The notes under the pieces are model-generated. The model worked only from the letters and a program-made list of their open reading frames with translations. It searched no databases and was not told where the DNA came from. Made by a program: the position numbers and the translations under genes. Of a stretch of 64,000 nucleotides of DNA, positions 1 through 64,000 are shown one piece after another. The DNA lies in NCBI RefSeq assembly GCF_903181435.1, contig NZ_CAEUHO010000004.1, positions 1,178,001 through 1,242,000 on the forward strand. The letters are read 5' to 3'. Position 1 is the first letter of the stretch. Each line of letters starts with the position of its first letter. This DNA comes from Bacteroides acidifaciens (GTDB lineage Bacteria > Bacteroidota > Bacteroidia > Bacteroidales > Bacteroidaceae).

Positions 1-2076
1 ATCCCCTAATCGTTTTGCCATAATGTTTTGTACTGTTCTCAGTTCATTATAGCGTTGCATTAACGAATTGCACTTCTCATTATCATGGGCAAGGGCGGGG
101 TCTTGTAAAGCATAGAGCATATGCTTTAACTCTTCCGTTACGATTGCGTATTTGAAGTTAATCATCAGCGTCGGAACCAGTTCGTAAAGCCGTTCTTCAT
201 CTGTCACAATCTTCTGTGACTTGGAATGATATTTGCTAAGTTGATAACGTACATTAATTAAGTCCACGCTCAGTTTGCTGATAATCGGATCGGGATGCGC
301 CAGAAAATAGCGTTCTGCAATGAAATTGGGATCATGCATATGTGCGGCAGCTTCCGACAACATTTGGCGGTGCAACGGGTTATGGAAAGCCAAATCATCT
401 TCCTTCAAGTCATTGATAATATATTCTATGACGGTCACAGGGATTTCATTACCCTCTTCGTCAGTCAAGTTGCACATGACTTTCTCACCATGACGGACTA
501 CAGCCTGCAATATCAGTCGTTCGAATTTATAGAACTCTTGTCCCTCTTTTCCTTCCTGTGGAATAAATGAAGCATAGTTATCTTCTTGTGGCGGAAAAGG
601 CGTTTCTGTATATCCGGCATCAGCAACCTCCGGTGGCAATGGAACATCACCATCAGGCATGGGGACATTTCCATTTGCTTCGCCTTGCTGACCTTGTTGG
701 GCCATTGAAGCCGTTCTTTGGGCAATCCGGCGGTCGCGTTCAGTCTGTTCAGCCCGTTTCTCCGCTTGTGTTTCCCGTCTTTTGGCAACTTCCGATACCA
801 GCAATTTGTCTTCTACATGCAATAGTTGGGCACATTCTTTGATATAGACATCCCGTACAATCGCTTCCGGTATGACGGAGATGCTTTGTACCAAGTTGCC
901 GATCAACTCTGCCCGTTTGATAGGATCTTTTCCGGCATCTTCCAGCAGCAAGTTGGTCTTGAAGCGGATAAAGTCCGTCTCATGCTCCGATATGAAGGCT
1001 TGGAATTCCGTAGAGTTATGTTTGCGGGCAAAAGAGTCCGGGTCGTCGCCATCGGGCAGCAGACAAACTTTGATATTCATGCCTTCTTCAAGCAGCATAT
1101 CAATGCCTCGGATAGAAGCTTTTATACCTGCAGCGTCACCGTCATAGAGCACAGTCATATTATTGGTGAACCGGTGAATCATACGGATTTGTCCCGGTGT
1201 AAGAGCCGTTCCCGAAGAAGCTACCACGTTTTCTATACCGGATTGATGCATGGAAATAACATCCGTATAGCCCTCGACCAAAAAACAACGGTCTTGTTTC
1301 ACAATCGCCTGTTTGGCGAAGTAGATACCGTATAATTCGTTACTCTTATGGTAAATCTCCGATTCTGGAGAGTTGACATATTTGACTTTTACGCCTTTGG
1401 TGGCACTGGCAAGCACACGTCCGCCAAAAGCCACGACTTTGCCGGAAAGAGTATGCACAGGGAAAATGACACGTCCCCAAAAACGATCCCGCAAACGGTG
1501 GTCGTCTGTCTCATAGCAAAGTCCGGTTTTGACTAAATACTCTTTCTTATATCCTTTCTGTAACGCTTCTTTGGAGAAAGCATCATGGCTGTCGGTACAG
1601 TATCCTAATTGGAATTTCTCGATAATATCATCCCGGAAACCACGGTTGCGGAAGTAGGCCATACCGATGCTGCGTCCGTCTATATGATTTTTCAGTATGT
1701 TCTGAAAGTAGTCGCGTGCGAAGTTATTGACAATAAACAGACTTTCGCGTTCACTCTGCACAAACTTCTCTTCATCGCTCAGCTCTCGTTCCTTGATTTC
1801 AATATTGTATTTCTTGGCAAGGTATTTCAGTGCTTCGGGATAAGACATCTGCTCGTGCTCCATGATAAAGTGCACTGCGTTTCCACCTTTGCCGCAGGCG
1901 AAGCATTTGCAAAGCCCTTTGGCAGGCGAAACGTAAAAAGAAGGTGTCTTGTCACTATGGAATGGACACAAGCCGACGTAGTTGACACCGCGCTTGCGCA
2001 GGGTGACAAAGTCCGAGACGACATCCATAATCTGTGCCGCGTCCAATATCCGGTCGATGGTAACTTGATCTATCAT
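1..2076 (-). CDS. dnaG: DNA primase DnaG (C-terminus cut by window edge)
   Basis: Synthesises RNA primers for chromosome replication and works with the replicative helicase DnaB. Read on the minus strand from the ATG at 2076, the frame stays open to base 1, giving 692 residues with no stop, so the last part of the protein lies outside the window. The N-terminus carries the CHC2 zinc-binding motif (Cys37, His40, Cys58, Cys61). The Toprim catalytic core is visible as YDGDAAG followed by PDGDDPD, which supply the metal-binding acidic residues. The C-terminal helicase-interaction domain should occupy the part near base 1. It has its own promoter, just downstream of the tyrA terminator. The identity is secure. 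Confidence 0.97.
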   Translation of the reverse strand, partial: MIDQVTIDRILDAAQIMDVVSDFVTLRKRGVNYVGLCPFHSDKTPSFYVSPAKGLCKCFACGKGGNAVHFIMEHEQMSYPEALKYLAKKYNIEIKERELSDEEKFVQSERESLFIVNNFARDYFQNILKNHIDGRSIGMAYFRNRGFRDDIIEKFQLGYCTDSHDAFSKEALQKGYKKEYLVKTGLCYETDDHRLRDRFWGRVIFPVHTLSGKVVAFGGRVLASATKGVKVKYVNSPESEIYHKSNELYGIYFAKQAIVKQDRCFLVEGYTDVISMHQSGIENVVASSGTALTPGQIRMIHRFTNNMTVLYDGDAAGIKASIRGIDMLLEEGMNIKVCLLPDGDDPDSFARKHNSTEFQAFISEHETDFIRFKTNLLLEDAGKDPIKRAELIGNLVQSISVIPEAIVRDVYIKECAQLLHVEDKLLVSEVAKRRETQAEKRAEQTERDRRIAQRTASMAQQGQQGEANGNVPMPDGDVPLPPEVADAGYTETPFPPQEDNYASFIPQEGKEGQEFYKFERLILQAVVRHGEKVMCNLTDEEGNEIPVTVIEYIINDLKEDDLAFHNPLHRQMLSEAAAHMHDPNFIAERYFLAHPDPIISKLSVDLINVRYQLSKYHSKSQKIVTDEERLYELVPTLMINFKYAIVTEELKHMLYALQDPALAHDNEKCNSLMQRYNELRTVQNIMAKRLGD

Positions 2077-2111
2077 TCTTCTTTTCTCCTGTGAATCCGT
2101 TTTTGCGAATG

Positions 2112-2142
2112 CAAAGGTACACATAAAAAAATCCCCTGCAAA
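2112..2142 (-). promoter_or_regulatory. Predicted promoter of dnaG, -33 box inside the upstream terminator
   Basis: On the minus strand a TTTG (2139-2142) is followed after 19 bases by TACCTTTG (2112-2119), matching the Bacteroides TTTG/TAnnTTTG consensus. The expected start of transcription is about 30 bases before the dnaG ATG. The -33 box lies within the 3' arm of the terminator hairpin at 2131-2160. Confidence 0.7.
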
Positions 2143-2160
2143 GAACTTTTTGCAGGGGAT
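2125..2160 (-). terminator. Intrinsic terminator of the phe/tyr operon
   Basis: A perfect 12-bp stem (2131-2142 with 2149-2160) closes a 6-base loop. Read on the minus strand it is followed by a run of seven T. It lies 30 bases after the tyrA stop codon and ends the pheA-to-tyrA transcription unit. Confidence 0.92.
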
Positions 2161-2189
2161 GGTTAAATCTTACCTATATCGGTTGCGGA

Positions 2190-2963
2190 TTATTTAATCT
2201 TCTCCCGAATCTTCGTCAGATACTTTTTCATCCCTTCCGCGTCCTTATTCTCGATGATTTCGAGAAGGTTTTTCAGCTCGGTACGGATATTGGCCACTTG
2301 TCCCGGAGTACGTGGATTGAACAGGATTTCCTGAAGCAGGTAGTCGTCCTCACTCAGCAGACCTTTGGCGATAGCCATATGTTTCTTGAACGTAGTTCCC
2401 GGAGCTTCCTGATGTTTCATTACGGCAGCGAATACGAAAGTCGAGACGAATGGGATGGAGAGTGAGTAGGCCACTGTCTCGTCGTGTTCGTCAAACGTAT
2501 ATTCGAAGATATTCAGTCTCAGCGTCTGATAGAGGTCTTTGAAGAATATCTTTCCCAAATGGTCGCCTTCACTGATGATGATTGCATTTTCGCTGCTCAG
2601 GTTGCTGAGACTGGCGAAAGTAGGGCCAAACATCGGGTGGCTGGAAACATAACGGAAGCCACTTTCTTCATAGAACTTCTTCAGTCCTGTTTTTACAGAG
2701 GCAATGTCACTAATGATACAGTCTTTGGGCAGTACGGGCAATACTTTGCGGAAAGCATCCAACGTGTACTTTACTGTAACGGCATTGATAACCAGTTCCG
2801 GTTCGAATTCCTTAATCTCCTCTAATGTAGTGAAACGATACGTGTTGTAGACAAAACGCAATTGGTGCGGGTTGACGTCATACACGGCCGTCTCATGTTG
2901 AAAGCTCAAAATATCAGTAAAGAAGGAGCCCATTTTTCCGGCTCCAAGGATTAATATTCTCAT
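2190..2963 (-). CDS. tyrA: Prephenate dehydrogenase
   Basis: Converts prephenate to 4-hydroxyphenylpyruvate using NAD(P), the committed step to tyrosine, in the cytoplasm. The 257-residue protein begins with a Rossmann nucleotide-binding motif (GAGKMG, residues 7-12). It contains SSHPMFGPT near residue 109, equivalent to the HPMFGP substrate-binding motif of TyrA enzymes. There is no fused chorismate mutase, because that activity is supplied by the neighbouring DAHP synthase fusion. It is the last gene of the operon, 38 bases after the DAHP synthase gene, and is followed by a strong terminator. The dehydrogenase family is clear; the cofactor preference cannot be read here. Confidence 0.92.
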   Translation of the reverse strand: MRILILGAGKMGSFFTDILSFQHETAVYDVNPHQLRFVYNTYRFTTLEEIKEFEPELVINAVTVKYTLDAFRKVLPVLPKDCIISDIASVKTGLKKFYEESGFRYVSSHPMFGPTFASLSNLSSENAIIISEGDHLGKIFFKDLYQTLRLNIFEYTFDEHDETVAYSLSIPFVSTFVFAAVMKHQEAPGTTFKKHMAIAKGLLSEDDYLLQEILFNPRTPGQVANIRTELKNLLEIIENKDAEGMKKYLTKIREKIK

Positions 2964-3001
2964 ATTCCTATTTGTTTAGTAGCAAGTAGTCAACTATCTG
3001 A

Positions 3002-4063
3002 CTACTTATTGATAATTTCCATCTGCTGACGAACAGATTCTTCGTGGATAGCTTCGAAGATTTTCTTCATAAACTCTGCATCCATACCACATTGCTCTCC
3101 CTGCATTCCGCGTTTCTCGAGAATTTCATTGTAGCGTCCGGCTTGTAGTATAGTGATGTTGTGCTCTTTCTTGAATGTTCCGATTTCGCGGGCGACACGC
3201 ATTCTCTTGGCAAGTTCTTGGATGATGTTGTCGTCACATTCGTCAATCTGTTTACGCAACAGGCTCAGGCTTTCTGTAGATTGAGTTTCGGTACGGATAA
3301 CCAGCAAATTGAGGATATAGTCGAGTACATCGGGAGTAACCTGTTGCGAAGCATCGCTCCAAGCACAATCCGGGTTGCAGTGGCTTTCTACAATCAGACC
3401 GTCGAAGTTCAAGTCCATTGCTTGCTGGCAAAGCGGAGCTACCAGTTCACGTTTGCCACCGATATGGCTCGGGTCACAGAAAATAGGCAGTTCGGGGATA
3501 CGGCGGCGTAGTTCGATAGGAATATGCCATTGAGGAAGATTACGGTAAATCTTCTTATCGTAGCTGCTGAAACCGCGGTGGATAGCACCCAATCGTTTCA
3601 AGCCTGCGTTGTTGATACGTTCCAAAGCTCCAATCCATAGTTCAAGATCCGGATTAACAGGATTCTTAACCAATACAGGGATGTCAACACCTTTCAGTGC
3701 GTCAGCTATTTCCTGTACGGCGAAAGGATTGGCTGTGGTACGTGCACCTACCCAAAGAATATCAATTCCGGCCTTCAGACATTCGTAAACGTGCTTGGCT
3801 GTTGCCACTTCGGTAGAAACATACATTCCCGTTTCTTTCTTCACCTCTTTCAGCCAGGCAAGACCCTCTACGCCGACTCCTTCGAAACCACCCGGTTTGG
3901 TACGCGGTTTCCAGATTCCTGCGCGGAATATCTTTTGTCCTTTAGCTGCCAATTGCTTGGCTGTATCCATCACTTGTTCTTCAGTCTCTGCACTACACGG
4001 GCCGGCAATGACAATCGGTCTTTTAGCTTCAATGCCCGGTAATAAAATTGATTCGAGTTCCAT
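3002..4063 (-). CDS. Bifunctional DAHP synthase / chorismate mutase (type II)
   Basis: The N-terminal part (about residues 1-255) is a DAHP synthase of the short KDO8P-synthase-like type. IAGPCSAE near residue 20 and KPRTKPGG near residue 52 are its phosphate- and metal-site signatures. It catalyses the first step of the shikimate pathway from PEP and erythrose 4-phosphate. The C-terminal part (about 262-350) is an AroQ-type all-helical chorismate mutase, with LRKQIDECDDNI and the following basic helix typical of that fold. In such fusions the mutase domain often also acts as the sensor for feedback inhibition. At 353 residues the length fits the family. It lies in the middle of the phe/tyr operon and supplies both the entry step and the chorismate-to-prephenate step. 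Confidence 0.93.
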   Translation of the reverse strand: MELESILLPGIEAKRPIVIAGPCSAETEEQVMDTAKQLAAKGQKIFRAGIWKPRTKPGGFEGVGVEGLAWLKEVKKETGMYVSTEVATAKHVYECLKAGIDILWVGARTTANPFAVQEIADALKGVDIPVLVKNPVNPDLELWIGALERINNAGLKRLGAIHRGFSSYDKKIYRNLPQWHIPIELRRRIPELPIFCDPSHIGGKRELVAPLCQQAMDLNFDGLIVESHCNPDCAWSDASQQVTPDVLDYILNLLVIRTETQSTESLSLLRKQIDECDDNIIQELAKRMRVAREIGTFKKEHNITILQAGRYNEILEKRGMQGEQCGMDAEFMKKIFEAIHEESVRQQMEIINK

Positions 4064-4156
4064 ATTCTTATTTGTTTTTACTTTTATACTTGTTTATTGT
4101 AACGACTCTGGTGGGATATAGTTTGATTATCAGTAATCATCTTTGCTCCCGGGCGG

Positions 4157-5335
4157 TCAGAGCCTTTTGATTCTTTCCAGTGCTTCTGCTAGTTTTGCAT
4201 CCTTGCAACAGAGGGAGATACGGATATATCTCGCTCCGTTACTGCCGAAAATAAATCCCGGAGTGATGAACACTCTTGCTTCATGCAGTACTTTTTCCGT
4301 CAGTTCCTCTACATCCTTGCAGGATGCGGGAATTTTCCCCCAAAGGAACATTCCTACTTGCTTTTCGTCGTAGGTGCATCCCAATGTTCTCATAATCTCA
4401 CCAGCGAGGTGACGACGGTTGCGGTAGTTTTCGTTATTGCCTTCATACCAGTCTGCTTCTGCTTCCAGAGCTGTTGCGGCTGCCAGTTGCATGGCACGGA
4501 ACATTCCGCTGTCGATGTTGCTTTTTACTTTCAGTATCCATTGTACAAATTCAGCGTTCGAAGCTAACATTCCGATACGCCAGCCCGGCATATTGTGGCT
4601 CTTGCTCATGGAATTGAATTCGATGCAACATTCTTTGGCTCCCGGCACACTCAGAATACTGATCGGCTTTTCGTTCAGGATAAAGCTGTACGGATTATCA
4701 TTCACAATCACAATATTCTTCCGGCGGGCAAAGTTAACGAGACGTTCATACAGTTCGGGAGTTGCGTTTGCGCCTGTCGGCATATTCGGATAGTTCGTCC
4801 ACATCAATTTCACGCGGCTTAAATCCATATTCTCCAGTGCTTCAAAGTCGGGCATCCAGCCGTCTTCCTCTTTCAAATCATAATTGATGACTTCCGCACC
4901 GAGTATCTTGCTCAAGGAAGTATAAGTAGGGTACCCCGGATTCGGAACCAATACCTGTTCGCCCGGATTGACAAAAGCCAGTGTGACATGAAGAATACCC
5001 TCTTTCGAGCCAATCAACGGCTGTATCTCCGTATTCGGATTCAGTTCCACTCCGTACCAGCGTTGATACCAGGCAGCGAAACCTTTGCGGAGTTCGGGGA
5101 TACCCACATACGGCTGATAACCGTGTCCGTTTGGGTCGTGGGCATTGTTGCACAATGTTTCGATGGTCTTTTCCGAAGGCGGCATATCGGGACTGCCGAT
5201 ACCCAGACTGATAACGTCTTTTCCTTCCGCATTCATCTGTGCTACCTCTTTCAGCTTCTTTGAGAAGTAGTATTCGCTTACACTTGCCAGTCTGTGGGCA
5301 GGAGCGATTTTATACGTTTGATTTTCCTTCTGCAT
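4157..5335 (-). CDS. PLP-dependent aminotransferase class I/II, probably aromatic
   Basis: A 392-residue fold-type I aminotransferase. The Schiff-base lysine is Lys245 in the motif SMSKSHNMPGWR. NYPNMPTG (about 181-188) and VNDNPYS (about 211-217) supply the pyridoxal-phosphate contacts. The family overlaps aspartate, LL-diaminopimelate and aromatic aminotransferases. Its place between pheA and the DAHP synthase gene points to the final transamination of phenylpyruvate and 4-hydroxyphenylpyruvate to Phe and Tyr, which is an inference from context. Its start codon lies inside the 3' end of pheA (26-base overlap), so translation of the two is probably coupled. Confidence 0.88.
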   Translation of the reverse strand: MQKENQTYKIAPAHRLASVSEYYFSKKLKEVAQMNAEGKDVISLGIGSPDMPPSEKTIETLCNNAHDPNGHGYQPYVGIPELRKGFAAWYQRWYGVELNPNTEIQPLIGSKEGILHVTLAFVNPGEQVLVPNPGYPTYTSLSKILGAEVINYDLKEEDGWMPDFEALENMDLSRVKLMWTNYPNMPTGANATPELYERLVNFARRKNIVIVNDNPYSFILNEKPISILSVPGAKECCIEFNSMSKSHNMPGWRIGMLASNAEFVQWILKVKSNIDSGMFRAMQLAAATALEAEADWYEGNNENYRNRRHLAGEIMRTLGCTYDEKQVGMFLWGKIPASCKDVEELTEKVLHEARVFITPGFIFGSNGARYIRISLCCKDAKLAEALERIKRL

Positions 5336-6158
5336 ATTCGCCTAATAATTTAAGTTCTTTGGTTAATGGAGTGATTGCTGCAATGGATTGCTTATATCTC
5401 AGATAATCGTTGAAAGCTACGTCTACGTAAAACTGGTATTCCCATTCACGTCCGATAATCGGCAGCGATTGTATCTTGGTCAGGTTGATATTATAAAAAG
5501 ACAGGATAGACAATACTTGTGACAGACTGCCTTCCGTATGCGGTAGAGTGAATACCATACTCGCCTTGTTGGTTGCGTTGGCATGATGCTGGCGAAGCTC
5601 GTCCACCTGCCAAGGGTCTGCAACGACTAGAAAACGGGTGAAGTTATGCTTATTTGTTTCGATGCCTTCTTGCAGGACTTTCATTCCATAGCGTTCGGCA
5701 GCCGCTTTGGAGCAGATAGCGGCGTGTCCTTTCAGATTTCCGTTCTTGATAGCTTCTGCGCTGCGTGCCGTGTCTTCACCTTCCACCACTTTCAGTTGCG
5801 GATGCTGGTTCAGGAAATCACGGCACTGCATCAAAGCGATAGGGTGGGAGTTGACTTCCGTCAGGTCTTCCCAACTTTCATCGGGCAGGCAGACGAAGCT
5901 GTGCGAGATACGCAGTTTGTATTCACCGATAATCTGCGTGCCGCTTTGTCTCAGCAACTCATTGTTGTGCAGCAAGCTGCCTGCAATCGTATTCTCGATG
6001 GCTAGCATTCCGATAACCTGGCTGTCCTTACGTATCGAAGTAAACACGTCTTCGAAGCTGGCACAACAGATTAACTCTATTTCTTCTCCCTCGAAGTACT
6101 TGTGTGCGGCGATATCATGATATGAGCCGAGTGTTCCTTGAATTGCTATCTTTTTCAT
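5310..6158 (-). CDS. pheA: Prephenate dehydratase
   Basis: Converts prephenate to phenylpyruvate, the committed step to phenylalanine. The catalytic domain carries the TRF motif at residues 174-176 (NFTRFLVVADP). A C-terminal ACT domain (about 199-275, with TEGSLSQVLSILSFYNINL) is the usual phenylalanine-sensing module. I chose the ATG at 6158 because the protein then begins MKKIAIQGTLGSYHD, as family members do. The upstream in-frame ATG at 6197 lies within the terminator hairpin. There is no chorismate mutase domain. It is the first gene of the operon and stands directly behind the predicted attenuator. Confidence 0.95.
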   Translation of the reverse strand: MKKIAIQGTLGSYHDIAAHKYFEGEEIELICCASFEDVFTSIRKDSQVIGMLAIENTIAGSLLHNNELLRQSGTQIIGEYKLRISHSFVCLPDESWEDLTEVNSHPIALMQCRDFLNQHPQLKVVEGEDTARSAEAIKNGNLKGHAAICSKAAAERYGMKVLQEGIETNKHNFTRFLVVADPWQVDELRQHHANATNKASMVFTLPHTEGSLSQVLSILSFYNINLTKIQSLPIIGREWEYQFYVDVAFNDYLRYKQSIAAITPLTKELKLLGEYAEGKSNV

Positions 6159-6177
6159 TGTTCTAAATGGTTTATAT

Positions 6178-6211
6178 AAAAAAAATCCCGCGTCCATATT
6201 GGAGCGGGATT
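6178..6211 (-). terminator. Attenuator terminator hairpin ahead of pheA
   Basis: On the minus strand an 8-bp GC-rich stem (6204-6211 with 6184-6191) continues into a second 4-bp stem (6200-6203 with 6193-6196), with one bulged base at 6192. A run of eight T follows. It ends about 20 bases before the pheA start, inside the leader transcript, which is where an attenuator would sit. Confidence 0.88.
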
Positions 6212-6299
6212 CATATGATTGATTTCTCTATTCAGTCCTTAAGCATCACTGTCACTTGATACATACAAACTCCCGCTCTACTTTGTTGCTAAAGTAAAA
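6184..6299 (-). promoter_or_regulatory. Competing leader RNA structures (anti-terminator) of the phe/tyr operon
   Basis: Three mutually exclusive pairings can be drawn on the minus-strand RNA. In 1:2, bases 6299-6291 (Phe-Tyr-Phe codons 14-16 of the leader frame) pair with 6284-6276 over nine positions, two of them G-U. In 2:3, the anti-terminator, the octamer at 6278-6271 (leader codons 21-23) pairs perfectly with 6209-6202, the 5' arm of the terminator. In 3:4 the terminator itself forms. A ribosome stalled on the Phe/Tyr codons would cover strand 1 and free strand 2 to block the terminator. The pairings are seen in the sequence; the mechanism is inferred from classical amino-acid attenuators. 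Confidence 0.8.
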
Positions 6300-6338
6300 G
6301 TAAAAAAAGAAGTAATATGCATAAGTAAATGATCTCAT
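6252..6338 (-). CDS. Leader peptide of the phe/tyr operon (28 aa, Phe/Tyr-rich)
   Basis: A 28-codon frame from the ATG at 6338 to the TGA at 6254-6252. Between residues 4 and 16, ten of thirteen codons are Phe or Tyr; the stretch YAYYFFFYFYF covers residues 6-16. In all there are seven Phe and five Tyr codons. Such a peptide has no likely function beyond measuring charged tRNA-Phe and tRNA-Tyr during translation. It begins about 40 bases after the predicted -7 box and ends 94 bases before pheA. Codons 21-23 form one strand of the anti-terminator. It is too short for automatic gene calling and is probably unannotated. Confidence 0.85.
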   Translation of the reverse strand: MRSFTYAYYFFFYFYFSNKVEREFVCIK

Positions 6339-6378
6339 ACGAGTCTTTGTTTTTTGCTTTGGTTTTTAATTCTGGGGA

Positions 6379-6408
6379 CAAAAGTAATACTTTTCTGTTA
6401 AACGCAAA
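6379..6408 (-). promoter_or_regulatory. Predicted promoter of the phe/tyr operon
   Basis: Minus strand: TTTG (6405-6408), an 18-base spacer, then TACTTTTG (6379-6386), a close match to the Bacteroides vegetative consensus. It lies about 40 bases ahead of the leader peptide and 220 ahead of pheA, leaving a long untranslated leader. Confidence 0.75.
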
Positions 6409-6460
6409 CAAAAAGCGATACTTTTTTTGTTTTCTTGCCTAAAATATATAAAAAGGACAC

Positions 6461-7423
6461 TTAGAAGATACCCGGCAGTGCTTCCGTTTTCGCTCCAAGG
6501 TTCTTGAATTCTCCGTTCAGCCCGGCCTCTTCTTTCGGATTCAGTTCCAGTGACTTCTTCATGTCTTCCACGGAGCCGTCTTTATCTCCATTCAACAGTT
6601 TGGCACGTCCGCGCTCCTTGTAGGCTTCCGCGAAATTAGGATTCAGTTCGATAGCCTCATCAAACAGGGCGATGGCTTCCGTCAGTTTCTTTTGGTTGAT
6701 ATAAAGTTGGCCCAGATAAAGATATGCCTGTTCGTTGAAAGGGTTTATTTCCGTAACAAGCTGGTAGTCCGCTTCCGCTTCTTCGGCCTGTCCGTTCGCT
6801 TCTTTCACTTTTCCACGCAGGAGTATGGCAGTTTCTTCTTCCGGGTTTTGGGCAAGTACGGCGTCTATGTCTTCCATCATTTCGTTGTACTGTCTCAGCT
6901 TTAGGAGAGCTTCTGCACGCAGCAGGCGGGCTTCGATAAAATCATCCTTCAATGTGATGGCTTTCGTGAGATGGGCGATGGTCATCAGGTCGTCATTCTG
7001 TCCCTGACGGGCTTTTCCCAACAGATAATGTGCTACAGCATTTCCTTCTTCGATGGCAATCGCCTTATTGGCAGCCTCTTCCATCGCTTGATAATCTTCC
7101 AGGACAAAGCATACATTTGCCAATGTCAGGAAAGTGTTGGTGATGTGCGGTTCCATTGCAGCCATTTTCTCCAACAGTTCGCGTGCTTTTTCCGTGTCTC
7201 CCATTTGGATGTAGAGTTGGCTGAGATATCCCATTGTTTCGAACTCTTCCTCGATGGCAAGAGCTTCAGTGAAACATTTTACGGCATAATCCGGACGTCC
7301 CATGCGTTGTGCACGCAGACCGTCATATTTGAAAATCTCGAATCTTTTCTGGTCGTTTTTTTGCTTTTCGCTTTCCGGAGTTTCAGATTTTCCGGAGAAG
7401 AAAGATTTAAAAAAGTTCGGCAT
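6461..7423 (-). CDS. Tetratricopeptide repeat protein
   Basis: A 320-residue protein made almost entirely of TPR-type helical hairpins (about residues 33-305), with recurring patterns such as AVKCFTEALAIE, AYLYLGQLYINQKKLTEAIA and AYKERGRAKLLNGD. TPR arrays act as protein-protein scaffolds; no catalytic domain is visible. There is no signal peptide, and the charged N-terminus (KSETPESEKQKNDQKR) suggests a cytoplasmic protein. It follows recQ by 38 bases on the same strand, so recJ, recQ and this gene may share a transcript. The partner is unknown. The fold is certain, the function is not. Confidence 0.85.
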   Translation of the reverse strand: MPNFFKSFFSGKSETPESEKQKNDQKRFEIFKYDGLRAQRMGRPDYAVKCFTEALAIEEEFETMGYLSQLYIQMGDTEKARELLEKMAAMEPHITNTFLTLANVCFVLEDYQAMEEAANKAIAIEEGNAVAHYLLGKARQGQNDDLMTIAHLTKAITLKDDFIEARLLRAEALLKLRQYNEMMEDIDAVLAQNPEEETAILLRGKVKEANGQAEEAEADYQLVTEINPFNEQAYLYLGQLYINQKKLTEAIALFDEAIELNPNFAEAYKERGRAKLLNGDKDGSVEDMKKSLELNPKEEAGLNGEFKNLGAKTEALPGIF

Positions 7424-7461
7424 GATATGTTGTTTTTGAGTTTATCTGCAAATGTAATAAC

Positions 7462-9366
7462 TTATTTTGAAATATGTATTATTCCGTCCTGCATCTTCAA
7501 TGCACCTTCTTCCAATAAATGATGGATGACTTCCGCCACTTCCTCTTTCTCCGCCGCTATTTGATTGGCTATCTCTGCTGGAGATAGCGGGTTTTGAGTA
7601 AGCAGCTCTGTGATTTGCCGTTTCAATTCCTCGAAAGAATCTTCGGATAGAGAATCTGTTGCATGACGGCTGAGGCAGACATCACACTGTCCGCAGTTAT
7701 GTTCGTTCTTCTCTCCGAAATAGCGGAGCAACATCCGGCTGCGACATACATTGTCTGAAGTGACATACTCTTCCATTGCCTTGATGCGCGCTTCATAGCG
7801 GACTTTGCGCTCTTCATAGACCGAAGGCGGGATATGTACGAAACGGAGTTCCTGCCGTTCGCGCGTATATATAATATAAGGTGTCTTTTTGTGAGGAATA
7901 TAATCCACGATACGGCGTTTGGTCAGTGTCACCAGTATGTTGTAGATTTGCTCGCGTGTCAACCCGGTACGTATGGACAGGGATGCTTCGCTGATATAAG
8001 CATAATCCGTGAACACTCCTGTGTACGAACGGAGAATGGTCTGTATCAGTGCTTCCGTTTCCGGTCCCATTTCGCGCAACTTGTACAACTCATCCCGGCG
8101 AAGTGTAAACAGGATACGCGAAGCATTGTCTTGCTCGTCCGTATATTCCAGATAACCGGCTTGAGTCAGTATTTTCAGTGCACTGTCCACCGGCACCGGA
8201 AAATATTTGAACTTCCGGCAAAACTCTTCGATATTGAATTCGCGGACACACTGGAATCCGTCTCCCATCGCCATCTGATAGTAATACTGCAAATGTTCGT
8301 AGACATTGAGTATGTATTCCTTGTCGGGAAAAGTATCTGCTATCCGCTTATGTAGGGTCGTCTTGTCCGATTTGGAATATAAGATGACAGCGTAAGCCTT
8401 TTCCCCGTCTCTTCCCGCACGTCCGGCTTCCTGAAAATAGGCTTCGGGCGAATCGGGAAGATCGAGATGCAGTACAATTCGGACATCCGGCTTGTCAATA
8501 CCCATTCCGAAGGCGTTTGTCGCCACCATTACGCGAACCTCACCATTTTGCCAACGCTTTTGCCGCAGGTCTTTTACGGCATTATCAAGTCCCGCATGAT
8601 AGAAATCGGCGGTAATGTCTTCGTTTACCAATAGTTCGGTGATTTCTTTAGTCCGTCGCCTGTTGCGTACATAAATAATGGCACTGCCCGGCATCCTTTG
8701 TAAGATATGCAATAATTCTTTAGTCTTGTTATCCGTCTTGCGGACGATATATGCCAGGTTCTTCCGCTCGAAGCTCATGCGGAAAACATTCCCTTCATGG
8801 AAATTCAGCCGGGCTTGAATGTCTTTTACTACTTCCGGGGTGGCGGTCGCGGTAAGTGCCAACACCGGAACACCCGGCAAAAGTTCCCGTATTTCCGCTA
8901 TCTTCAAGTAAGCAGGACGGAAATCATATCCCCATTGTGAGATACAGTGGCTCTCGTCCACTGTAATCATGGAGACTTTCATGGAACGGAGTTTGATGCG
9001 GAATATTTCCGTATCCAGACGCTCCGGAGAAATATAGAGGAATTTGTAATTGCCGAAGATGCAGTTCTCAAGTGCGGTAATAATCTCCTGCCGTGTCATA
9101 CCGGAATATACGGCAAGAGCCTTGATACCGCGTTTGCGCAGGTTATGCACCTGGTCTTTCATCAGGGCGATGAGAGGAGTGATGACGATGCAAAGTCCCT
9201 CTTGGGCGAGGGCAGGAACCTGAAATGTGATGGACTTGCCGCCACCGGTCGGCATCAGTCCCAGTGTGTCTTTGCCTTCGCCGATACTAGTAATGATCTC
9301 TTCCTGCAAATCGCGGAAAGAGTCATATCCCCAGTATTGTCTTAATATCTCCTGATACTTATTCAA
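7462..9366 (-). CDS. recQ: ATP-dependent DNA helicase RecQ
   Basis: A 3'-5' superfamily 2 DNA helicase for recombination and fork repair. Walker A is TGGGKS (residues 40-45), motif II is DESH (137-140), the aromatic-rich loop follows as CISQWGYDFRPAYL, and motif VI is QEAGRAGRDG. The RecQ-C-terminal zinc site is present as four cysteines in CRSRMLLRYFG and CGQCDVC near residue 540, followed by a winged-helix region. I see no clear HRDC domain, as in other short Bacteroidetes RecQ proteins (634 residues). Its start overlaps the end of recJ by 8 bases, which suggests translational coupling of two recombination enzymes. Confidence 0.96.
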   Translation of the reverse strand: MNKYQEILRQYWGYDSFRDLQEEIITSIGEGKDTLGLMPTGGGKSITFQVPALAQEGLCIVITPLIALMKDQVHNLRKRGIKALAVYSGMTRQEIITALENCIFGNYKFLYISPERLDTEIFRIKLRSMKVSMITVDESHCISQWGYDFRPAYLKIAEIRELLPGVPVLALTATATPEVVKDIQARLNFHEGNVFRMSFERKNLAYIVRKTDNKTKELLHILQRMPGSAIIYVRNRRRTKEITELLVNEDITADFYHAGLDNAVKDLRQKRWQNGEVRVMVATNAFGMGIDKPDVRIVLHLDLPDSPEAYFQEAGRAGRDGEKAYAVILYSKSDKTTLHKRIADTFPDKEYILNVYEHLQYYYQMAMGDGFQCVREFNIEEFCRKFKYFPVPVDSALKILTQAGYLEYTDEQDNASRILFTLRRDELYKLREMGPETEALIQTILRSYTGVFTDYAYISEASLSIRTGLTREQIYNILVTLTKRRIVDYIPHKKTPYIIYTRERQELRFVHIPPSVYEERKVRYEARIKAMEEYVTSDNVCRSRMLLRYFGEKNEHNCGQCDVCLSRHATDSLSEDSFEELKRQITELLTQNPLSPAEIANQIAAEKEEVAEVIHHLLEEGALKMQDGIIHISK

Positions 9367-11077
9367 TCGGTCTTATATCTTCGATTTGAAGTTGCACTTC
9401 ACCACGTTTGTGGGTATTCTCTTCAATGGTGTAGCAGATGTCGAACGAACGTTTGGTCTTGATATATCGTACGTGCGAACTTTGCCCGAATGCGATACCA
9501 TTCATCACATTGTTCGATTTATTGTCAACCAGTTCCAGTTTGATATGTTCCTGGTCGCGTCCCACCACTTTACTTGTCCCATAATCATAGACATGATGCG
9601 TACAGAAAATGGGCTTTATGTTATCGGGGCCGTACGGATTAAACTTTTTCAAGTCATTGAAGAACTTGGGAGAAATATCCCTGAAGTCAATCTCGGCGTC
9701 AATATCAATAACGGCACTGGTTTGCTCCGGCAGGATGTGCTGCGAGACGTATTCTTCGAACCGTTTGGTGAAAGCTTCCACGTTTTCTACTTTCATGGAC
9801 AATCCGGCAGCATAGGTATGTCCGCCAAAATTCTCCAGCAGGTCACGGCAATGTTCAATAGCCTTGTATACATCAAAACCGGAAACAGAGCGTGCGGAAC
9901 CAGTTGCCATATCATCCGTCCGGGTCAGTACTACGGCAGGACGATAGTAAACTTCCGTCAGGCGGGAAGCTACGATACCAATCACCCCTTTGTGCCACTC
10001 TTCGTTATAAAGCACGATAGAGCGGCGGTCGGCTAACCCGTCCAGGTTGGCGACGATTTTGTTCGCCTCTTCCGTCATGCTTTTATCGAGGTCTTTCCGT
10101 GTCTCGTTATACTGATTGATTTGTCCGGCTTTCTCAAGCGCAGCCGAGAAGTCTTTTTCCGTCAACAAGTCCACCGCTTCTTTTCCGTTCTGGATACGTC
10201 CCGACGCATTGATGCGCGGCCCGATTTTGAACACAATGTCGCTGACAGTGATTTCTTTTTCGGAAAGTCCACATACGTCGATAATGGCTTTCATCCCGAT
10301 ACTCGGATTACTGTTCAACTGCTTCAGCCCATGAAAAGCCAGAATACGGTTTTCACCCATAATCGGAACGATGTCCGACGCGATACTTACCGCTACGATG
10401 TCGAGCAATGGAATCAGATGATGAAACTCGATACCGTTGCTGATAGCGAATGCCTGCATGAATTTGAAACCTACGCCACAGCCCGAAAGATGCGTGTACG
10501 GATACGTATTATCCAGACGCTTGGCATTCAGGATAGCTACGGCAGGCGGCAGGATGTCATCCGGCACATGATGGTCACAGATGATAAAATCAATGCCTTT
10601 CTCCTTGGCATACGTGATTTCCTCTACTGCCTTTATTCCGCAGTCGAGTACGATAATCAGTCCTACACCGGTTTCGGCGGCATAGTCTACTCCTTTTTTA
10701 GAAATGCCATACCCTTCGTCGTAGCGGTCGGGTATGTAATAATCAAGGTTCGAATAGAACTGTTGAATAAACTTGTAGACCAGTGCTACGGCGGTAGTAC
10801 CGTCTACGTCATAATCTCCATAAATTAGAATACGTTCTTTCTTTCCCATCGCCTTGTTCAGACGTTCTACTGCAATATCCATATCCTTCATCAGGAACGG
10901 GTTGTGCAAGTCGGGCAATTGCGGGCGGAAAAACTTCTTGGCATCCGTTGCCTTCGTTATTCCCCGCTGTACCAAAAGTTGTCCAAGTATCGGGCTAATC
11001 CCTAATTCCTGGGCCAATGTCTGGCTTGTCTCTGCCTGTTCGGGTGTAATGGGTCGATAATTCCATTTGTGATTCAT
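9359..11077 (-). CDS. recJ: Single-stranded-DNA-specific exonuclease RecJ
   Basis: A 5'-3' single-strand exonuclease for recombination and mismatch repair, often acting after a RecQ helicase, which is the next gene. DHH-family motifs are present: DYDVDG (88-93), DHH (168-170) and a later GGHTYAAG (DHHA1) metal/substrate motif. The C-terminal OB-like domain follows. I chose the ATG at 11077 (MNHKWNYRPIT) over an in-frame ATG at 11110, because RecJ proteins of this group begin this way. A possible -7 box (TACTTTTA, 11144-11151) lies upstream, without a good -33 partner. Confidence 0.95.
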   Translation of the reverse strand: MNHKWNYRPITPEQAETSQTLAQELGISPILGQLLVQRGITKATDAKKFFRPQLPDLHNPFLMKDMDIAVERLNKAMGKKERILIYGDYDVDGTTAVALVYKFIQQFYSNLDYYIPDRYDEGYGISKKGVDYAAETGVGLIIVLDCGIKAVEEITYAKEKGIDFIICDHHVPDDILPPAVAILNAKRLDNTYPYTHLSGCGVGFKFMQAFAISNGIEFHHLIPLLDIVAVSIASDIVPIMGENRILAFHGLKQLNSNPSIGMKAIIDVCGLSEKEITVSDIVFKIGPRINASGRIQNGKEAVDLLTEKDFSAALEKAGQINQYNETRKDLDKSMTEEANKIVANLDGLADRRSIVLYNEEWHKGVIGIVASRLTEVYYRPAVVLTRTDDMATGSARSVSGFDVYKAIEHCRDLLENFGGHTYAAGLSMKVENVEAFTKRFEEYVSQHILPEQTSAVIDIDAEIDFRDISPKFFNDLKKFNPYGPDNIKPIFCTHHVYDYGTSKVVGRDQEHIKLELVDNKSNNVMNGIAFGQSSHVRYIKTKRSFDICYTIEENTHKRGEVQLQIEDIRPIE

Positions 11078-11253
11078 TTTATATATTGTTTTTTCTTTTT
11101 CTGTTCTCAAGGGTTGCGAAAGGCACTTCTTCCCAACGAGGGGTAAAAGTACGAAAAAAACCGGAAGTGGAAGTAGATATGACGAAAATATTTCATGGAC
11201 AGTGGAAAACCGGAAGTTTGATATGGGGTATCTTTTAGTTTTTATAGCTGATT

Positions 11254-11284
11254 TTTGGAAGATAACTTTTTTGGTTTATCTTTG
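11254..11284 (+). promoter_or_regulatory. Predicted promoter of the ECF sigma gene
   Basis: TTTG (11254-11257), a 19-base spacer, then TATCTTTG (11277-11284). The expected transcription start is about 20 bases before the ATG at 11308. The sigma gene therefore seems to be read by the housekeeping polymerase. Confidence 0.75.
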
Positions 11285-11307
11285 CTCCACCAATAAGAAT
11301 CTGATAA

Positions 11308-11868
11308 ATGAGAAAGCCGCGCAACGTCACAGACTCCAATATGACATTTGATAATATCTATTCAGAGTATTATCAACGTTGCTTCCTATTTGCCAAATCC
11401 TATCTCCATGATGAAATGCTTTCGAAAGATATAGCTTCTGAGGCGATGATTACTTTATGGACTACGATGAAGACGGAAGAAGTGGATAATGTCCGTGCTT
11501 TCTTGATGACCGTAGTAAAGAACCAGTCGTTGAATCATCTGCGGAATGAGCACTTGCGGATGGAAGCTCGTGAGAATATCCTGAATGACGAACTTTATGA
11601 GCTTGACTTCCGCATCTCTTCTTTGGACGCCTGCAATCCGACGGATATTTTCTCGGAAGAGATTAACCGGATTGTCAACCGGACATTGGATACATTGCCG
11701 CTACAAACCCGGAATGTTTTCAGAATGAGCCGCTATGAGAACAAATCTATAAAAGAAATAGCCGATACGTTGAATATCAGCGTCAAAGGTGTCGATTATC
11801 ATATCGGTAAGGCTCTGAAAGCCTTGCGTGTTAATCTGAAAGATTATCTTTATCTCTTCTTCATTTAA
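11308..11868 (+). CDS. ECF-type RNA polymerase sigma factor
   Basis: A 186-residue group 4 sigma-70 factor. Region 2 spans about residues 12-80 (YYQRCFLFAKSYLHDEM and the following helices) and region 4 spans about 125-180, with the helix-turn-helix in SIKEIADTLNISVKGVDYHIGKAL. It lacks regions 1 and 3, as ECF sigma factors do. It heads a locus with a FecR anti-sigma factor and a SusC with an N-terminal STN domain. This is the usual trans-envelope signalling set, in which ligand binding by SusC releases the sigma factor. An alternative start is the ATG at 11341, which would remove 11 residues. The target promoter is unknown but is probably upstream of the SusC gene. Confidence 0.93.
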   Translation: MRKPRNVTDSNMTFDNIYSEYYQRCFLFAKSYLHDEMLSKDIASEAMITLWTTMKTEEVDNVRAFLMTVVKNQSLNHLRNEHLRMEARENILNDELYELDFRISSLDACNPTDIFSEEINRIVNRTLDTLPLQTRNVFRMSRYENKSIKEIADTLNISVKGVDYHIGKALKALRVNLKDYLYLFFI

Positions 11869-12287
11869 TAAAGTACTGCTTTATTCCCAATCTATTAATA
11901 GATAACTTCTTTTGTATTAAGTCTAAACTTGTATTTCATTAGTTGCAAACTTCTTTTTGATTACCTTCAAACTATAAACGCAAGTTCTGTTTTTATAAAT
12001 GCAATCTTTGATTATAAAAATGCAACCTTTGTCTTTATAATCAAAGATTGCATTTATAGTTTGTAATTAGGCAAATGCAACTTTACTCTTAGATAAGAGG
12101 AAGTTTATACCTAATAGACAGTGACTTTTCTATTAATAGATAAGGAGTGAAGAAGTACTGTCCTAAGCATTAATAACCTGTTGATTGAAGAAAAACTCAC
12201 TTTTTCATCTTTTCGACTAGTGAGCTTCTTTTCTGGTGTGTCTATTATGTACAAGGCGGATAAATGCTTTGGATAATAGAACGCTAT
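11869..12287 (+). repeat. 419-bp AT-rich gap with perfect 25-bp inverted repeat and paired palindromes
   Basis: No gene is visible here. A perfect 25-bp inverted repeat (11994-12018 with 12034-12058) encloses 15 bases. It is part of a cluster of about six copies, in both orientations, of a motif near ATGCAAnCTTT between 11944 and 12085. An identical 15-base element containing the palindrome TCTATTAATAGA occurs twice, at 11891-11905 and 12129-12143, on either side of that cluster. The arrangement suggests protein-binding sites or a strong RNA hairpin between the sigma and anti-sigma genes. Confidence 0.75.
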
Positions 12288-13232
12288 ATGGACATAAAAC
12301 TACTTAATAAATATATTGCCGGTGACGTACTTCCCGAAGAAAAGAAGGAAGTGATACGCTGGATGAAGGAGAGCGAAGAACATCGTGAACAACTGATGCA
12401 GTTACATCGCATTTATAACGCAACTCTTTGGAACGGAAACGTTGACGGACAGAATACGAAGAATACGGAAAAGAAGAAGCTTGTAATGAGATATCTCTGG
12501 ACGTCAATGAAGATAGCCGCGGTAGTTGCTATGCTCGCTTTTATCATCCATAAGGAATATCAGGACTACCGGTTGGAACATTCTACCGCTGTGCAGACAG
12601 TGACCGTTCCGGCGGGACAGCGTGCCAATCTGATATTGGCTGACGGGACAACAGTTTGGTTGAACTCCAACTCCACATTGAAATACCCCGCCAACGGCTT
12701 CCACTCTACAAACAGAAAGGTGACTTTGGAAGGAGAAGGATACTTTGAAGTGGCGCACGACGAGAAACACCCTTTCATTGTTGAAACGGAGAAATATGAT
12801 ATCCGGGTATTGGGAACCACCTTCAACGTATCCGCTTATCCGAATTCCGGCATGTTCGAAACGTCTCTGATAGAAGGAAAAGTAACCGTCTACCAGCCGG
12901 ATACGCAAAACGAAATAGTGCTGAAACCGCATGAGAAAGTAGAAGCGAGAGACGGTAAACTTTATAAAGAGACATTCACTTCGGACAACGACTTCCTCTG
13001 GCGGATGGGAATCTATTCCTTTAAGAATGAACCTTTGGCAACGGTATTCAAGAAATTGGAGCAATATTATGAAGTGCAGATTATCAACAATAATCAAGAG
13101 ATAGCTTCCCGTCCGTGTACAGGTAAGTTCCGGCAGAAAGAAGGTATCGAACACGTGATGAAGGTATTACAGAAGTACGTTAAATTTAACTATATACAGG
13201 ATGATGAGAAGAATCAGATTATCATCTATTAA
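12288..13232 (+). CDS. FecR-family anti-sigma factor
   Basis: An inner-membrane anti-sigma factor of about 314 residues. The cytoplasmic N-terminus (MDIKLLNKYIAGD, then a helical sigma-binding region) is followed by one transmembrane segment around residues 70-85 (IAAVVAMLAFIIH). A periplasmic FecR domain (about 90-190, with AGQRANLILADGTTVWLN) and a C-terminal DUF4974 domain (about 235-310) come next. The periplasmic part should contact the STN domain of the downstream SusC. I prefer the ATG at 12288 to one at 12264, because the protein then starts with the conserved MDIK... helix. The 419-bp gap after the sigma gene is longer than usual for such pairs. Confidence 0.93.
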   Translation: MDIKLLNKYIAGDVLPEEKKEVIRWMKESEEHREQLMQLHRIYNATLWNGNVDGQNTKNTEKKKLVMRYLWTSMKIAAVVAMLAFIIHKEYQDYRLEHSTAVQTVTVPAGQRANLILADGTTVWLNSNSTLKYPANGFHSTNRKVTLEGEGYFEVAHDEKHPFIVETEKYDIRVLGTTFNVSAYPNSGMFETSLIEGKVTVYQPDTQNEIVLKPHEKVEARDGKLYKETFTSDNDFLWRMGIYSFKNEPLATVFKKLEQYYEVQIINNNQEIASRPCTGKFRQKEGIEHVMKVLQKYVKFNYIQDDEKNQIIIY

Positions 13233-13297
13233 TAAAGAAGTATGAACCCTAAAATGAAAAACATGAAAACAAGAGCACCTGTCTGTTTAGAACGAAA

Positions 13298-13329
13298 ATA
13301 TCGGTAAATGCTGCAACATTTACCGATAT
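13298..13329 (+). repeat. Perfect 13-bp hairpin between anti-sigma and SusC genes
   Basis: Arms 13298-13310 and 13317-13329 are perfectly complementary around a 6-base loop. No T-run follows, so it is not a typical terminator. It could act as an mRNA processing or stability element, or a weak attenuator, ahead of the SusC gene. A 21-codon frame (13242-13307) ends inside its left arm. Confidence 0.6.
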
Positions 13330-13404
13330 GTGAGAAGTCAATAAAAAAGACTCGACTTTCATTCCAAATCTTTATGTATTAACTTAATAACTCTAGGCAA
13401 AGAT

Positions 13405-16400
13405 ATGAAAAATAATCTTTGGTATGGGCGTATTGTCCATAGAAAAACACACTGTACTCAAATTTTAAGAATTATGAGGTTAACTGTCTTTTTCCTGTTA
13501 TTCATCATTTTTGAGACGTATGCCCTGAACGGCTATTCTCAGAATCAAAAAGTTACGATGAATAAAGGAACCGCAACATTCGCCGAAATCATTAGGCAGA
13601 TTGAAAAACAAACAGACTATTTGTTTATCTATAATGAACACGAGGTTAGTCTGAAACGGAAAGTGTCTATTTCCACTCAGAATGGGACAGTGGCAAGTCT
13701 GCTGGTGGATGCGCTGAAGGGTACGGAGTTCTCCTATACAATGGAAGGAAAACACATCATCCTTACGAAAAAACAAGTTGAAGCACTAAGTCCTGTGCAA
13801 CACAAGAAAAGAATAACCGGTCTGGTGAAGGAATATTCGGGCGAAGCCATCGTAGGATGCAATGTGTCGGTTAAGGGTACTACCATCGGCACAATCACCG
13901 ATATAAATGGTAAGTATAGCCTTGAAGTTCCCGATAATGCTACCTTGGTCTTTTCATTCCTCGGATATAAGAGTATGGAATATCCGGTGAAAGCACAGCA
14001 GACTATCAATGTGACCTTGGGCGAAGATTCAAAAGCACTTAATGAAGTGGTGGTTGTAGGATATGGTACACAACGCAAGGCGTTGGTGACTAATGCAATC
14101 AGTTCTTTTAAGCCCAGCGAATCGAATATGCGTCCGGTGTTGACTCCGAGTGAATTACTACAAGGACGAGTGGCGGGTGTTACGGTATCGACCGGCTCCG
14201 GCAATTTGGGAAGTTCCGAACGAATGAGTATCCGCGGTGCGGCCTCTTTGAGTGCCAGCAACGAACCTCTGTACGTGGTGGACGGAATTCCCATCCTTAA
14301 CAGTAACGCTTCCTTATTCAATATGGGGGAAGATTTGAGTTCGATGGCAGTGTTGAATCTGACGGACATCGAATCTATTGAAGTATTGAAAGATGCCGCT
14401 TCGGCAGCTATCTACGGTTCGCGGGCAACGAATGGCGTGGTGGTGATTACAACCAAATCCGGTAAGGAAGGCCGTTCGGATATTCGTTTGAATGTCAGTA
14501 CGGGAATCTCCAAATTTGCCAATAAAGGACGCATCAAATATGCGGATTCCGACTTGTATGTGGAAACCTACAACGACGGAGTCGAACGTTATAATCGTCA
14601 GAATGGCTATACCGTAGGTTCGGCGGGATATGTAGTACCTATCTCCAACCCATTCCAGGGAATGCCCGATACGGATTGGCTGGATTTGATTACTCAAGTG
14701 GGACATTCTTACAATGTAGACCTCTCCTTTTCCGGTGGAAGCAAAAAAACTAAATTCTATGTCGGAGCCAATTACAATTATCAGGAAGGTATTATTAAGA
14801 CTAATGATATAACCAAAATTAATCTGAAAGCGAAGATTAGCCATGAAATGGCTTCGTGGTTGGAAGTCGGTGCTAATGTTAGCGGTAATTATCTGAAAAA
14901 CAACCGTGTTCCGGGAGCCAATATCGGTTCTACCATCGTAGCCCGTGCCGTTGAACAGCGTCCTTTCGACCGCCCTTACAAGCCGAACGGAGACTATTAT
15001 TTAGGTGGAACTGATGAACTGGCACGTCATAACCCGCTTCAGATTCTGAATGAAGAAGTATCCTATATTGATACCTACCGTTATTTAGGAACGTTCAATG
15101 CCGACTTAAAATATAAGAAGTTCAGTCTGAAGAACTCTGTCAGCACCGACATCGGATATACATATGACTATGTGTACTACAATGAGAATCATCCTTATGG
15201 AGCAGGCGGCGGACGTATTGTGGAGTATAACCGCTTGGTGAAGAACTTATTGATAGAGAATGTATTCAACTATAATGATAAGTTCGGTGATTTTGAAGCG
15301 GGTTTGATGCTAGGACATTCTTTCCAGAAGATGTCCACCCGTACATCTTCCATCGACGGACGCGGTTTTCCGTCTCCGGTATTCGATACGGTCGGCACGG
15401 CTTCCGAAATCTATAACGCTTCGGGCGGCATCTCCGAGTTTGCCATGGAGTCCTACTTCGGACGTATCAACCTGTCTTATTTAGACCGTTACATTCTGAA
15501 TGTGACCATGCGTTCGGACGGTTCATCCCGTTTTGCCCCTTCCGACCGTTACGGATATTTCCCCTCTGTCTCTTTAGGTTGGAATGTTTCGAAAGAATCT
15601 TTCTGGAAATTCCCTCAGACAGACTTGAAGTTCCGCCTGAGTTATGGTAAGACCGGAAATCAAGATGGAATCGGCAATTATGCTTGGCAACCGTTAATGT
15701 CCGGCGGTATCAACTACGGCAATAATAGCGGTATGGCTGTCACCAGCATGGGAAACAACAAACTGACATGGGAAACTGCCGACCAGTATGACTTCGGCTT
15801 CGACCTGGGCTTCTGGAACGGCAAACTGAATATGATAGCCGATATTTATCTGAAGAATACGAACAACCTGCTTTATTCAATGCCCTTGCATGGAACAAGC
15901 GGTTTCACCAGTATCATCAGCAATATCGGCTCGATGCGGAACTATGGTGTGGAGTTTTCCATCAACGGACATCTGAATATAGGGAAAGTCAACTGGACTT
16001 CCTCTTTCAACATCTCCCACAACAAAAACAAATTGACTAAACTGCTGGGAGACGACTTACTTCCGATAGGTGCTAACCGCGCCTTGAAAGTAGGTGAGGA
16101 ACTGGGAGCTTTCTACCTGTTCCAGATGGACGGGCTCTACCAATATGACGGTGAAGTGCCGCAACCGTTGTACGACCTGGGTGTACGTGCCGGTGACGTG
16201 AAATATCATGACGCAGATAATAATGGCATTATCAATGACAACGACCGTGTATTGACCGGTTCTTCCAATCCCGATTTCTTCGGCGGATGGAACAATACTT
16301 TCAAATACAAAGGTTTCCAGTTGGATGTGTTCTTTACGTATATGTACGGAAATGATGTGTATGCCGAATGGGCGGTGACCGCTACCCGTCCCGGATACCG

Positions 16401-16770
16401 CATGGCTATTACGGAAGATGTTGCCAAGAATCGTTGGACGGCTCCGGGAAGTTCTGATAAATATCCGCGTGCGGTCAATACGCTGTGTGGGCATAACAGC
16501 AAGAACTCCACCCGTTTCCTTGAAGACGGCTCTTTCATCCGCTTGCGTTCTCTTACATTCAGTTATACATTCCCGCAAGTAATGTTACAAAAGATTCGAT
16601 TGAAAGGTCTGCGTCTCTATGTGCAAGGGGATAACCTGTTGCTGTTCTCCAAATACTCCGGCTGGGACCCTGAAGTGAGTAAGAACATGGACCCGCAGTA
16701 CTTTGGCGTCGATTTGTATGGAGTCCCGCCTTCCCGTTCGGTCAATTTCGGAATAAACCTTAGTTTCTAA
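13405..16770 (+). CDS. SusC/RagA-type TonB-dependent receptor with STN domain
   Basis: A 1121-residue outer-membrane importer. After a signal peptide (about residues 24-45) come an STN signalling domain (about 50-105), a CarboxypepD_reg-like beta domain (about 133-212), a TonB box near EVVVVGYGTQRK (about 214-225), the plug (about 230-345) and a long beta-barrel ending in the C-terminal aromatic VNFGINLSF. The STN domain marks it as a transducer that signals to the FecR anti-sigma factor two genes upstream. The SusD lid gene follows after 15 bases. The substrate is probably the glycan processed by the downstream phosphodiester glycosidases, which is an inference. Confidence 0.95.
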   Translation: MKNNLWYGRIVHRKTHCTQILRIMRLTVFFLLFIIFETYALNGYSQNQKVTMNKGTATFAEIIRQIEKQTDYLFIYNEHEVSLKRKVSISTQNGTVASLLVDALKGTEFSYTMEGKHIILTKKQVEALSPVQHKKRITGLVKEYSGEAIVGCNVSVKGTTIGTITDINGKYSLEVPDNATLVFSFLGYKSMEYPVKAQQTINVTLGEDSKALNEVVVVGYGTQRKALVTNAISSFKPSESNMRPVLTPSELLQGRVAGVTVSTGSGNLGSSERMSIRGAASLSASNEPLYVVDGIPILNSNASLFNMGEDLSSMAVLNLTDIESIEVLKDAASAAIYGSRATNGVVVITTKSGKEGRSDIRLNVSTGISKFANKGRIKYADSDLYVETYNDGVERYNRQNGYTVGSAGYVVPISNPFQGMPDTDWLDLITQVGHSYNVDLSFSGGSKKTKFYVGANYNYQEGIIKTNDITKINLKAKISHEMASWLEVGANVSGNYLKNNRVPGANIGSTIVARAVEQRPFDRPYKPNGDYYLGGTDELARHNPLQILNEEVSYIDTYRYLGTFNADLKYKKFSLKNSVSTDIGYTYDYVYYNENHPYGAGGGRIVEYNRLVKNLLIENVFNYNDKFGDFEAGLMLGHSFQKMSTRTSSIDGRGFPSPVFDTVGTASEIYNASGGISEFAMESYFGRINLSYLDRYILNVTMRSDGSSRFAPSDRYGYFPSVSLGWNVSKESFWKFPQTDLKFRLSYGKTGNQDGIGNYAWQPLMSGGINYGNNSGMAVTSMGNNKLTWETADQYDFGFDLGFWNGKLNMIADIYLKNTNNLLYSMPLHGTSGFTSIISNIGSMRNYGVEFSINGHLNIGKVNWTSSFNISHNKNKLTKLLGDDLLPIGANRALKVGEELGAFYLFQMDGLYQYDGEVPQPLYDLGVRAGDVKYHDADNNGIINDNDRVLTGSSNPDFFGGWNNTFKYKGFQLDVFFTYMYGNDVYAEWAVTATRPGYRMAITEDVAKNRWTAPGSSDKYPRAVNTLCGHNSKNSTRFLEDGSFIRLRSLTFSYTFPQVMLQKIRLKGLRLYVQGDNLLLFSKYSGWDPEVSKNMDPQYFGVDLYGVPPSRSVNFGINLSF

Positions 16771-16785
16771 TCATAAACGCTCACA

Positions 16786-18054
16786 ATGATGAAAAAGATT
16801 ATTACTATATTTCTGGGATGCCTGTTGCTGGCTTCATGCAGTGGCATGCTTGATATCGAATCCCACTCCGCCGTATCGCCGGGAAGTGTGACGCCCAAAG
16901 ACTTATCGGCTTTACGCATGGGAATGTACAATAAGGTACAGAACTCTCCGGCGCGTGAGTCATATATTACATTCGATATATTGGGCGGAGACTTGACTCA
17001 AAGTACAGGGAATGCACGGGACTTGATAAACTCTGTACTTTCCTCACTGAATTCAATCGTAGCCAACAGTTGGAACGGCTATTACAATGCTTTATATCAA
17101 GTGAATAATGTTATCTCCATCGTAGAAGACCTTCCTGAATCCGACCTGCGGAATCTGATTATCGGAGAAGCGCATTATTTCAGGGCATATATCTATCATT
17201 CACTGGTGACACGCTGGGGTGGTGTGCCTATCCAAAGAGTGAATACGATGGACAAGCCTTTCCGTGATTCGGAAGAAGCGGTGTGGGCATTTATTGAGGA
17301 AGAACTCGAAACAGCCCTTGCTTTTCTGGGGACTTCTTCCAGTTGTTACTATGTATCCCGCGATGCCGCCCTTGCACTGAAAGCCCGTGTGATGCTCGAA
17401 CGTGGTAAAAAGACGGAAGCGGCTGCACTGGCGGAAGGTCTGATAAAGGATGGAAAATACAAACTGGATAGCTTCGACAAGATATTCCGTGGAAAGACCA
17501 ATACGGAAGTTATCTTTTCCTTCCAATGTCTGGCGGAAGAATCGAATATCACCATTTCCACCTTATTCTATACATATGCTCATCCCAATCACGGCAGCTA
17601 TGTGTATCGTCCCACGAACGACGTGATGAATATGTATGACGACAAGGATAAACGGAAAGAAGTTTCCATTATCAATGTAGGTGCCGAACCTTGTATCAAT
17701 AAATATCCGAGCGGACAAACCGGTACTGACCCGGTGGTGATGAGCCGTCTGGCTGAAATGTACCTGATAAGTGCGGAAGCGCAAGGACTCTCCAAAGGTC
17801 TGGGACGGCTGAACGACTTGCGGAAAGAACGCGGGCTGGATGCCGTAAATCCGAAGGATGAAGACGAATTTATAGAATATATCCTGGACGAACGCCGGAA
17901 AGAACTGCTTGCCGAAGGTTTCAGATATTATGACCTCATACGTACGAATAAGGCAAAGACAATGCTCGGACTGAAAGATTATCAGTTGGTATTGCCTATA
18001 CCGGGCAAGGAAATGATTTCGAATCCGAACCTGGAGCCGAATCCCGGATATTGA
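16786..18054 (+). CDS. SusD/RagB-family nutrient-binding lipoprotein
   Basis: A surface lipoprotein of 422 residues that forms the lid over its SusC partner. The lipobox is LLLASCSG with Cys18 as lipidation site. The body shows SusD signatures: an N-terminal helical region with AEAHYFRAYIYHSLV-like sequence near residue 130, TPR-like helices, and a C-terminal ILDERRKELLAEGFRYYDLIR motif near residue 365. At 422 residues it is shorter than the common 500-650, which may mean a reduced glycan-binding loop region. It sits directly after SusC in the same operon. Confidence 0.94.
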   Translation: MMKKIITIFLGCLLLASCSGMLDIESHSAVSPGSVTPKDLSALRMGMYNKVQNSPARESYITFDILGGDLTQSTGNARDLINSVLSSLNSIVANSWNGYYNALYQVNNVISIVEDLPESDLRNLIIGEAHYFRAYIYHSLVTRWGGVPIQRVNTMDKPFRDSEEAVWAFIEEELETALAFLGTSSSCYYVSRDAALALKARVMLERGKKTEAAALAEGLIKDGKYKLDSFDKIFRGKTNTEVIFSFQCLAEESNITISTLFYTYAHPNHGSYVYRPTNDVMNMYDDKDKRKEVSIINVGAEPCINKYPSGQTGTDPVVMSRLAEMYLISAEAQGLSKGLGRLNDLRKERGLDAVNPKDEDEFIEYILDERRKELLAEGFRYYDLIRTNKAKTMLGLKDYQLVLPIPGKEMISNPNLEPNPGY

Positions 18055-18088
18055 TAATGATTGTATTTATACTTATTAAAGAGACAAA

Positions 18089-19024
18089 ATGATGAAAAAA
18101 CTGATATATGATTCCGCTCTTCTTCTTTTGGGTTGTCTGCTATGGACGGGATGCAATAATGATGAAGACCTGACCGTCTATTCCACCGAGGGCGCGAAAA
18201 CGGAGTTGGGACAGAAGATAATTGCCGGAAGTGACGGATACGTCGGACAATATTTCTCGGACACTACTTACATGTTGGCTCCGGGTGTAAAGGCTTTGGA
18301 GATGGAAATCCTTTCTGCCACAGGTATAGCGGTAAAGATGTTTGTCCTGGAAGTCGATTTGAAAGACACGCACCTGACGATGAAGGCTTCGTCTCCCAAA
18401 GACGAAGGTAAGCTCAAGACGAAACAACAAATGACGTTGCAGGCATTGGCACACGACAAACAGGGCAGCCGTGTTCTGGCTGCCGTGAATGGTGATTTCT
18501 TTGCTACGGACGGAACACCGCAAGGCATTTACTACCGGAACGGGGTATGTCTGAAGAATACGATGACCGATAATGTATGTACTTTCTTTGCCGTCACGAA
18601 GGGTAAGAAGGCGGTGATTGGCTCGTATGACGAATATGATACTTATAAGGATGAGATTCAGGAAGCGGTGGGCGGTCGCGTGCGTTTGATGACGAACGGG
18701 AATGTGCTTCCTCAGACATCGACGGCGCTGGAACCCCGGACGGCTATCGGCGTGACGGACAATAATGTCGTTTATATTTTGGTTGCCGACGGACGTAACT
18801 TTTGGTACTCCAATGGCATGAGGTATGCTGAAATGGGAGTTGTCATGAAAGCATTGGGAGCGAAGGATGCTATCAATCTGGATGGCGGCGGTTCGTCTAC
18901 GTTCATTATCCGCTCGAAGGCGGGATTTGAAGAGAACCGTTTTGCTATCCGCAATTGGCCTTATGATAATGGCGGTGTCGAAAGAGCGGTTGCCAACGGG
19001 CTGTTGGTGGTGACTGATAATTAA
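18089..19024 (+). CDS. Phosphodiester glycosidase family lipoprotein (DUF2233/NAGPA), copy 1
   Basis: A 311-residue lipoprotein (LLWTGCNND, Cys22). The C-terminal half contains the family core: EPRTAIGV, then VADGR, and the glycine-rich NLDGGGSST near residue 265. This family includes the catalytic domain of the human mannose-6-phosphate uncovering enzyme, which removes GlcNAc from a GlcNAc-phosphate-mannose diester; bacterial members also include a sporulation protein. In this operon it probably cleaves a sugar-phosphodiester bond in the imported or surface-bound glycan, at the cell surface or in the periplasm. A second copy lies two genes downstream. The family call is strong and the substrate is inferred. 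Confidence 0.88.
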   Translation: MMKKLIYDSALLLLGCLLWTGCNNDEDLTVYSTEGAKTELGQKIIAGSDGYVGQYFSDTTYMLAPGVKALEMEILSATGIAVKMFVLEVDLKDTHLTMKASSPKDEGKLKTKQQMTLQALAHDKQGSRVLAAVNGDFFATDGTPQGIYYRNGVCLKNTMTDNVCTFFAVTKGKKAVIGSYDEYDTYKDEIQEAVGGRVRLMTNGNVLPQTSTALEPRTAIGVTDNNVVYILVADGRNFWYSNGMRYAEMGVVMKALGAKDAINLDGGGSSTFIIRSKAGFEENRFAIRNWPYDNGGVERAVANGLLVVTDN

Positions 19025-19052
19025 TAGTTTGAATCTTAATAGTTGAATCATT

Positions 19053-20480
19053 ATGATACGAAATAATAGAATGTATAGTTGCCGGCAAGGTCTATGGGGA
19101 ATCATCTGTTGCCTGTCCTTGCTGATGGGTATGGCAAGCTGTCAGGACTTTACGGATGATACGGGACGCACAATGCCCGAACCGGATTTGAAGTTTGTGG
19201 ACGGAACGCTGAATCTTCCGTTGGAAGAAAAGGAATATACGGTGGATATCGAATCCAATCTGCCTTGGCGTGTGAAGACTTCCGCCACTTGGATTGACTT
19301 GCTTTCATCGAACGGGATGGGTACGGGAAGTTTCAGAATATCGGTATCCAAGAATGCGAATGTAGCTCCCCGCGAAGCGGAAATTGCAGGCTGGATTATC
19401 GAAGGTGCCGAAACAAAGCTGAGAGTGGTACAGGAAGGAGTGGGTATCGCTTTAAAGAAACGTGCGGTGAAAGTAGGAGCGGAAGGTAGTGCGGAAGAGG
19501 TGATACCTTTTTCGACAATGGTTACTTACACATACGAACTGTCCGAAGGATGCGACTGGATACACGTTACCGACGGGGCGGCAATTACTCCGGGCGTCAT
19601 CAATGATTCGGAACTGAAATTGGTGATTGACCCTTATATGGATATAGACGAGGGACGTACCGCCTCATTGTACTTGAAAGGTTCGAATGGGATTACCGAC
19701 GTACTGACGATAACGCAGGATAAGAAACCCTTGGGGGACATTGATTATCTGCGAATGTTTTACGAAAGTGCGAACGGAGATAATTGGACGAAGAAATGGA
19801 ACTTTGACGCTCCACTGGAAACTAACCCGACAAACTGGTTCGGATTGAAGTTTGAGAATAAGAGGGTGGTTGAGATTGATATTCAGTCCCCGAATAATAT
19901 CGAAGGAGATATTATCCCCTTATGCAACTTGTCGGAACTGAGAAGCATAAAGTTCAAACATCAGAAGTTAGCAGGTATTCCCGAGGAAATAGGACAACTG
20001 TCCCAGTTGACCACTTTATGGATAATAGAATCTGCTGCAAGCGGAAACTTGCCGGAATCTTTGGGAGAATGTGAATTATTGACTAGCTTTAACATCTCAA
20101 ATCATCCAACTTCCACTCCGGCCGGATTTAACAACACGTTTACCGGCAATCTGGATATGTTGATAAATATCCCCGGTATGGTGACAATAAAGGCATATTG
20201 TAATAATTTGAGCGGGCCGCTTCCGGTTATTCCGTTAGACGGAAACAATAAACCGACCACTTGGAAGAGCCTGAAAGAGTTTATGATTTATACCAACGGA
20301 TTCAGTGGAAGTATCCCTTACGGATATGGAACGGTAATCGAGAAGAGTGGTTCGAGTGGTATATTCAGAGTGAATGATAATCAGTTGAGTGGACAGATAC
20401 CTGCGGATATCAAGGCATGGTCGCAATATGCAACCCGGAAAGCTGCGTGGATATTGCAAGGGAATAGTCTTACTGAATAA
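19053..20480 (+). CDS. Lipoprotein with BACON domains and leucine-rich repeats
   Basis: A 475-residue lipoprotein (lipobox MGMASC, Cys30). After the signal come one or two BACON-type immunoglobulin-like domains (about 45-130 and 135-225; SNLPWRVKTSATWIDL is typical). A leucine-rich repeat region follows (about 235-475), recognisable by LPESLGECELLTSFNIS and the Gx(I/L)P spacing of plant-like LRRs. BACON domains in Bacteroidetes often act as spacers lifting a binding or catalytic module off the surface. No catalytic motif is visible, so this is probably a surface glycan- or glycoprotein-binding component of the locus. It lies between the two phosphodiester glycosidase genes. Confidence 0.83.
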   Translation: MIRNNRMYSCRQGLWGIICCLSLLMGMASCQDFTDDTGRTMPEPDLKFVDGTLNLPLEEKEYTVDIESNLPWRVKTSATWIDLLSSNGMGTGSFRISVSKNANVAPREAEIAGWIIEGAETKLRVVQEGVGIALKKRAVKVGAEGSAEEVIPFSTMVTYTYELSEGCDWIHVTDGAAITPGVINDSELKLVIDPYMDIDEGRTASLYLKGSNGITDVLTITQDKKPLGDIDYLRMFYESANGDNWTKKWNFDAPLETNPTNWFGLKFENKRVVEIDIQSPNNIEGDIIPLCNLSELRSIKFKHQKLAGIPEEIGQLSQLTTLWIIESAASGNLPESLGECELLTSFNISNHPTSTPAGFNNTFTGNLDMLINIPGMVTIKAYCNNLSGPLPVIPLDGNNKPTTWKSLKEFMIYTNGFSGSIPYGYGTVIEKSGSSGIFRVNDNQLSGQIPADIKAWSQYATRKAAWILQGNSLTE

Positions 20481-20529
20481 GATAACTTGATGAATTTATT
20501 AACTTAACACATTTATCTGTCTATTTACA

Positions 20530-21384
20530 ATGAGAAAATACTTCGTTATCCTTGTCTTAGCTCTCTGTTCCGTCGGAACATTGAAAGGGCAGACCGCATC
20601 AGATTCTTTGGCAATCGTTTCCGTACAATGGGAGATAATACATGCTCAAAAGGGAATTATCCACAAGAGTGCGTCTATACCTCAGCTTTATCAGTGCCCC
20701 CAAGTTATCAACCTGATAGAGATTGACCCCGGCAAAGGGATGAAAGCGGGCATTGCCCTATCGGACGGTATGAAAAAGACAAGCCGGATAGCTTCCGAAC
20801 ATCATGCGCTTGCGGCAATCAATGGTTCTTATTTTGATATGAAGCATGGGAATTCTGTCTGTTTCCTGAAAACAGACAGGCAAGTGATTGATACGACAAC
20901 GATAAACGAGTTTAAACTACGTGTCACGGGAGCCGTTTACGAACGGAAGGGAAAGATGAAGCTGATTCCCTGGAACAGACAGATAGAAAAAAAATATAAG
21001 CGAAAGATGGGTACAATATTGGCATCCGGACCGTTATTATTAAAGGACGGTCGGGTATGCGACTGGAGCTTGTGTGGAAGGGACTTTGTCCGGACCAAGC
21101 ATCCCCGTAGTGCTGTTTGCATGACGAAGGACGGAAAAATACTGCTTGTCACGGTGAACGGACGTTTCCCGGGGCGTGCCGAAGGGGTGAATATCCCCGA
21201 ACTGGCACACTTGCTTCGGATATTAGGCGGTAAGGATGCGTTGAATCTGGACGGTGGCGGTTCCACAACATTATGGCTGTCGGGAGCACCAGATAATGGC
21301 GTTGTCAATTATCCTTGTGATAATAAACGTTTCGACCACGCCGGAGAACGCGGAGTGCCCAACATCATTTATGTTTATGAATAA
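20530..21384 (+). CDS. Phosphodiester glycosidase family protein (DUF2233/NAGPA), copy 2
   Basis: A 284-residue secreted protein with an ordinary signal peptide (VLALCSVGTLKGQ) and no lipobox cysteine, so it is probably periplasmic, unlike copy 1. The family core is clear: AINGSYFD near residue 97, HPRSAVCMTKDG, VNGRFPGRAEG and NLDGGGSTTLWL near residue 240. A lipidated copy plus a soluble copy suggests a surface step followed by a periplasmic step on the same kind of bond. It is followed by the alkaline phosphatase, which could remove the phosphate it exposes. Confidence 0.88.
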   Translation: MRKYFVILVLALCSVGTLKGQTASDSLAIVSVQWEIIHAQKGIIHKSASIPQLYQCPQVINLIEIDPGKGMKAGIALSDGMKKTSRIASEHHALAAINGSYFDMKHGNSVCFLKTDRQVIDTTTINEFKLRVTGAVYERKGKMKLIPWNRQIEKKYKRKMGTILASGPLLLKDGRVCDWSLCGRDFVRTKHPRSAVCMTKDGKILLVTVNGRFPGRAEGVNIPELAHLLRILGGKDALNLDGGGSTTLWLSGAPDNGVVNYPCDNKRFDHAGERGVPNIIYVYE

Positions 21385-21441
21385 CCTTATTGTTTATCAG
21401 CTATCGCACGGCTTGAAGCTGCGAATAAAATGGAAAATGAA

Positions 21442-22848
21442 ATGAAGAAACTTTTAAGATTGTCCCTGTTGGGGCTATTATTATTGTGCAGTGTCGTTGT
21501 AAACGGAGCACAAGTCCCCAAATATATCTTCTTGTTTATTGGTGACGGCATGGGATTCAACCATGTGGAAGCAACTCAAATTTATGCGGAGAAAGTAGGA
21601 ACAGATACGGGCGAACGCTCACTGTTATTCCCCACTTTCCCTGTGATGACTCAGGTATGCACACGCTCGGCTTCTCACCTGATAACTTGTTCATCCGCCG
21701 CGGCTACCGCTTTGGCTACCGGAGAAAAAACGACGAACTATGTAATCGGAATGGATGCGGAAAAGAATCACGGGTTAAAATCCCTGGCACGCCAACTGAA
21801 AGATAAAGGTTATAAAATAGGAATAATCACTTCTGCCTCTATCGACCACGCTACCCCCGGTGGATTCTATGCTTCACAGCCCGACCGCTCTATGTATTAC
21901 GAAATAGGAGTGGATGCTGCCAATTCCGGTTTCGATTTTTTCGGTGGGGCGGGATTGCTCGAACCTCGCAGCAAGCGGAACCTTTCGGCGCCTTGCCTTT
22001 ACGACTTGTTCAATCAGAAAGGCTATACGATGTTTCGTGGAATGGACGCTTATAACCGTGCTACTGCAAAGGATAAAATTCTCCTTTTCCCAACCGACAC
22101 AGTGAGCAAAAGCCTGAAATATGCGATGGACCGTTCCGCCAAAGACTTGAGTTTGCCTGACTTGACAAAAGCCTGCCTTGCTAATTTTCAGGAAACTGCG
22201 AAGAAGGGTTTCTTTATGATGGTAGAAGGCGGAAAAATAGATTGGGCGGCCCATGCCCACGACGGTGGCGCTGTTGTGAAGGAAACCATTGATTTCGACC
22301 AATGTATCCGCTTGGCTTATGATTTCTACAAAAAGCATCCGAACGAGACATTGATATTAGTGACTGCCGACCACGAAACGGGCGGTCTTGGACTGGGCAA
22401 CTCCGATATGAACCTGAATATTGACTTGCTCCAATACCAGAAGTGTTCACAAGAAGTCTTGACTGCTGCTATGCGTGAAATGAAAAGCGGAAAGATGATT
22501 CCTTCGTGGGAAGACATGAAAGCGTTTCTGAAAAAGAACCTGGGCTTTTGGGAGCAAATTAAGATTACCCCGCGTGAAGAACTTGAATTATTGGTTTGCT
22601 ACGAAGAGTCTTTCTTGAAGAAGAAGTCGAAAGATGTGGTCAGCCTTTACGCGAAAGATGAACCTTTAGCGGTGGCTGCTATTGCCTTGTTGGATAAGAA
22701 GGCGTCATTGGGATGGACAACTAAAACTCATACGGGAGCGCCTGTGCCATTGTATGCAATAGGAAAGCAAGCTGTTCTTTATTCGGGCAGGAGAGACAAT
22801 ACAGATATGGCTAATGTTTTGCGGAAGTTATTTAACAGTAAGCAGTAG
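21442..22848 (+). CDS. Alkaline phosphatase (PhoA-type superfamily)
   Basis: A periplasmic phosphomonoesterase of about 468 residues with a signal peptide (about 1-22). Metal and catalytic motifs are present: FIGDGMG (Asp35), the nucleophile region TCSSAAATALATG (Ser84), VEGGKIDWAAHAHD and TADHETGG. In E. coli PhoA the nucleophile is preceded by Asp; here that position is Cys. An in-frame ATG at 21430 is possible, but 21442 gives the cleaner signal peptide. As the last gene of the locus it fits removal of phosphate from sugars released by the two phosphodiester glycosidases. A bidirectional terminator follows. Confidence 0.92.
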   Translation: MKKLLRLSLLGLLLLCSVVVNGAQVPKYIFLFIGDGMGFNHVEATQIYAEKVGTDTGERSLLFPTFPVMTQVCTRSASHLITCSSAAATALATGEKTTNYVIGMDAEKNHGLKSLARQLKDKGYKIGIITSASIDHATPGGFYASQPDRSMYYEIGVDAANSGFDFFGGAGLLEPRSKRNLSAPCLYDLFNQKGYTMFRGMDAYNRATAKDKILLFPTDTVSKSLKYAMDRSAKDLSLPDLTKACLANFQETAKKGFFMMVEGGKIDWAAHAHDGGAVVKETIDFDQCIRLAYDFYKKHPNETLILVTADHETGGLGLGNSDMNLNIDLLQYQKCSQEVLTAAMREMKSGKMIPSWEDMKAFLKKNLGFWEQIKITPREELELLVCYEESFLKKKSKDVVSLYAKDEPLAVAAIALLDKKASLGWTTKTHTGAPVPLYAIGKQAVLYSGRRDNTDMANVLRKLFNSKQ

Positions 22849-22891
22849 GTTGCTTTATGGCTTTGGCAGAGAATAATTAACCTAATATAAA

Positions 22892-22932
22892 AAATAGAGC
22901 CAGCGATTCCATAGGGAGAGTTGGCTTTATTT
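22892..22932 (+). terminator. Bidirectional terminator between alkaline phosphatase and thioesterase genes
   Basis: A 13-bp stem (22892-22904 with 22920-22932, including two G-U pairs) with T-rich tails on both strands. It separates two convergent genes and probably serves both. Confidence 0.75.
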
Positions 22933-22938
22933 TATTCA

Positions 22939-23385
22939 TTATTTCTCTGCTTTCTGCAAATCCCGCCCTTCATACTTACATATCGCCTCTATCCATTCCT
23001 TAGTCAGTGGCATGGATTCATGTTTCTCCAGGTCGAAAGTCACCATGATAGACTTGCAGACACATTTAATCTCGTTTGTTTCCGTATCAATTACCCGTTG
23101 AATCAGATGAAAACTTTTAGTGCCTATCTTAGAGACAGCCGTCTGCACAGCAATATGGTCTGAAGCAAAAATCTGCTTTACGAAATCCGCTTCGATATGA
23201 ACGACAACGATGCCAATCTTCTCCCAATCCACTCCCGGACATACTGAAGCGAAGTATTCAGTCTTTCCTAAATCGTAAAAAGAGAAATAAACAGTGTTGT
23301 TGACATGACCGAATTTGTCTACGTCATTGAAGCGCAACTGAATAGGCAGCGTGTGGTGAAATACGATTTCTTCCATTGTTTTCAC
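22939..23385 (-). CDS. Acyl-CoA thioesterase, 4HBT hot-dog family
   Basis: A 148-residue single hot-dog domain protein of the YbgC/FadM-like 4-hydroxybenzoyl-CoA thioesterase type. The signature is RFNDVDKFGHVNNTVYFSFYD (from about residue 18), where Asp and His/Asn lie at the active site. It hydrolyses acyl-CoA thioesters in the cytoplasm; the acyl chain cannot be read from sequence. Translation may start at the ATG at 23385 or at 23376. A minus-strand -7 box TATTTTTG (23407-23414) lies 22 bases upstream and touches the divergent sua5 promoter. Confidence 0.87.
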   Translation of the reverse strand: MKTMEEIVFHHTLPIQLRFNDVDKFGHVNNTVYFSFYDLGKTEYFASVCPGVDWEKIGIVVVHIEADFVKQIFASDHIAVQTAVSKIGTKSFHLIQRVIDTETNEIKCVCKSIMVTFDLEKHESMPLTKEWIEAICKYEGRDLQKAEK

Positions 23386-23393
23386 TTAATCTT

Positions 23394-23423
23394 TTTGAAT
23401 TCGGCGCAAAAATACTACTTTTG
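23394..23423 (+). promoter_or_regulatory. Predicted promoter of sua5/tsaC, overlapping the divergent thioesterase promoter
   Basis: TTTG (23394-23397), 18 bases, TACTTTTG (23416-23423). The -7 box of the opposite gene (23407-23414, minus strand) lies inside this spacer, so the two promoters probably compete for polymerase. Confidence 0.7.
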
Positions 23424-23454
23424 CGTGTTATTCTCAACAGAAATTAATCAAGAA

Positions 23455-24018
23455 ATGATAGAAGATATTAAAAAAGCCTGTCAGGTGATGAATGAAGGAG
23501 GAGTGATTCTCTATCCTACCGATACCGTTTGGGGTATAGGCTGCGATGCGACTAACGAAGAGGCTGTACGCCGTGTATATGAGATTAAGAAACGTGCTGA
23601 TAGCAAGGCTATGCTGGTACTGGTAGATACTTCTGTAAAAGTGGATTTTTATGTACAAGATGTGCCGGATGTGGCATGGGACTTGATTGAAGTTGCCGAC
23701 AAGCCGTTGACGATAATCTATTCTGGGGCACGTAATTTGGCTCCGAATCTGTTGGCGGAAGACGGAAGCGTGGGCATACGCGTCACAAACGAGGAATTCT
23801 CAAGACGTCTTTGCCAGCAATTCCGCAAAGCGATTGTTTCTACATCGGCGAATGTGAGCGGGCAACCCGGTGCTGCCAATTTCAGCGAAATCAGTGATGA
23901 AATCAAATCGGCAGTAGATTATATCGTCGGCTTCCGTCAGGATGATATGAGCCGGCCGAAACCATCAAGTATTATTAAGTTGGACAAAGGTGGAGTGATT
24001 AAGATAATTCGCGAATAA
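23455..24018 (+). CDS. L-threonylcarbamoyladenylate synthase (Sua5/YrdC family)
   Basis: A 187-residue protein with only the YrdC domain. It makes threonylcarbamoyl-AMP for the t6A modification at position 37 of ANN-decoding tRNAs. Typical features are GGVILYPTDTVWGIGCDA near residue 16, KKRADSKAMLVLV and SANVSGQPGA near residue 140. The ATG at 23455 gives the standard start (MIEDIKKACQVM); a longer open frame to 23305 would run through the promoter and is rejected. It overlaps the following ClC gene by one base. Confidence 0.93.
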   Translation: MIEDIKKACQVMNEGGVILYPTDTVWGIGCDATNEEAVRRVYEIKKRADSKAMLVLVDTSVKVDFYVQDVPDVAWDLIEVADKPLTIIYSGARNLAPNLLAEDGSVGIRVTNEEFSRRLCQQFRKAIVSTSANVSGQPGAANFSEISDEIKSAVDYIVGFRQDDMSRPKPSSIIKLDKGGVIKIIRE

Positions 24019-25811
24019 TGAAAGAGGAAAAACAGAGTTTATTACAGCGTTGCATCAAGTGGCGGGAAGCTAATATAAAGGAAAAGCAATTTATCCTGAT
24101 ATTAAGTTTCCTGGTCGGAATCTTCACAGCGTTTGCAGCTTTGATATTGAAGTTCTTTATCCATCAGATACAGAATTTCTTGACTGATAATTTTAATGTA
24201 ACGGAAGCCAACTACCTGTATTTGGTATATCCGGTTGTCGGAATTTTCCTGGCGGGCTGGTTTGTGCGCAACATCGTTAAAGATGACATCAGTCATGGGG
24301 TCACCAAAATCTTGTATGCTATTTCCCGTCGGCAAGGTCGTATCAAGCGGCATAACATTTGGTCATCTACCATCGCCAGTGCGATAACCATCGGTTTTGG
24401 TGGTTCGGTAGGAGCAGAGGCACCGATTGTTCTGACGGGTTCGGCTATCGGTTCCAATTTGGGAAGCGTATTCAAGATGGAGCACCGAACGTTGATGTTG
24501 CTCGTCGGCTGTGGGGCGGCAGGTGCCATTGCCGGTATCTTTAAAGCACCGATTGCCGGACTGGTCTTTACATTGGAAGTGCTGATGATTGACTTGACCA
24601 TGTCTTCTCTGCTTCCTTTGCTGATTTCGGCAGTGACAGCGGCTACCGTTTCGTACATTGTTACCGGTACGGAAGCCATGTTCAAGTTCCATCTCGACCA
24701 GGCGTTCGAATTGGAGCGTATTCCTTTCGTTATCCTGTTAGGTATCTTCTGCGGACTGATTTCTCTCTACTTCACACGCGCCATGAATTCAGTGGAAGGT
24801 GTTTTCGGAAAACTCAAGAACCCCTATAAGAAACTGGCTTTCGGTGGTGTGATGCTGAGCGTATTGATTTTCCTTTTCCCGCCTCTCTACGGTGAAGGAT
24901 ACGATACGATTAATCTTCTGCTGAACGGTACATCTGCCGCGGAGTGGGATACGGTCATGAACAACTCCATGTTCTATGGCTATGGCAACCTGCTGCTGGT
25001 ATATCTGATGTTGATTATCCTGCTGAAAGTATTTGCGTCCAGCGCAACGAACGGTGGCGGTGGTTGTGGCGGTATCTTTGCTCCTTCGCTTTATCTGGGC
25101 TGTATTGCCGGATTTGTATTCTCACATTTCAGCAATGATTTTGCGTTCTCGGCTTATCTGCCCGAAAAGAATTTCGCTTTGATGGGAATGGCGGGAGTCA
25201 TGAGTGGAGTCATGCATGCCCCATTGACAGGAGTGTTCCTGATTGCCGAACTGACAGGCGGATATGACCTGTTCCTTCCGTTGATGATTGTCTCTGTAAG
25301 TTCGTATCTGACGATTATCGCGTTCGAGCCTCATAGTATCTACTCCATGCGTCTGGCAAAGAGGGGACAACTGCTTACTCATCACAAAGATAAAGCAGTG
25401 CTGACATTGATGAAAATGGAGAATGTGGTGGAAAAGGACTTTGTTGCCGTGCATCCCGAAATGGACTTGGGCGAATTGGTAAAAGCCATCGCTGCTTCCC
25501 ACCGAAACGTATTCCCTGTAACAGACAAGAAAACGGGTGAACTGTTGGGAATTGTCCTGCTTGACGATATCCGCAACATCATGTTCCGTCAGGAACTTTA
25601 CCATCGTTTCACTGTTAACAAGTTAATGGTATCTGCTCCCGCCAAGATATTCAATACAGACGGGATGGAACAGGTAATGCAGACATTTGACGGCACCAAA
25701 GCCTGGAATCTTCCCGTAGTTGACGAGGAAGGACGCTATGAAGGCTTTGTCTCTAAATCGAAGATATTTAACTCATACCGGCAAGTACTGGTACATTTCT
25801 CGGAAGATTAG
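24018..25811 (+). CDS. ClC-family chloride channel/transporter with CBS domains
   Basis: A 597-residue membrane protein: a ClC core of many helices (about residues 20-440), followed by two CBS domains (about 460-595) that often bind adenine nucleotides. The N-terminal selectivity-filter region reads GGSVGAEAP, with Glu134 at the place of the gating glutamate. The later GGGCGGIFAPSLYLG matches the GxFxP filter segment. Whether it is a channel or a proton/chloride exchanger is not decided by the sequence, though the retained glutamate is compatible with exchange. Its start codon overlaps the stop of sua5, so the two are co-translated. Confidence 0.93.
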   Translation: MKEEKQSLLQRCIKWREANIKEKQFILILSFLVGIFTAFAALILKFFIHQIQNFLTDNFNVTEANYLYLVYPVVGIFLAGWFVRNIVKDDISHGVTKILYAISRRQGRIKRHNIWSSTIASAITIGFGGSVGAEAPIVLTGSAIGSNLGSVFKMEHRTLMLLVGCGAAGAIAGIFKAPIAGLVFTLEVLMIDLTMSSLLPLLISAVTAATVSYIVTGTEAMFKFHLDQAFELERIPFVILLGIFCGLISLYFTRAMNSVEGVFGKLKNPYKKLAFGGVMLSVLIFLFPPLYGEGYDTINLLLNGTSAAEWDTVMNNSMFYGYGNLLLVYLMLIILLKVFASSATNGGGGCGGIFAPSLYLGCIAGFVFSHFSNDFAFSAYLPEKNFALMGMAGVMSGVMHAPLTGVFLIAELTGGYDLFLPLMIVSVSSYLTIIAFEPHSIYSMRLAKRGQLLTHHKDKAVLTLMKMENVVEKDFVAVHPEMDLGELVKAIAASHRNVFPVTDKKTGELLGIVLLDDIRNIMFRQELYHRFTVNKLMVSAPAKIFNTDGMEQVMQTFDGTKAWNLPVVDEEGRYEGFVSKSKIFNSYRQVLVHFSED

Positions 25812-25858
25812 CCGACAAGGTGCCGGAGCCAGGTGTTTATGCAGATAATAAGGTGATT

Positions 25859-26827
25859 ATGAAAAAAGAAGACTTAAGAATAGTATATATGGGTACTCCC
25901 GATTTTGCGGTGGAGGCCCTGCGACAGTTAGTAGAAGGTGGTTACAACGTTGTGGGTGTGATAACGATGCCCGATAAACCTGCCGGACGTGGACATAAAA
26001 TACAGTATTCTCCTGTCAAGCAATACGCGCTCGAACAGAATTTGCCATTGCTTCAACCGGAAAAGTTGAAGGATGAGGCTTTTGTGGAAGCATTGCGCGA
26101 ATGGAAAGCGGATTTGCAGATTGTAGTAGCCTTCCGTATGTTGCCGGAAGTGGTATGGAATATGCCGCGACTGGGCACTTTTAATCTTCATGCGTCTCTG
26201 CTTCCCCAATATCGCGGGGCTGCTCCCATCAACTGGGCAGTAATTAACGGTGATACGGAAACGGGTATTACTACTTTCTTCCTGAAACATGAGATAGATA
26301 CCGGAGAAGTAATCCAGCAAGTCCGTGTGCCTATCGCGGATACGGATAATGTGGAAGTGGTGCATGATAAACTGATGCTGTTAGGCGGTAAATTGGTGGT
26401 TGAAACGGTAGATGCCATCTTGAACGATACGGTGAAACCGATACCCCAAGAAGAAATGACTGTTGTCGGTGAGCTTCGTCCCGCTCCGAAAATATTCAAG
26501 GATACCTGCCGGATTGACTGGAACCAACCGGTGAAGAAAGTCTATGATTTTATCCGCGGACTATCCCCTTATCCTGCTGCCTGGAGCGAACTCACTACTC
26601 CTGAAGGCGAAACTGTAGTCGTGAAAGTCTTTGAAACCGAGAAGATTATCGAATTTCACCAACTGCCCGTCGGAACGATTGTATCGGATGGAAAGAAATA
26701 CATTAAGGTGGCTGCATCGGATGGATTTGTATCTATCCTTTCATTACAGTTCCCCGGCAAAAAACGTCTGAAAACGGATGAATTGCTTCGCGGATACCGT
26801 CTGGCAGATGGGTGTAAGATGAAGTGA
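25859..26827 (+). CDS. fmt: Methionyl-tRNA formyltransferase
   Basis: Formylates initiator Met-tRNA using 10-formyltetrahydrofolate. The signature SLLPQYRGAAPINWAV (near residue 110) is that of Fmt, with the catalytic Asn/His/Asp set of the formyltransferase fold before and within it. The C-terminal OB-like tRNA-binding domain spans about 210-320. I chose the ATG at 25859 (MKKEDLRIVYMGTPDFA), because the family begins just before the YMGTPDFA strand. A frame from 25820 would add 13 unconserved residues. It is 47 bases after the ClC gene. Confidence 0.96.
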   Translation: MKKEDLRIVYMGTPDFAVEALRQLVEGGYNVVGVITMPDKPAGRGHKIQYSPVKQYALEQNLPLLQPEKLKDEAFVEALREWKADLQIVVAFRMLPEVVWNMPRLGTFNLHASLLPQYRGAAPINWAVINGDTETGITTFFLKHEIDTGEVIQQVRVPIADTDNVEVVHDKLMLLGGKLVVETVDAILNDTVKPIPQEEMTVVGELRPAPKIFKDTCRIDWNQPVKKVYDFIRGLSPYPAAWSELTTPEGETVVVKVFETEKIIEFHQLPVGTIVSDGKKYIKVAASDGFVSILSLQFPGKKRLKTDELLRGYRLADGCKMK

Positions 26828-26869
26828 TAAAATAGAAGATTACTGTTTCTAACCTAAAATAAAAGAATT

Positions 26870-27520
26870 ATGAAACCAATTATCGCTCCTTCCATTCTTT
26901 CCGCTGACTTCGGATATTTGGCGAAAGATATTGAAATGGTAAACCGCAGTGAAGCGGAATGGGTGCATATTGATATTATGGACGGAGTATTTGTCCCTAA
27001 TATATCATTCGGCTTTCCGGTACTGAAATATGTTGCAAAGTTGAGCAAGAAACCGCTGGATGTGCATCTGATGATTGTAAACCCGGAGAAGTTTATTCCG
27101 GAAGTGAAAGCACTGGGCGCTCATACGATGAACGTGCATTATGAAGCTTGTCCGCACTTGCACCGCGTGATTCAGCAAATCAAGGAAGCCGGAATGCAAC
27201 CTGCCGTGACAATCAATCCGGCAACTCCGGTAGCTTTGCTCCAGGATATTATCCAAGATGTATATATGGTGCTTGTCATGAGTGTTAATCCGGGATTCGG
27301 CGGACAGAAGTTCATAGAACATTCAGTAGAGAAAGTACGCGAATTGCGTGCCTTGATTGAACGGACAGGTTCGAAAGCCTTGATTGAAGTGGATGGGGGC
27401 GTAAATTTGGAAACAGGTGCCCGTCTCGTAGAGGCAGGAGCCGATGTCTTGGTGGCGGGCAATGCAGTCTTTGCAGCCCCGGATCCTGAAGGGATGGTTC
27501 GCCAACTGCATAACTTGTAG
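26870..27520 (+). CDS. rpe: Ribulose-phosphate 3-epimerase
   Basis: Interconverts ribulose 5-phosphate and xylulose 5-phosphate in the pentose phosphate pathway. It is a TIM barrel of 216 residues, the normal length. Conserved elements are IAPSILSADFGYL at the start, HIDIMDGVFVPNISFG (metal-binding His and Asp), MSVNPGFGGQKF near residue 140, and EVDGGVN with GADVLVAGNAVF near the phosphate site. Downstream, comEC starts within about 10 bases. Confidence 0.97.
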   Translation: MKPIIAPSILSADFGYLAKDIEMVNRSEAEWVHIDIMDGVFVPNISFGFPVLKYVAKLSKKPLDVHLMIVNPEKFIPEVKALGAHTMNVHYEACPHLHRVIQQIKEAGMQPAVTINPATPVALLQDIIQDVYMVLVMSVNPGFGGQKFIEHSVEKVRELRALIERTGSKALIEVDGGVNLETGARLVEAGADVLVAGNAVFAAPDPEGMVRQLHNL

Positions 27521-27530
27521 TTATAACGCG

Positions 27531-29630
27531 TTGAATACGTTTTATCTTCATAAATATCCATCTATACGCCTGATTATCCCTTGGATAGCAGGCGTTTTTT
27601 GTGGTGACCGCTTTTTCGGTTGTTCACCGCAACTCTTCTGGGGAATTCTTGTATTCTGCTTTTTCTTTGGATTGTCCATAGCCTTTTATTTCCTTGAACG
27701 TTACGCATTGCGCTGGTGTTTCGGGATTATTGCCTTTGCTCTTTGTTTTACAGGCGGATGGATGGGGATGACTTGGCAACTGCAACAAACAACGGATTAT
27801 ACTTTTCCGAAAGAGGAGACTGTTTATCGGGTTTTGATAACGGACGTGCCTCAAGCTAAAGAACATACTTATCTCTGCCAAGTATTATTAAAGGAACATT
27901 GTGACTCTATCGACAGCTACCCGATAGAACGAAAATCCATCCTTTATTTGCAACGGGATTCGGCAAGTTCCCGATTAAAGAGCGGAGATGAACTGTTAGT
28001 ATACACCCGCATATCTCCACCTGTCAACAATAAGAACTTCGATGAATTTGATTATGCCCGCTATCTGACGAGGAAGGGGATTAGTGGAACAGGCTACGTC
28101 CCATCCGGAAAGTGGATTCTGTTATCTTCAAACTCATCCCTTAATCTTAGGAATATAGCCAACTCTTGTCGGGGGAAAGTAATCTCTCTTTATCGTGAGT
28201 TAGGATTTGATGGTGATGAGCTGGCTGTGCTTTCTGCATTGACCATAGGAGATAAGACAGACCTGAGTGAATCAGTTCGTGAGAGCTATTCTATAGCCGG
28301 CGCAAGTCATATTCTTGCTCTATCCGGTCTGCATATCGGGCTTTTATGTGCCTTGCTTCTCTTTATCTTGAAACCACTAGCCAAAAGAGGGAAAACAGGC
28401 CGATGTGTACGTGCTGTTTTGCTCTTTCTTTTATTATGGGCTTTTGCCTTTCTTACAGGACTTTCGCCATCGGTAGTCCGTTCGGTCACTATGTTTTCTC
28501 TTTTGGCTGTTGCGGATATATTCGGCCGCCAACCTTTTTCTTTGAATACATTGGCAGCTACTGCCTGGATAATGTTGCTTTGTAATCCGGTATGGCTGTT
28601 TGATGTGGGCTTTCAACTTTCTTTTGTTGCAGTAATTTCGATTTTACTTCTTCAGCCATCTGTCTACCGTCTGTTTACAATGAAGAATAAAATAGGTAAA
28701 TATGTTTGGGGAATACTGAGTGTATCCATTGCTGCACAAGTGGGGACGGCTCCACTGATAATGTTTTACTTTTCCCGCTTCTCCACACACTTTCTGCTGA
28801 CTAATTTAGTTGTTATTCCTTTGGTAACCATTATCTTGTATGTTGCTATTCTTATGTTGTTCCTCACTCCGATTTCGTGGCTTCAGGTATGGGTAGCAGA
28901 AGGACTAAGAAGACTATTGGAAGTTCTGAATCTATTTGTAAGGTGGGTAGAACAACTACCTTATTCATCTATTGATGGAATATGGCTTTATCAATTGGAA
29001 GTATTCGGTATTTATGTCTTTCTGTCTCTGTTGTTCTATTATTTCAAGGTTCGACGATGCAGGAATCTGATAATCTGTCTTTGTTCCATCCTGTTATTAA
29101 GTGTTTGCCATGTTATGATGTATTGGATTGACCGTCCGCAGTCCAGCCTGGTCTTTTATAATGTGCGCGGTTGTCCGGCCGTCCATTGCATTGAGAGTGA
29201 CGGGCATTCCTGGATAAATTATGCCGATACACTCCCGGACAAGAAACTTCTGAAACGGGTGGCAACTAACTATTGGAATCACCATCACCTTCTATTGCCG
29301 GAAGAAATAACTGCCGATTGTCAGACCGGCGCATTTTCCCGCCGGCAACAAATAATATCCTATTACGGATGCCGTGTCTGTATGGTGACCGACAACCGTT
29401 GGCGGAACAAATCGGCTGTTTCTGCGTTATATACTATTGATTATCTTTACTTATGCAAAGGCTATGACGGTCATCTGGAAGAACTAACCAAACTCTTTGC
29501 TCCCGGCTGTATCCTGTTGGATGCCTCTCTTTCAGAACATCGCAGAAACCGTCTTGAAGAGGAGTGCAGGCAATCCGGTTTGCGTTTTATCTCTTTATCC
29601 GAAGAAGGTTCTGTTTGCTTTTTGCTCTAA
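27531..29630 (+). CDS. comEC: ComEC/Rec2-family membrane protein
   Basis: A polytopic inner-membrane protein related to the DNA-uptake channel ComEC. It has an N-terminal DUF4131-like part (about residues 15-170), then the Competence domain of many helices (about 200-480), with ILALSGLHIGLL and AFLTGLSPSVVRS typical of the family. The C-terminal part lies where the metallo-beta-lactamase nuclease domain should be, but it lacks the HxHxDH metal motif and seems degenerate. The start is uncertain. No ATG is well placed; a TTG at 27531 gives a natural start 10 bases after rpe, while an in-frame ATG at 27444 would overlap rpe by 77 bases. Confidence 0.88.
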   Translation: MNTFYLHKYPSIRLIIPWIAGVFCGDRFFGCSPQLFWGILVFCFFFGLSIAFYFLERYALRWCFGIIAFALCFTGGWMGMTWQLQQTTDYTFPKEETVYRVLITDVPQAKEHTYLCQVLLKEHCDSIDSYPIERKSILYLQRDSASSRLKSGDELLVYTRISPPVNNKNFDEFDYARYLTRKGISGTGYVPSGKWILLSSNSSLNLRNIANSCRGKVISLYRELGFDGDELAVLSALTIGDKTDLSESVRESYSIAGASHILALSGLHIGLLCALLLFILKPLAKRGKTGRCVRAVLLFLLLWAFAFLTGLSPSVVRSVTMFSLLAVADIFGRQPFSLNTLAATAWIMLLCNPVWLFDVGFQLSFVAVISILLLQPSVYRLFTMKNKIGKYVWGILSVSIAAQVGTAPLIMFYFSRFSTHFLLTNLVVIPLVTIILYVAILMLFLTPISWLQVWVAEGLRRLLEVLNLFVRWVEQLPYSSIDGIWLYQLEVFGIYVFLSLLFYYFKVRRCRNLIICLCSILLLSVCHVMMYWIDRPQSSLVFYNVRGCPAVHCIESDGHSWINYADTLPDKKLLKRVATNYWNHHHLLLPEEITADCQTGAFSRRQQIISYYGCRVCMVTDNRWRNKSAVSALYTIDYLYLCKGYDGHLEELTKLFAPGCILLDASLSEHRRNRLEEECRQSGLRFISLSEEGSVCFLL

Positions 29631-29654
29631 GTACAAAGAATTATCGTACATTTG
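29621..29654 (+). promoter_or_regulatory. Possible promoter of nrnA
   Basis: TTTG (29621-29624), a 22-base spacer, TACATTTG (29647-29654). It lies at the very end of comEC, 17 bases before the ATG at 29671. The spacer is slightly long. Confidence 0.5.
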
Positions 29655-29670
29655 CACCCTGATAAAATAG

Positions 29671-30714
29671 ATGAGTATGTTAACAAAAGTAATAGAACAA
29701 GCCAAAATAGACCATTTCACAAAATGGTTCGAACGAGCTGACAAAATAGTAATTGTATCTCATGTATCTCCTGATGGCGATGCCATTGGTTCCTCACTGG
29801 GATTATATCATTTTCTGGACTCACAGGAAAAGACAGTAAACGTAATCGTACCTAACGCCTTTCCCGACTTCCTGCGATGGATGCCGGGGAGCAAGGATAT
29901 TCTTCTGTACGACCGTTACAAGGATTTTGCGGACAAACTGATAGCTGAAGCAGATGTAATCTGTTGCCTGGATTTCAATGCATTGAAGCGTATTGACGAT
30001 ATGGCGGATGCCGTAGCGGCTTCTCCTGCCCGTAAGATAATGATAGACCATCATTTGTATCCCGAAGAATTCTGTAAGATAACCATGTCTTATCCCAAGA
30101 TTTCTTCTACTTCCGAACTGATATTCCGCCTGATTTGCCGGATGGGTTATTTCAGCGATATATCCAAGGAAGGTGCCGAATGCATCTACACAGGTATGAT
30201 GACAGATACCGGTGGCTTTACCTACAACTCGAACAACCGGGAGATTTACTTCATCATCAGCGAACTCCTTTCCAAAGGAATTGACAAGGATGATATCTAC
30301 CGTAAAGTGTACAATACCTACTCTGAGAGCCGTTTGCGCCTGATGGGATACGTATTGTCGAACATGACTGTTTACTCGGATTATAACGCTGCCTTGATAA
30401 CGCTGACAAAAGCCGAGCAAAGTAAGTTTAATTATATAAAAGGCGATAGTGAAGGCTTTGTCAATATCCCTCTTACCATCAAGAATGTTTGTTTCTCTTG
30501 TTTCCTGCGGGAAGATACCGAGAAGCCGATGATTAAGATTTCCCTTCGTTCGGTAGGGACTTTCCCATGCAATCAGCTAGCTGCCGAATTCTTTCACGGC
30601 GGCGGGCATCTGAACGCGTCCGGCGGTGAATTTTTCGGAACGATGGAAGAAGCAAAAGCGGTTTTCGAGAAAGCATTGGAGAAGTATAAACCATTACTAA
30701 CAGCCAAAAGCTAA
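29671..30714 (+). CDS. nrnA: DHH-family oligoribonuclease / pAp phosphatase (NrnA-like)
   Basis: A 347-residue cytoplasmic phosphoesterase that degrades short RNA oligonucleotides and dephosphorylates pAp. DHH motifs are present: SHVSPDGDAIGSSLG (Asp35 and Asp37), CLDFNAL (Asp101) and IDHH (126-128). The C-terminal DHHA1 motif is GGGHLNASGG near residue 311. Members of the family can also cleave cyclic dinucleotides or pApA (GdpP-like); without extra sensor domains the NrnA role is most likely. A possible promoter lies at the end of comEC. Confidence 0.9.
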   Translation: MSMLTKVIEQAKIDHFTKWFERADKIVIVSHVSPDGDAIGSSLGLYHFLDSQEKTVNVIVPNAFPDFLRWMPGSKDILLYDRYKDFADKLIAEADVICCLDFNALKRIDDMADAVAASPARKIMIDHHLYPEEFCKITMSYPKISSTSELIFRLICRMGYFSDISKEGAECIYTGMMTDTGGFTYNSNNREIYFIISELLSKGIDKDDIYRKVYNTYSESRLRLMGYVLSNMTVYSDYNAALITLTKAEQSKFNYIKGDSEGFVNIPLTIKNVCFSCFLREDTEKPMIKISLRSVGTFPCNQLAAEFFHGGGHLNASGGEFFGTMEEAKAVFEKALEKYKPLLTAKS

Positions 30715-30832
30715 AGATGGAAGGTTAAAAGTGAATATGGAAAGGTTAAAAGATACGAACTTTCAACTTTCCCCTTTCAACTTTTGATGATTTTAAGATA
30801 CATTTGTACGGAATATAGCTAAATAACAGATA

Positions 30833-31543
30833 ATGAAGAAACTTGTATTTTTATTTCTCTCCTTGTTAACCGCCGGAAGTCTGTTCCAGGCATGCGACGA
30901 TTCAAAGACCTATGCAGAAATGCTGGAAGATGAGAAAAATGCTGTAGAGAGGTTTATCAAAGATAGTGCGATTCATGTGATTTCTGTAGATGAATTCGAG
31001 CGGAATGATACCGTGACGAAAGCGAAAGCGAATGGAGATGCTTATGATGAATTCGTCTTCTTTTCCAGTGAGGGGGTATATATGCAGATTATAGACCGTG
31101 GTTGTGGTGATTATGATCCGAATAAAGATGAAGAAAATAAAGGGTATACAGATGAGGAAAAGGAAAAAGACAAGTTTGTAGACGGCAACATCATCTGCAC
31201 CCGTTATGCGGAAACAAACGTTGATACCCGTGAACTCGCAGCCTTCAATATTCCTTTGGAAGAATACATGGATGCCGGACAATTATATGCTTATCCTGCC
31301 GTATTCCGTTATGTGAAAGCAGAAACTTACTCAGCCGGTACATTCATAGAGATGGACTATGTATGGGGACAATATTATGCAAGTACTGCCGTGCCTCAAG
31401 GATGGCTTTTAGCATTGCCTTATCTGCGTGACAATGCTCACGTACGTCTTATCGTTCCTTCAAAAATGGGACACCAGTCAGCGCAACAATACGTGACTCC
31501 TTACTTCTATGATATCACGGAATTCCGTAAAAGACGAAGCTAA
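30833..31543 (+). CDS. Lipoprotein, DUF4827-like
   Basis: A 236-residue secreted lipoprotein (SLFQACDDS, Cys21). I recognise it as resembling the Bacteroidales DUF4827 family; the function is unknown. An acidic, lysine-rich segment (about residues 95-125, with PNKDEENKGYTDEEKEKD) probably forms a surface loop. The rest looks like a compact alpha/beta domain with a weak resemblance to FKBP-type peptidyl-prolyl isomerase barrels (VPQGWLLALPYLRDNAHVRL), which is only an impression. A -7 box TACATTTG (30799-30806) lies 27 bases upstream. It precedes glmM by 38 bases. Confidence 0.7.
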   Translation: MKKLVFLFLSLLTAGSLFQACDDSKTYAEMLEDEKNAVERFIKDSAIHVISVDEFERNDTVTKAKANGDAYDEFVFFSSEGVYMQIIDRGCGDYDPNKDEENKGYTDEEKEKDKFVDGNIICTRYAETNVDTRELAAFNIPLEEYMDAGQLYAYPAVFRYVKAETYSAGTFIEMDYVWGQYYASTAVPQGWLLALPYLRDNAHVRLIVPSKMGHQSAQQYVTPYFYDITEFRKRRS

Positions 31544-31581
31544 GACACTAACATTTAAATAAATCTTTTAGTAAGAAACCT

Positions 31582-32973
31582 ATGACTCTAATCAAATCTA
31601 TCTCTGGCATCCGCGGAACAATCGGCGGAGGCGCGGGTGAAGGACTGAATCCGCTTGACATTGTTAAATTCACCTCAGCTTATGCTACTTTGATTCGCAA
31701 AACTTGCAAAGTACAGAGCAACAAAATTGTAGTGGGACGTGATGCCCGCATCTCAGGTGAAATGGTAAAAAACGTAGTAGTCGGCACCTTGATGGGAATG
31801 GGCTGGGATGTTGTAGACATCGACCTGGCTTCTACTCCGACCACAGAACTGGCTGTAACAATGGAAGGTGCTTGTGGCGGTATTATCCTGACAGCTTCTC
31901 ATAACCCGAAACAGTGGAATGCACTGAAATTGCTGAATGAACATGGCGAATTCCTCAATGCAGCCGAAGGTAACGAAGTACTTCGTATCGCCGAAGCTGA
32001 AGAATTCGACTATGCAGATGTAGACCACCTGGGTTCTTATCGCAAAGACCTTACCTACAATCAAAAACATATCGACAGCGTATTGGCTCTTGACCTGGTA
32101 GATGTTGAAGCTATCAAAAAAGCTGATTTCCGTGTAGCTATCGACTGTGTAAACTCTGTAGGTGGTATCATTCTTCCCGAACTCTTGGAACGCCTGGGTG
32201 TGAAACACGTAGAAAAACTCTACTGCGAACCTACCGGAAACTTCCAACACAATCCGGAACCGCTTGAAAAGAATCTCGGTGACATCATGAACTTGATGAA
32301 AGGTGGAAAAGCAGATGTAGCATTTGTTGTAGACCCCGACGTTGACCGCCTGGCAATGATTTGCGAAAACGGTGTAATGTACGGTGAGGAATATACACTG
32401 GTTACTGTTGCCGACTATGTACTGAAGCATACTCCGGGCAACACGGTATCAAACCTGAGTTCTACCCGTGCCCTGCGTGATGTAACCCGCAAATATGGTA
32501 TGGAATACAATGCTTCTGCCGTAGGCGAAGTGAACGTAGTAACGAAGATGAAAGCAACCAATGCCGTTATCGGTGGTGAAGGAAACGGTGGAGTAATCTA
32601 TCCCGCCAGTCACTACGGTCGTGACGCATTGGTAGGTATCGCTTTGTTCCTCAGCCATCTTGCTCACGAAGGAAAGAAAGTCAGCGAACTCCGCGCTACT
32701 TATCCGCCTTACTTCATCGCCAAGAACCGTGTAGACTTGACTCCGGAAATTGACGTAGACGCTATTCTTGCTAAGGTAAAGGAAATCTATAAAGACGAAG
32801 AAATCAATGACATCGACGGTGTGAAGATTGACTTTGCAGACAAATGGGTGCACTTGCGCAAGAGTAATACGGAACCCATTATCCGTATATATAGCGAAGC
32901 ATCTACAATGGAAGCTGCCGAAGAAATCGGTCAGAAGATTATGAATGTGATTAATGAACTGGCGAAGAAATAA
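31582..32973 (+). CDS. glmM: Phosphoglucosamine mutase / phosphohexomutase
   Basis: Converts glucosamine 6-phosphate to glucosamine 1-phosphate for cell-wall UDP-GlcNAc synthesis. It is an alpha-D-phosphohexomutase of 463 residues. The phosphoserine loop is TASHNPKQWNALK (Ser106). The metal loop is DPDVDRLA (Asp251, 253 and 255), the sugar-binding loop is GEGNGGVI, and the C-terminal phosphate loop is RKSNTEPIIRIYSEA. The SNTEP motif can also occur in phosphoglucomutase/phosphomannomutase, so specificity rests on family resemblance. A strong bidirectional terminator follows. Confidence 0.92.
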   Translation: MTLIKSISGIRGTIGGGAGEGLNPLDIVKFTSAYATLIRKTCKVQSNKIVVGRDARISGEMVKNVVVGTLMGMGWDVVDIDLASTPTTELAVTMEGACGGIILTASHNPKQWNALKLLNEHGEFLNAAEGNEVLRIAEAEEFDYADVDHLGSYRKDLTYNQKHIDSVLALDLVDVEAIKKADFRVAIDCVNSVGGIILPELLERLGVKHVEKLYCEPTGNFQHNPEPLEKNLGDIMNLMKGGKADVAFVVDPDVDRLAMICENGVMYGEEYTLVTVADYVLKHTPGNTVSNLSSTRALRDVTRKYGMEYNASAVGEVNVVTKMKATNAVIGGEGNGGVIYPASHYGRDALVGIALFLSHLAHEGKKVSELRATYPPYFIAKNRVDLTPEIDVDAILAKVKEIYKDEEINDIDGVKIDFADKWVHLRKSNTEPIIRIYSEASTMEAAEEIGQKIMNVINELAKK

Positions 32974-32990
32974 CAGTCTCATTTATATCG

Positions 32991-33039
32991 AAATAAAAGA
33001 AAGGAGAGCTTGAGGACCAAGCTCTCCTTTCTTTTATTT
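32991..33039 (+). terminator. Strong terminator after glmM
   Basis: A perfect 22-bp inverted repeat (32991-33012 with 33018-33039) around a 5-base loop, rich in A on the left and T on the right, so it can stop transcription from either side. Confidence 0.93.
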
Positions 33040-33040
33040 T

Positions 33041-33809
33041 AATTTATTAGATAGAAGACCATGTGTTCCTATACGAGCTTTATTGCTAACCTATTTCTTT
33101 TGTTTTTCTGTCGGTAAATAGTTCATATTCGTACGGAGATGAATCAAAACAGTACTGAAGTAAGCCGAGCCATGTACTTGAGTTACTCAAGTCTCCTATA
33201 TCATTTCATTGAGTGTAGTACTTACCACAGTCAAGTCTCCTACTTATTACAGCTAAATCTCCTACCAAATATAAAAAGTAAAAAACCGCCTTCAGCTTTC
33301 AGTTCTTCAAAAAAGTCCCTTTTCATCGGTGTTTTTGGCTGAAGTCACTCCTGAATGCAAAAGTGTATAACTTAACCACGTGCCACCCACTTTTGCCCGG
33401 GTGATGAATCTATATACCCCGCATGGTGGGCATATAGATCCAGTACGGTGAGTATATATACCTACCACGGTGAATATATAGAGCTACTGTCAAGTCTGAA
33501 AATGAAAAAACTGAATGCGCTGAAAGCACTCACCCCTGGCTACAACCTATTCTCGCAGGGGGTATTTTTTTTCGCCTTCAGCCGCTATCACCTTCTGACA
33601 AGGCGTTTGCGAATAAAACTGAAACGGCTGAAACCGGATTATAGCATAAAAATTCAGTAAGAGAGTTTTAGCTAGTTTAGATACTGTTAATTAGAGATTT
33701 CATTCATTTCCGTACTGTGATGAGTTGAAACTCAATAGAGTAAACTGAAGCTTTGTGACAGAACTGAAATTGGTATTGTTGAATTTAATTCCTGGGGTTA
33801 GCTTTTGGT
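33041..33809 (+). repeat. 770-bp gene-free gap with short imperfect repeats
   Basis: Lies between two convergent genes. I see no convincing gene; the two short open frames here lack any recognisable sequence. From about 33400 to 33490 there are four units that begin GGTG and run into ATATA, the last three spaced 22 bases apart (33425, 33447, 33469). A motif TCAAGTCT recurs near 33187, 33232 and 33490. A stem at 33532-33538/33556-33563 with eight T after it (33565-33572) looks like a rightward terminator with no gene before it. This may be decayed sequence. Confidence 0.55.
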
Positions 33810-34607
33810 TTATTGTTTCTTAGAGAACCACTCTTTGAACTCCGCCACCCGTGCCTTGCTGACCAGAATCTTTTCCTTGATTCCGGGATATCGCACATTG
33901 ATGGATAACCGGCTGTTGAACCATAAATCAATGTCTTTGATAGCTTCCCGTGAAACCAGATATTGGCGGTTGGCACGGAAGAAAAGGTGGGGATTGAGAC
34001 AGTCGGCGAGTTCGTCCAGTGTTTGGGCGAAGTTGTATTCTGTGCCGTTGGTTAATACTGCTTTAACTTGGCAATCTTTTATATAAAATAATTGTATCAT
34101 ATCTACGGAGACAGGCAAGAGCTTGTCTCCTTTCATTGGGATAAGAAAGTGCGTCTTATAGTTCTCCTGCTTTTTGAGCGAATGGAAAAGTTGTAACAGC
34201 TCTTCTTCCTGGTGTGGGTTGTGGCGCGGTTGAGAGTCGGGGGTGTCGGTATGTTGTAAGTTTCCAAGTTTGGTGAGGGCACGTTCGATGTCCTCCTTGC
34301 CGATAGGTTTCAGTAAATAGTCGATGCTGTTCACTTTGAAAGCCCGCAGAGCATACTCGTCATAGGCGGTGGTGAAGATAATCGGGCAAGTGATACTGAC
34401 ATGATTGAATATCTCAAAAGCCGAGCCGTCCGCCAGATGAATGTCCATGAATACCAAGTCCGGCATCGGATGAGAGCCGAACCATTCGATAGTGGAACCG
34501 ATACTGTCCAGTACGGCGGCAATTTCCGCGTCCGGCTTTACTTCGTTGAGCAGTGAGGAAAGGTTGCGTACCGCTGCCTTTTCATCTTCTATAATGACAG
34601 TCTTCAT
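33810..34607 (-). CDS. LytTR-type response regulator
   Basis: A 265-residue two-component regulator. The receiver domain (about 1-120) has acidic pocket residues Glu7, Asp8 and Glu9 (IIEDE), phosphoacceptor Asp55 (FMDIH), the switch Thr near residue 80 (FTTAYDEYA) and Lys100 (YLLKPI). The LytTR DNA-binding domain spans about 160-262 and has FYIKDCQVKAVLTNG and FFRANRQYLVS typical of the fold. It lies last in the metal-efflux operon, 32 bases after its kinase, and probably controls that operon. Confidence 0.94.
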   Translation of the reverse strand: MKTVIIEDEKAAVRNLSSLLNEVKPDAEIAAVLDSIGSTIEWFGSHPMPDLVFMDIHLADGSAFEIFNHVSITCPIIFTTAYDEYALRAFKVNSIDYLLKPIGKEDIERALTKLGNLQHTDTPDSQPRHNPHQEEELLQLFHSLKKQENYKTHFLIPMKGDKLLPVSVDMIQLFYIKDCQVKAVLTNGTEYNFAQTLDELADCLNPHLFFRANRQYLVSREAIKDIDLWFNSRLSINVRYPGIKEKILVSKARVAEFKEWFSKKQ

Positions 34608-34639
34608 GGTGTCTTTTTATCTGTAAATCACTGTTTTTT

Positions 34640-35698
34640 TTATTGTGCTTCGTCAATCAGAGGAATAGAAACGGTAAATTCTTTATCCTCTGTGATTTGT
34701 ATCTCTTGCTTGAATAAAAGGTGGTATCTCTTGGCAAGATTAACCAGCCCGATACCCGTTCCGGGGGGGGCAGTCCATTTGGGCTGAATGTCGTTGCTGA
34801 CGGACAAGAAGCCATTCCCGTCTGTGGTGATATGGATAGCCAGCGGTTTCCGGTTACTTATTTCATTGTGTTTAACGGCATTCTCAATCAATACCTGCAC
34901 AGCCATTGGTGGAAGCCGGAAATCTTCGTATGCTTTGTCTATCTGTATGTCGAACTGCAAGTTGTTCTCAAAGCGCATCTTTAGCAGGAAGATATAAGCG
35001 GAAGCGAATTCCATTTCTTCCCGAAGGCTGACGCTCTGCGATTCGTTGCCTTGCAGCGTATATCTCAGTACCCGGGAAAGTTCCTGGATATAATCCTGGG
35101 CTTTGTCCTGATTCTCACGTACCAGTGAGCGCAAGGTATTCAACGAATTGAATAACATATGCGGGTTGAGCTGGTTTTTCAACACCTCATACTGGTTGCG
35201 GATATTTTCCGCTTGGAGTTGCTCGTTCTCAATGAGTACCTGCTGCTGGCGGTATATCAGATGGATGATATAACAACTGCTGGTGACAAGACACGCCATG
35301 ATGAAATCCCTCAATGGATGCAGATAATGGTGTACCATCGCGTCGATAGCTGGAATATCGAACGTTTTGTGCAGGAAGACAAAGACTTGCCCCAACAGAT
35401 TACTCAATATCCACGTCAGGATGAAAGAGAGCAGAATCTTTGTTCCCGTAATCTTGATAGACGACTGGTTGAAATGGAACAGCCGTGTATTGACAGCGAA
35501 AAGCAGGAGCAGAGACAGAAAAGTAAAGAGTATCTCATTAGCCACATCCATAAACTTCATTCCGGGAAATAACGAATGGCTCTCGAACCGGTCGAAAAGG
35601 GATACGGACTCCGGGAAATGGATTAGCACCGCTACAGCCATCGAGATAATGACTGTGGAAAGCACATATTTGTCTTTTTTTATTGCCTTTACTATCAT
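34640..35698 (-). CDS. LytS/YehU-type sensor histidine kinase
   Basis: A 352-residue inner-membrane kinase with about four transmembrane segments (roughly residues 12-28, 52-70, 86-108 and 130-148) and little periplasmic sequence. A short coiled linker leads to the His_kinase domain. The phosphoacceptor is His180 in QLNPHMLFNSLN, the N-box is IENAVKHN (271-278), and the G-box is GTGIGL (313-318). I chose the ATG at 35698, because an upstream open frame to 35956 would run inside the adaptor gene and shows no family sequence. The codons before the G-box contain eight consecutive C on the coding strand (34763-34770), a possible slippage site. Confidence 0.92.
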   Translation of the reverse strand: MIVKAIKKDKYVLSTVIISMAVAVLIHFPESVSLFDRFESHSLFPGMKFMDVANEILFTFLSLLLLFAVNTRLFHFNQSSIKITGTKILLSFILTWILSNLLGQVFVFLHKTFDIPAIDAMVHHYLHPLRDFIMACLVTSSCYIIHLIYRQQQVLIENEQLQAENIRNQYEVLKNQLNPHMLFNSLNTLRSLVRENQDKAQDYIQELSRVLRYTLQGNESQSVSLREEMEFASAYIFLLKMRFENNLQFDIQIDKAYEDFRLPPMAVQVLIENAVKHNEISNRKPLAIHITTDGNGFLSVSNDIQPKWTAPPGTGIGLVNLAKRYHLLFKQEIQITEDKEFTVSIPLIDEAQ

Positions 35699-35727
35699 AC
35701 TGCAAAGATAGGAGAATTTTTTAGTGA

Positions 35728-36633
35728 TTAATCGTTTTTCTGAATATGTGCCGTGACATACATGCCCGGTCGGAATTGTGCGTTTGTCTCTTTGATAGAA
35801 GAATAAACTTCGAGCGAACGGTTGGTTTCGTCTACTTTTTGTCCGATGGAGACTACTGTTCCGTTGAAAGTCTGCGTTCCCATCCCGTTGACGCGGAACT
35901 GCACGGGACTGCCCACTTGTATGTCTGCAAGGTCTTTTTCGTAAGTAGTCAGGCAAAGCATCGGGGAACTTTTGTCAATAATCTCACAAAGAGCTTCTCC
36001 CGGATTGATATATTTGCCTATATTCATTGCCACATTGGCTGCATATCCACTGATGGGGGCTTTCACTTCCAGCAATGGCTGGATGCCGTTCTTTAGCAAT
36101 GTCTCCGGGGCGACACCCAGCAGTGAGAGTTGTGCGGCAGCGGCATCCTGGCGGCTTTTCATGGAGAGATAATCCGCTTTGCTCTGCTGAAACTTCTTTT
36201 GCGAAGCCGCCTGTTCGGCGGAAAGTGCCTTTTGACGCTCGTATTCCGCCAGAAGATATTCCGCTTGCGCATGACTGTCAAGATAAGTTTGTTGCAGGGT
36301 AATGAATTCCGGATTTTCCAAGGTGGCGATAACTGCGTTCTTAGCTATATGTTGTCCGGGCAACAGAGAAGTGTTCTTGACTACCCCACCCATCGTTAAC
36401 GCTATGGTCGCCTGTCGTTGGGGTGGAAGGACAATGCGCCCGTTGAATGAAACCTGATTAGGTTTCGAAGTCGCGGAAGTGACGGCATCCACTTCGGTTT
36501 GTTTCGCCACGGTGTCTGCCGCAACTTCAGTTGCGGAAACCATACCAGTTTCGTTATCCGTAATCTGTTGGTTGCCCATACAAGCTGTCAAAGCAAGTAA
36601 AAGGACAGAATAAAATATCTTCTTCATCTTCAT
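35728..36633 (-). CDS. RND efflux periplasmic adaptor (membrane fusion protein)
   Basis: A lipoprotein adaptor of about 302 residues (ALTACMGN lipobox) linking the RND pump to the outer-membrane factor. It has a barrel-sandwich/lipoyl half (LPGQHIAKNAVIATLENPEF), an alpha-helical hairpin (about 120-175, with YLLAEYERQKALSAEQAASQ), the second lipoyl half (VKAPISGYAANVAMNIGKYI) and a beta-barrel domain (VGSPVQFRVNGM). I chose the ATG at 36633 (or 36627) for the signal peptide. It lies 56 bases after the pump gene and 29 before the kinase. Confidence 0.92.
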   Translation of the reverse strand: MKMKKIFYSVLLLALTACMGNQQITDNETGMVSATEVAADTVAKQTEVDAVTSATSKPNQVSFNGRIVLPPQRQATIALTMGGVVKNTSLLPGQHIAKNAVIATLENPEFITLQQTYLDSHAQAEYLLAEYERQKALSAEQAASQKKFQQSKADYLSMKSRQDAAAAQLSLLGVAPETLLKNGIQPLLEVKAPISGYAANVAMNIGKYINPGEALCEIIDKSSPMLCLTTYEKDLADIQVGSPVQFRVNGMGTQTFNGTVVSIGQKVDETNRSLEVYSSIKETNAQFRPGMYVTAHIQKND

Positions 36634-36689
36634 ATACTGTATTTTATAATAAAATGTATTATCAAAACTCTCAATTCTCAACTCTCCAC

Positions 36690-39600
36690 TTATCTAAAGA
36701 GTTCATACTCTAATGCGGCAATGTTATATTGGTAGACAGTCTCGATATAGCCGCGACGAATATCCCGGGCGGTTGTTATGGACTGTATGTATTCCGCTAT
36801 ACCCGTTTCGCTTTGTTGCAACTGGAGATTGGCAGCCTTGGTCAACTCGTCCGCTTCTTTCAAGGCGGAAGAAGTGTAGTAGCGTAAGCTCTCGTTGTAT
36901 CTGCGGAGTGAAGCTTCCAGTTCAAGCACTTTGTTTCTCAATTCGCGAATATTCGCGTCTGCCTGAATCTGTGCTGAGGTAGCAGATAACCGTGCTTGCT
37001 TCACCTTGCTCTTTTGGGGCAGGAAGTAGATAGGGAAGGAGGCACTCACCATCCATGCATTCAGATTCTTCAACGGAAGAATATCCTGGCGGGTATATCC
37101 CACGCTGATTTCCGGAAAGAAATGGCTCCGCTCTACATGAAGCATTGCTTTCGCTTCGTCCGCCTGACTTTGAAAGTAAGCAGTGTGCGCTCCCGATAGC
37201 GTCCCGTCTGAAAGGCTGGTATAAAACAGCGATAAGGTAGAATCTGCCGGAACAATCGGCTGGTCTGAATAACAACTCCAGCGGAAGCGTGCCAAAGCCA
37301 TTTTCTCTTCTTCCTGTGCCTGGAACCAACGGTTGTGCAGTTCGGCGGCGACGGTTGTCATCATATTCTTTTCGAGCAAGGTGATTTCCCCCTGTTGATA
37401 ACGCAGTTCACCGATATGCTGTAACTTTTCCGCCATCTTATCCTGGTCGCGGTACATGGCACAGAGGTTGGCGGCATATTGGTAGTATGCCCATGCCCGC
37501 TTCACTTCTGCCGTGACTTCCTTCTCCACCATCTGACGATAGAATGTGGTTGTTTTCACTTGTCGGTTGACTAATGCATTCTTGTAGAACGGAGTCAGCA
37601 GAGAACCCAGGCTTTGCTCGAAAGCCAGTTCCTTGTCTTTCTTGTTCTCTCCGTTGAGTTGTCCCCAGGAATAGCTGAATGAGGTAGGGGACGCTTCTAC
37701 AATCTCTCCACGGGTAGCCTTGGCTTGTTGGATGGCGTTTGTTGCCATTTTCAGACGGGGGTGATTCTGTTTCGCTATCTCGATGGCCTGTTCCAAAGTA
37801 ACGGTCGATGCTTGTTGCGCAGAAACGAAAGAAGGAATCAGCAGGAACAGGGGAAGAAGGACGAAGAACGGCAGGTGAAACTTGGCTCCCGGACGTTTCC
37901 AGGTAGCCAATGAATTCACAATTTTGTAGAACACCGGAATGATAAGCAACGTCAACACAGTGGAGATAATCAATCCGCCAATAACGACAGTTGCCAGCGG
38001 GCGTTGCACCTCGGCACCGGCGGAAGTGGCGATAGCCATCGGGACAAATCCCAATGATGCCACCAAGCCTGTCAGGAATACGGGACGGAGCAGATGCGGA
38101 GTTCCCTTGGCGATGATTCGGTTTGTAGTCATGGAGTAAGCGTTTTGTTTACGAAGTTCGTTGAAGTGATTCACCATGAGGATACCGTTCAGCACCGCCA
38201 CACCGAATAATGCGATGAAGCCTACACCCGCCGATATGCTGAACGGAAGCCCGCGCAGCCAAAGGGCGATGATACCGCCGATAAGCGACAACGGAACGGT
38301 GGAGAATACCATCAGTGTATAGGTGATATTCTTGAAAGCAAAGAACAGAATCAACAGGATGAGCATCAATGCTACCGGAATGACAATAAGCAGTGTGTGA
38401 ATGGCGTTCTGCAAGTTCTCGAACTGACCGCCGTATTCGAAGTAATATCCCGGTTTCAGCTTGACGTTCCTGTCCAATGTCTTTTGTATGTCCGCCACCA
38501 CTTGCTGTATATCTGCGTCACGCACATTGACACCGATGACGATACGGCGTTTCGTAGCGTCGCGGTTGATTTGGAGAGGTCCGCTGACGAGGTCTATGCT
38601 CGCTACTTCTCCGACCGGAATCTGGATTCCTTCGGAAGTGCGCACAAACAATTGGTCGAGATTCAAATCCGCTACTTTCTCCTGGTCGAGACGGACGACG
38701 AGGTCGAACCTCCGTTCGTTTTCAAACACTACGCCGCTGGATTCTCCGGCATAGGCGGTTCGGATAATCGTGTTGAGTTCTTCTATGTTGATGCCGTAGC
38801 GGGCTATCTTGCTGCGGTTGTATTTCACTACGAGCTGGGGCAATCCCATCGTCTGCTCTACGATGACGTCCGACGCTCCGGGCACTTTTTCTACATAGGC
38901 GGCGGCTTCTTTTGCTTTTTCGTAGAGTTCGTGAGTGTCTTCTCCGTACAGTTTGACGGCAATGTCCGCTTTGGCTCCTGTCATCAGCTCATTAAAACGG
39001 AGCTGTATCGGTTGCGAGAAGTTGAATTCGGCACGCTCGGACAGCGGTTCGAGTGCTTCCTTCATCTTATCCACCATTTCCGCACGGTTTTCTGCGCTGG
39101 TCCATTCTTTGAAAGGTTTCATGATAATCATCACGTCGGCGTCTTCTACTGCCATCGGGTCGGTGGGGACTTCCGCCGTTCCGATTTTGGCAACCACATG
39201 CTTGATTTCCGGGAATTTGTCCATCAGCGTCTTTTCTGCCAGACGGGATACTTCGATACTTTCTGATAGCGAACTTCCGGCAGGCAATGTCATTTGCATG
39301 GCAAAGTCGCCTTCGTCCAGGGTCGGGATAAATTCGGCACCCAGCCGGGTGAAGAGGAAGAGCGAACCGATTAGCGCGGCAAAGGCTACGATGACGGTAC
39401 GCCACTTGTGATGCAGGCAGGAACGAAGGCAGCGTTGATATACGCTGTTCAGTTTCTCGAAGAAACGGTCGGCAAGTGTCGGTTTCACCACGATGGTATG
39501 TTTCAGGAAGAGCGATGCCATCATCGGGACATAGGTGAGTGAAAGAATCAAGGCTCCGATGATGCAGAATACAAGTGTTTTTGCCATCGGGGTGAAGTAT

Positions 39601-41015
39601 TTCCCTTCAATTCCGTTGAGGGTGAGGATGGGGAAGAATACTATCAGGATAATCAATACGGCGAAAGTTGCCGAGCGGACTACAGCGGATGCTCCTTTTT
39701 CCACTTCTTTGTCCATCTCTTCACGGGTGAATGTCCGTCCCCGGAACTGCTTGCCGTAGATATGGGCGAGGATGCCTTCCAGTATGACGATAGAGCCGTC
39801 CACAACGATACCGAAGTCGATGGCGCCAAGGCTCATCAGGTTGGCGGTGACATCGAAAAGGCGCATCATGATAAAGGCAAAGAGCATCGCCAGCGGAATG
39901 ACTGACGCGACAATCAGTCCGGCACGTACATTGCCGAGGAAGATGATAAGTACGAGGAATACGATAATTGCACCTTCAATCAGGTTGTTGACAACGGTTG
40001 AGATATTCCGGTTCACCAGTTCCGAGCGGCTCAGATAAGGTTCGATGCTGACACCTTCGGGCAGCAGGTGCTGTATCTTCTCTACTCTTTTTTCAAGTTC
40101 CTGGGTGACGACGTTGGCATTGGCTCCTTTCAGCATCATCGCGATTCCGCCTACACACTCGCCTTCGCCGTCCATTGTCATGGCGCCGAAACGTTTGGGA
40201 GAGCCGAAACGGACTACGCCTACATCGCTGATATGTACCGGAATCCCGTTCCGGTTGGCTACAACGATGCGCTCGATGTCCTTCGTCCGGGTAATCATAC
40301 CTTCCGACCGGATATAATAGGCATTCTTCGCTTTTTCTATATAGCTTCCGCCTGTGTTCTGGTTGTTGCTGCTGAGGGCTTCGAATACTTCTCCGATGGT
40401 GATGTTCAGTGAGAAGAGCGCGTCCGGGTCGACGGCGACTTCATACTGTTTCAGGTAGCCGCCGAAACTGTTGATTTCTACGATACCCGGTATGCCGGAC
40501 AACTGGCGTTTCACCATCCAGTCCTGAATGGTGCGGAGTTCCATGGCATCGTATTTCTCTTCGTAACCGGGGGCTACTTTCAGTATGTACTGGTAGATTT
40601 CTCCGAGTCCGGTGGTGATGGGCATCATTTCCGGTGCTCCTAGTTCGGGGGGAATCTCTCCGGCAACGGTTTGTATCTGTTCGTTGATAAGTTGCCGGGC
40701 ATCGAGGGTAGGGACGTTTTCTTTGAACACGACGGTCACCACCGATAGCCCGAAGCGGCTGACGGAACGGATATCTTCTACATTCATGATGTTGCTCATC
40801 GCTAGTTCGATAGGCATGGTGATGAGCTGTTCTACCTCTTGCGGTGCGAGGGTGGGCGACACGGTCACAATCTGTACCTGATTGTTGGTGATATCGGGCA
40901 CGGCGTCGATGGGCAATGTCAACATCGCGTAGATACCGCCGATAAGCAGGAAGAGGGTAGTGAACCCTACAAACAACTTCTTCTTGATTGAAAAACGTAC
41001 AATAGCTGTAAACAT
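36690..41015 (-). CDS. HME-type RND pump fused to a TolC-like outer-membrane factor
   Basis: A 1441-residue fusion. Residues 1-1040 are a CzcA/CusA-type heavy-metal RND pump with twelve membrane helices and two large periplasmic loops. Its TM4 motif DFGIVVDGSIVILE places Asp400, Asp406 and Glu413 as in CzcA, which favours divalent cations (Zn, Co, Cd, Ni) over Cu/Ag. From about residue 1043 a hydrophobic segment ending FVSAQQ looks like an internal signal peptide. From about 1067 to 1441 there is a TolC/CusC-like outer-membrane factor with long helices (AIEIAKQNHPRLKMA, ARLSATSAQIQADANIREL). The fusion pattern is known in Bacteroidetes. It heads the efflux operon. Confidence 0.93.
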   Translation of the reverse strand: MFTAIVRFSIKKKLFVGFTTLFLLIGGIYAMLTLPIDAVPDITNNQVQIVTVSPTLAPQEVEQLITMPIELAMSNIMNVEDIRSVSRFGLSVVTVVFKENVPTLDARQLINEQIQTVAGEIPPELGAPEMMPITTGLGEIYQYILKVAPGYEEKYDAMELRTIQDWMVKRQLSGIPGIVEINSFGGYLKQYEVAVDPDALFSLNITIGEVFEALSSNNQNTGGSYIEKAKNAYYIRSEGMITRTKDIERIVVANRNGIPVHISDVGVVRFGSPKRFGAMTMDGEGECVGGIAMMLKGANANVVTQELEKRVEKIQHLLPEGVSIEPYLSRSELVNRNISTVVNNLIEGAIIVFLVLIIFLGNVRAGLIVASVIPLAMLFAFIMMRLFDVTANLMSLGAIDFGIVVDGSIVILEGILAHIYGKQFRGRTFTREEMDKEVEKGASAVVRSATFAVLIILIVFFPILTLNGIEGKYFTPMAKTLVFCIIGALILSLTYVPMMASLFLKHTIVVKPTLADRFFEKLNSVYQRCLRSCLHHKWRTVIVAFAALIGSLFLFTRLGAEFIPTLDEGDFAMQMTLPAGSSLSESIEVSRLAEKTLMDKFPEIKHVVAKIGTAEVPTDPMAVEDADVMIIMKPFKEWTSAENRAEMVDKMKEALEPLSERAEFNFSQPIQLRFNELMTGAKADIAVKLYGEDTHELYEKAKEAAAYVEKVPGASDVIVEQTMGLPQLVVKYNRSKIARYGINIEELNTIIRTAYAGESSGVVFENERRFDLVVRLDQEKVADLNLDQLFVRTSEGIQIPVGEVASIDLVSGPLQINRDATKRRIVIGVNVRDADIQQVVADIQKTLDRNVKLKPGYYFEYGGQFENLQNAIHTLLIVIPVALMLILLILFFAFKNITYTLMVFSTVPLSLIGGIIALWLRGLPFSISAGVGFIALFGVAVLNGILMVNHFNELRKQNAYSMTTNRIIAKGTPHLLRPVFLTGLVASLGFVPMAIATSAGAEVQRPLATVVIGGLIISTVLTLLIIPVFYKIVNSLATWKRPGAKFHLPFFVLLPLFLLIPSFVSAQQASTVTLEQAIEIAKQNHPRLKMATNAIQQAKATRGEIVEASPTSFSYSWGQLNGENKKDKELAFEQSLGSLLTPFYKNALVNRQVKTTTFYRQMVEKEVTAEVKRAWAYYQYAANLCAMYRDQDKMAEKLQHIGELRYQQGEITLLEKNMMTTVAAELHNRWFQAQEEEKMALARFRWSCYSDQPIVPADSTLSLFYTSLSDGTLSGAHTAYFQSQADEAKAMLHVERSHFFPEISVGYTRQDILPLKNLNAWMVSASFPIYFLPQKSKVKQARLSATSAQIQADANIRELRNKVLELEASLRRYNESLRYYTSSALKEADELTKAANLQLQQSETGIAEYIQSITTARDIRRGYIETVYQYNIAALEYELFR

Positions 41016-41044
41016 GATTTTCTTTGTGTTATTATTTCATGCTA

Positions 41045-41075
41045 CAAAACTACGGACTATCTGTGTTCGTGATAG
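41045..41075 (-). promoter_or_regulatory. Possible promoter/operator of the metal-efflux operon
   Basis: A minus-strand -7 box TAGTTTTG (41045-41052) lies 30 bases before the pump ATG, with no good -33 TTTG. In its place is a short dyad, CTATC and GATAG at 41057-41061 and 41071-41075. This could be where an activator such as the operon's LytTR regulator binds. Confidence 0.45.
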
Positions 41076-41240
41076 CCGGAAACGTTTGAAGCGGAAAGAT
41101 TGCAGGGCGAAGTGACGAAATGACGGTTTGGAATGTTTATTGTATATAGCGCGGCGATGGGGAAACCTTGTCAATATCGGATGAAATATCGAGAATAATG
41201 CGATGTGGAGCAAACATTTTGTCAGACCGGTTCGTTTAAT

Positions 41241-41810
41241 ATGAAACGAACTAAATACGTGTTGAGTATGAAATCATTTATTTTAATGGTGGTAGCTATG
41301 GTGTGTGCAATATCTTTGGAAGCGCAGAACAAGTCTTTCTACGACTTCACTGTGCAAACGATTGACGGTAAGGAATTTCCTCTTTCGTCCTTGAAAGGAA
41401 AGAAAGTGCTGGTGGTGAATGTGGCTTCAAAGTGTGGATTGACACCACAATATGCCAAGTTGCAGGAATTGTACGAGAAGTATAAGGATAAGAACTTCGT
41501 TATTATCGGCTTTCCCGCCAATAACTTTATGGGGCAGGAACCGGGAAGCAATGAGGAGATTGCCAAGTTCTGTTCATTGAAGTATGATGTCACTTTCCCG
41601 ATGATGGCTAAGATTTCCGTCAAAGGCAAGGAGATGGCTCCACTTTATCAATGGCTGACGGAGAAGAAACTGAATGGAAAAGAAGATGCACCCGTTCAGT
41701 GGAACTTCCAGAAGTTTATGATTGACGAGAACGGAAACTGGATTGGGGTCGTTGCTCCCAAAGAGAGCCCGTTCTCGGAGAAAATCATTACTTGGATAGA
41801 GAAGGAATAA
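41241..41810 (+). CDS. Glutathione peroxidase family protein (thiol peroxidase)
   Basis: A thioredoxin-fold peroxidase of about 189 residues with an N-terminal hydrophobic signal segment (about 10-28, ending SLEAQ), so it is probably periplasmic. The peroxidatic residue is Cys65 in VNVASKCGLTPQY, followed by GFPANNF (Gln/Asn-type support) and WNFQKFMID with the catalytic Trp/Asn. The cysteine type uses thioredoxin-like donors more often than glutathione. The start may be the ATG at 41241 or at 41268; one at 41205 is less likely. Its 3' end overlaps the convergent NUDIX gene by 23 bases. Confidence 0.92.
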   Translation: MKRTKYVLSMKSFILMVVAMVCAISLEAQNKSFYDFTVQTIDGKEFPLSSLKGKKVLVVNVASKCGLTPQYAKLQELYEKYKDKNFVIIGFPANNFMGQEPGSNEEIAKFCSLKYDVTFPMMAKISVKGKEMAPLYQWLTEKKLNGKEDAPVQWNFQKFMIDENGNWIGVVAPKESPFSEKIITWIEKE

Positions 41811-42309
41811 GGGATACTTTCTTCAGTTCTCCTTCAAAGTTGGGAGTGAAAATGCCTTTTCCCAGGTTCTCTTCTATTTCTTCGATGGTCCAGAATCGTC
41901 CGCTGTCCAGTTCGTCGCTGGGGTGGATTTCACCATCGTAGACGGTCTTATGAACGAATACGAGTTCTTTCTCGCGGTCGGACTCGAAAACATAATGAGT
42001 CAGAAGCTCGGGAGTAAAGTCCGTGATGCCCAGCTCTTCACGGACTTCCCGTTTAAGGGCTATCTCTACGCTTTCGCCTAAATCGATATGTCCGCCTACG
42101 GCTGTGTCCCATTTCCCAGGTTGGATGTCTTTCCATTCGGGACGTTTTTGCAGATACAAATCCCCTTTCGTGTTGAAGACGTGCAGATGGACGACCGGAT
42201 GAAGCAATTTGCTGCCGCCGTGGCATTCTCCGCGGGTGGCGGCTCCGGTGATATTTCCCTGTTCATCGACGACGGGAAACATTTCTTGGTTATTATCGCT
42301 TGACATCAT
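41788..42309 (-). CDS. NUDIX hydrolase
   Basis: A 173-residue NUDIX protein. The catalytic box is GGHIDLGESVEIALKREV continuing to REELGI, matching Gx5Ex7REUxEExGU. The surrounding sequence (VDEQGNITGAATRGECH, then HLHVFNTKGDLYLQKRP) resembles the isopentenyl-diphosphate isomerase-like / YfcD subgroup, which hydrolyses nucleotide or prenyl diphosphates. The substrate cannot be fixed. It reads leftward and its 3' end overlaps the glutathione peroxidase gene. Confidence 0.9.
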   Translation of the reverse strand: MMSSDNNQEMFPVVDEQGNITGAATRGECHGGSKLLHPVVHLHVFNTKGDLYLQKRPEWKDIQPGKWDTAVGGHIDLGESVEIALKREVREELGITDFTPELLTHYVFESDREKELVFVHKTVYDGEIHPSDELDSGRFWTIEEIEENLGKGIFTPNFEGELKKVSLIPSLSK

Positions 42310-42376
42310 TGTTTCTATTGTTTTTATAGGAAGGGTTATCGCAATTTACGATACCCTCATGGTATTTGTAATATCC

Positions 42377-43597
42377 TTACGGCATTAATAAGGAAGAATC
42401 TCCGTAACTCAGGAACCGGAAATCGTGGCTCAGGGCATAATCATAAATCGTGCGCCAGTCTCCTTTTACAAAAGCGGAGACCAAAAGTAATAAAGTGCTT
42501 TGCGGCTGATGGAAATTAGTAACCATTGCTTTTACTATTTTATACTGGTAGCCGGGGGCAATAATTATCTGTGTACTGGTATGAAGTGCTTCAAGCCCGT
42601 TTCTGTCGAGATAGCCCAATATTTTTTGTAACGCAACTATTGGGGGAATCTGGTCATACTTTTCATAAGGCTGCCACTGTCTGACGTGTAGTTCCTCTTC
42701 CGTAGCATCCGGATTATCAGCCAGTGTGACTCCGATATGATACAGGCTTTCGAGTGTGCGTACCGAAGTAGTCCCTACGGCAACAGCGCAACCGTCATGG
42801 TCGATAAGTTTCTTGATAGTGCTCCGATTGACAGATATATACTCCGTATGCATTTCGTGACCTTCAATCTCTTCACTTTTCACAGGCTTGAAAGTTCCTG
42901 CGCCTACGTGCAGAGTCAGTTCTTCAAGCTCTATTCCTTTCTCTTGCAGTGCATCCAATACTCGGGGAGTGAAATGCAGTCCGGCGGTAGGTGCGGCTAC
43001 CGAACCTTTAATTTTTGAATAAACCGTCTGATAAGTTTCTTTATCGCTTTCTTCCGTCTCCCGGTTTAGATAAGGAGGGATAGGAAGCTCCCCGAATACT
43101 TCGAGAATATCTGTGAAAGTCACTTCCGGATTATCCCATGAGAAGTCTACCCAATGGCTGGTTCCTCTGCTTTCTCCTCTCTTTGCGGTCAGCGTGATTG
43201 GCAATCCTTTTACTGTCATTTCCCGTTTCAGCGTTCCGTCTTTCCATTTCTTCAGGTTGCCAATCATGCAAAGCCATGCGGCATGTTCTGTTTGCTGGAA
43301 GTTCAGTACATAATCATTGGGCTGAATGGGCTCGAGGCAGAACACTTCAATCAACGCCCCCGTTTCCTTGCGGAAATGTAGCCTTGCCTGAATTACTTTT
43401 GTATTGTTGAATACCATCAAAGCACCTTTAGGCAGATACTCGGGCAAAGAGGTGAAAGTATCTTCGCTTACTTCACCGCGGCGGTACACTAACAATTTCG
43501 ATTGGTCTCGGACAGCTAACGGGAATTTGGCAATGCGTTCATCCGGCAATGGATAATTGTATTCGCTGATATGGATATGCTTCGGGTCTTCTTTCAT
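42377..43597 (-). CDS. queA: S-adenosylmethionine:tRNA ribosyltransferase-isomerase (QueA family)
   Basis: Transfers the ribosyl part of SAM to 7-aminomethyl-7-deazaguanine in tRNA to give epoxyqueuosine. The 406-residue protein has family motifs PLPDERIAKFPL at the start, DLEVFGELPIPPY-like sequence in the middle, VAAPTAGLHFT near residue 210 and the late TNFHQPQSTLLLL. It is longer than the usual 340-360 residues, with inserts between about 95 and 150. It may be the second QueA-like paralogue common in Bacteroidales and not the classical one. I chose the ATG at 43597; the upstream frame to 43663 is not conserved. Confidence 0.85.
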   Translation of the reverse strand: MKEDPKHIHISEYNYPLPDERIAKFPLAVRDQSKLLVYRRGEVSEDTFTSLPEYLPKGALMVFNNTKVIQARLHFRKETGALIEVFCLEPIQPNDYVLNFQQTEHAAWLCMIGNLKKWKDGTLKREMTVKGLPITLTAKRGESRGTSHWVDFSWDNPEVTFTDILEVFGELPIPPYLNRETEESDKETYQTVYSKIKGSVAAPTAGLHFTPRVLDALQEKGIELEELTLHVGAGTFKPVKSEEIEGHEMHTEYISVNRSTIKKLIDHDGCAVAVGTTSVRTLESLYHIGVTLADNPDATEEELHVRQWQPYEKYDQIPPIVALQKILGYLDRNGLEALHTSTQIIIAPGYQYKIVKAMVTNFHQPQSTLLLLVSAFVKGDWRTIYDYALSHDFRFLSYGDSSLLMP

Positions 43598-43695
43598 TGT
43601 TGTCTGGTATATTTCTAGGTAAATATGTTCCAAATGTGTTCCACTAAAAAATGAATCAGCCACTTACTAAATTGTAAATGGCTGATTTCCAGTAG

Positions 43696-43769
43696 TCGGG
43701 ATGACAAGATTCGAACTTGCGACCACACGCCCCCCAGACGCGTACTCTACCGGGCTGAGCTACATCCCG
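43696..43769 (-). tRNA. tRNA-Pro (anticodon GGG)
   Basis: A 74-base cloverleaf on the minus strand. The acceptor stem pairs CGGGATG with CATCCCG (7 bp) with A as discriminator base. The D-arm begins TAGCTCAGCCCGG and the T-arm contains GTTCGAATC. The anticodon loop reads CTGGGGG, so U33 is followed by GGG. CCA is not encoded. A consensus promoter lies just upstream. Confidence 0.93.
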
Positions 43770-43780
43770 AATTGCGGTTG

Positions 43781-43811
43781 CAAAAGTACGGATTAATTTT
43801 GAAATAGCAAA
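43781..43811 (-). promoter_or_regulatory. Predicted promoter of tRNA-Pro
   Basis: Minus strand: TTTG (43808-43811), a 19-base spacer, TACTTTTG (43781-43788), ending 12 bases before the tRNA 5' end. A full match to the Bacteroides consensus. Confidence 0.8.
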
Positions 43812-44260
43812 TAATTTCTGTGAATTTTGTAGTATACTTCCGCAGTTTCTGGTTATTTTTTTGATGATAAGTAGAATAAAGTACGGAATATTTTCTAAGT
43901 TTGCGTTATAAATGGTGGTTATGATTATAGGGACTTTGGCAATATTGTTTTGGATATCTTTGTTAATAGGTTGAACTTCTGTTTTATTTGAATTAGTAAA
44001 CAAACTCATCTTTTTCATTAAGTAGTTCGAAAAGACAATGTTTGCATAAAAACACTATTATATACTGGATAGTATATAATAAGAACTAAATGAGAAATTA
44101 CGAAACGAACTATCAATCAGTGAGTTTGTTTATGAATTAATGCAAATAAAGGGTGTATGACTTCTTTAGTGTGATACTGTATTTCCTTTTAGGGCGCGCA
44201 GTATTTTAGGAAGTTATACATTTGTAGTATAAGACTTAGTTTAGAATAGAAAGGTGTTAA
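43812..44260 (+). repeat. 450-bp gap before the AraC gene with nested inverted repeats
   Basis: No sure gene. Nested symmetric elements share a centre near 44067: a 10-bp palindromic arm pair (44057-44066/44071-44080), a 6-bp pair (44024-44029/44106-44111) and a 12-bp perfect pair (43997-44008/44121-44132). Two tiny frames occur, a 20-residue hydrophobic one (43912-43974) preceded by a -7-like TAAGTTTG (43896-43903), and a 16-residue one (44090-44140). The AraC gene has a -7 box TACATTTG at 44217-44224. Confidence 0.55.
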
Positions 44261-45127
44261 ATGTTAGACATTAAAAATAGAGAGACATTAGAGATATACG
44301 TCATGGGTGACGATTTTAAATTTTACCAGAATCTGAAATATCTTCCTCTAACTTCTTATCCTTCTAATATCCAGTCAGCTTTGATTGTATATTGTTTGAG
44401 TGGAAGGGCGAAACTTACAGTACACGAAGATGTGCACTGGATACAGCCGGAGGAACTTATTATATTATTACCCGGACAATTTGTTTCATTCTGTGAGCCT
44501 AGTGAAGATTTCTCAACCGTTTCGATGGTGATCTCGTCTTCCTTGTTTAGTGATGCGTTGAGTGGAGTTCCACGATTCTCTCCGCATTTCTTTTTCTATA
44601 TGCGAACCCATTATTGGTATCCGCAAATGGAACGTGATATTCCCCGGATATACAATTTCTTGGGAATGGTAAAAGAAAAAGTGAAGTCTCAGGATGTATA
44701 TAGACGCGAGTTAATAACCCATTTACTGAGATACCTCTATCTAGAGTTGTTCAACGCTTATCAAAAGGAATCCGCTTTGATGACCGTACGTAAAGATACG
44801 CGTAAAGAAGAACTGGCTAATAGATTCTTCGGGCTAATCATGAAACATTTTAAAGAAAATAAAGATGTGGCTTTCTATGCGGATAAATTATGTATTACTT
44901 CCAAGTACCTGACTATGGTTATCAAGGAGACAAGCGGAAAGTCTGCTAAAGACTGGATTGTGGAATATATCATATTGGAGATTAAGGCTTTGCTGAAAAA
45001 TACCAGTTTGAATATTCAGGAGATAGCAATTAAAACCAACTTTGCCAATCAGTCCTCTCTCGGACGTTTTTTCAGAAAGCATACCGGAATGTCACTGTCT
45101 CAGTACCGGATGAGTAGTTTGGACTAA
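44261..45127 (+). CDS. AraC-family transcriptional regulator
   Basis: A 288-residue regulator. The N-terminal half (about 1-150) looks like a cupin-type ligand/dimerisation domain (LTVHEDVHWIQPEELIILLPGQ). The C-terminal half (about 185-285) contains the double helix-turn-helix: FYADKLCITSKYLTMVIKE as the first and IQEIAIKTNFANQSSLGRFF as the second, followed by HTGMSLSQYR. The target genes are unknown; neither neighbour shares its orientation. A TACATTTG -7 box lies 37 bases upstream without a clear -33 partner, which would suit an activated promoter. It is convergent with aroB. Confidence 0.9.
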   Translation: MLDIKNRETLEIYVMGDDFKFYQNLKYLPLTSYPSNIQSALIVYCLSGRAKLTVHEDVHWIQPEELIILLPGQFVSFCEPSEDFSTVSMVISSSLFSDALSGVPRFSPHFFFYMRTHYWYPQMERDIPRIYNFLGMVKEKVKSQDVYRRELITHLLRYLYLELFNAYQKESALMTVRKDTRKEELANRFFGLIMKHFKENKDVAFYADKLCITSKYLTMVIKETSGKSAKDWIVEYIILEIKALLKNTSLNIQEIAIKTNFANQSSLGRFFRKHTGMSLSQYRMSSLD

Positions 45128-45165
45128 GACAGCGCACATATGATATTTGCCAATAAGTATGGGGG

Positions 45166-46227
45166 TTAAATCCCCATACATTCGCGATAGAAGTCCAGCA
45201 TTTCAAAAATGGTGTCTTTGTCGGCAGTCTGATTAATGCAAATATCTCCGATGTCTTTCAGTAAAGTGAAATTAATCGTTCCCGAAGTATTCTTTTTATC
45301 ATGTGTCATGTATGCATAGAGCTGTTCATACTTCTTGCAGTCGAATGCAAACACACCGTAATTGTCTTTAATAAATTGGATGGTTTGTCTCATTTTCTCT
45401 TTCGGGAAACCTACTTTGGTGTGAGACAGATACAATTCGCATACAATTCCCCAGGCTACTGCATATCCGTGCAAAACTGGACGGTTTTCTGCCAATGCCA
45501 TGCTTTCAAATGCGTGTCCTACGGTATGTCCCAGGTTTAGCGCTTTACGGATGCCATGTTCAAAGGGGTCTTGCTCCACAATATCCTTTTTTACTTGCAC
45601 TGATTCGCCGACCAGTCGTTTGAGGGCGCTATAATCGATATCGGATGTGTTGAAACTTAGTAATTCCGCCCAATGTGCAACATTACTTATCAAACCGTGC
45701 TTGAGCATCTCCGCATATCCGGAAAAGAAATTGTACGCGTCCAGCGTACGCAGGAATTCCGTTTCAATCAGCACGCTGCTTGCCGGAGCGAATGCACCGA
45801 TTTCATTTTTCAGTCCGTTGAAGTTGATACCTGTCTTGCCGCCGACGGAAGCGTCCACCATAGCCAGCAGGGTGGTTGGTATGTTGATATAAGAGATGCC
45901 ACGTTTGAATGTAGCTGCGGCAAAACCGCCCAAATCTGTCACCATCCCCCCACCAAGGTTGATAAGTAAAGAGTGGCGCGTAGCTCCTTGGGTACTCAAT
46001 GCCATCCATACGGAAGCAAGTGTTTCCACCGTTTTATGTACATCCTCAGCTCCGATACAGATTTCAACGGCGTCTTTCAGTAAGGTGGTTTCCTTCAGCG
46101 AAGGCAGGCAGAGATGCCGGGTATGCTCGTCTGTGAGGATGAATAATTTGTCGTGCGGACACTGTTCAATGGCACGACTTAGGCTTGTTTCCAAGCTTTC
46201 ACAGAGAATGACTTCTTGTTTACTCAT
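45166..46227 (-). CDS. aroB: 3-dehydroquinate synthase
   Basis: Second enzyme of the shikimate pathway, converting DAHP to 3-dehydroquinate with NAD and a divalent metal. The 353-residue protein has NLGGGMVTDLGGFAAATFKR (nucleotide-binding region, near residue 92), INIPTTLLAMVDASVGGKTG (near 113) and LNLGHTVGHAFE with metal-binding histidines (near 232). It lies far from the DAHP synthase operon and has its own minus-strand -7 box TACATTTG (46250-46257), so it is not under the attenuator described there. Confidence 0.95.
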   Translation of the reverse strand: MSKQEVILCESLETSLSRAIEQCPHDKLFILTDEHTRHLCLPSLKETTLLKDAVEICIGAEDVHKTVETLASVWMALSTQGATRHSLLINLGGGMVTDLGGFAAATFKRGISYINIPTTLLAMVDASVGGKTGINFNGLKNEIGAFAPASSVLIETEFLRTLDAYNFFSGYAEMLKHGLISNVAHWAELLSFNTSDIDYSALKRLVGESVQVKKDIVEQDPFEHGIRKALNLGHTVGHAFESMALAENRPVLHGYAVAWGIVCELYLSHTKVGFPKEKMRQTIQFIKDNYGVFAFDCKKYEQLYAYMTHDKKNTSGTINFTLLKDIGDICINQTADKDTIFEMLDFYRECMGI

Positions 46228-46316
46228 GATTCTTTTGCTTTTTTACCCTGCAAATGTATGTAAAATATCTTTTTTATACTTACTTTTGTCCCATTAAAAC
46301 GTTCAATCATTCAATC

Positions 46317-46721
46317 ATGAAAGCATTATTACCTGTATATTGTCGTCCTTTGGGATATGTGATCCTGTTGATAGCCCTGTTTATACCTTTTATCCTGGTG
46401 ATGCTGGGGATGGTGACCGATAATAATCTGTTATTTTATAAGGAATGCACAAAGTTGCTGATGATGGCGGGATGCTTGTTGATAATCTTTGCGTTGAGCA
46501 AAGATGAGAGCCGTGAAACGGAACGAATCCGTAATTCGGCTGTTCGTAATGCCATTTTCCTGACTTTTCTTTTTGTCTTCGGGGGAATGTTATGGCGTGT
46601 CATACAAGGAGATGTGATTAATGTGGATACTTCTTCTTTTCTTACTTTCTTGATCTTTAATGTGCTTTGTGTGGAGTTTGGTCTGAAAAAAGCGCTTGTA
46701 GAACGATTCTTTAAAAGATAA
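46317..46721 (+). CDS. Small integral membrane protein, function unknown
   Basis: A 134-residue protein with about four hydrophobic segments (roughly 14-34, 48-62, 80-95 and 107-120) and a positively charged C-terminus (FFKR), so it should sit in the inner membrane. I do not recognise the family. I chose the ATG at 46317 (MKALLPVY) over 46254, which would run through the aroB promoter region. A plus-strand -7 box TACTTTTG (46281-46288) lies 28 bases upstream. It is divergent from aroB and followed by an outer-membrane protein gene. Confidence 0.65.
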   Translation: MKALLPVYCRPLGYVILLIALFIPFILVMLGMVTDNNLLFYKECTKLLMMAGCLLIIFALSKDESRETERIRNSAVRNAIFLTFLFVFGGMLWRVIQGDVINVDTSSFLTFLIFNVLCVEFGLKKALVERFFKR

Positions 46722-46804
46722 TTTTCTTTCCAATTAAACCTTTTGCGATTCTATTTGTCAAACAGACATTGTTATTGCTACTAATATAATCGTAAATTAG
46801 GTAA

Positions 46805-49747
46805 ATGAAGAGATTTTTTGCAGGGGTGGTGTTGATGCTATGCACCCTCTCAATTTTCGCACAGAATAAGGTGATTACCGTTTCGGGACGTGTTGTGGAA
46901 TCCGACTCAAAGGAACCCGCGGCACAGGCTACTGTCCAATTGTTGTCATTGCCCGATAGTGCTTATGCTGCTGGTATAGCCAGTAGTAATCAAGGTTGGT
47001 TTACTCTCCCTAAAGTGAAAGCCGGGAAATATGTGTTGAAGGTTTCCTATATCGGCTTCCGTACTAAACTTGTACCGGTTCAACTGGCTGCCAATGCACC
47101 CGACAAGAAGTTGGGAACGATCACGTTGGAACCGGATGCTGTTATGCTGAAAGAAGCAGTGATTACTGCCGAGGCTCCCCAAGTGACGGTAAAGGAAGAT
47201 ACATTAGAATATAACTCGGCTGCTTATCGTACTCCTGAAGGTGCCATGCTCGAAGAATTGGTGAAGAAGCTTCCGGGAGCCGAGATTGATGATGACGGTA
47301 ATGTCAAAATCAATGGTAAGGAAGTGAAGAAGATTATGGTGGACGGTAAAGAATTCTTTGGCGGTGACGTGAAAACAGGATTGAAGAATCTACCGGTGAA
47401 CATGATTGACAAACTGAAAACGTATGATAAAAAATCGGACTTGGCGCGCGTCACTGGAATAGACGACGGGGAAGAAGAAACAGTCCTCGACTTGAAAGTG
47501 AAAAAAGGAATGAATCAAGGTTGGTTTGGTAATGCAAGTGTTGCTGGTGGTACGGAAGACCGCTATGGAAGCAACTTGATGCTGAACCGATTTGTCGATA
47601 ATAGTCAGTTCTCTTTGATTGGTTCGGCAAATAACGTGAACGACCAGGGGTTTTCCGGTGGTGGCGGACCGCGTTTCAGGAATAGTAATGGTCTGACTGC
47701 TACCAAGATGATTGGAGCTAACTTTGCCACTCAGACGGAGAAGTTAGAGTTAGGTGGTAGTGCCCGCTATAATTATAGCGACCGCGATGCAATATCTACA
47801 AACTATTCGGAACTTTTTTTGCAGGATGGAAACTCTTCTTATTCTAATTCCACTAATAAGAACCGTAATAAGAATATGAACTTTAATGCTGATTTCCGCT
47901 TGGAATGGAAACCGGATACATTGACTAATATCATTTTCCGACCAAATGTTTCCTATGGGAAATCTAAAGGGTATTCTATTTCTGAATCGGGTACTTTCGA
48001 TGAAGATCCGTTCAACTTGGTGGCTGATCCTAATAAGTTTTTGAATAAAGATGTATGGGGAAGTAGTAAGGACCCATTAGAAAGTAGTAATGACCCATTA
48101 GATCGAATTCGTGTTAATGCCAGCAACAGCGAGTCTGCGTCTGAAAGTAATAGCTTGTCTGCCAACGCCTCTTTGCAGGTGAATAGGAGGTTGAATAGTA
48201 TGGGGCGAAATATAACTTTTCGTGGGACGTTTGGTTATGGAGATAATGATAGTGAGTCATTTAGTGAGTCTTTGACTCACTATTTCAAAACAGGGAATAG
48301 TGATGTACGTAAACAATACATAACTTCTCCAACCAAGAATTACGATTATACAACTGAATTAACTTATAATGAACCGATTGCGAAAGCTACTTTCTTGCAG
48401 TTCCGTTATAAGTTCCAATATAGATATAGTGAGAGTGACAGAAGTACATACAGCTTGATTCCAGAAACAGAAAAAAATCAAGATTGGTTTTGGAATTTCG
48501 GTGACGGGCTACCTGAAGGCTACGAAGCTAATAAAGATATGAATTTGAGTAAATATGCTCAGTATAAATATTATAACCATGATATTAATGCAGGGATGAA
48601 TATTATCCGAGAGAAATACAGATTTAACTTTGGAATGTCCTTACAACCACAAAATACTAGACTAGATTACAAAAAAGCAGAAATAGATACAGTAGTAAAA
48701 AGAAATGTGTTCAATTTCGCTCCTAATGTTGATTTCCGTTATCGGTTCTCTAAAGTGAGCCAGTTACGTTTTACGTATCGGGGACGTGCGAGTCAGCCGA
48801 GTATGGAAAACCTGTTGGATGTAACCGATGATTCGAATCCGCTGAGAATCACTAAAGGTAATCCGGGGTTGAAACCGTCTTTCACTCACTCTATGCGTTT
48901 GTTCTATAATACTTATAATGCAGACAAGCAGCGTGGAATGATGGCACATGCTAATTTTAATATGACTCAAAACAAAATCACTAATGCTACCATTTATAAT
49001 CAGACGACTGGTGGAACAATCTCACAGCCAGAAAATATTAATGGTTATTGGACTGCCATGGGTATGTTTGGGTTCAATACAGCTTTGAAAGACAAGCGTT
49101 TCACAATCAATTCTTTTTCACGTGCAAACTATACGAACGATGTATCTTTCCTTTATAATGAAGGTACCAAGGTGAATGATAAGAATACAAGTACATCACT
49201 GACTTTAGCAGAGAATCTGAATGGAACATTCCGTAATGATTGGTTTGAGTTTACTATCAATGGTTCAATCAACTATAATTTTGAACGTAATAAGTTGAAC
49301 CCGGACACTAATCAGGAACCTTATACTTTTGGATATGGTGCCAGTACCAATGTCTCTTTGCCTTGGAATATGACGTTGTCTACCAATATAACCAACAATT
49401 CACGTCGTGGCTATCGTGATGCCAGTATGAATAGAAACGAACTTATCTGGAATGCTCAGATTGCCCAGAACTTCTTGAAGGGAAATGCTGCGACCATCAG
49501 CTTTGAAGTCTATGATATTTTGAAACAGCAATCAAATATCAGCCGTTCATTGACTGCTGATATGCGTTCTGTTTCTGAATATAACGGAGTCAACAGCTAT
49601 TGTATGCTTCGCTTCTCTTACCGTCTGAATGTTTTCGGTAATAAGGAAGCGCGTGGAAATATGCGTCAAGGTGGTTTTGACGGTGGAGGTCATCGCGGTC
49701 CGCGTGGACCTCACGGTGGCGGTCCAACTCGGATGATGCGTTTTTAA
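46805..49747 (+). CDS. TonB-dependent-receptor-like outer-membrane beta-barrel protein
   Basis: A 980-residue outer-membrane protein with a signal peptide (LMLCTLSIFAQ, about 1-19). A CarboxypepD_reg-like domain (about 24-112) with VSYIGFRTKLVPVQL comes next, then a plug-like domain (about 120-235), then a long barrel of the OMP_b-brl_3 kind (VKKGMNQGWFGNASVAGG). It is not a classical SusC and has no SusD partner. The C-terminus is unusual: a Gly/Arg/His-rich tail (GGFDGGGHRGPRG... ending TRMMRF) that could bind metal ions. A tandem 21-bp repeat at 48061-48102 duplicates seven residues. A terminator follows. Confidence 0.87.
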   Translation: MKRFFAGVVLMLCTLSIFAQNKVITVSGRVVESDSKEPAAQATVQLLSLPDSAYAAGIASSNQGWFTLPKVKAGKYVLKVSYIGFRTKLVPVQLAANAPDKKLGTITLEPDAVMLKEAVITAEAPQVTVKEDTLEYNSAAYRTPEGAMLEELVKKLPGAEIDDDGNVKINGKEVKKIMVDGKEFFGGDVKTGLKNLPVNMIDKLKTYDKKSDLARVTGIDDGEEETVLDLKVKKGMNQGWFGNASVAGGTEDRYGSNLMLNRFVDNSQFSLIGSANNVNDQGFSGGGGPRFRNSNGLTATKMIGANFATQTEKLELGGSARYNYSDRDAISTNYSELFLQDGNSSYSNSTNKNRNKNMNFNADFRLEWKPDTLTNIIFRPNVSYGKSKGYSISESGTFDEDPFNLVADPNKFLNKDVWGSSKDPLESSNDPLDRIRVNASNSESASESNSLSANASLQVNRRLNSMGRNITFRGTFGYGDNDSESFSESLTHYFKTGNSDVRKQYITSPTKNYDYTTELTYNEPIAKATFLQFRYKFQYRYSESDRSTYSLIPETEKNQDWFWNFGDGLPEGYEANKDMNLSKYAQYKYYNHDINAGMNIIREKYRFNFGMSLQPQNTRLDYKKAEIDTVVKRNVFNFAPNVDFRYRFSKVSQLRFTYRGRASQPSMENLLDVTDDSNPLRITKGNPGLKPSFTHSMRLFYNTYNADKQRGMMAHANFNMTQNKITNATIYNQTTGGTISQPENINGYWTAMGMFGFNTALKDKRFTINSFSRANYTNDVSFLYNEGTKVNDKNTSTSLTLAENLNGTFRNDWFEFTINGSINYNFERNKLNPDTNQEPYTFGYGASTNVSLPWNMTLSTNITNNSRRGYRDASMNRNELIWNAQIAQNFLKGNAATISFEVYDILKQQSNISRSLTADMRSVSEYNGVNSYCMLRFSYRLNVFGNKEARGNMRQGGFDGGGHRGPRGPHGGGPTRMMRF

Positions 49748-49773
49748 AAGTAAACAAGATATTGTAAGATAAG

Positions 49774-49816
49774 AAATCCCGATGCAACGGTGAATAGTTG
49801 TTGTCGGGATTTTTTG
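49774..49816 (+). terminator. Terminator after the outer-membrane protein gene
   Basis: A GC-rich stem (49774-49782 with 49804-49812), extended by a second pair (49785-49788 with 49797-49800), and followed by a T-run. The T-run ends in G and doubles as the -33 box of the next promoter. Confidence 0.8.
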
Positions 49817-49843
49817 TTTATCCGATAATTTACTCTATATTTG
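49813..49843 (+). promoter_or_regulatory. Predicted promoter of cls, -33 box in the preceding terminator tail
   Basis: TTTG (49813-49816), 19 bases, TATATTTG (49836-49843), 31 bases before the ATG at 49875. Confidence 0.7.
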
Positions 49844-49874
49844 TTGTTCAGTATCCGTTTAAAAGGAGATTCCT

Positions 49875-51314
49875 ATGATTGATTGGAACTATATACTCAG
49901 CCAAATAGCAACAGTGGCTTTTGATATTCTTTATTTCGGAGCCATTATTGGTACGATTGTCATTATCATTCTTGACAACCGTAATCCTGTTAAGACTATG
50001 GCATGGATACTGATATTACTTTTCCTTCCTATCGTAGGTCTTGTCTTCTATTTTTTCTTTGGTCGAAGCCAACGTCGCGAACGCATTATCGGTCAGAAGA
50101 GTTACGACCGTTTACTAAAGAAGCCGATGGCGGAATATCTGGCTCAGGATTGTTCGGAAGTCCAATATGAATATTCCCGTCTTATCCAACTGTTTCAGCA
50201 TACCAACCAAGCATTCCCTTTTGAAGGCAATCGCGTAGCTGTCTATACCGAAGGTTATACGAAACTGCAATCATTATTGCGTGAACTCCAGAAAGCGAAG
50301 CAGCATATCCATATGGAATATTACATCTTTGAGGATGACGCTATCGGACGTTTGGTCAGGGATGTATTGATTGAAAAGGCTTCTCAAGGAGTTGAAGTAC
50401 GAGTGATTTACGACGATGTAGGATGCTGGCATGTCCCCAATCGTTTTTTTGAAGAAATGCGTAATGCGGGTATTGAGGTACGTAGCTTCTTGAAGGTACG
50501 TTTTCCCTTATTTACCAGTAGAGTGAATTACCGAAACCATAGAAAAATTGTTGTTATTGACGGGTGTGTAGGCTTTGTGGGTGGAATGAATCTCGCAGAA
50601 CGTTATATGCGTGGTTTCTCTTGGGGGATTTGGCGTGATACACATATCATGCTGGAAGGCAAAGCAGTACATGGCTTACAAACAGCCTTCCTGCTCGATT
50701 GGTACTTTGTAGACCGTACGCTGATAACAGCATCCCGTTATTTCCCGAAGATTGACTCTTGTGGTAGCTCATTGGTGCAGATTGTCACCAGTGAACCTAT
50801 CGGACCTTGGAAGGAAATCATGCAGGGACTGACCGTAGCAATAACCAATGCCAAGAAGTATTTCTATATGCAGACACCCTATTTCTTGCCGACAGAGCAA
50901 ATACTGGCTGCTATGCAGACAGCAGCTTTGTCTGGAGTGGATATACGTCTCATGTTGCCTGAACGTGCCGACAACAGGATTACCCATCTTGGTTCCCGTT
51001 CCTATCTGGCGGACGTGATGCAGGCAGGTGTGAAAGTTTATTTCTATAAGAAAGGATTTTTGCATTCCAAACTTATGGTTTCGGATGATCTGCTTTCTAC
51101 GGTCGGTTCTACCAATGTAGACTTCCGCAGTTTTGAGCATAACTTTGAAGTGAATGCTTTTATGTATGATGTGAATACAGCACTCGAAATGAAAGAAATA
51201 TTCCTTCAAGACCAGCGTGAGAGCACACAGATATTTTTGAAGAACTGGGTTAAACGTTCGTGGAGACAAAAGGCAGCGGAGTCTATCATACGTTTATTAG
51301 CTCCGCTACTCTAA
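49875..51314 (+). CDS. cls: Cardiolipin synthase (phospholipase D family)
   Basis: Makes cardiolipin from phosphatidylglycerol in the inner membrane. The 479-residue protein begins with two transmembrane helices (about 10-33 and 39-58, PLDc_N region). The two HKD motifs follow: HRKIVVIDG with FVGGMNLAERY near residue 218, and HSKLMVSD with STVGSTNVDFRS near residue 398. Length and order match bacterial ClsA-type enzymes. Confidence 0.95.
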   Translation: MIDWNYILSQIATVAFDILYFGAIIGTIVIIILDNRNPVKTMAWILILLFLPIVGLVFYFFFGRSQRRERIIGQKSYDRLLKKPMAEYLAQDCSEVQYEYSRLIQLFQHTNQAFPFEGNRVAVYTEGYTKLQSLLRELQKAKQHIHMEYYIFEDDAIGRLVRDVLIEKASQGVEVRVIYDDVGCWHVPNRFFEEMRNAGIEVRSFLKVRFPLFTSRVNYRNHRKIVVIDGCVGFVGGMNLAERYMRGFSWGIWRDTHIMLEGKAVHGLQTAFLLDWYFVDRTLITASRYFPKIDSCGSSLVQIVTSEPIGPWKEIMQGLTVAITNAKKYFYMQTPYFLPTEQILAAMQTAALSGVDIRLMLPERADNRITHLGSRSYLADVMQAGVKVYFYKKGFLHSKLMVSDDLLSTVGSTNVDFRSFEHNFEVNAFMYDVNTALEMKEIFLQDQRESTQIFLKNWVKRSWRQKAAESIIRLLAPLL

Positions 51315-51338
51315 TTCTTAATAGGGATTTAACCGGGC

Positions 51339-51872
51339 TTATCGGAAAAGGGAGAAGTTTACACTTCCATACACTCTTCTTTCGATGAAGTGCGGATTCT
51401 CTTCGAAGTTATTATCTTTTCCGTGTTCCAGTACAAACAATCCTCCTTCTTTGAGAAGGTTGTTTTGAAAGATAAGCTCGGGTATTGTTTCCAGTTCCTT
51501 TAACGCATAAGGCGGATCAGCAAAGATAAAATCGAACTGTTCATGGCTGCTCTTGATAAACTTGAATACATCTCCCCGTATCGGCAGGCATTTGTCTGTC
51601 TGCACCTCTTTCATGATTTTTGTGATGAATGAGTGGTGAGCAGGCTCTTTCTCAATACTGATAACGCGGTCGCATCCCCGGGAAACGAGTTCGATACTTA
51701 TACTTCCGGTTCCGGCAAACAAGTCAAGTGCAGTTATTCCTTCTTCAAAATCAATATAGTTATTGAGTACGTTAAACAGATTCTCTTTGGCGAAATCTGT
51801 TGTGGGGCGTGCTTTAAATGTTCGTGGCACGTCAAATCTTCTTCGTTTGTATATACCGCTGATTACTCGCAT
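51339..51872 (-). CDS. rsmD: 16S rRNA (guanine966-N2)-methyltransferase
   Basis: Methylates G966 of 16S rRNA during small-subunit assembly. A 177-residue Rossmann methyltransferase with SAM motif DLFAGTG (50-56), acidic motif SIEKEP (72-77) and the N-methyltransferase catalytic motif DPPY (119-122). The start overlaps the end of the DUF3822 gene by 10 bases. Confidence 0.94.
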   Translation of the reverse strand: MRVISGIYKRRRFDVPRTFKARPTTDFAKENLFNVLNNYIDFEEGITALDLFAGTGSISIELVSRGCDRVISIEKEPAHHSFITKIMKEVQTDKCLPIRGDVFKFIKSSHEQFDFIFADPPYALKELETIPELIFQNNLLKEGGLFVLEHGKDNNFEENPHFIERRVYGSVNFSLFR

Positions 51873-52633
51873 GTTAATAAGGCTTGCATGTCAATATTAG
51901 TAGCAGGATTCATAATGAATACCTGCAAGATAAACTTTTTCAGTTCGTTCATCAGGATTTCTTTGTCCGGGAGCGTTCCGGTGAGGTGCAGTTCATCCCG
52001 TTCCTGATTGAATTCCAGTTGCTTCCAAGCATACAGCAGATAGTAGATACGGTCTTCTGTATGCGTACATTCAAAGGAGTTGGCAAGAAGGAGATGTCCT
52101 CGTTCGAAACAATAGATGTCGATTCCTTCTTGACGTACGGAAGCGTACATCTTTTTGCTGTTTCCCAATCTACTTTTGACAGAGAAATAGTCAATGAGCG
52201 GGGTGGATTGGGAGTAAAAACGAGCTTCGGGATACTGCTCCTTTAGAAAAGTGCAGGCACTTTTGTCTATACTAAAGATGACCGCCACATTATTCTTCTG
52301 TAGAATATTGTAAGCCACCGTTTCGTTCTCCCGTTTCTGGTGATTGTGATAAAATAAAAGCTCCGCCTGTTCCTCTTCAAACAAATCTAATGGGACAATC
52401 GTAAAACGTTTGCCTGCCATCATGATATTCACTCGTTTGTAGGGATGGCTTAAGAAGTCCGATTCGTGGAAAACTGTTTTCAGGTTGGCAGTGAGGGATA
52501 GAGAAGATTCTATCTCTTTCTCTATGATTGACAGAGAGTCGTCGTGAATCGGGTTATAGATAGAAAAAGAAAATCCATCCGTACTAAGACGGATGGATAA
52601 AGTATATTGTTTTGATTTAGTAAAATCAATCAT
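51863..52633 (-). CDS. DUF3822-family protein, possibly actin-like (PilM/GspL-like) fold
   Basis: A 256-residue protein that I recognise as the Bacteroidales DUF3822 family found beside rsmD. The function is unknown. The sequence suggests a two-subdomain actin-like fold: each half begins with a beta-hairpin pattern, YTLSIRLSTDGFSFSIY at about 10-26 and YASVRQEGIDIYCFERGHLL at about 165-184, as in PilM and GspL. No ATP-binding phosphate loop is obvious, so any fold likeness may be non-catalytic. It abuts the upstream pilin-like gene (they share base 52633) and overlaps rsmD. The fold is inferred by eye. Confidence 0.7.
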   Translation of the reverse strand: MIDFTKSKQYTLSIRLSTDGFSFSIYNPIHDDSLSIIEKEIESSLSLTANLKTVFHESDFLSHPYKRVNIMMAGKRFTIVPLDLFEEEQAELLFYHNHQKRENETVAYNILQKNNVAVIFSIDKSACTFLKEQYPEARFYSQSTPLIDYFSVKSRLGNSKKMYASVRQEGIDIYCFERGHLLLANSFECTHTEDRIYYLLYAWKQLEFNQERDELHLTGTLPDKEILMNELKKFILQVFIMNPATNIDMQALLTCE

Positions 52634-53319
52634 TATTCCCAGTTACCAGCACCATTGTTCGGAGTGTCGATAGAACCTACCATCAAACCGCAGTATCTAC
52701 CCAATTTGTTCTGAACATCTTTTAAGTTAATGATTTCTTGTTTGTCAAGTCCGCCCAAATAAGTTTCGTACGGAGCTTTTACTTCGAACAGGAATACAGG
52801 AGCACCAGACTTAGCAGTATCGTTCTTAACATTCATTTCGAACTGTGCACCGCCTCCGTAAGGAATGTATCTCATAGAGTCTGCATTGAATCCTTTCGGG
52901 AAAATAGTATCCATAACGGCTACCCACATGGTGTCGCGTTTGAAGTTTTCAAGTCCCCATTTCTTAACTTCGTCATATTTGCCTGTCTTCTTCGCTTTGT
53001 TGATGATAGACATAGCTTTCTTTTCTGTCAAACCCTCTTCCAGTTGCTTGTCTGTCAACTGTCCCATTTTCATAACGAACGGCAACTTTTGATTTTTAAC
53101 GAAATCAATCAGTGAGTCAAATTTGTCTGTGTACATTCCGTGGTGAAGCGTGCGGTATTCCTGCTGTGCTTTACGGATGTCAATCAAACGGGCAATGACT
53201 GCTTTTTCTCTGTCTTTTTTTGCGTTTTCAAAATTGATAGGACCCATAATGCTGTTGTAGCAGATATAAACCAATGCGGCAGCACAGAGCACTAATACAA
53301 TATTAAATACTGTTTTCAT
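52633..53319 (-). CDS. Membrane-anchored pilin/pseudopilin-like protein
   Basis: A 228-residue protein with one N-terminal membrane helix (about 4-22) and a long periplasmic part. The segment right after the helix (AVIARLIDIRKAQQEYRTLH, about 40-59, followed by GMYTDKFDSLIDFV) resembles the helix-to-loop region of type IV pilins and type II pseudopilins. A prepilin cleavage motif (Gly then Phe/Met-Thr-Glu) is not clear, so this is only a structural resemblance. It is the first gene of a three-gene unit with DUF3822 and rsmD. A -7 box TATTTTTG (53355-53362, minus strand) lies 36 bases upstream. Confidence 0.6.
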   Translation of the reverse strand: MKTVFNIVLVLCAAALVYICYNSIMGPINFENAKKDREKAVIARLIDIRKAQQEYRTLHHGMYTDKFDSLIDFVKNQKLPFVMKMGQLTDKQLEEGLTEKKAMSIINKAKKTGKYDEVKKWGLENFKRDTMWVAVMDTIFPKGFNADSMRYIPYGGGAQFEMNVKNDTAKSGAPVFLFEVKAPYETYLGGLDKQEIINLKDVQNKLGRYCGLMVGSIDTPNNGAGNWE

Positions 53320-53414
53320 GATAAATTATGTTTTTAGTTGTTATATTCGCATCGCAAAAATAGAATAAATAAATTTAAATACGATAGTTCAGGGAACTTT
53401 TTTCTCGTACAAAA

Positions 53415-54833
53415 ATGATAAATAACTATTTAGAAAGGCAAATTAAGGAAAATTTTCCTTACCAACCAACTTTAGAGCAGGAAATTGCTGTAAAATCTCT
53501 TTCAGAGTTTCTTTTGTCCACTTCGGTGGACGAAGTTTTTATCCTCAGAGGTTACGCCGGTACAGGTAAAACATCTCTTGTAGGTGCCTTGGTGAAAACG
53601 ATGGACCAGTTGCAGCAAAAATCAGTTTTGTTGGCTCCGACAGGTCGTGCGGCGAAAGTTTTTTCGGCATATGCGGGACATTCGGCTTTTACTATCCATA
53701 AGAAAATATACAGACAACAGTCCTTCTCCAATGAGTTGAGTAATTTTTCAATCAATGACAATCTGTCTACAAATACATTGTTCATTGTTGATGAAGCTTC
53801 CATGATTTCAAATGAGGGGCTGTCCGGTAGTGTATTCGGCACAGGACGTTTGTTGGATGACTTGGTACAATTCGTATATTCGGGGCAAGGATGCCGTCTT
53901 CTGTTGATGGGAGATACGGCACAGCTTCCCCCTGTAGGAGAGGAGTTGAGTCCGGCGCTTTTTACCGATGCGTTGAAAGGTTATGGGCTTGAAGTACGTG
54001 AGGTCGATTTGACTCAGGTAGTCCGCCAAGTACAAGAGTCCGGTATTTTGTGGAATGCTACACAGTTGAGGCAATTGATTGTGGAAGATGAATGTTACTC
54101 TTTGCCTAAGATAAAGGTGACAGGTTTTCCCGACATAAAGGTAGTGCCGGGCACGGAATTGATTGACGAACTGAACAATTGCTATGACCATGACGGAATG
54201 GACGAAACGATTGTTATTTGCCGTTCTAATAAACGCGCGAACCTATATAATAACGGAATACGTGCTCAGATTCTTTGGCGGGAAGATGAATTGAATACAG
54301 GAGATATGTTGATGGTTGCCAAGAACAACTATTACTGGACAGAGAAATATAAAGAAATGGACTTCATTGCCAATGGTGAAATTGCTATTGTCCGTCGTGT
54401 CCGTCGTACCTGCGAAATGTACGGCTTCCGTTTTGCAGAAGTCACCCTCCGGTTTCCCGACCAGAATGATTTTGAGCTGGATGCTAATTTGTTGTTGGAT
54501 ACTTTGCATTCAGACTCTCCTGCATTGCCGAAAGCGGATAATGACCGATTGTTCTATACGGTACTGGAAGACTATATAGATATTCCCAATAAGCGTGACC
54601 GGATGAAGAAGATGAAAGCTGACCCGTATTATAATGCGTTACAAGTAAAGTATGCCTATGCGGTGACTTGCCATAAAGCACAGGGCGGACAGTGGCAGAA
54701 TGTATTCTTGGACCAGGGATATATGACGGACGAGTATCTGACTCCCGATTATTTCCGTTGGTTGTATACGGCGTTCACACGTGCGACGAAGACTTTGTAT
54801 TTGGTGAATTATCCGAAGGAGCAGGTGGAATAG
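53415..54833 (+). CDS. RecD/Pif1-like ATP-dependent DNA helicase
   Basis: A 472-residue superfamily 1B helicase/ATPase with 5'-3' polarity expected. Walker A is GYAGTGKTS (about 45-53), Walker B is VDEASM (about 124-129), motif III is LLMGDTAQLPPVGEELSPAL, and the C-terminal UvrD_C_2 domain carries YAVTCHKAQGGQW near residue 415. It lacks the N-terminal domain of RecD2 and has no RecB/RecC neighbours, so it probably acts alone. It is divergent from the pilin-like gene. Confidence 0.9.
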   Translation: MINNYLERQIKENFPYQPTLEQEIAVKSLSEFLLSTSVDEVFILRGYAGTGKTSLVGALVKTMDQLQQKSVLLAPTGRAAKVFSAYAGHSAFTIHKKIYRQQSFSNELSNFSINDNLSTNTLFIVDEASMISNEGLSGSVFGTGRLLDDLVQFVYSGQGCRLLLMGDTAQLPPVGEELSPALFTDALKGYGLEVREVDLTQVVRQVQESGILWNATQLRQLIVEDECYSLPKIKVTGFPDIKVVPGTELIDELNNCYDHDGMDETIVICRSNKRANLYNNGIRAQILWREDELNTGDMLMVAKNNYYWTEKYKEMDFIANGEIAIVRRVRRTCEMYGFRFAEVTLRFPDQNDFELDANLLLDTLHSDSPALPKADNDRLFYTVLEDYIDIPNKRDRMKKMKADPYYNALQVKYAYAVTCHKAQGGQWQNVFLDQGYMTDEYLTPDYFRWLYTAFTRATKTLYLVNYPKEQVE

Positions 54834-54874
54834 TTGCCTTGGATAAATAAGTATAATATGGAAATTCTTTTTTT

Positions 54875-55062
54875 ATGGTCGCATAGTCTTCTATAGAAGT
54901 GTTGGATAAATATAAACTGGGGACATCTGCCAATATCAAAAAATTGCGTAAGGCAACATTGGAGAAAGATTTAATTGATATACTTCTGGGAATGTAATTG
55001 AAATTCAGGACCCGGCATTTGAGTATTGGTTGTAGTATGTGTATAAATATCATAGTAATTGA
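54875..55062 (+). pseudogene. C-terminal remnant of an AAA-type (archaeal-ATPase/DUF234-like) ATPase gene
   Basis: Translated in two frames, the stretch reads SSIEVLDKYKLGTSANIKKL, then KDLIDILLG, shifts frame near 54990, and continues as NVIEIQDPAFEYWL. This is the typical C-terminal end of the ATPase family common in Bacteroides (LGTSAN... and DPxFxxW). There is an in-frame stop at 54884-54886, a frameshift near 54990 and another stop at 55033-55035. The rest of the gene is absent; the fragment lies directly behind the helicase gene. No product is expected. Confidence 0.65.
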
Positions 55063-55067
55063 AATAT

Positions 55068-55116
55068 GAAAACAGCAATAATCAAGTTTCGGACTTTACT
55101 ATTGCTGTTTTCTTTT
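55068..55116 (+). terminator. Terminator downstream of the ATPase remnant
   Basis: A perfect 13-bp stem (55068-55080 with 55100-55112) followed by a T-rich tail on the plus strand. It may have belonged to the decayed ATPase gene and may now serve the helicase gene. Confidence 0.75.
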
Positions 55117-55204
55117 CTATTCATAAAGACTTTTATAATGTCTCTCTTGGCGATATTTTAATCACTTATTAATGACTCATACCTATTGAAAACTGTTCGT
55201 TACA

Positions 55205-56698
55205 TCATTTACGTTCAATTTTGTATTCGGTAGCAAGTTCCAAGTTTGGGATAGTTTGGTCAGGTTTTAAGTAAAGAGTCTCTACATATTCTCCATTAAA
55301 TTTGAAAGTGTGCAATACCGGACATTGAGTCAGGTCAATGCGTTCGACATAATCGCTACCTGGACGTTGTACTTTCATGTTGATTGCTTGGAGATTGTCA
55401 CTGATAAACACTAAATCCTCACAACCGGAACCGAAATATCTGGCGGATAATAAATCAAATGAAGTGATCGGATTATCTCCAAAATTGAATTCTTTCATAT
55501 AAATAGTGGCAGTATTTGTAATTGTCAGTAACGTTACTTTATGCAACTTGGATATGTCTACTTTTTCTAAATCACTGCTACCTTTTATCTGTATGGTAGT
55601 CAGGTTGGGGAAATATTCCAATCCGTTGAGGTCATTTACCGTTTTTGTACAGGTAAATTCGGTTGCCTTCATTCCGTCTTCTGTAATGATGTATTCATTG
55701 TCGGCTAATCTCACTAGCCATCCGTTTGTTTCGGCATATTCTGCGATAACCCAGTTTGAAATAGATGCAACTGGTGTATTCGGATCTGCTTGGATGATGC
55801 TGATTTCTGCATTTTTCAAACTGTTTTCCACACGGACAGAACCGACTCTAGCATTTGAAGCAGCCAAAAGTTTGTAGGATAATGTGCTGGTTGTTATACC
55901 TCTGTCATCTGTTTGCTGCTTGGAAATCGTTTGATTAGTAATCCATTCTGCGCCGCTTACAACTGAAGGCGTATACTCAAGATTACTTTCTACCGTGAAG
56001 GAAATAGTTTGTTCCGATAAATCATATTTCTGCGATGTCTCTGACGGGGTGATTGTAAAGTAAGGTACACAGGCTTGTGTGATATTTACTACTATCGGTT
56101 CGTCAAGAAGCGGACTTTCCAAAGTAACGTCGGCTGAACGGATTTTGTATGTCTCGTTTTCGGCAACGGAGAACAATAGTGTTGTTTTACCGATAAATTC
56201 GCTTTGTTTTTCTAATGTCAGCCACTCCTTGCTGTCATCGCTGTAAGTAATGGTAAAATCGGAAACATTACTTTCAAACTTGATAGACACATCACTTTTC
56301 TTTCGGGGCAAATCGATTTTTTGGTCGGTTAGTAAGTCTACAGCATATACTGGGGGACATTCCACTTGCAGGGGGACTACTGTAGAACCAACGAAGAATT
56401 TGAAAGTTGCAGTGCGGATTTCATCCAACGAGTTGGGATCAATGGTGAATGTAACTTCGTCTCCACTTTTTCCTGATGTAGCTGATGGATGTGCCCAGTC
56501 GTATGTGCCTGCTAATCTCCAGTCGTCCGAACTTGTGACGGTTACGGCAACTTCGCCTCCTAAACCGTTTATTTTTATTTCATTTGTTGATAATGAAAGC
56601 GAGTCATTCATTTCATTTACCGGTTCGTCGCTATCAGAGCAACCCCACAGAAAGAGGGTTGCTGACAATACTATCGATATTCTTTTTAATAGATTCAT
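55205..56698 (-). CDS. BACON-domain lipoprotein, last gene of the GH18 operon
   Basis: A 497-residue surface or periplasmic lipoprotein (LFLWGCSDS, Cys20). The first part contains a BACON-like domain (about 35-115; SSDDWRLAGTYDWAHPS). Two further immunoglobulin-like domains follow (about 120-210 and 215-305). The C-terminal part (about 310-497) has LNGLEYFPNLTTIQIKG, resembling a leucine-rich or DUF-type repeat fold. No catalytic motif is seen, so a glycan- or protein-binding role is likely. It follows the GH18 gene by 37 bases. Confidence 0.75.
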   Translation of the reverse strand: MNLLKRISIVLSATLFLWGCSDSDEPVNEMNDSLSLSTNEIKINGLGGEVAVTVTSSDDWRLAGTYDWAHPSATSGKSGDEVTFTIDPNSLDEIRTATFKFFVGSTVVPLQVECPPVYAVDLLTDQKIDLPRKKSDVSIKFESNVSDFTITYSDDSKEWLTLEKQSEFIGKTTLLFSVAENETYKIRSADVTLESPLLDEPIVVNITQACVPYFTITPSETSQKYDLSEQTISFTVESNLEYTPSVVSGAEWITNQTISKQQTDDRGITTSTLSYKLLAASNARVGSVRVENSLKNAEISIIQADPNTPVASISNWVIAEYAETNGWLVRLADNEYIITEDGMKATEFTCTKTVNDLNGLEYFPNLTTIQIKGSSDLEKVDISKLHKVTLLTITNTATIYMKEFNFGDNPITSFDLLSARYFGSGCEDLVFISDNLQAINMKVQRPGSDYVERIDLTQCPVLHTFKFNGEYVETLYLKPDQTIPNLELATEYKIERK

Positions 56699-56735
56699 TT
56701 TATGTATTTTATTTAAGCGTTAAAAGAGTTATATA

Positions 56736-58169
56736 TTAGCGTTCCGTACGAACAGTACTGTTTTTGGGATAATAATAACTTGGACGTATAAGGCTCTCGT
56801 CATACAATCCTAAGCAAACATTTTCGCAATATTTTAGCTGGTCTTTTCCCTCTTCGTCCGAAATATATTTGGGAGGAGTGGGAGAGAAAAACATATAGTA
56901 ACCATATCCTTTATTCTTTTTGGAACGTGCAGTGCTGGTACTTGTATCTCCTCTATCCCGAAAGAGCTCAATAGACATACCTGCACATTGTTTCAATGTC
57001 ATGCCTATGCCCGGATCTTCTGATCTTCCATAATCTGCTACGGAATAGTCGCAATATTGTCCGGGTTCTACTCCATCGATAATTTTTAGTTCATCGGCAT
57101 ATAAACTTCCCAAACTATATAGTGATACAATCTTTTCCGGCATAGCTTTCTTACATTCATACATTAAGCGGGAACCAGCTTCTACAGACTGTTCCGCCAG
57201 CCAAGGATTGGAAAGCACCGGATCATTCGAATATTCATCGTCAAAGGCTACACCGTCCAAGTTATATCCACGACAATAAGCGGCTATTTCACGGGCAAAC
57301 TCTTTGGCTCCCATTTCAGAAAGTTGGGCTACGCCTGCTTGATCATGATTTCCCAGGATGCTGATGATAACCCTCATGCCAGCTTTGCGGAGTGGTTGGA
57401 GATACTCATCATTGTGGTCGAGTAGGAATTGTACATTATCGTTGTTAGATATATATACTCGTTGTTTTTTGGCATCCCAGTTTATATTGGCTGCAAAAAG
57501 AACTACGTCATCAAAGAAATATTTGCCACTGGCTGTTTTGAATTCTAATGCATTAAGAGGATTTGCCTCATTCACTTCAAAGTAAATTACGGTTTTTACA
57601 GCATCTTCTCCTTTGTCATGATTGGCTTTATGACGACAATCCTGTACTAACAATACCATATGTTTGGACATTTCGGAAAATGAGATACTTTTGGTCGGTG
57701 AAGTTGCAGACAATGGGACGATGTACGTTTTATCTTCTTCCATGCCTTCAAAAGCAGTAAGTGTTACTTTCAGACCGGGAGTTGTCGTGTCATCCGGTGC
57801 GAGCAGACAAGCACCGTTGTTGGTGATTGTTACATTTTCTGCAGGAAACATTTCGAAATCCGTATTGTGGATGGCATTGTAGGTGGTTACATAGGATTCG
57901 TCTACGGTAATCGTTACATCTACTCCCGTTTTCGGTTGTTTAGAAAGACGGAATACAATATCAGTTGATTGTTCGTCATTGCGCAGTTCCACTATTGAGT
58001 TATTCTTGTTAGTGGCTGCATCAAGCAACATACCGTTGATTTGTGTGGCAGAAAGAAAAGCGCTTTCATCTGCTGTAAATTCAAGTTCTTCATCACAGGA
58101 TGTAAAAAGCCCTGCGGTAAATACTGCCAATGGCAAAAAAGCATATTTAATGTGGTTTATCATATTCAT
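56736..58169 (-). CDS. GH18 endo-beta-N-acetylglucosaminidase-like lipoprotein with BT_3987-type N-terminus
   Basis: A 477-residue lipoprotein (LFTSCDEE, Cys25). Residues about 30-175 form a DUF1735/BT_3987-like N-terminal domain. From about 190 on is a GH18 TIM barrel. The active-site strand is LDGVAFDDEYSN, with Asp305, Asp310 and Glu312. This resembles Endo H/F1-type enzymes, in which the middle Asp of the chitinase motif is also not always kept, so activity is plausible. Such enzymes cut the chitobiose core of N-glycans, releasing them from glycoproteins. It is third in an operon with a non-catalytic GH18-like protein and a LamG protein, typical of N-glycan utilisation loci. Confidence 0.88.
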   Translation of the reverse strand: MNMINHIKYAFLPLAVFTAGLFTSCDEELEFTADESAFLSATQINGMLLDAATNKNNSIVELRNDEQSTDIVFRLSKQPKTGVDVTITVDESYVTTYNAIHNTDFEMFPAENVTITNNGACLLAPDDTTTPGLKVTLTAFEGMEEDKTYIVPLSATSPTKSISFSEMSKHMVLLVQDCRHKANHDKGEDAVKTVIYFEVNEANPLNALEFKTASGKYFFDDVVLFAANINWDAKKQRVYISNNDNVQFLLDHNDEYLQPLRKAGMRVIISILGNHDQAGVAQLSEMGAKEFAREIAAYCRGYNLDGVAFDDEYSNDPVLSNPWLAEQSVEAGSRLMYECKKAMPEKIVSLYSLGSLYADELKIIDGVEPGQYCDYSVADYGRSEDPGIGMTLKQCAGMSIELFRDRGDTSTSTARSKKNKGYGYYMFFSPTPPKYISDEEGKDQLKYCENVCLGLYDESLIRPSYYYPKNSTVRTER

Positions 58170-58205
58170 ATTCTGTTAAAAGATTATTTGTAAAGAGGTA
58201 ACAGG

Positions 58206-59378
58206 TTATTTTTCGGGTAAGGTAACGAATTCCCATTTTGGAAGATTCTCGATGGTCAAGTTATACCCGCTTGCGCTGTGGTCTTTCACTGTTTGTTCTT
58301 CGCCTTCATCAAATTTCCAGTATGCTATCAAGCCTTCCGAGGCAGGATCTGCTGTATAGAAATGGTTGACAGCTTGAATTTCTTCGGCTGTAAGAGCACG
58401 GTTCCAAATACGCACTTCAGCTACTGAACCGTTGAAGAAACGTTGTTCATTGTAAGAATATCCAATCCAGAAACAGCGTGCTTGTCCACCGCTTTCGTCC
58501 GAATGTTTGGTTCCTAAGCTGACTGTCTTCAATCTTGAGAAATTTTTTGAGGCTTTTTCTATTCCGTCAATATATATCTTTGCCTCTCCTTCCTTGAAGG
58601 TGACAGCCACGTGATACCATTTGTTGCCGTCAAACTGTAAGTCGGAATTGGTAAGATTGCCGTTAGAGGTAGCGAGTTGAAGCTGGTTGGAAGGTACGCC
58701 TGCGTCGCCGATACGAAGTAGATACTCGCCTTCGATGCCCATCAGTGTGCTTATCTCATTTTTGAGTTGAGAGGCTTTAAAGAGTAGCTCCAGTGTATTT
58801 TCTTTCATATTATTGAATCTTGTATCATTGTTGAAGTCCGGATAGGCACGATTTTCGTTTAGGTTGCACACTACGTTGATAAGTGAGGCTCCATGAAACA
58901 CATAGTAATAATTCTTAGCGCTTTGCAGTACTTCGATTCCTTCGACAGAGTGGATGGTGACGGGCAATACATAAGTAAGGTCTGCGTCCAGTTCTCCTGT
59001 ATTGATAAATTGAATAGGTAGTATGTTGCTGGAAACAGCACCGGCTTTAATGGTCACTTTGTTCTCTTCCATTACATAATGTGTTTCGGGAAGTAGTATG
59101 GCTGCGTCGTCGTAATATGCACTCCGGTAGGTATCCAGTAATTCCGGTGCCGGTGCCATTGTTACTTTGATATCATGTGCTTCCGGTTTGGCTATTTTCA
59201 CCGAAAGCTCTTTTACTATATTGGTGTCTCCTGCTTTGAACAGGATTTCCTGAGTGAAGGCTGTTGTGGAAAGGAAAAGTTTGTTGTCGTAATGCTGTTC
59301 GTCTTCATTACTCTGACATCCGGTCAAGGTGATGGAGAAAGCGATGAACATCATCATTATTAATTTATTCAGTTTCAT
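58206..59378 (-). CDS. DUF1735 and LamG-domain lipoprotein
   Basis: A 390-residue lipoprotein (ITLTGCQSN, Cys21). The N-terminal half (about 30-165) is a DUF1735/BT_3987-like immunoglobulin-type domain. The C-terminal half (about 185-385) is a laminin-G/concanavalin-like lectin domain, shown by WYHVAVTFKEGEAKIYIDG and SVAEVRIWNRALTAEEIQA. These pairings are found next to GH18 enzymes in Bacteroides loci and probably bind glycans at the cell surface. It lies 10 bases after the GH18-like gene and 36 before the GH18 gene. Confidence 0.88.
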   Translation of the reverse strand: MKLNKLIMMMFIAFSITLTGCQSNEDEQHYDNKLFLSTTAFTQEILFKAGDTNIVKELSVKIAKPEAHDIKVTMAPAPELLDTYRSAYYDDAAILLPETHYVMEENKVTIKAGAVSSNILPIQFINTGELDADLTYVLPVTIHSVEGIEVLQSAKNYYYVFHGASLINVVCNLNENRAYPDFNNDTRFNNMKENTLELLFKASQLKNEISTLMGIEGEYLLRIGDAGVPSNQLQLATSNGNLTNSDLQFDGNKWYHVAVTFKEGEAKIYIDGIEKASKNFSRLKTVSLGTKHSDESGGQARCFWIGYSYNEQRFFNGSVAEVRIWNRALTAEEIQAVNHFYTADPASEGLIAYWKFDEGEEQTVKDHSASGYNLTIENLPKWEFVTLPEK

Positions 59379-59388
59379 AACTTGTTTT

Positions 59389-60498
59389 TTATTTAGCGGT
59401 TGGACTAAGGATATTAATTGCTTCTCTGACGTTGGGGTATACTTTTGCAGGATTGAAATAAAAATAATCCTGCTCTACTCCATCCACAGAGATTCCGGCT
59501 TTTATATAATCGGTTACTTCTTGCAGCGTCCATTCGGCAGCGGCAACGATGGCAGATTTCCCATTCACCATACCATATTGGTCACCCATGTTGCTGAGAT
59601 ATGGAGTGGTTACTCCCATAATAAAGCGGTCGGTCGGTACGCCTTTGGCAGATGCCATCAGTACGAGATAAGACATTTCGTAGAGATTTTTGGCACTGTG
59701 GGCGTTGACAATGATATACTTGCTTTCTACCAATATCTCTTTACCGATGACGTTCTGCGGACTTCCTTTGAAGATGAGTTCTTTGTCCGCATGAGCGACT
59801 TTCCACTCTGCCAGCAGATTGAAGAATGCACCTTGGCGTGCTGTTTCGGCAGCTGTCTTTTCTTCATCTTGCAACAGGGAGTTGAGGTCGAAGCCGGTGA
59901 AGTTAATCACTATACCGTCTGTTCCCAGTGCATTGATGGCATCCAATTGCCTGGCTGTTTCTTTTTTGCAGTATTCGATGAAACGTCGTGCATCGGCAAT
60001 AGCTGGATCTTCATCTGGTGTTTCATCTTCGCTCTCTAGTTCGTTTTCTTTCTCTGAAGTTTCCGTGTTGGAGGCATCTTCTGCCTCTTTTTCAAGAATG
60101 GCTTGCCAAGTGCTTTCGATGGCGTCAAAGTTGATCAGCCCTAATACTTTTGTTCCTTTTTTGCGGACTTTATCCATTTCAGTGATATGCATCTTATTCA
60201 CGTCGAAGATGTTATTCAGGCAGATATAATCTACGCTATCGGGTAGTGCCGTGAGGTGTTGGCTCTGATTGGCAGGGGGCGTGCTAAGGTTGTTCATGGA
60301 AACTATGACAATGGAATGTTCACTGGTCTTGAAGTTGTTGAGTGATTTCAGGTATTGAGCGTATAGTTCCGGATTCTGCTCTTCGATGGAAGGGTAACGG
60401 AGAGTAATGCTTTCCGATTCCGTCCATTCCGAACATGCTGCCAGCATCATCGGGCAGGCGATGAGTACAGGAAGTGTATATTTGAATATCTTTTTCAT
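59389..60498 (-). CDS. GH18-like lipoprotein without catalytic acids (putative glycan-binding)
   Basis: A 369-residue lipoprotein (LAACSEW, Cys22) with a GH18-like barrel. The strand that should carry DxxDxDxE reads GTDGIVINFTGFD: the proton-donor Glu is Thr201 and its helper Asp is Asn199. It is therefore probably not an enzyme and may serve as a surface glycan-binding protein. An acidic low-complexity insert (about residues 137-166, Glu/Asp/Thr-rich) is unusual. It is the first gene of the leftward operon. No TAnnTTTG promoter is visible just upstream. Confidence 0.85.
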   Translation of the reverse strand: MKKIFKYTLPVLIACPMMLAACSEWTESESITLRYPSIEEQNPELYAQYLKSLNNFKTSEHSIVIVSMNNLSTPPANQSQHLTALPDSVDYICLNNIFDVNKMHITEMDKVRKKGTKVLGLINFDAIESTWQAILEKEAEDASNTETSEKENELESEDETPDEDPAIADARRFIEYCKKETARQLDAINALGTDGIVINFTGFDLNSLLQDEEKTAAETARQGAFFNLLAEWKVAHADKELIFKGSPQNVIGKEILVESKYIIVNAHSAKNLYEMSYLVLMASAKGVPTDRFIMGVTTPYLSNMGDQYGMVNGKSAIVAAAEWTLQEVTDYIKAGISVDGVEQDYFYFNPAKVYPNVREAINILSPTAK

Positions 60499-60745
60499 AT
60501 TATTATAGTATAAAATAGTTTTTTGTTTATAGGGGTTGACTTACTACTAAGTTCTCCAAGTACTTGGTAGAATCTAATAGCAAGATATTCAGGAAGGTAT
60601 TAGATTATTTTCATTTTTCTCAGAAAAAAAGAGAAACTAGACTAAGTGTTTATTATATTAGCGTTGTTTTATTAGCAAAAGGGAGGAGAAAGTCGACATT
60701 CTCCTTTTTAGAGTTTAATAAAAGTATAACCGCTAAATTAAAAGT
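60499..60745. promoter_or_regulatory. Divergent intergenic region between GH18 operon and SusC, with dyad elements
   Basis: Holds a 12-bp perfect palindrome CCAAGTACTTGG (60556-60567), a 9-bp inverted pair (60571-60579 with 60598-60606) and a 7-bp hairpin (60684-60690 with 60699-60705) followed by a short T-run ahead of SusC. Neither strand shows a clear TTTG/TAnnTTTG promoter, so control by an ECF sigma factor or another regulator is likely. Confidence 0.5.
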
Positions 60746-63700
60746 ATGGAAAGCAAACATTCGCTTCGAAAGTCGAATCTATTTCGAGCTTTACTGATTC
60801 TTTTGTTCATGGTAGTTCCCTTGCAGTGGGCTACAGCACAGTTGACCCTATCAACTCACCGTACAACTTTAGGGAGTGTAATAAAACAAATTCAGTCCCA
60901 ATCAAAGTATCAATTCTTTTATAACGACAAACTATCGACAATCACAGTTGATCCTTTAAATGTAAAAGATGCTTCATTGGAACAAATACTGAGTACGCTT
61001 CTAAAGAATAAAAATATTTCTTATAAGATAGAAGATAATATTATTTATCTATCAGAAAAAGAAGCATCAAGTGGTAACCAACAGCAAGTTGGTAAAGAAC
61101 AGACTATAACAGGACAAGTTATAGATTCCAAAGGCGAACCTTTAATCGGAGTCAGTATTCTAGTAAAAGGAACAACTGATGGAGCTATAACAGATTTAGA
61201 TGGTAACTATAAAATAGTAACCAAGAGTGCTAATCCTGTGATTGTGTATTCTTATATTGGATATAAGACACAAGAAGTTCCCTTGAAAGGTCAGTCTTCT
61301 ATAAATATAACATTAATGGATGATACACAAGTTATTGATGAAGTAGTTGTCACTGCCCTAGGTATCAAAAGAGCGACAAAAGCTCTGAGTTATAACGTTC
61401 AGGAAGTAAAAAGTGATGACCTTCTAACTAACAAGGACGCTAACTTCATTAACGCACTTTCCGGTAAAGTTGCCGGAGTTACGATCAATTCCAGTTCATC
61501 AGGCGTAGGTGGTGCCAGCAAAGTGGTGATGCGTGGTGCAAAAAGTATAGAGCAATCCAGTAATGCACTTTATGTAATAGATGGTATTCCAATGTACAAT
61601 TTAAGTGGAGAAGGCGGACAAGTATTCGACTCAAAAGGTTCCACAGAAGCTATTGCTGATATAAATCCAGAAGATATTGAATCCATGTCCGTATTGACTG
61701 GTGCAGCAGCGGCAGCTTTGTATGGTAGCCAGGCAGCTAATGGTGCTATCGTTATTACCACAAAGAAAGGTAAAGAAGGACGTGTTAGTTTGACTGTTAC
61801 ACAAAATACGGAATTTATCCGTCCGTTCAGAATGCCGGAATTCCAAAACCGCTATGGTACAGGTAATTTGTCAACAGGAGCAACAACTGGTGACCTTAGC
61901 TGGGGACATCTATTAAACAACAGCAATTACATGGGGTATGATCCGGCAAGTGACTTCCTCAGAACAGGTGTTGTTACGACCGAAAGTGTTGCACTTTCAG
62001 CTGGTACAGATAAAAATCAGACTTATTTTTCTTCCAGTGTTGTGAATTCAAAAGGCATGGTCCCCAACAATGACTATAACCGCTATAATTTCACATTCCG
62101 CAATACTACTTCTTTCTTGAAAGATAAAATGATATTGGATGTGAGTGCTAGTTATATCAAGCAGAATGATAAGAATATGGTCAACCAAGGTACTTATTCA
62201 AACCCATTGGTTACTGCTTATCTGTTTCCACGTGGAAATGACTGGGAAGAATATAAGATGTACGAGCGTTATGACACAAATCGCAAAATCTATACTCAAT
62301 ATTGGCCCAATGAAATGCTTTCCAGCTATACAGGGCAAAACCCTTATTGGATTGCATATCGAAATTTACGTGAGAACGATAAAGAACGTTATATGTTAAG
62401 TGCTAATCTGAGTTATCAGATTCTTGACTGGCTGAGTGTTTCCGGTCGTGTGCGTGTAGATAATGCAAATACAGATTATACAAAAAAGTTATATGCAACC
62501 AGCCATAATGTACTGACAGAAGGTTCAAAAAATGGTTTCTTTGGTTTAGCAAGAACTCTTGATAAACAGACATACGCTGACGTAATGGTAAACGTCAATA
62601 AGACATTTAAAGAAATTATTTCTTTGCAAGCCAACATTGGTGCGTCTTACTCTGATATGAAACAAGATGTTATGTCTAATGAAGGCCCAATCCGTAGTGA
62701 TGGAATTGCCAATATGTTCAATATCATTCAACTGGATGATGTCAAGACAAAACGTAATCAAAGTGGCTACAGAGAACAAACCAAGTCCCTTTTTGCAAGT
62801 GTTGAACTGGGTTATAAGAGCACATATTATTTAACTTTAACCGGACGTAGCGATTGGCCTTCTCAATTAGCTGGACCTAATTCTGCAAAAAGTGCATTCT
62901 TTTATCCCTCAATAGGTGGTTCCGTCATTCTATCTGAATTATTACCGATGCCCAAACAGATCCAGTATTTAAAATTAAGAGGCTCATTCGCATCAGTAGG
63001 TTTACCTTTCCCACGTTTCTTGGCAAGCCCCACTTACGAATGGGATAATGCAACCAAACAATGGATCACTAAGACTCATTATCCATTGTATGAGTTGAAA
63101 CCGGAAAAAACTAACTCTTGGGAAATTGGTATTACAGCAAGATTCTTGGAACATTTTAATTTTGACTTAGGATTATATACAACAAAGACTTATAATCAAA
63201 CATTCAATCCTCAGGTTTCTGTATCTTCAAAATATTCAACGATGTATGTACAAACAGGTAGTGTACGAAATAAAGGTATAGAACTATCACTCGGATATCA
63301 GAATGAATGGAACAAGAAAATCAGTTGGTCGTCTAACTTTACTTTTAGTGCCAACAAAAATGAAATACTTAATTTATTAGAGAACTATATTCATCCGGAA
63401 ACAGGTGAGTTAATCACAAAAGAACGTTTGGATGTCGGTGGACTTGCACAAGCCAGATTCGTACTGAAGAAAGGCGGAACATTAGGAGATATGTATTCTA
63501 CCGCTGATTTACTACGTGACAACCAAGGTAATATTTATGTTGACGCAGAAGGAAATGTAAAAGCCAATTTTAAATCTGAAGATATTAAATTAGGCAGTGT
63601 TTTCCCGAAATGCAATATGGCGTGGAGAAATGATTTCCGTTGGAAGAATCTGAATTTTGGATTTATGTTATCCGCACGTATTGGTGGCATTGTCTATTCT

Positions 63701-64000
63701 GCTACACAAGCTACTCTTGATCTTTATGGAGTATCAGAAGCCAGTGCAGCAGCACGTGACTGTGGTGGCGTACTTGTTAATGGCGGTGATATAATTGATG
63801 CACAAAAATGGTATTCTGTGATAGGTTCGGAAAGTGGTATCCCTCAATATTATACTTATAGTGCAACAAACTTACGTTTACAAGAAGCTAGCATCGGTTA
63901 TACAATACCTAAAAACAAGTTATGGGGTGTAGCGGATATTACAGTTTCATTGGTAGGGCGTAACTTATGGATGATCTACTGCAAGGCTCCATTCGATCCG
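60746..64000 (+). CDS. SusC/RagA-type TonB-dependent receptor with STN domain (3' end outside window)
   Basis: The frame from the ATG at 60746 is open for 1085 codons to the last base, so the end is missing. A signal peptide (MVVPLQWATAQ region, about 12-31) is followed by an STN domain (about 35-90; LGSVIKQIQSQSKYQFFYND), a CarboxypepD_reg-like domain (about 118-200), the TonB box near DEVVVTALGIKRA (about 205), the plug (ALSGKVAGVTI, then ALYVIDGIPMYN) and the barrel. The STN domain implies a FecR/ECF signalling pair elsewhere. It starts 248 bases from, and points away from, the GH18 operon. A SusD gene is expected just past the window. Confidence 0.93.
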   Translation, partial: MESKHSLRKSNLFRALLILLFMVVPLQWATAQLTLSTHRTTLGSVIKQIQSQSKYQFFYNDKLSTITVDPLNVKDASLEQILSTLLKNKNISYKIEDNIIYLSEKEASSGNQQQVGKEQTITGQVIDSKGEPLIGVSILVKGTTDGAITDLDGNYKIVTKSANPVIVYSYIGYKTQEVPLKGQSSINITLMDDTQVIDEVVVTALGIKRATKALSYNVQEVKSDDLLTNKDANFINALSGKVAGVTINSSSSGVGGASKVVMRGAKSIEQSSNALYVIDGIPMYNLSGEGGQVFDSKGSTEAIADINPEDIESMSVLTGAAAAALYGSQAANGAIVITTKKGKEGRVSLTVTQNTEFIRPFRMPEFQNRYGTGNLSTGATTGDLSWGHLLNNSNYMGYDPASDFLRTGVVTTESVALSAGTDKNQTYFSSSVVNSKGMVPNNDYNRYNFTFRNTTSFLKDKMILDVSASYIKQNDKNMVNQGTYSNPLVTAYLFPRGNDWEEYKMYERYDTNRKIYTQYWPNEMLSSYTGQNPYWIAYRNLRENDKERYMLSANLSYQILDWLSVSGRVRVDNANTDYTKKLYATSHNVLTEGSKNGFFGLARTLDKQTYADVMVNVNKTFKEIISLQANIGASYSDMKQDVMSNEGPIRSDGIANMFNIIQLDDVKTKRNQSGYREQTKSLFASVELGYKSTYYLTLTGRSDWPSQLAGPNSAKSAFFYPSIGGSVILSELLPMPKQIQYLKLRGSFASVGLPFPRFLASPTYEWDNATKQWITKTHYPLYELKPEKTNSWEIGITARFLEHFNFDLGLYTTKTYNQTFNPQVSVSSKYSTMYVQTGSVRNKGIELSLGYQNEWNKKISWSSNFTFSANKNEILNLLENYIHPETGELITKERLDVGGLAQARFVLKKGGTLGDMYSTADLLRDNQGNIYVDAEGNVKANFKSEDIKLGSVFPKCNMAWRNDFRWKNLNFGFMLSARIGGIVYSATQATLDLYGVSEASAAARDCGGVLVNGGDIIDAQKWYSVIGSESGIPQYYTYSATNLRLQEASIGYTIPKNKLWGVADITVSLVGRNLWMIYCKAPFDP

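Follow-up and report, generated by a model that had tools for sequence, protein, structure and literature searches.

A predicted phenylalanine- and tyrosine-sensing transcription attenuator upstream of the pheA operon in Bacteroides acidifaciens and its relatives

The pheA operon of Bacteroides acidifaciens is very probably controlled by a classical four-segment ribosome-mediated transcription attenuator that senses Phe and Tyr. This reading comes from the analysis of a 64,000-nucleotide stretch of the genome (contig NZ_CAEUHO010000004.1, positions 1,178,001 to 1,242,000; here called the window) and of related genomes, and it is sequence and comparison that establish the parts of the attenuator, their conservation, their spacing and their covariation. 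The features of the locus are as follows, each with the basis of its assignment.

6405..6408, minus strand: promoter upstream element TTTG (sequence read)
6379..6386, minus strand: promoter -7 element TACTTTTG, of the form TAnnTTTG (sequence read)
6252..6338, minus strand: leader peptide ORF of 28 aa, MRSFTYAYYFFFYFYFSNKVEREFVCIK, ATG at 6338 and stop at 6252 (sequence read)
6291..6329, minus strand: sensing codons 4-16, with 11 Phe/Tyr codons, ending in FYFYF (sequence read)
6291..6299, minus strand: segment 1 (codons 14-16), 5' side of the predicted 1:2 hairpin (fold; helix counted on a 40-sequence alignment)
6276..6284, minus strand: 3' side of the predicted 1:2 hairpin (codons 19-21), which shares the first 3 nt of the octamer (fold)
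6263..6278, minus strand: segment 2, predicted antiterminator 5' strand, made up of the octamer GAGCGGGA at 6278-6271, a bulged G at 6270 and TTTGTAT at 6269-6263 (fold)
6202..6216, minus strand: segment 3, predicted antiterminator 3' strand, which includes the terminator 5' arm (fold)
6183..6212, minus strand: segments 3:4, predicted intrinsic terminator hairpin, -17.8 kcal/mol (fold)
6178..6185, minus strand: terminator T run, 8 T (sequence read)
5310..6158, minus strand: pheA, prephenate dehydratase, 282 aa from the ATG at 6158 (NCBIfam NF008865)
4157..5335, minus strand: class I/II aminotransferase, second gene (model matches, scores below cut-offs)
3002..4063, minus strand: DAHP synthase fused to chorismate mutase, third gene (model matches, scores below cut-offs)
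2190..2963, minus strand: tyrA-like prephenate dehydrogenase, fourth gene (model matches, scores below cut-offs)

A TPR-protein gene on the minus strand has its stop at 6461, and about 280 nt separate this stop from the end of the T run at 6178. Behind the terminator the minus-strand gene order is pheA, aminotransferase, DAHP synthase/chorismate mutase and tyrA, so the enzymes of the operon cover the entry to the aromatic pathway and its Phe and Tyr branches. The pheA product scored 193 bits against NF008865, below the cut-off of 219. The aminotransferase and the DAHP synthase/chorismate mutase are 80% and 79% identical, respectively, to the genes behind the leader at a locus of another genome (L430), which is discussed below. 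The promoter proposed for 6379-6408 was confirmed by reading the sequence, which consists of TTTG, 18 nt and TACTTTTG; we take the TTTG to be an upstream element of the -33 type and the whole to fit the Bacteroides promoter form TTTG...TAnnTTTG.

The frame and the coordinates of the 28-codon leader given in the preliminary description stand, and its count of ten Phe/Tyr codons among codons 4-16 is corrected to 11. This richness in Phe and Tyr is far beyond chance: the best 12-codon stretch of the leader holds 10 such codons, whereas the maximum was 7 when the same 250 nt were shuffled 2000 times with dinucleotides preserved, and none of the shuffles reached 8 in 12. Among the 350-nt regions upstream of the ORFs of at least 150 codons in the window, 54 of 56 scored no more than 5 Phe/Tyr per 12 codons, and the two exceptions were the pheA leader (10) and the region upstream of recJ (8). 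The latter holds a short Phe/Tyr-rich frame on the minus strand, MKYFRHIYFHFRFFSYFYPSLGRSAFRNP, with its ATG near 11196; it was taken as a chance occurrence, since no hairpin with a T run could be seen there by eye.

An intrinsic terminator had been placed directly 5' of pheA, and folding bears this out, with the hairpin at 6212-6183 running into the T run at 6185-6178 shortly before the pheA ATG. The bulge in this hairpin is probably why a simple terminator scan of the window missed it. The octamer GAGCGGGA is, as had been noticed, the exact reverse complement of TCCCGCTC (6209-6202) in the terminator 5' arm, and the complementarity is longer than the octamer, since 6278-6263 can pair with 6202-6216 in 15 pairs with one bulged G. 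The match of the region past the run to the terminator arm has p = 0.005, which is the floor of 200 shuffles, and for the antiterminator state, which spans 82 nt, the folding energy is -22.4 kcal/mol (z -3.1). The need for the 15-pair antiterminator may also be why the EFVC codons past the octamer are kept in the genus. The smaller hairpin described between codons 14-16 and codons 19-21 likewise folds, at -5.0 kcal/mol; this 1:2 stem is unremarkable in the window leader (identical to the L001 leader), where 32% of synonymous permutations are as stable.

From this layout we infer the transcription start, the coupling of translation to transcription, the stalling, the read-through and the response to either amino acid. 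The RNA would start about 35 nt 5' of the leader ATG, and a ribosome would translate the leader behind the RNA polymerase. When Phe-tRNA or Tyr-tRNA is short, the ribosome would stall in FYFYF and cover segment 1, leaving segment 2 free because this segment begins 12 nt past the last aromatic codon; segments 2 and 3 would then pair, the terminator would be blocked, and the operon would be read. When Phe and Tyr are both plentiful, the ribosome would pass segment 2 to the stop codon, the 1:2 hairpin would re-form after release, the 3:4 hairpin would form, and transcription would end near 6178. Without any translation of the leader, the 1:2 stem and the terminator would form together. The octamer lies about 16 nt upstream when the ribosome reaches the stop, that is, at the edge of ribosome cover, so that masking it would fall to the extended segment 2 or to the 1:2 stem.

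To follow the element in relatives, we looked for PheA at four taxonomic levels and found matches in 56 of 60 genomes of the genus, 99 of 121 of the family, 61 of 149 of the order and 172 of 198 of the phylum. The nearest genome, G001, has 44% of sampled 31-letter words in common with the window, and its PheA is identical. From the 172 matched genomes of the phylum search, G001, 41 of 44 other loci of the same class and 23 further loci were taken; three same-class loci with weak PheA matches and about a hundred loci of other classes stand outside the range counts. The window and 230 loci were oriented, and dropping four with less than 200 nt upstream left 227. A leader with at least 6 Phe/Tyr per 12 codons was present in 212/227 pheA upstream regions versus 20/1135 shuffles, and a leader followed in order by a terminator in 202/227, so that 25 loci failed the combined test and 15 the leader test. 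Of these 15 leaderless loci, four (L054, L097, L146, and L186) keep an apparent leader frame that lacks an ATG start, and upstream of nine there is a different open frame of 70 codons or more, L097 belonging to both groups. In named genomes, whose loci overlap the main sample and are hence not independent of it, 78 of 80 loci offered 200 nt or more of upstream sequence, and the leader occurred at 70 of these 78; the named genomes include Bacteroides xylanisolvens, Bacteroides fragilis, Phocaeicola vulgatus, Paraprevotella xylaniphila, Xylanibacter ruminicola, and a Tannerella.

Outside the order, the leader was found in 24/26 and 13/15 loci of the same class and in 1/20 loci of other classes of the phylum. 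It was present at all three of the other-class loci with the best-scoring PheA (L202, L216, and L219), which is a biased pick. Among the loci examined, then, most of those in the class have the element and few of those beyond it do. The leader, the terminator and the antiterminator are kept in Bacteroidales and at most of the other same-class loci examined; loss of the leader frame or of the pairing in relatives would have spoken against the attenuator.

A covariance model of the leader matched 76 of 101 family genomes once each, and 72 of the 76 matches lie within 600 nt of pheA. Of the other four, that in G225 is at a contig end in a genome where a PheA match was absent, and that in G273 is weak and falls on a Tyr-run leader 5' of a symporter gene. 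In G258 and G277, pheA stands elsewhere and is leaderless (L154 and L153, respectively), and the match precedes the genes for the aminotransferase and the DAHP synthase/chorismate mutase (L430 and L431); in these two genomes it is the rest of the operon, not pheA, that kept the leader. The terminator of L430 and L431 has a poor T run and may therefore be decaying.

The spacing of the parts is also conserved. At 182 of the 202 loci with leader and terminator, a stretch complementary to the terminator 5' arm follows the run and is significant at p < 0.05 (200 shuffles each), and at 20 loci no significant match was found. The antiterminator starts 9-14 nt past the last aromatic codon at 157 of the 182 significant loci, most commonly 12 nt past it (80 loci). 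Downstream of the codon in its A site a ribosome covers roughly 9-10 nt, and a ribosome at the last aromatic codon would therefore just uncover the antiterminator. In two loci (L034 and L035), the significant match lies more than 160 nt away and is probably spurious; here a Phe/Tyr leader stands about 310 nt 5' of pheA, T runs lie in the interval, and the terminator that was detected is close to pheA, which is possibly a second switch in tandem.

The arms of the terminator and antiterminator change together, as the preliminary description had led one to expect. When arms were re-paired among genomes, the observed score outside the family (N = 71) was 18.44 versus 13.11 ± 0.32 (z 16.7), and z was 7.5 within the family (N = 76) and 5.0 within the genus (N = 55); these z-scores are inflated by the kinship of the genomes, the outside-family set consisting of an order part with mostly one or two genomes per family and a class part with several from some families. 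Very different arms still match, for example GAGGCTTT/AAAGCCTC in L210 and AAGGTGAGGC/GCCTCACCTT in L198. The antiterminator state was more stable than its shuffles, with a median z of -3.71 over 198 loci. On a 40-sequence alignment within the family, in which the structure was one we had named ourselves, the antiterminator showed too little variation for a good test: 4 of its 7 pairs were invariant and further pair types did not exceed those in shuffles. On the same alignment the terminator and the short 1:2 helices covary, with 23 cells in which both sides had changed and 0 of 500 shuffles as high. RNAalifold recovered the terminator and a 5-pair hairpin from 40 aligned sequences; the long-range antiterminator was absent from this consensus, because the two states are mutually exclusive.

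The hairpin could in principle merely end transcription of the TPR gene upstream, or the leader RNA could act chiefly as a small RNA, with no attenuation of pheA. The simple scan found no other minus-strand terminator from 6461 to pheA, which would suit such a role of the hairpin, and it is the same scan that missed the hairpin itself. However, a promoter-like element lies between the two genes, and its TAnnTTTG recurs within 80 nt 5' of the leader ATG in 175/201 loci; as a control, seven windows farther upstream at the same loci carry the motif, the total of control windows not being given. Moreover, the covariation of the antiterminator and its spacing from the run would serve nothing in a plain terminator. 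We therefore consider this explanation highly improbable. The locus combines a leader rich in codons of the end products, an intrinsic terminator, a covarying antiterminator and a 1:2 hairpin (unremarkable in the window's own leader), which are sequence features of a leader-peptide attenuator, and the classical layout proposed in the preliminary description is thus upheld, as a mechanism, by comparative evidence.

The leader peptide is very similar within the genus, as might be expected if nascent-peptide arrest, or a leader peptide with a secreted or trans-acting function, took the place of codon-specific stalling. However, the RNA past the run is conserved independently of the peptide. At 111 loci the motif AGCGGGA occurs no more than 40 nt from the run; one frame of the ORF accounts for 93 of these loci, the remaining frames for 4 and 6, and in 8 the motif lies past the stop. 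Being kept in all three frames or past the stop, it points to selection on the RNA and not on the peptide. Some leaders stop directly after the run (e.g., L047 and L050), and the exchange of Phe, Tyr, and Trp within the run argues against a fixed arrest motif. A role of the peptide itself thus has very little probability in our judgment. Of the distinct leaders, 191 had enough spread for scoring, and in 184 of these the 1:2 region exceeded in stability the average of its synonymous-codon permutations.

As for the amino acids to which the attenuator responds, the runs of the 202 leaders contain 1111 Phe and 807 Tyr codons in total, and FYFYF closes the run in 92. Both amino acids occur in the run in 197/202 leaders and among its last five codons in 193/202, which supports the earlier proposal of a single leader for Phe and Tyr. 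Since the two alternate, a lack of either should stall the ribosome within one or two codons of the best place. It is conceivable that the attenuator responds to Phe only, as in enterobacterial pheA, and that Tyr codons are present only because TAC/TAT suits the RNA pairing. The Tyr codon of segment 1 does sit in the 1:2 hairpin, so the RNA constraint alone could keep some Tyr, but the presence of both amino acids at the end of nearly all runs, the replacement of Phe by Tyr and of Tyr by Phe between the leaders of relatives, and the presence of tyrA in the operon make a response to Phe alone unlikely. Besides Phe and Tyr, Trp occurs within the run in 0/55 leaders of the genus, 4/76 of the family, 12/45 of outside-family Bacteroidales, and 12/26 of the class and phylum sets. 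Whether the element is an old class-wide sensor of total aromatic aminoacyl-tRNA, which stands upstream of the genes for entry into aromatic synthesis and reads Phe and Tyr in Bacteroidales and Trp as well in many lineages outside the family, seems to us evenly balanced.

In E. coli, pheA is preceded by a leader peptide with Phe codons and an antiterminator/terminator switch, with the prephenate dehydratase gene behind. The Bacteroides element resembles the corresponding family Phe_leader (RF01859) in these three respects and differs from it in that Tyr alternates with Phe and that segment 2 lies inside the leader ORF; the operon, unlike E. coli pheA, also holds the DAHP synthase/chorismate mutase gene and tyrA. 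Against RF01859 the leader strand scored 15.1 bits and the other strand 21.8, compared with a gathering score of 55. At the gathering threshold, Rfam reported nothing in the whole window except one tRNA elsewhere, and at a permissive threshold only matches far below the gathering scores, Phe_leader among them. Other enterobacterial leaders likewise read several amino acids through one peptide, the ilvGMEDA leader reading Ile, Val, and Leu and the thr leader Thr and Ile, and we know of no such leader there for Phe plus Tyr.

Within the same phylum, the same logic is found in Bacteroid-trp (RF01692, 'Bacteroidete tryptophan peptide leader RNA'), which differs from the pheA leader in having Trp codons and a trp gene behind. 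RF01692 scored above its cut-off in 16/31 relatives, and all 15 loci read had a leader in which two or three Trp codons stand side by side, mostly as YWWWRP. In one of these loci (L311), a hairpin with a T run is followed by a PALP-family gene, which presumably resembles trpB. RF01692 had no match at gathering in the window or in the pheA loci L001, L032, L198, and L210.

Vitreschak et al. reportedly listed candidate attenuators in Bacteroidetes/Chlorobi in 2004. We found no description of a Phe/Tyr leader in Bacteroidales in the literature searched, and the older survey may hold an earlier prediction. Conserved structured 5' elements have been reported 5' of pheA and hisG in Flavobacteriaceae, including Flavobacterium psychrophilum, in a section of PMC9723704 (2021) that speaks of 'strong clues' for leader-peptide attenuation of amino-acid operons; that section gives neither the leader sequence nor the sensed amino acids of the pheA element and does not deal with Bacteroidales. 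A passage of PMC7366714 notes that short ORFs in long 5' UTRs of Bacteroides thetaiotaomicron recall leader peptides. According to a 2010 survey (PMC2965389), its authors knew of no leader-peptide attenuation shown outside Proteobacteria and Actinobacteria before their own Firmicutes cases. The view that the element was undescribed therefore holds, within the literature searched, for Bacteroidales, and not for its kind, which is known in the phylum from RF01692 and from the pheA and hisG elements in that section of PMC9723704. What appears to be new is the Bacteroidales element, its range, its reading of two amino acids and its covariation; the kind of mechanism was already known.

Other candidate leaders were observed in the relatives. 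His-rich leaders occur 5' of hisG (L326-L345; e.g., MKYTATHHHHHFPNE in L341), about 290-330 nt 5' of the HisG match, with at least 4 His in 13/20 loci and HHH in one more. Ile/Leu/Val-rich leaders occur 5' of ilvD (e.g., MLHTSLNLAVLHIIRVVVIPSRA in L391), with at least 9 I/L/V per 12 codons in 19/21 loci, a count that covers L381-L401, leaves out L402-L404, and is uncontrolled for chance. Neither the L341 nor the L391 leader had an Rfam match at gathering. At 4/30 loci (L434, L435, L442, and L443), a leader with a Tyr run (e.g., MNINHTVNKYYYYYYRTTNVGL) and a terminator stand 5' of a sodium:solute symporter gene, in genomes where the PheA match is absent or weak; the symporter is perhaps a tyrosine transporter under Tyr attenuation.

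The likeness of the His, Ile/Leu/Val, and Trp leaders suggests that leader-peptide attenuation may be a main mode of amino-acid control in the phylum. Translation in Bacteroidota starts largely without Shine-Dalgarno pairing, and if total aromatic aminoacyl-tRNA is sensed as considered above, tight coupling of transcription and translation must work there. Attenuation needs a ribosome close behind the RNA polymerase, so the element would make coupling in Bacteroidota directly testable. If the attenuator works as proposed, a simple RNA rule would govern the control of Phe and Tyr synthesis in a dominant gut genus and in many relatives of that genus; the element would also provide a ready reporter of amino-acid limitation in the gut.
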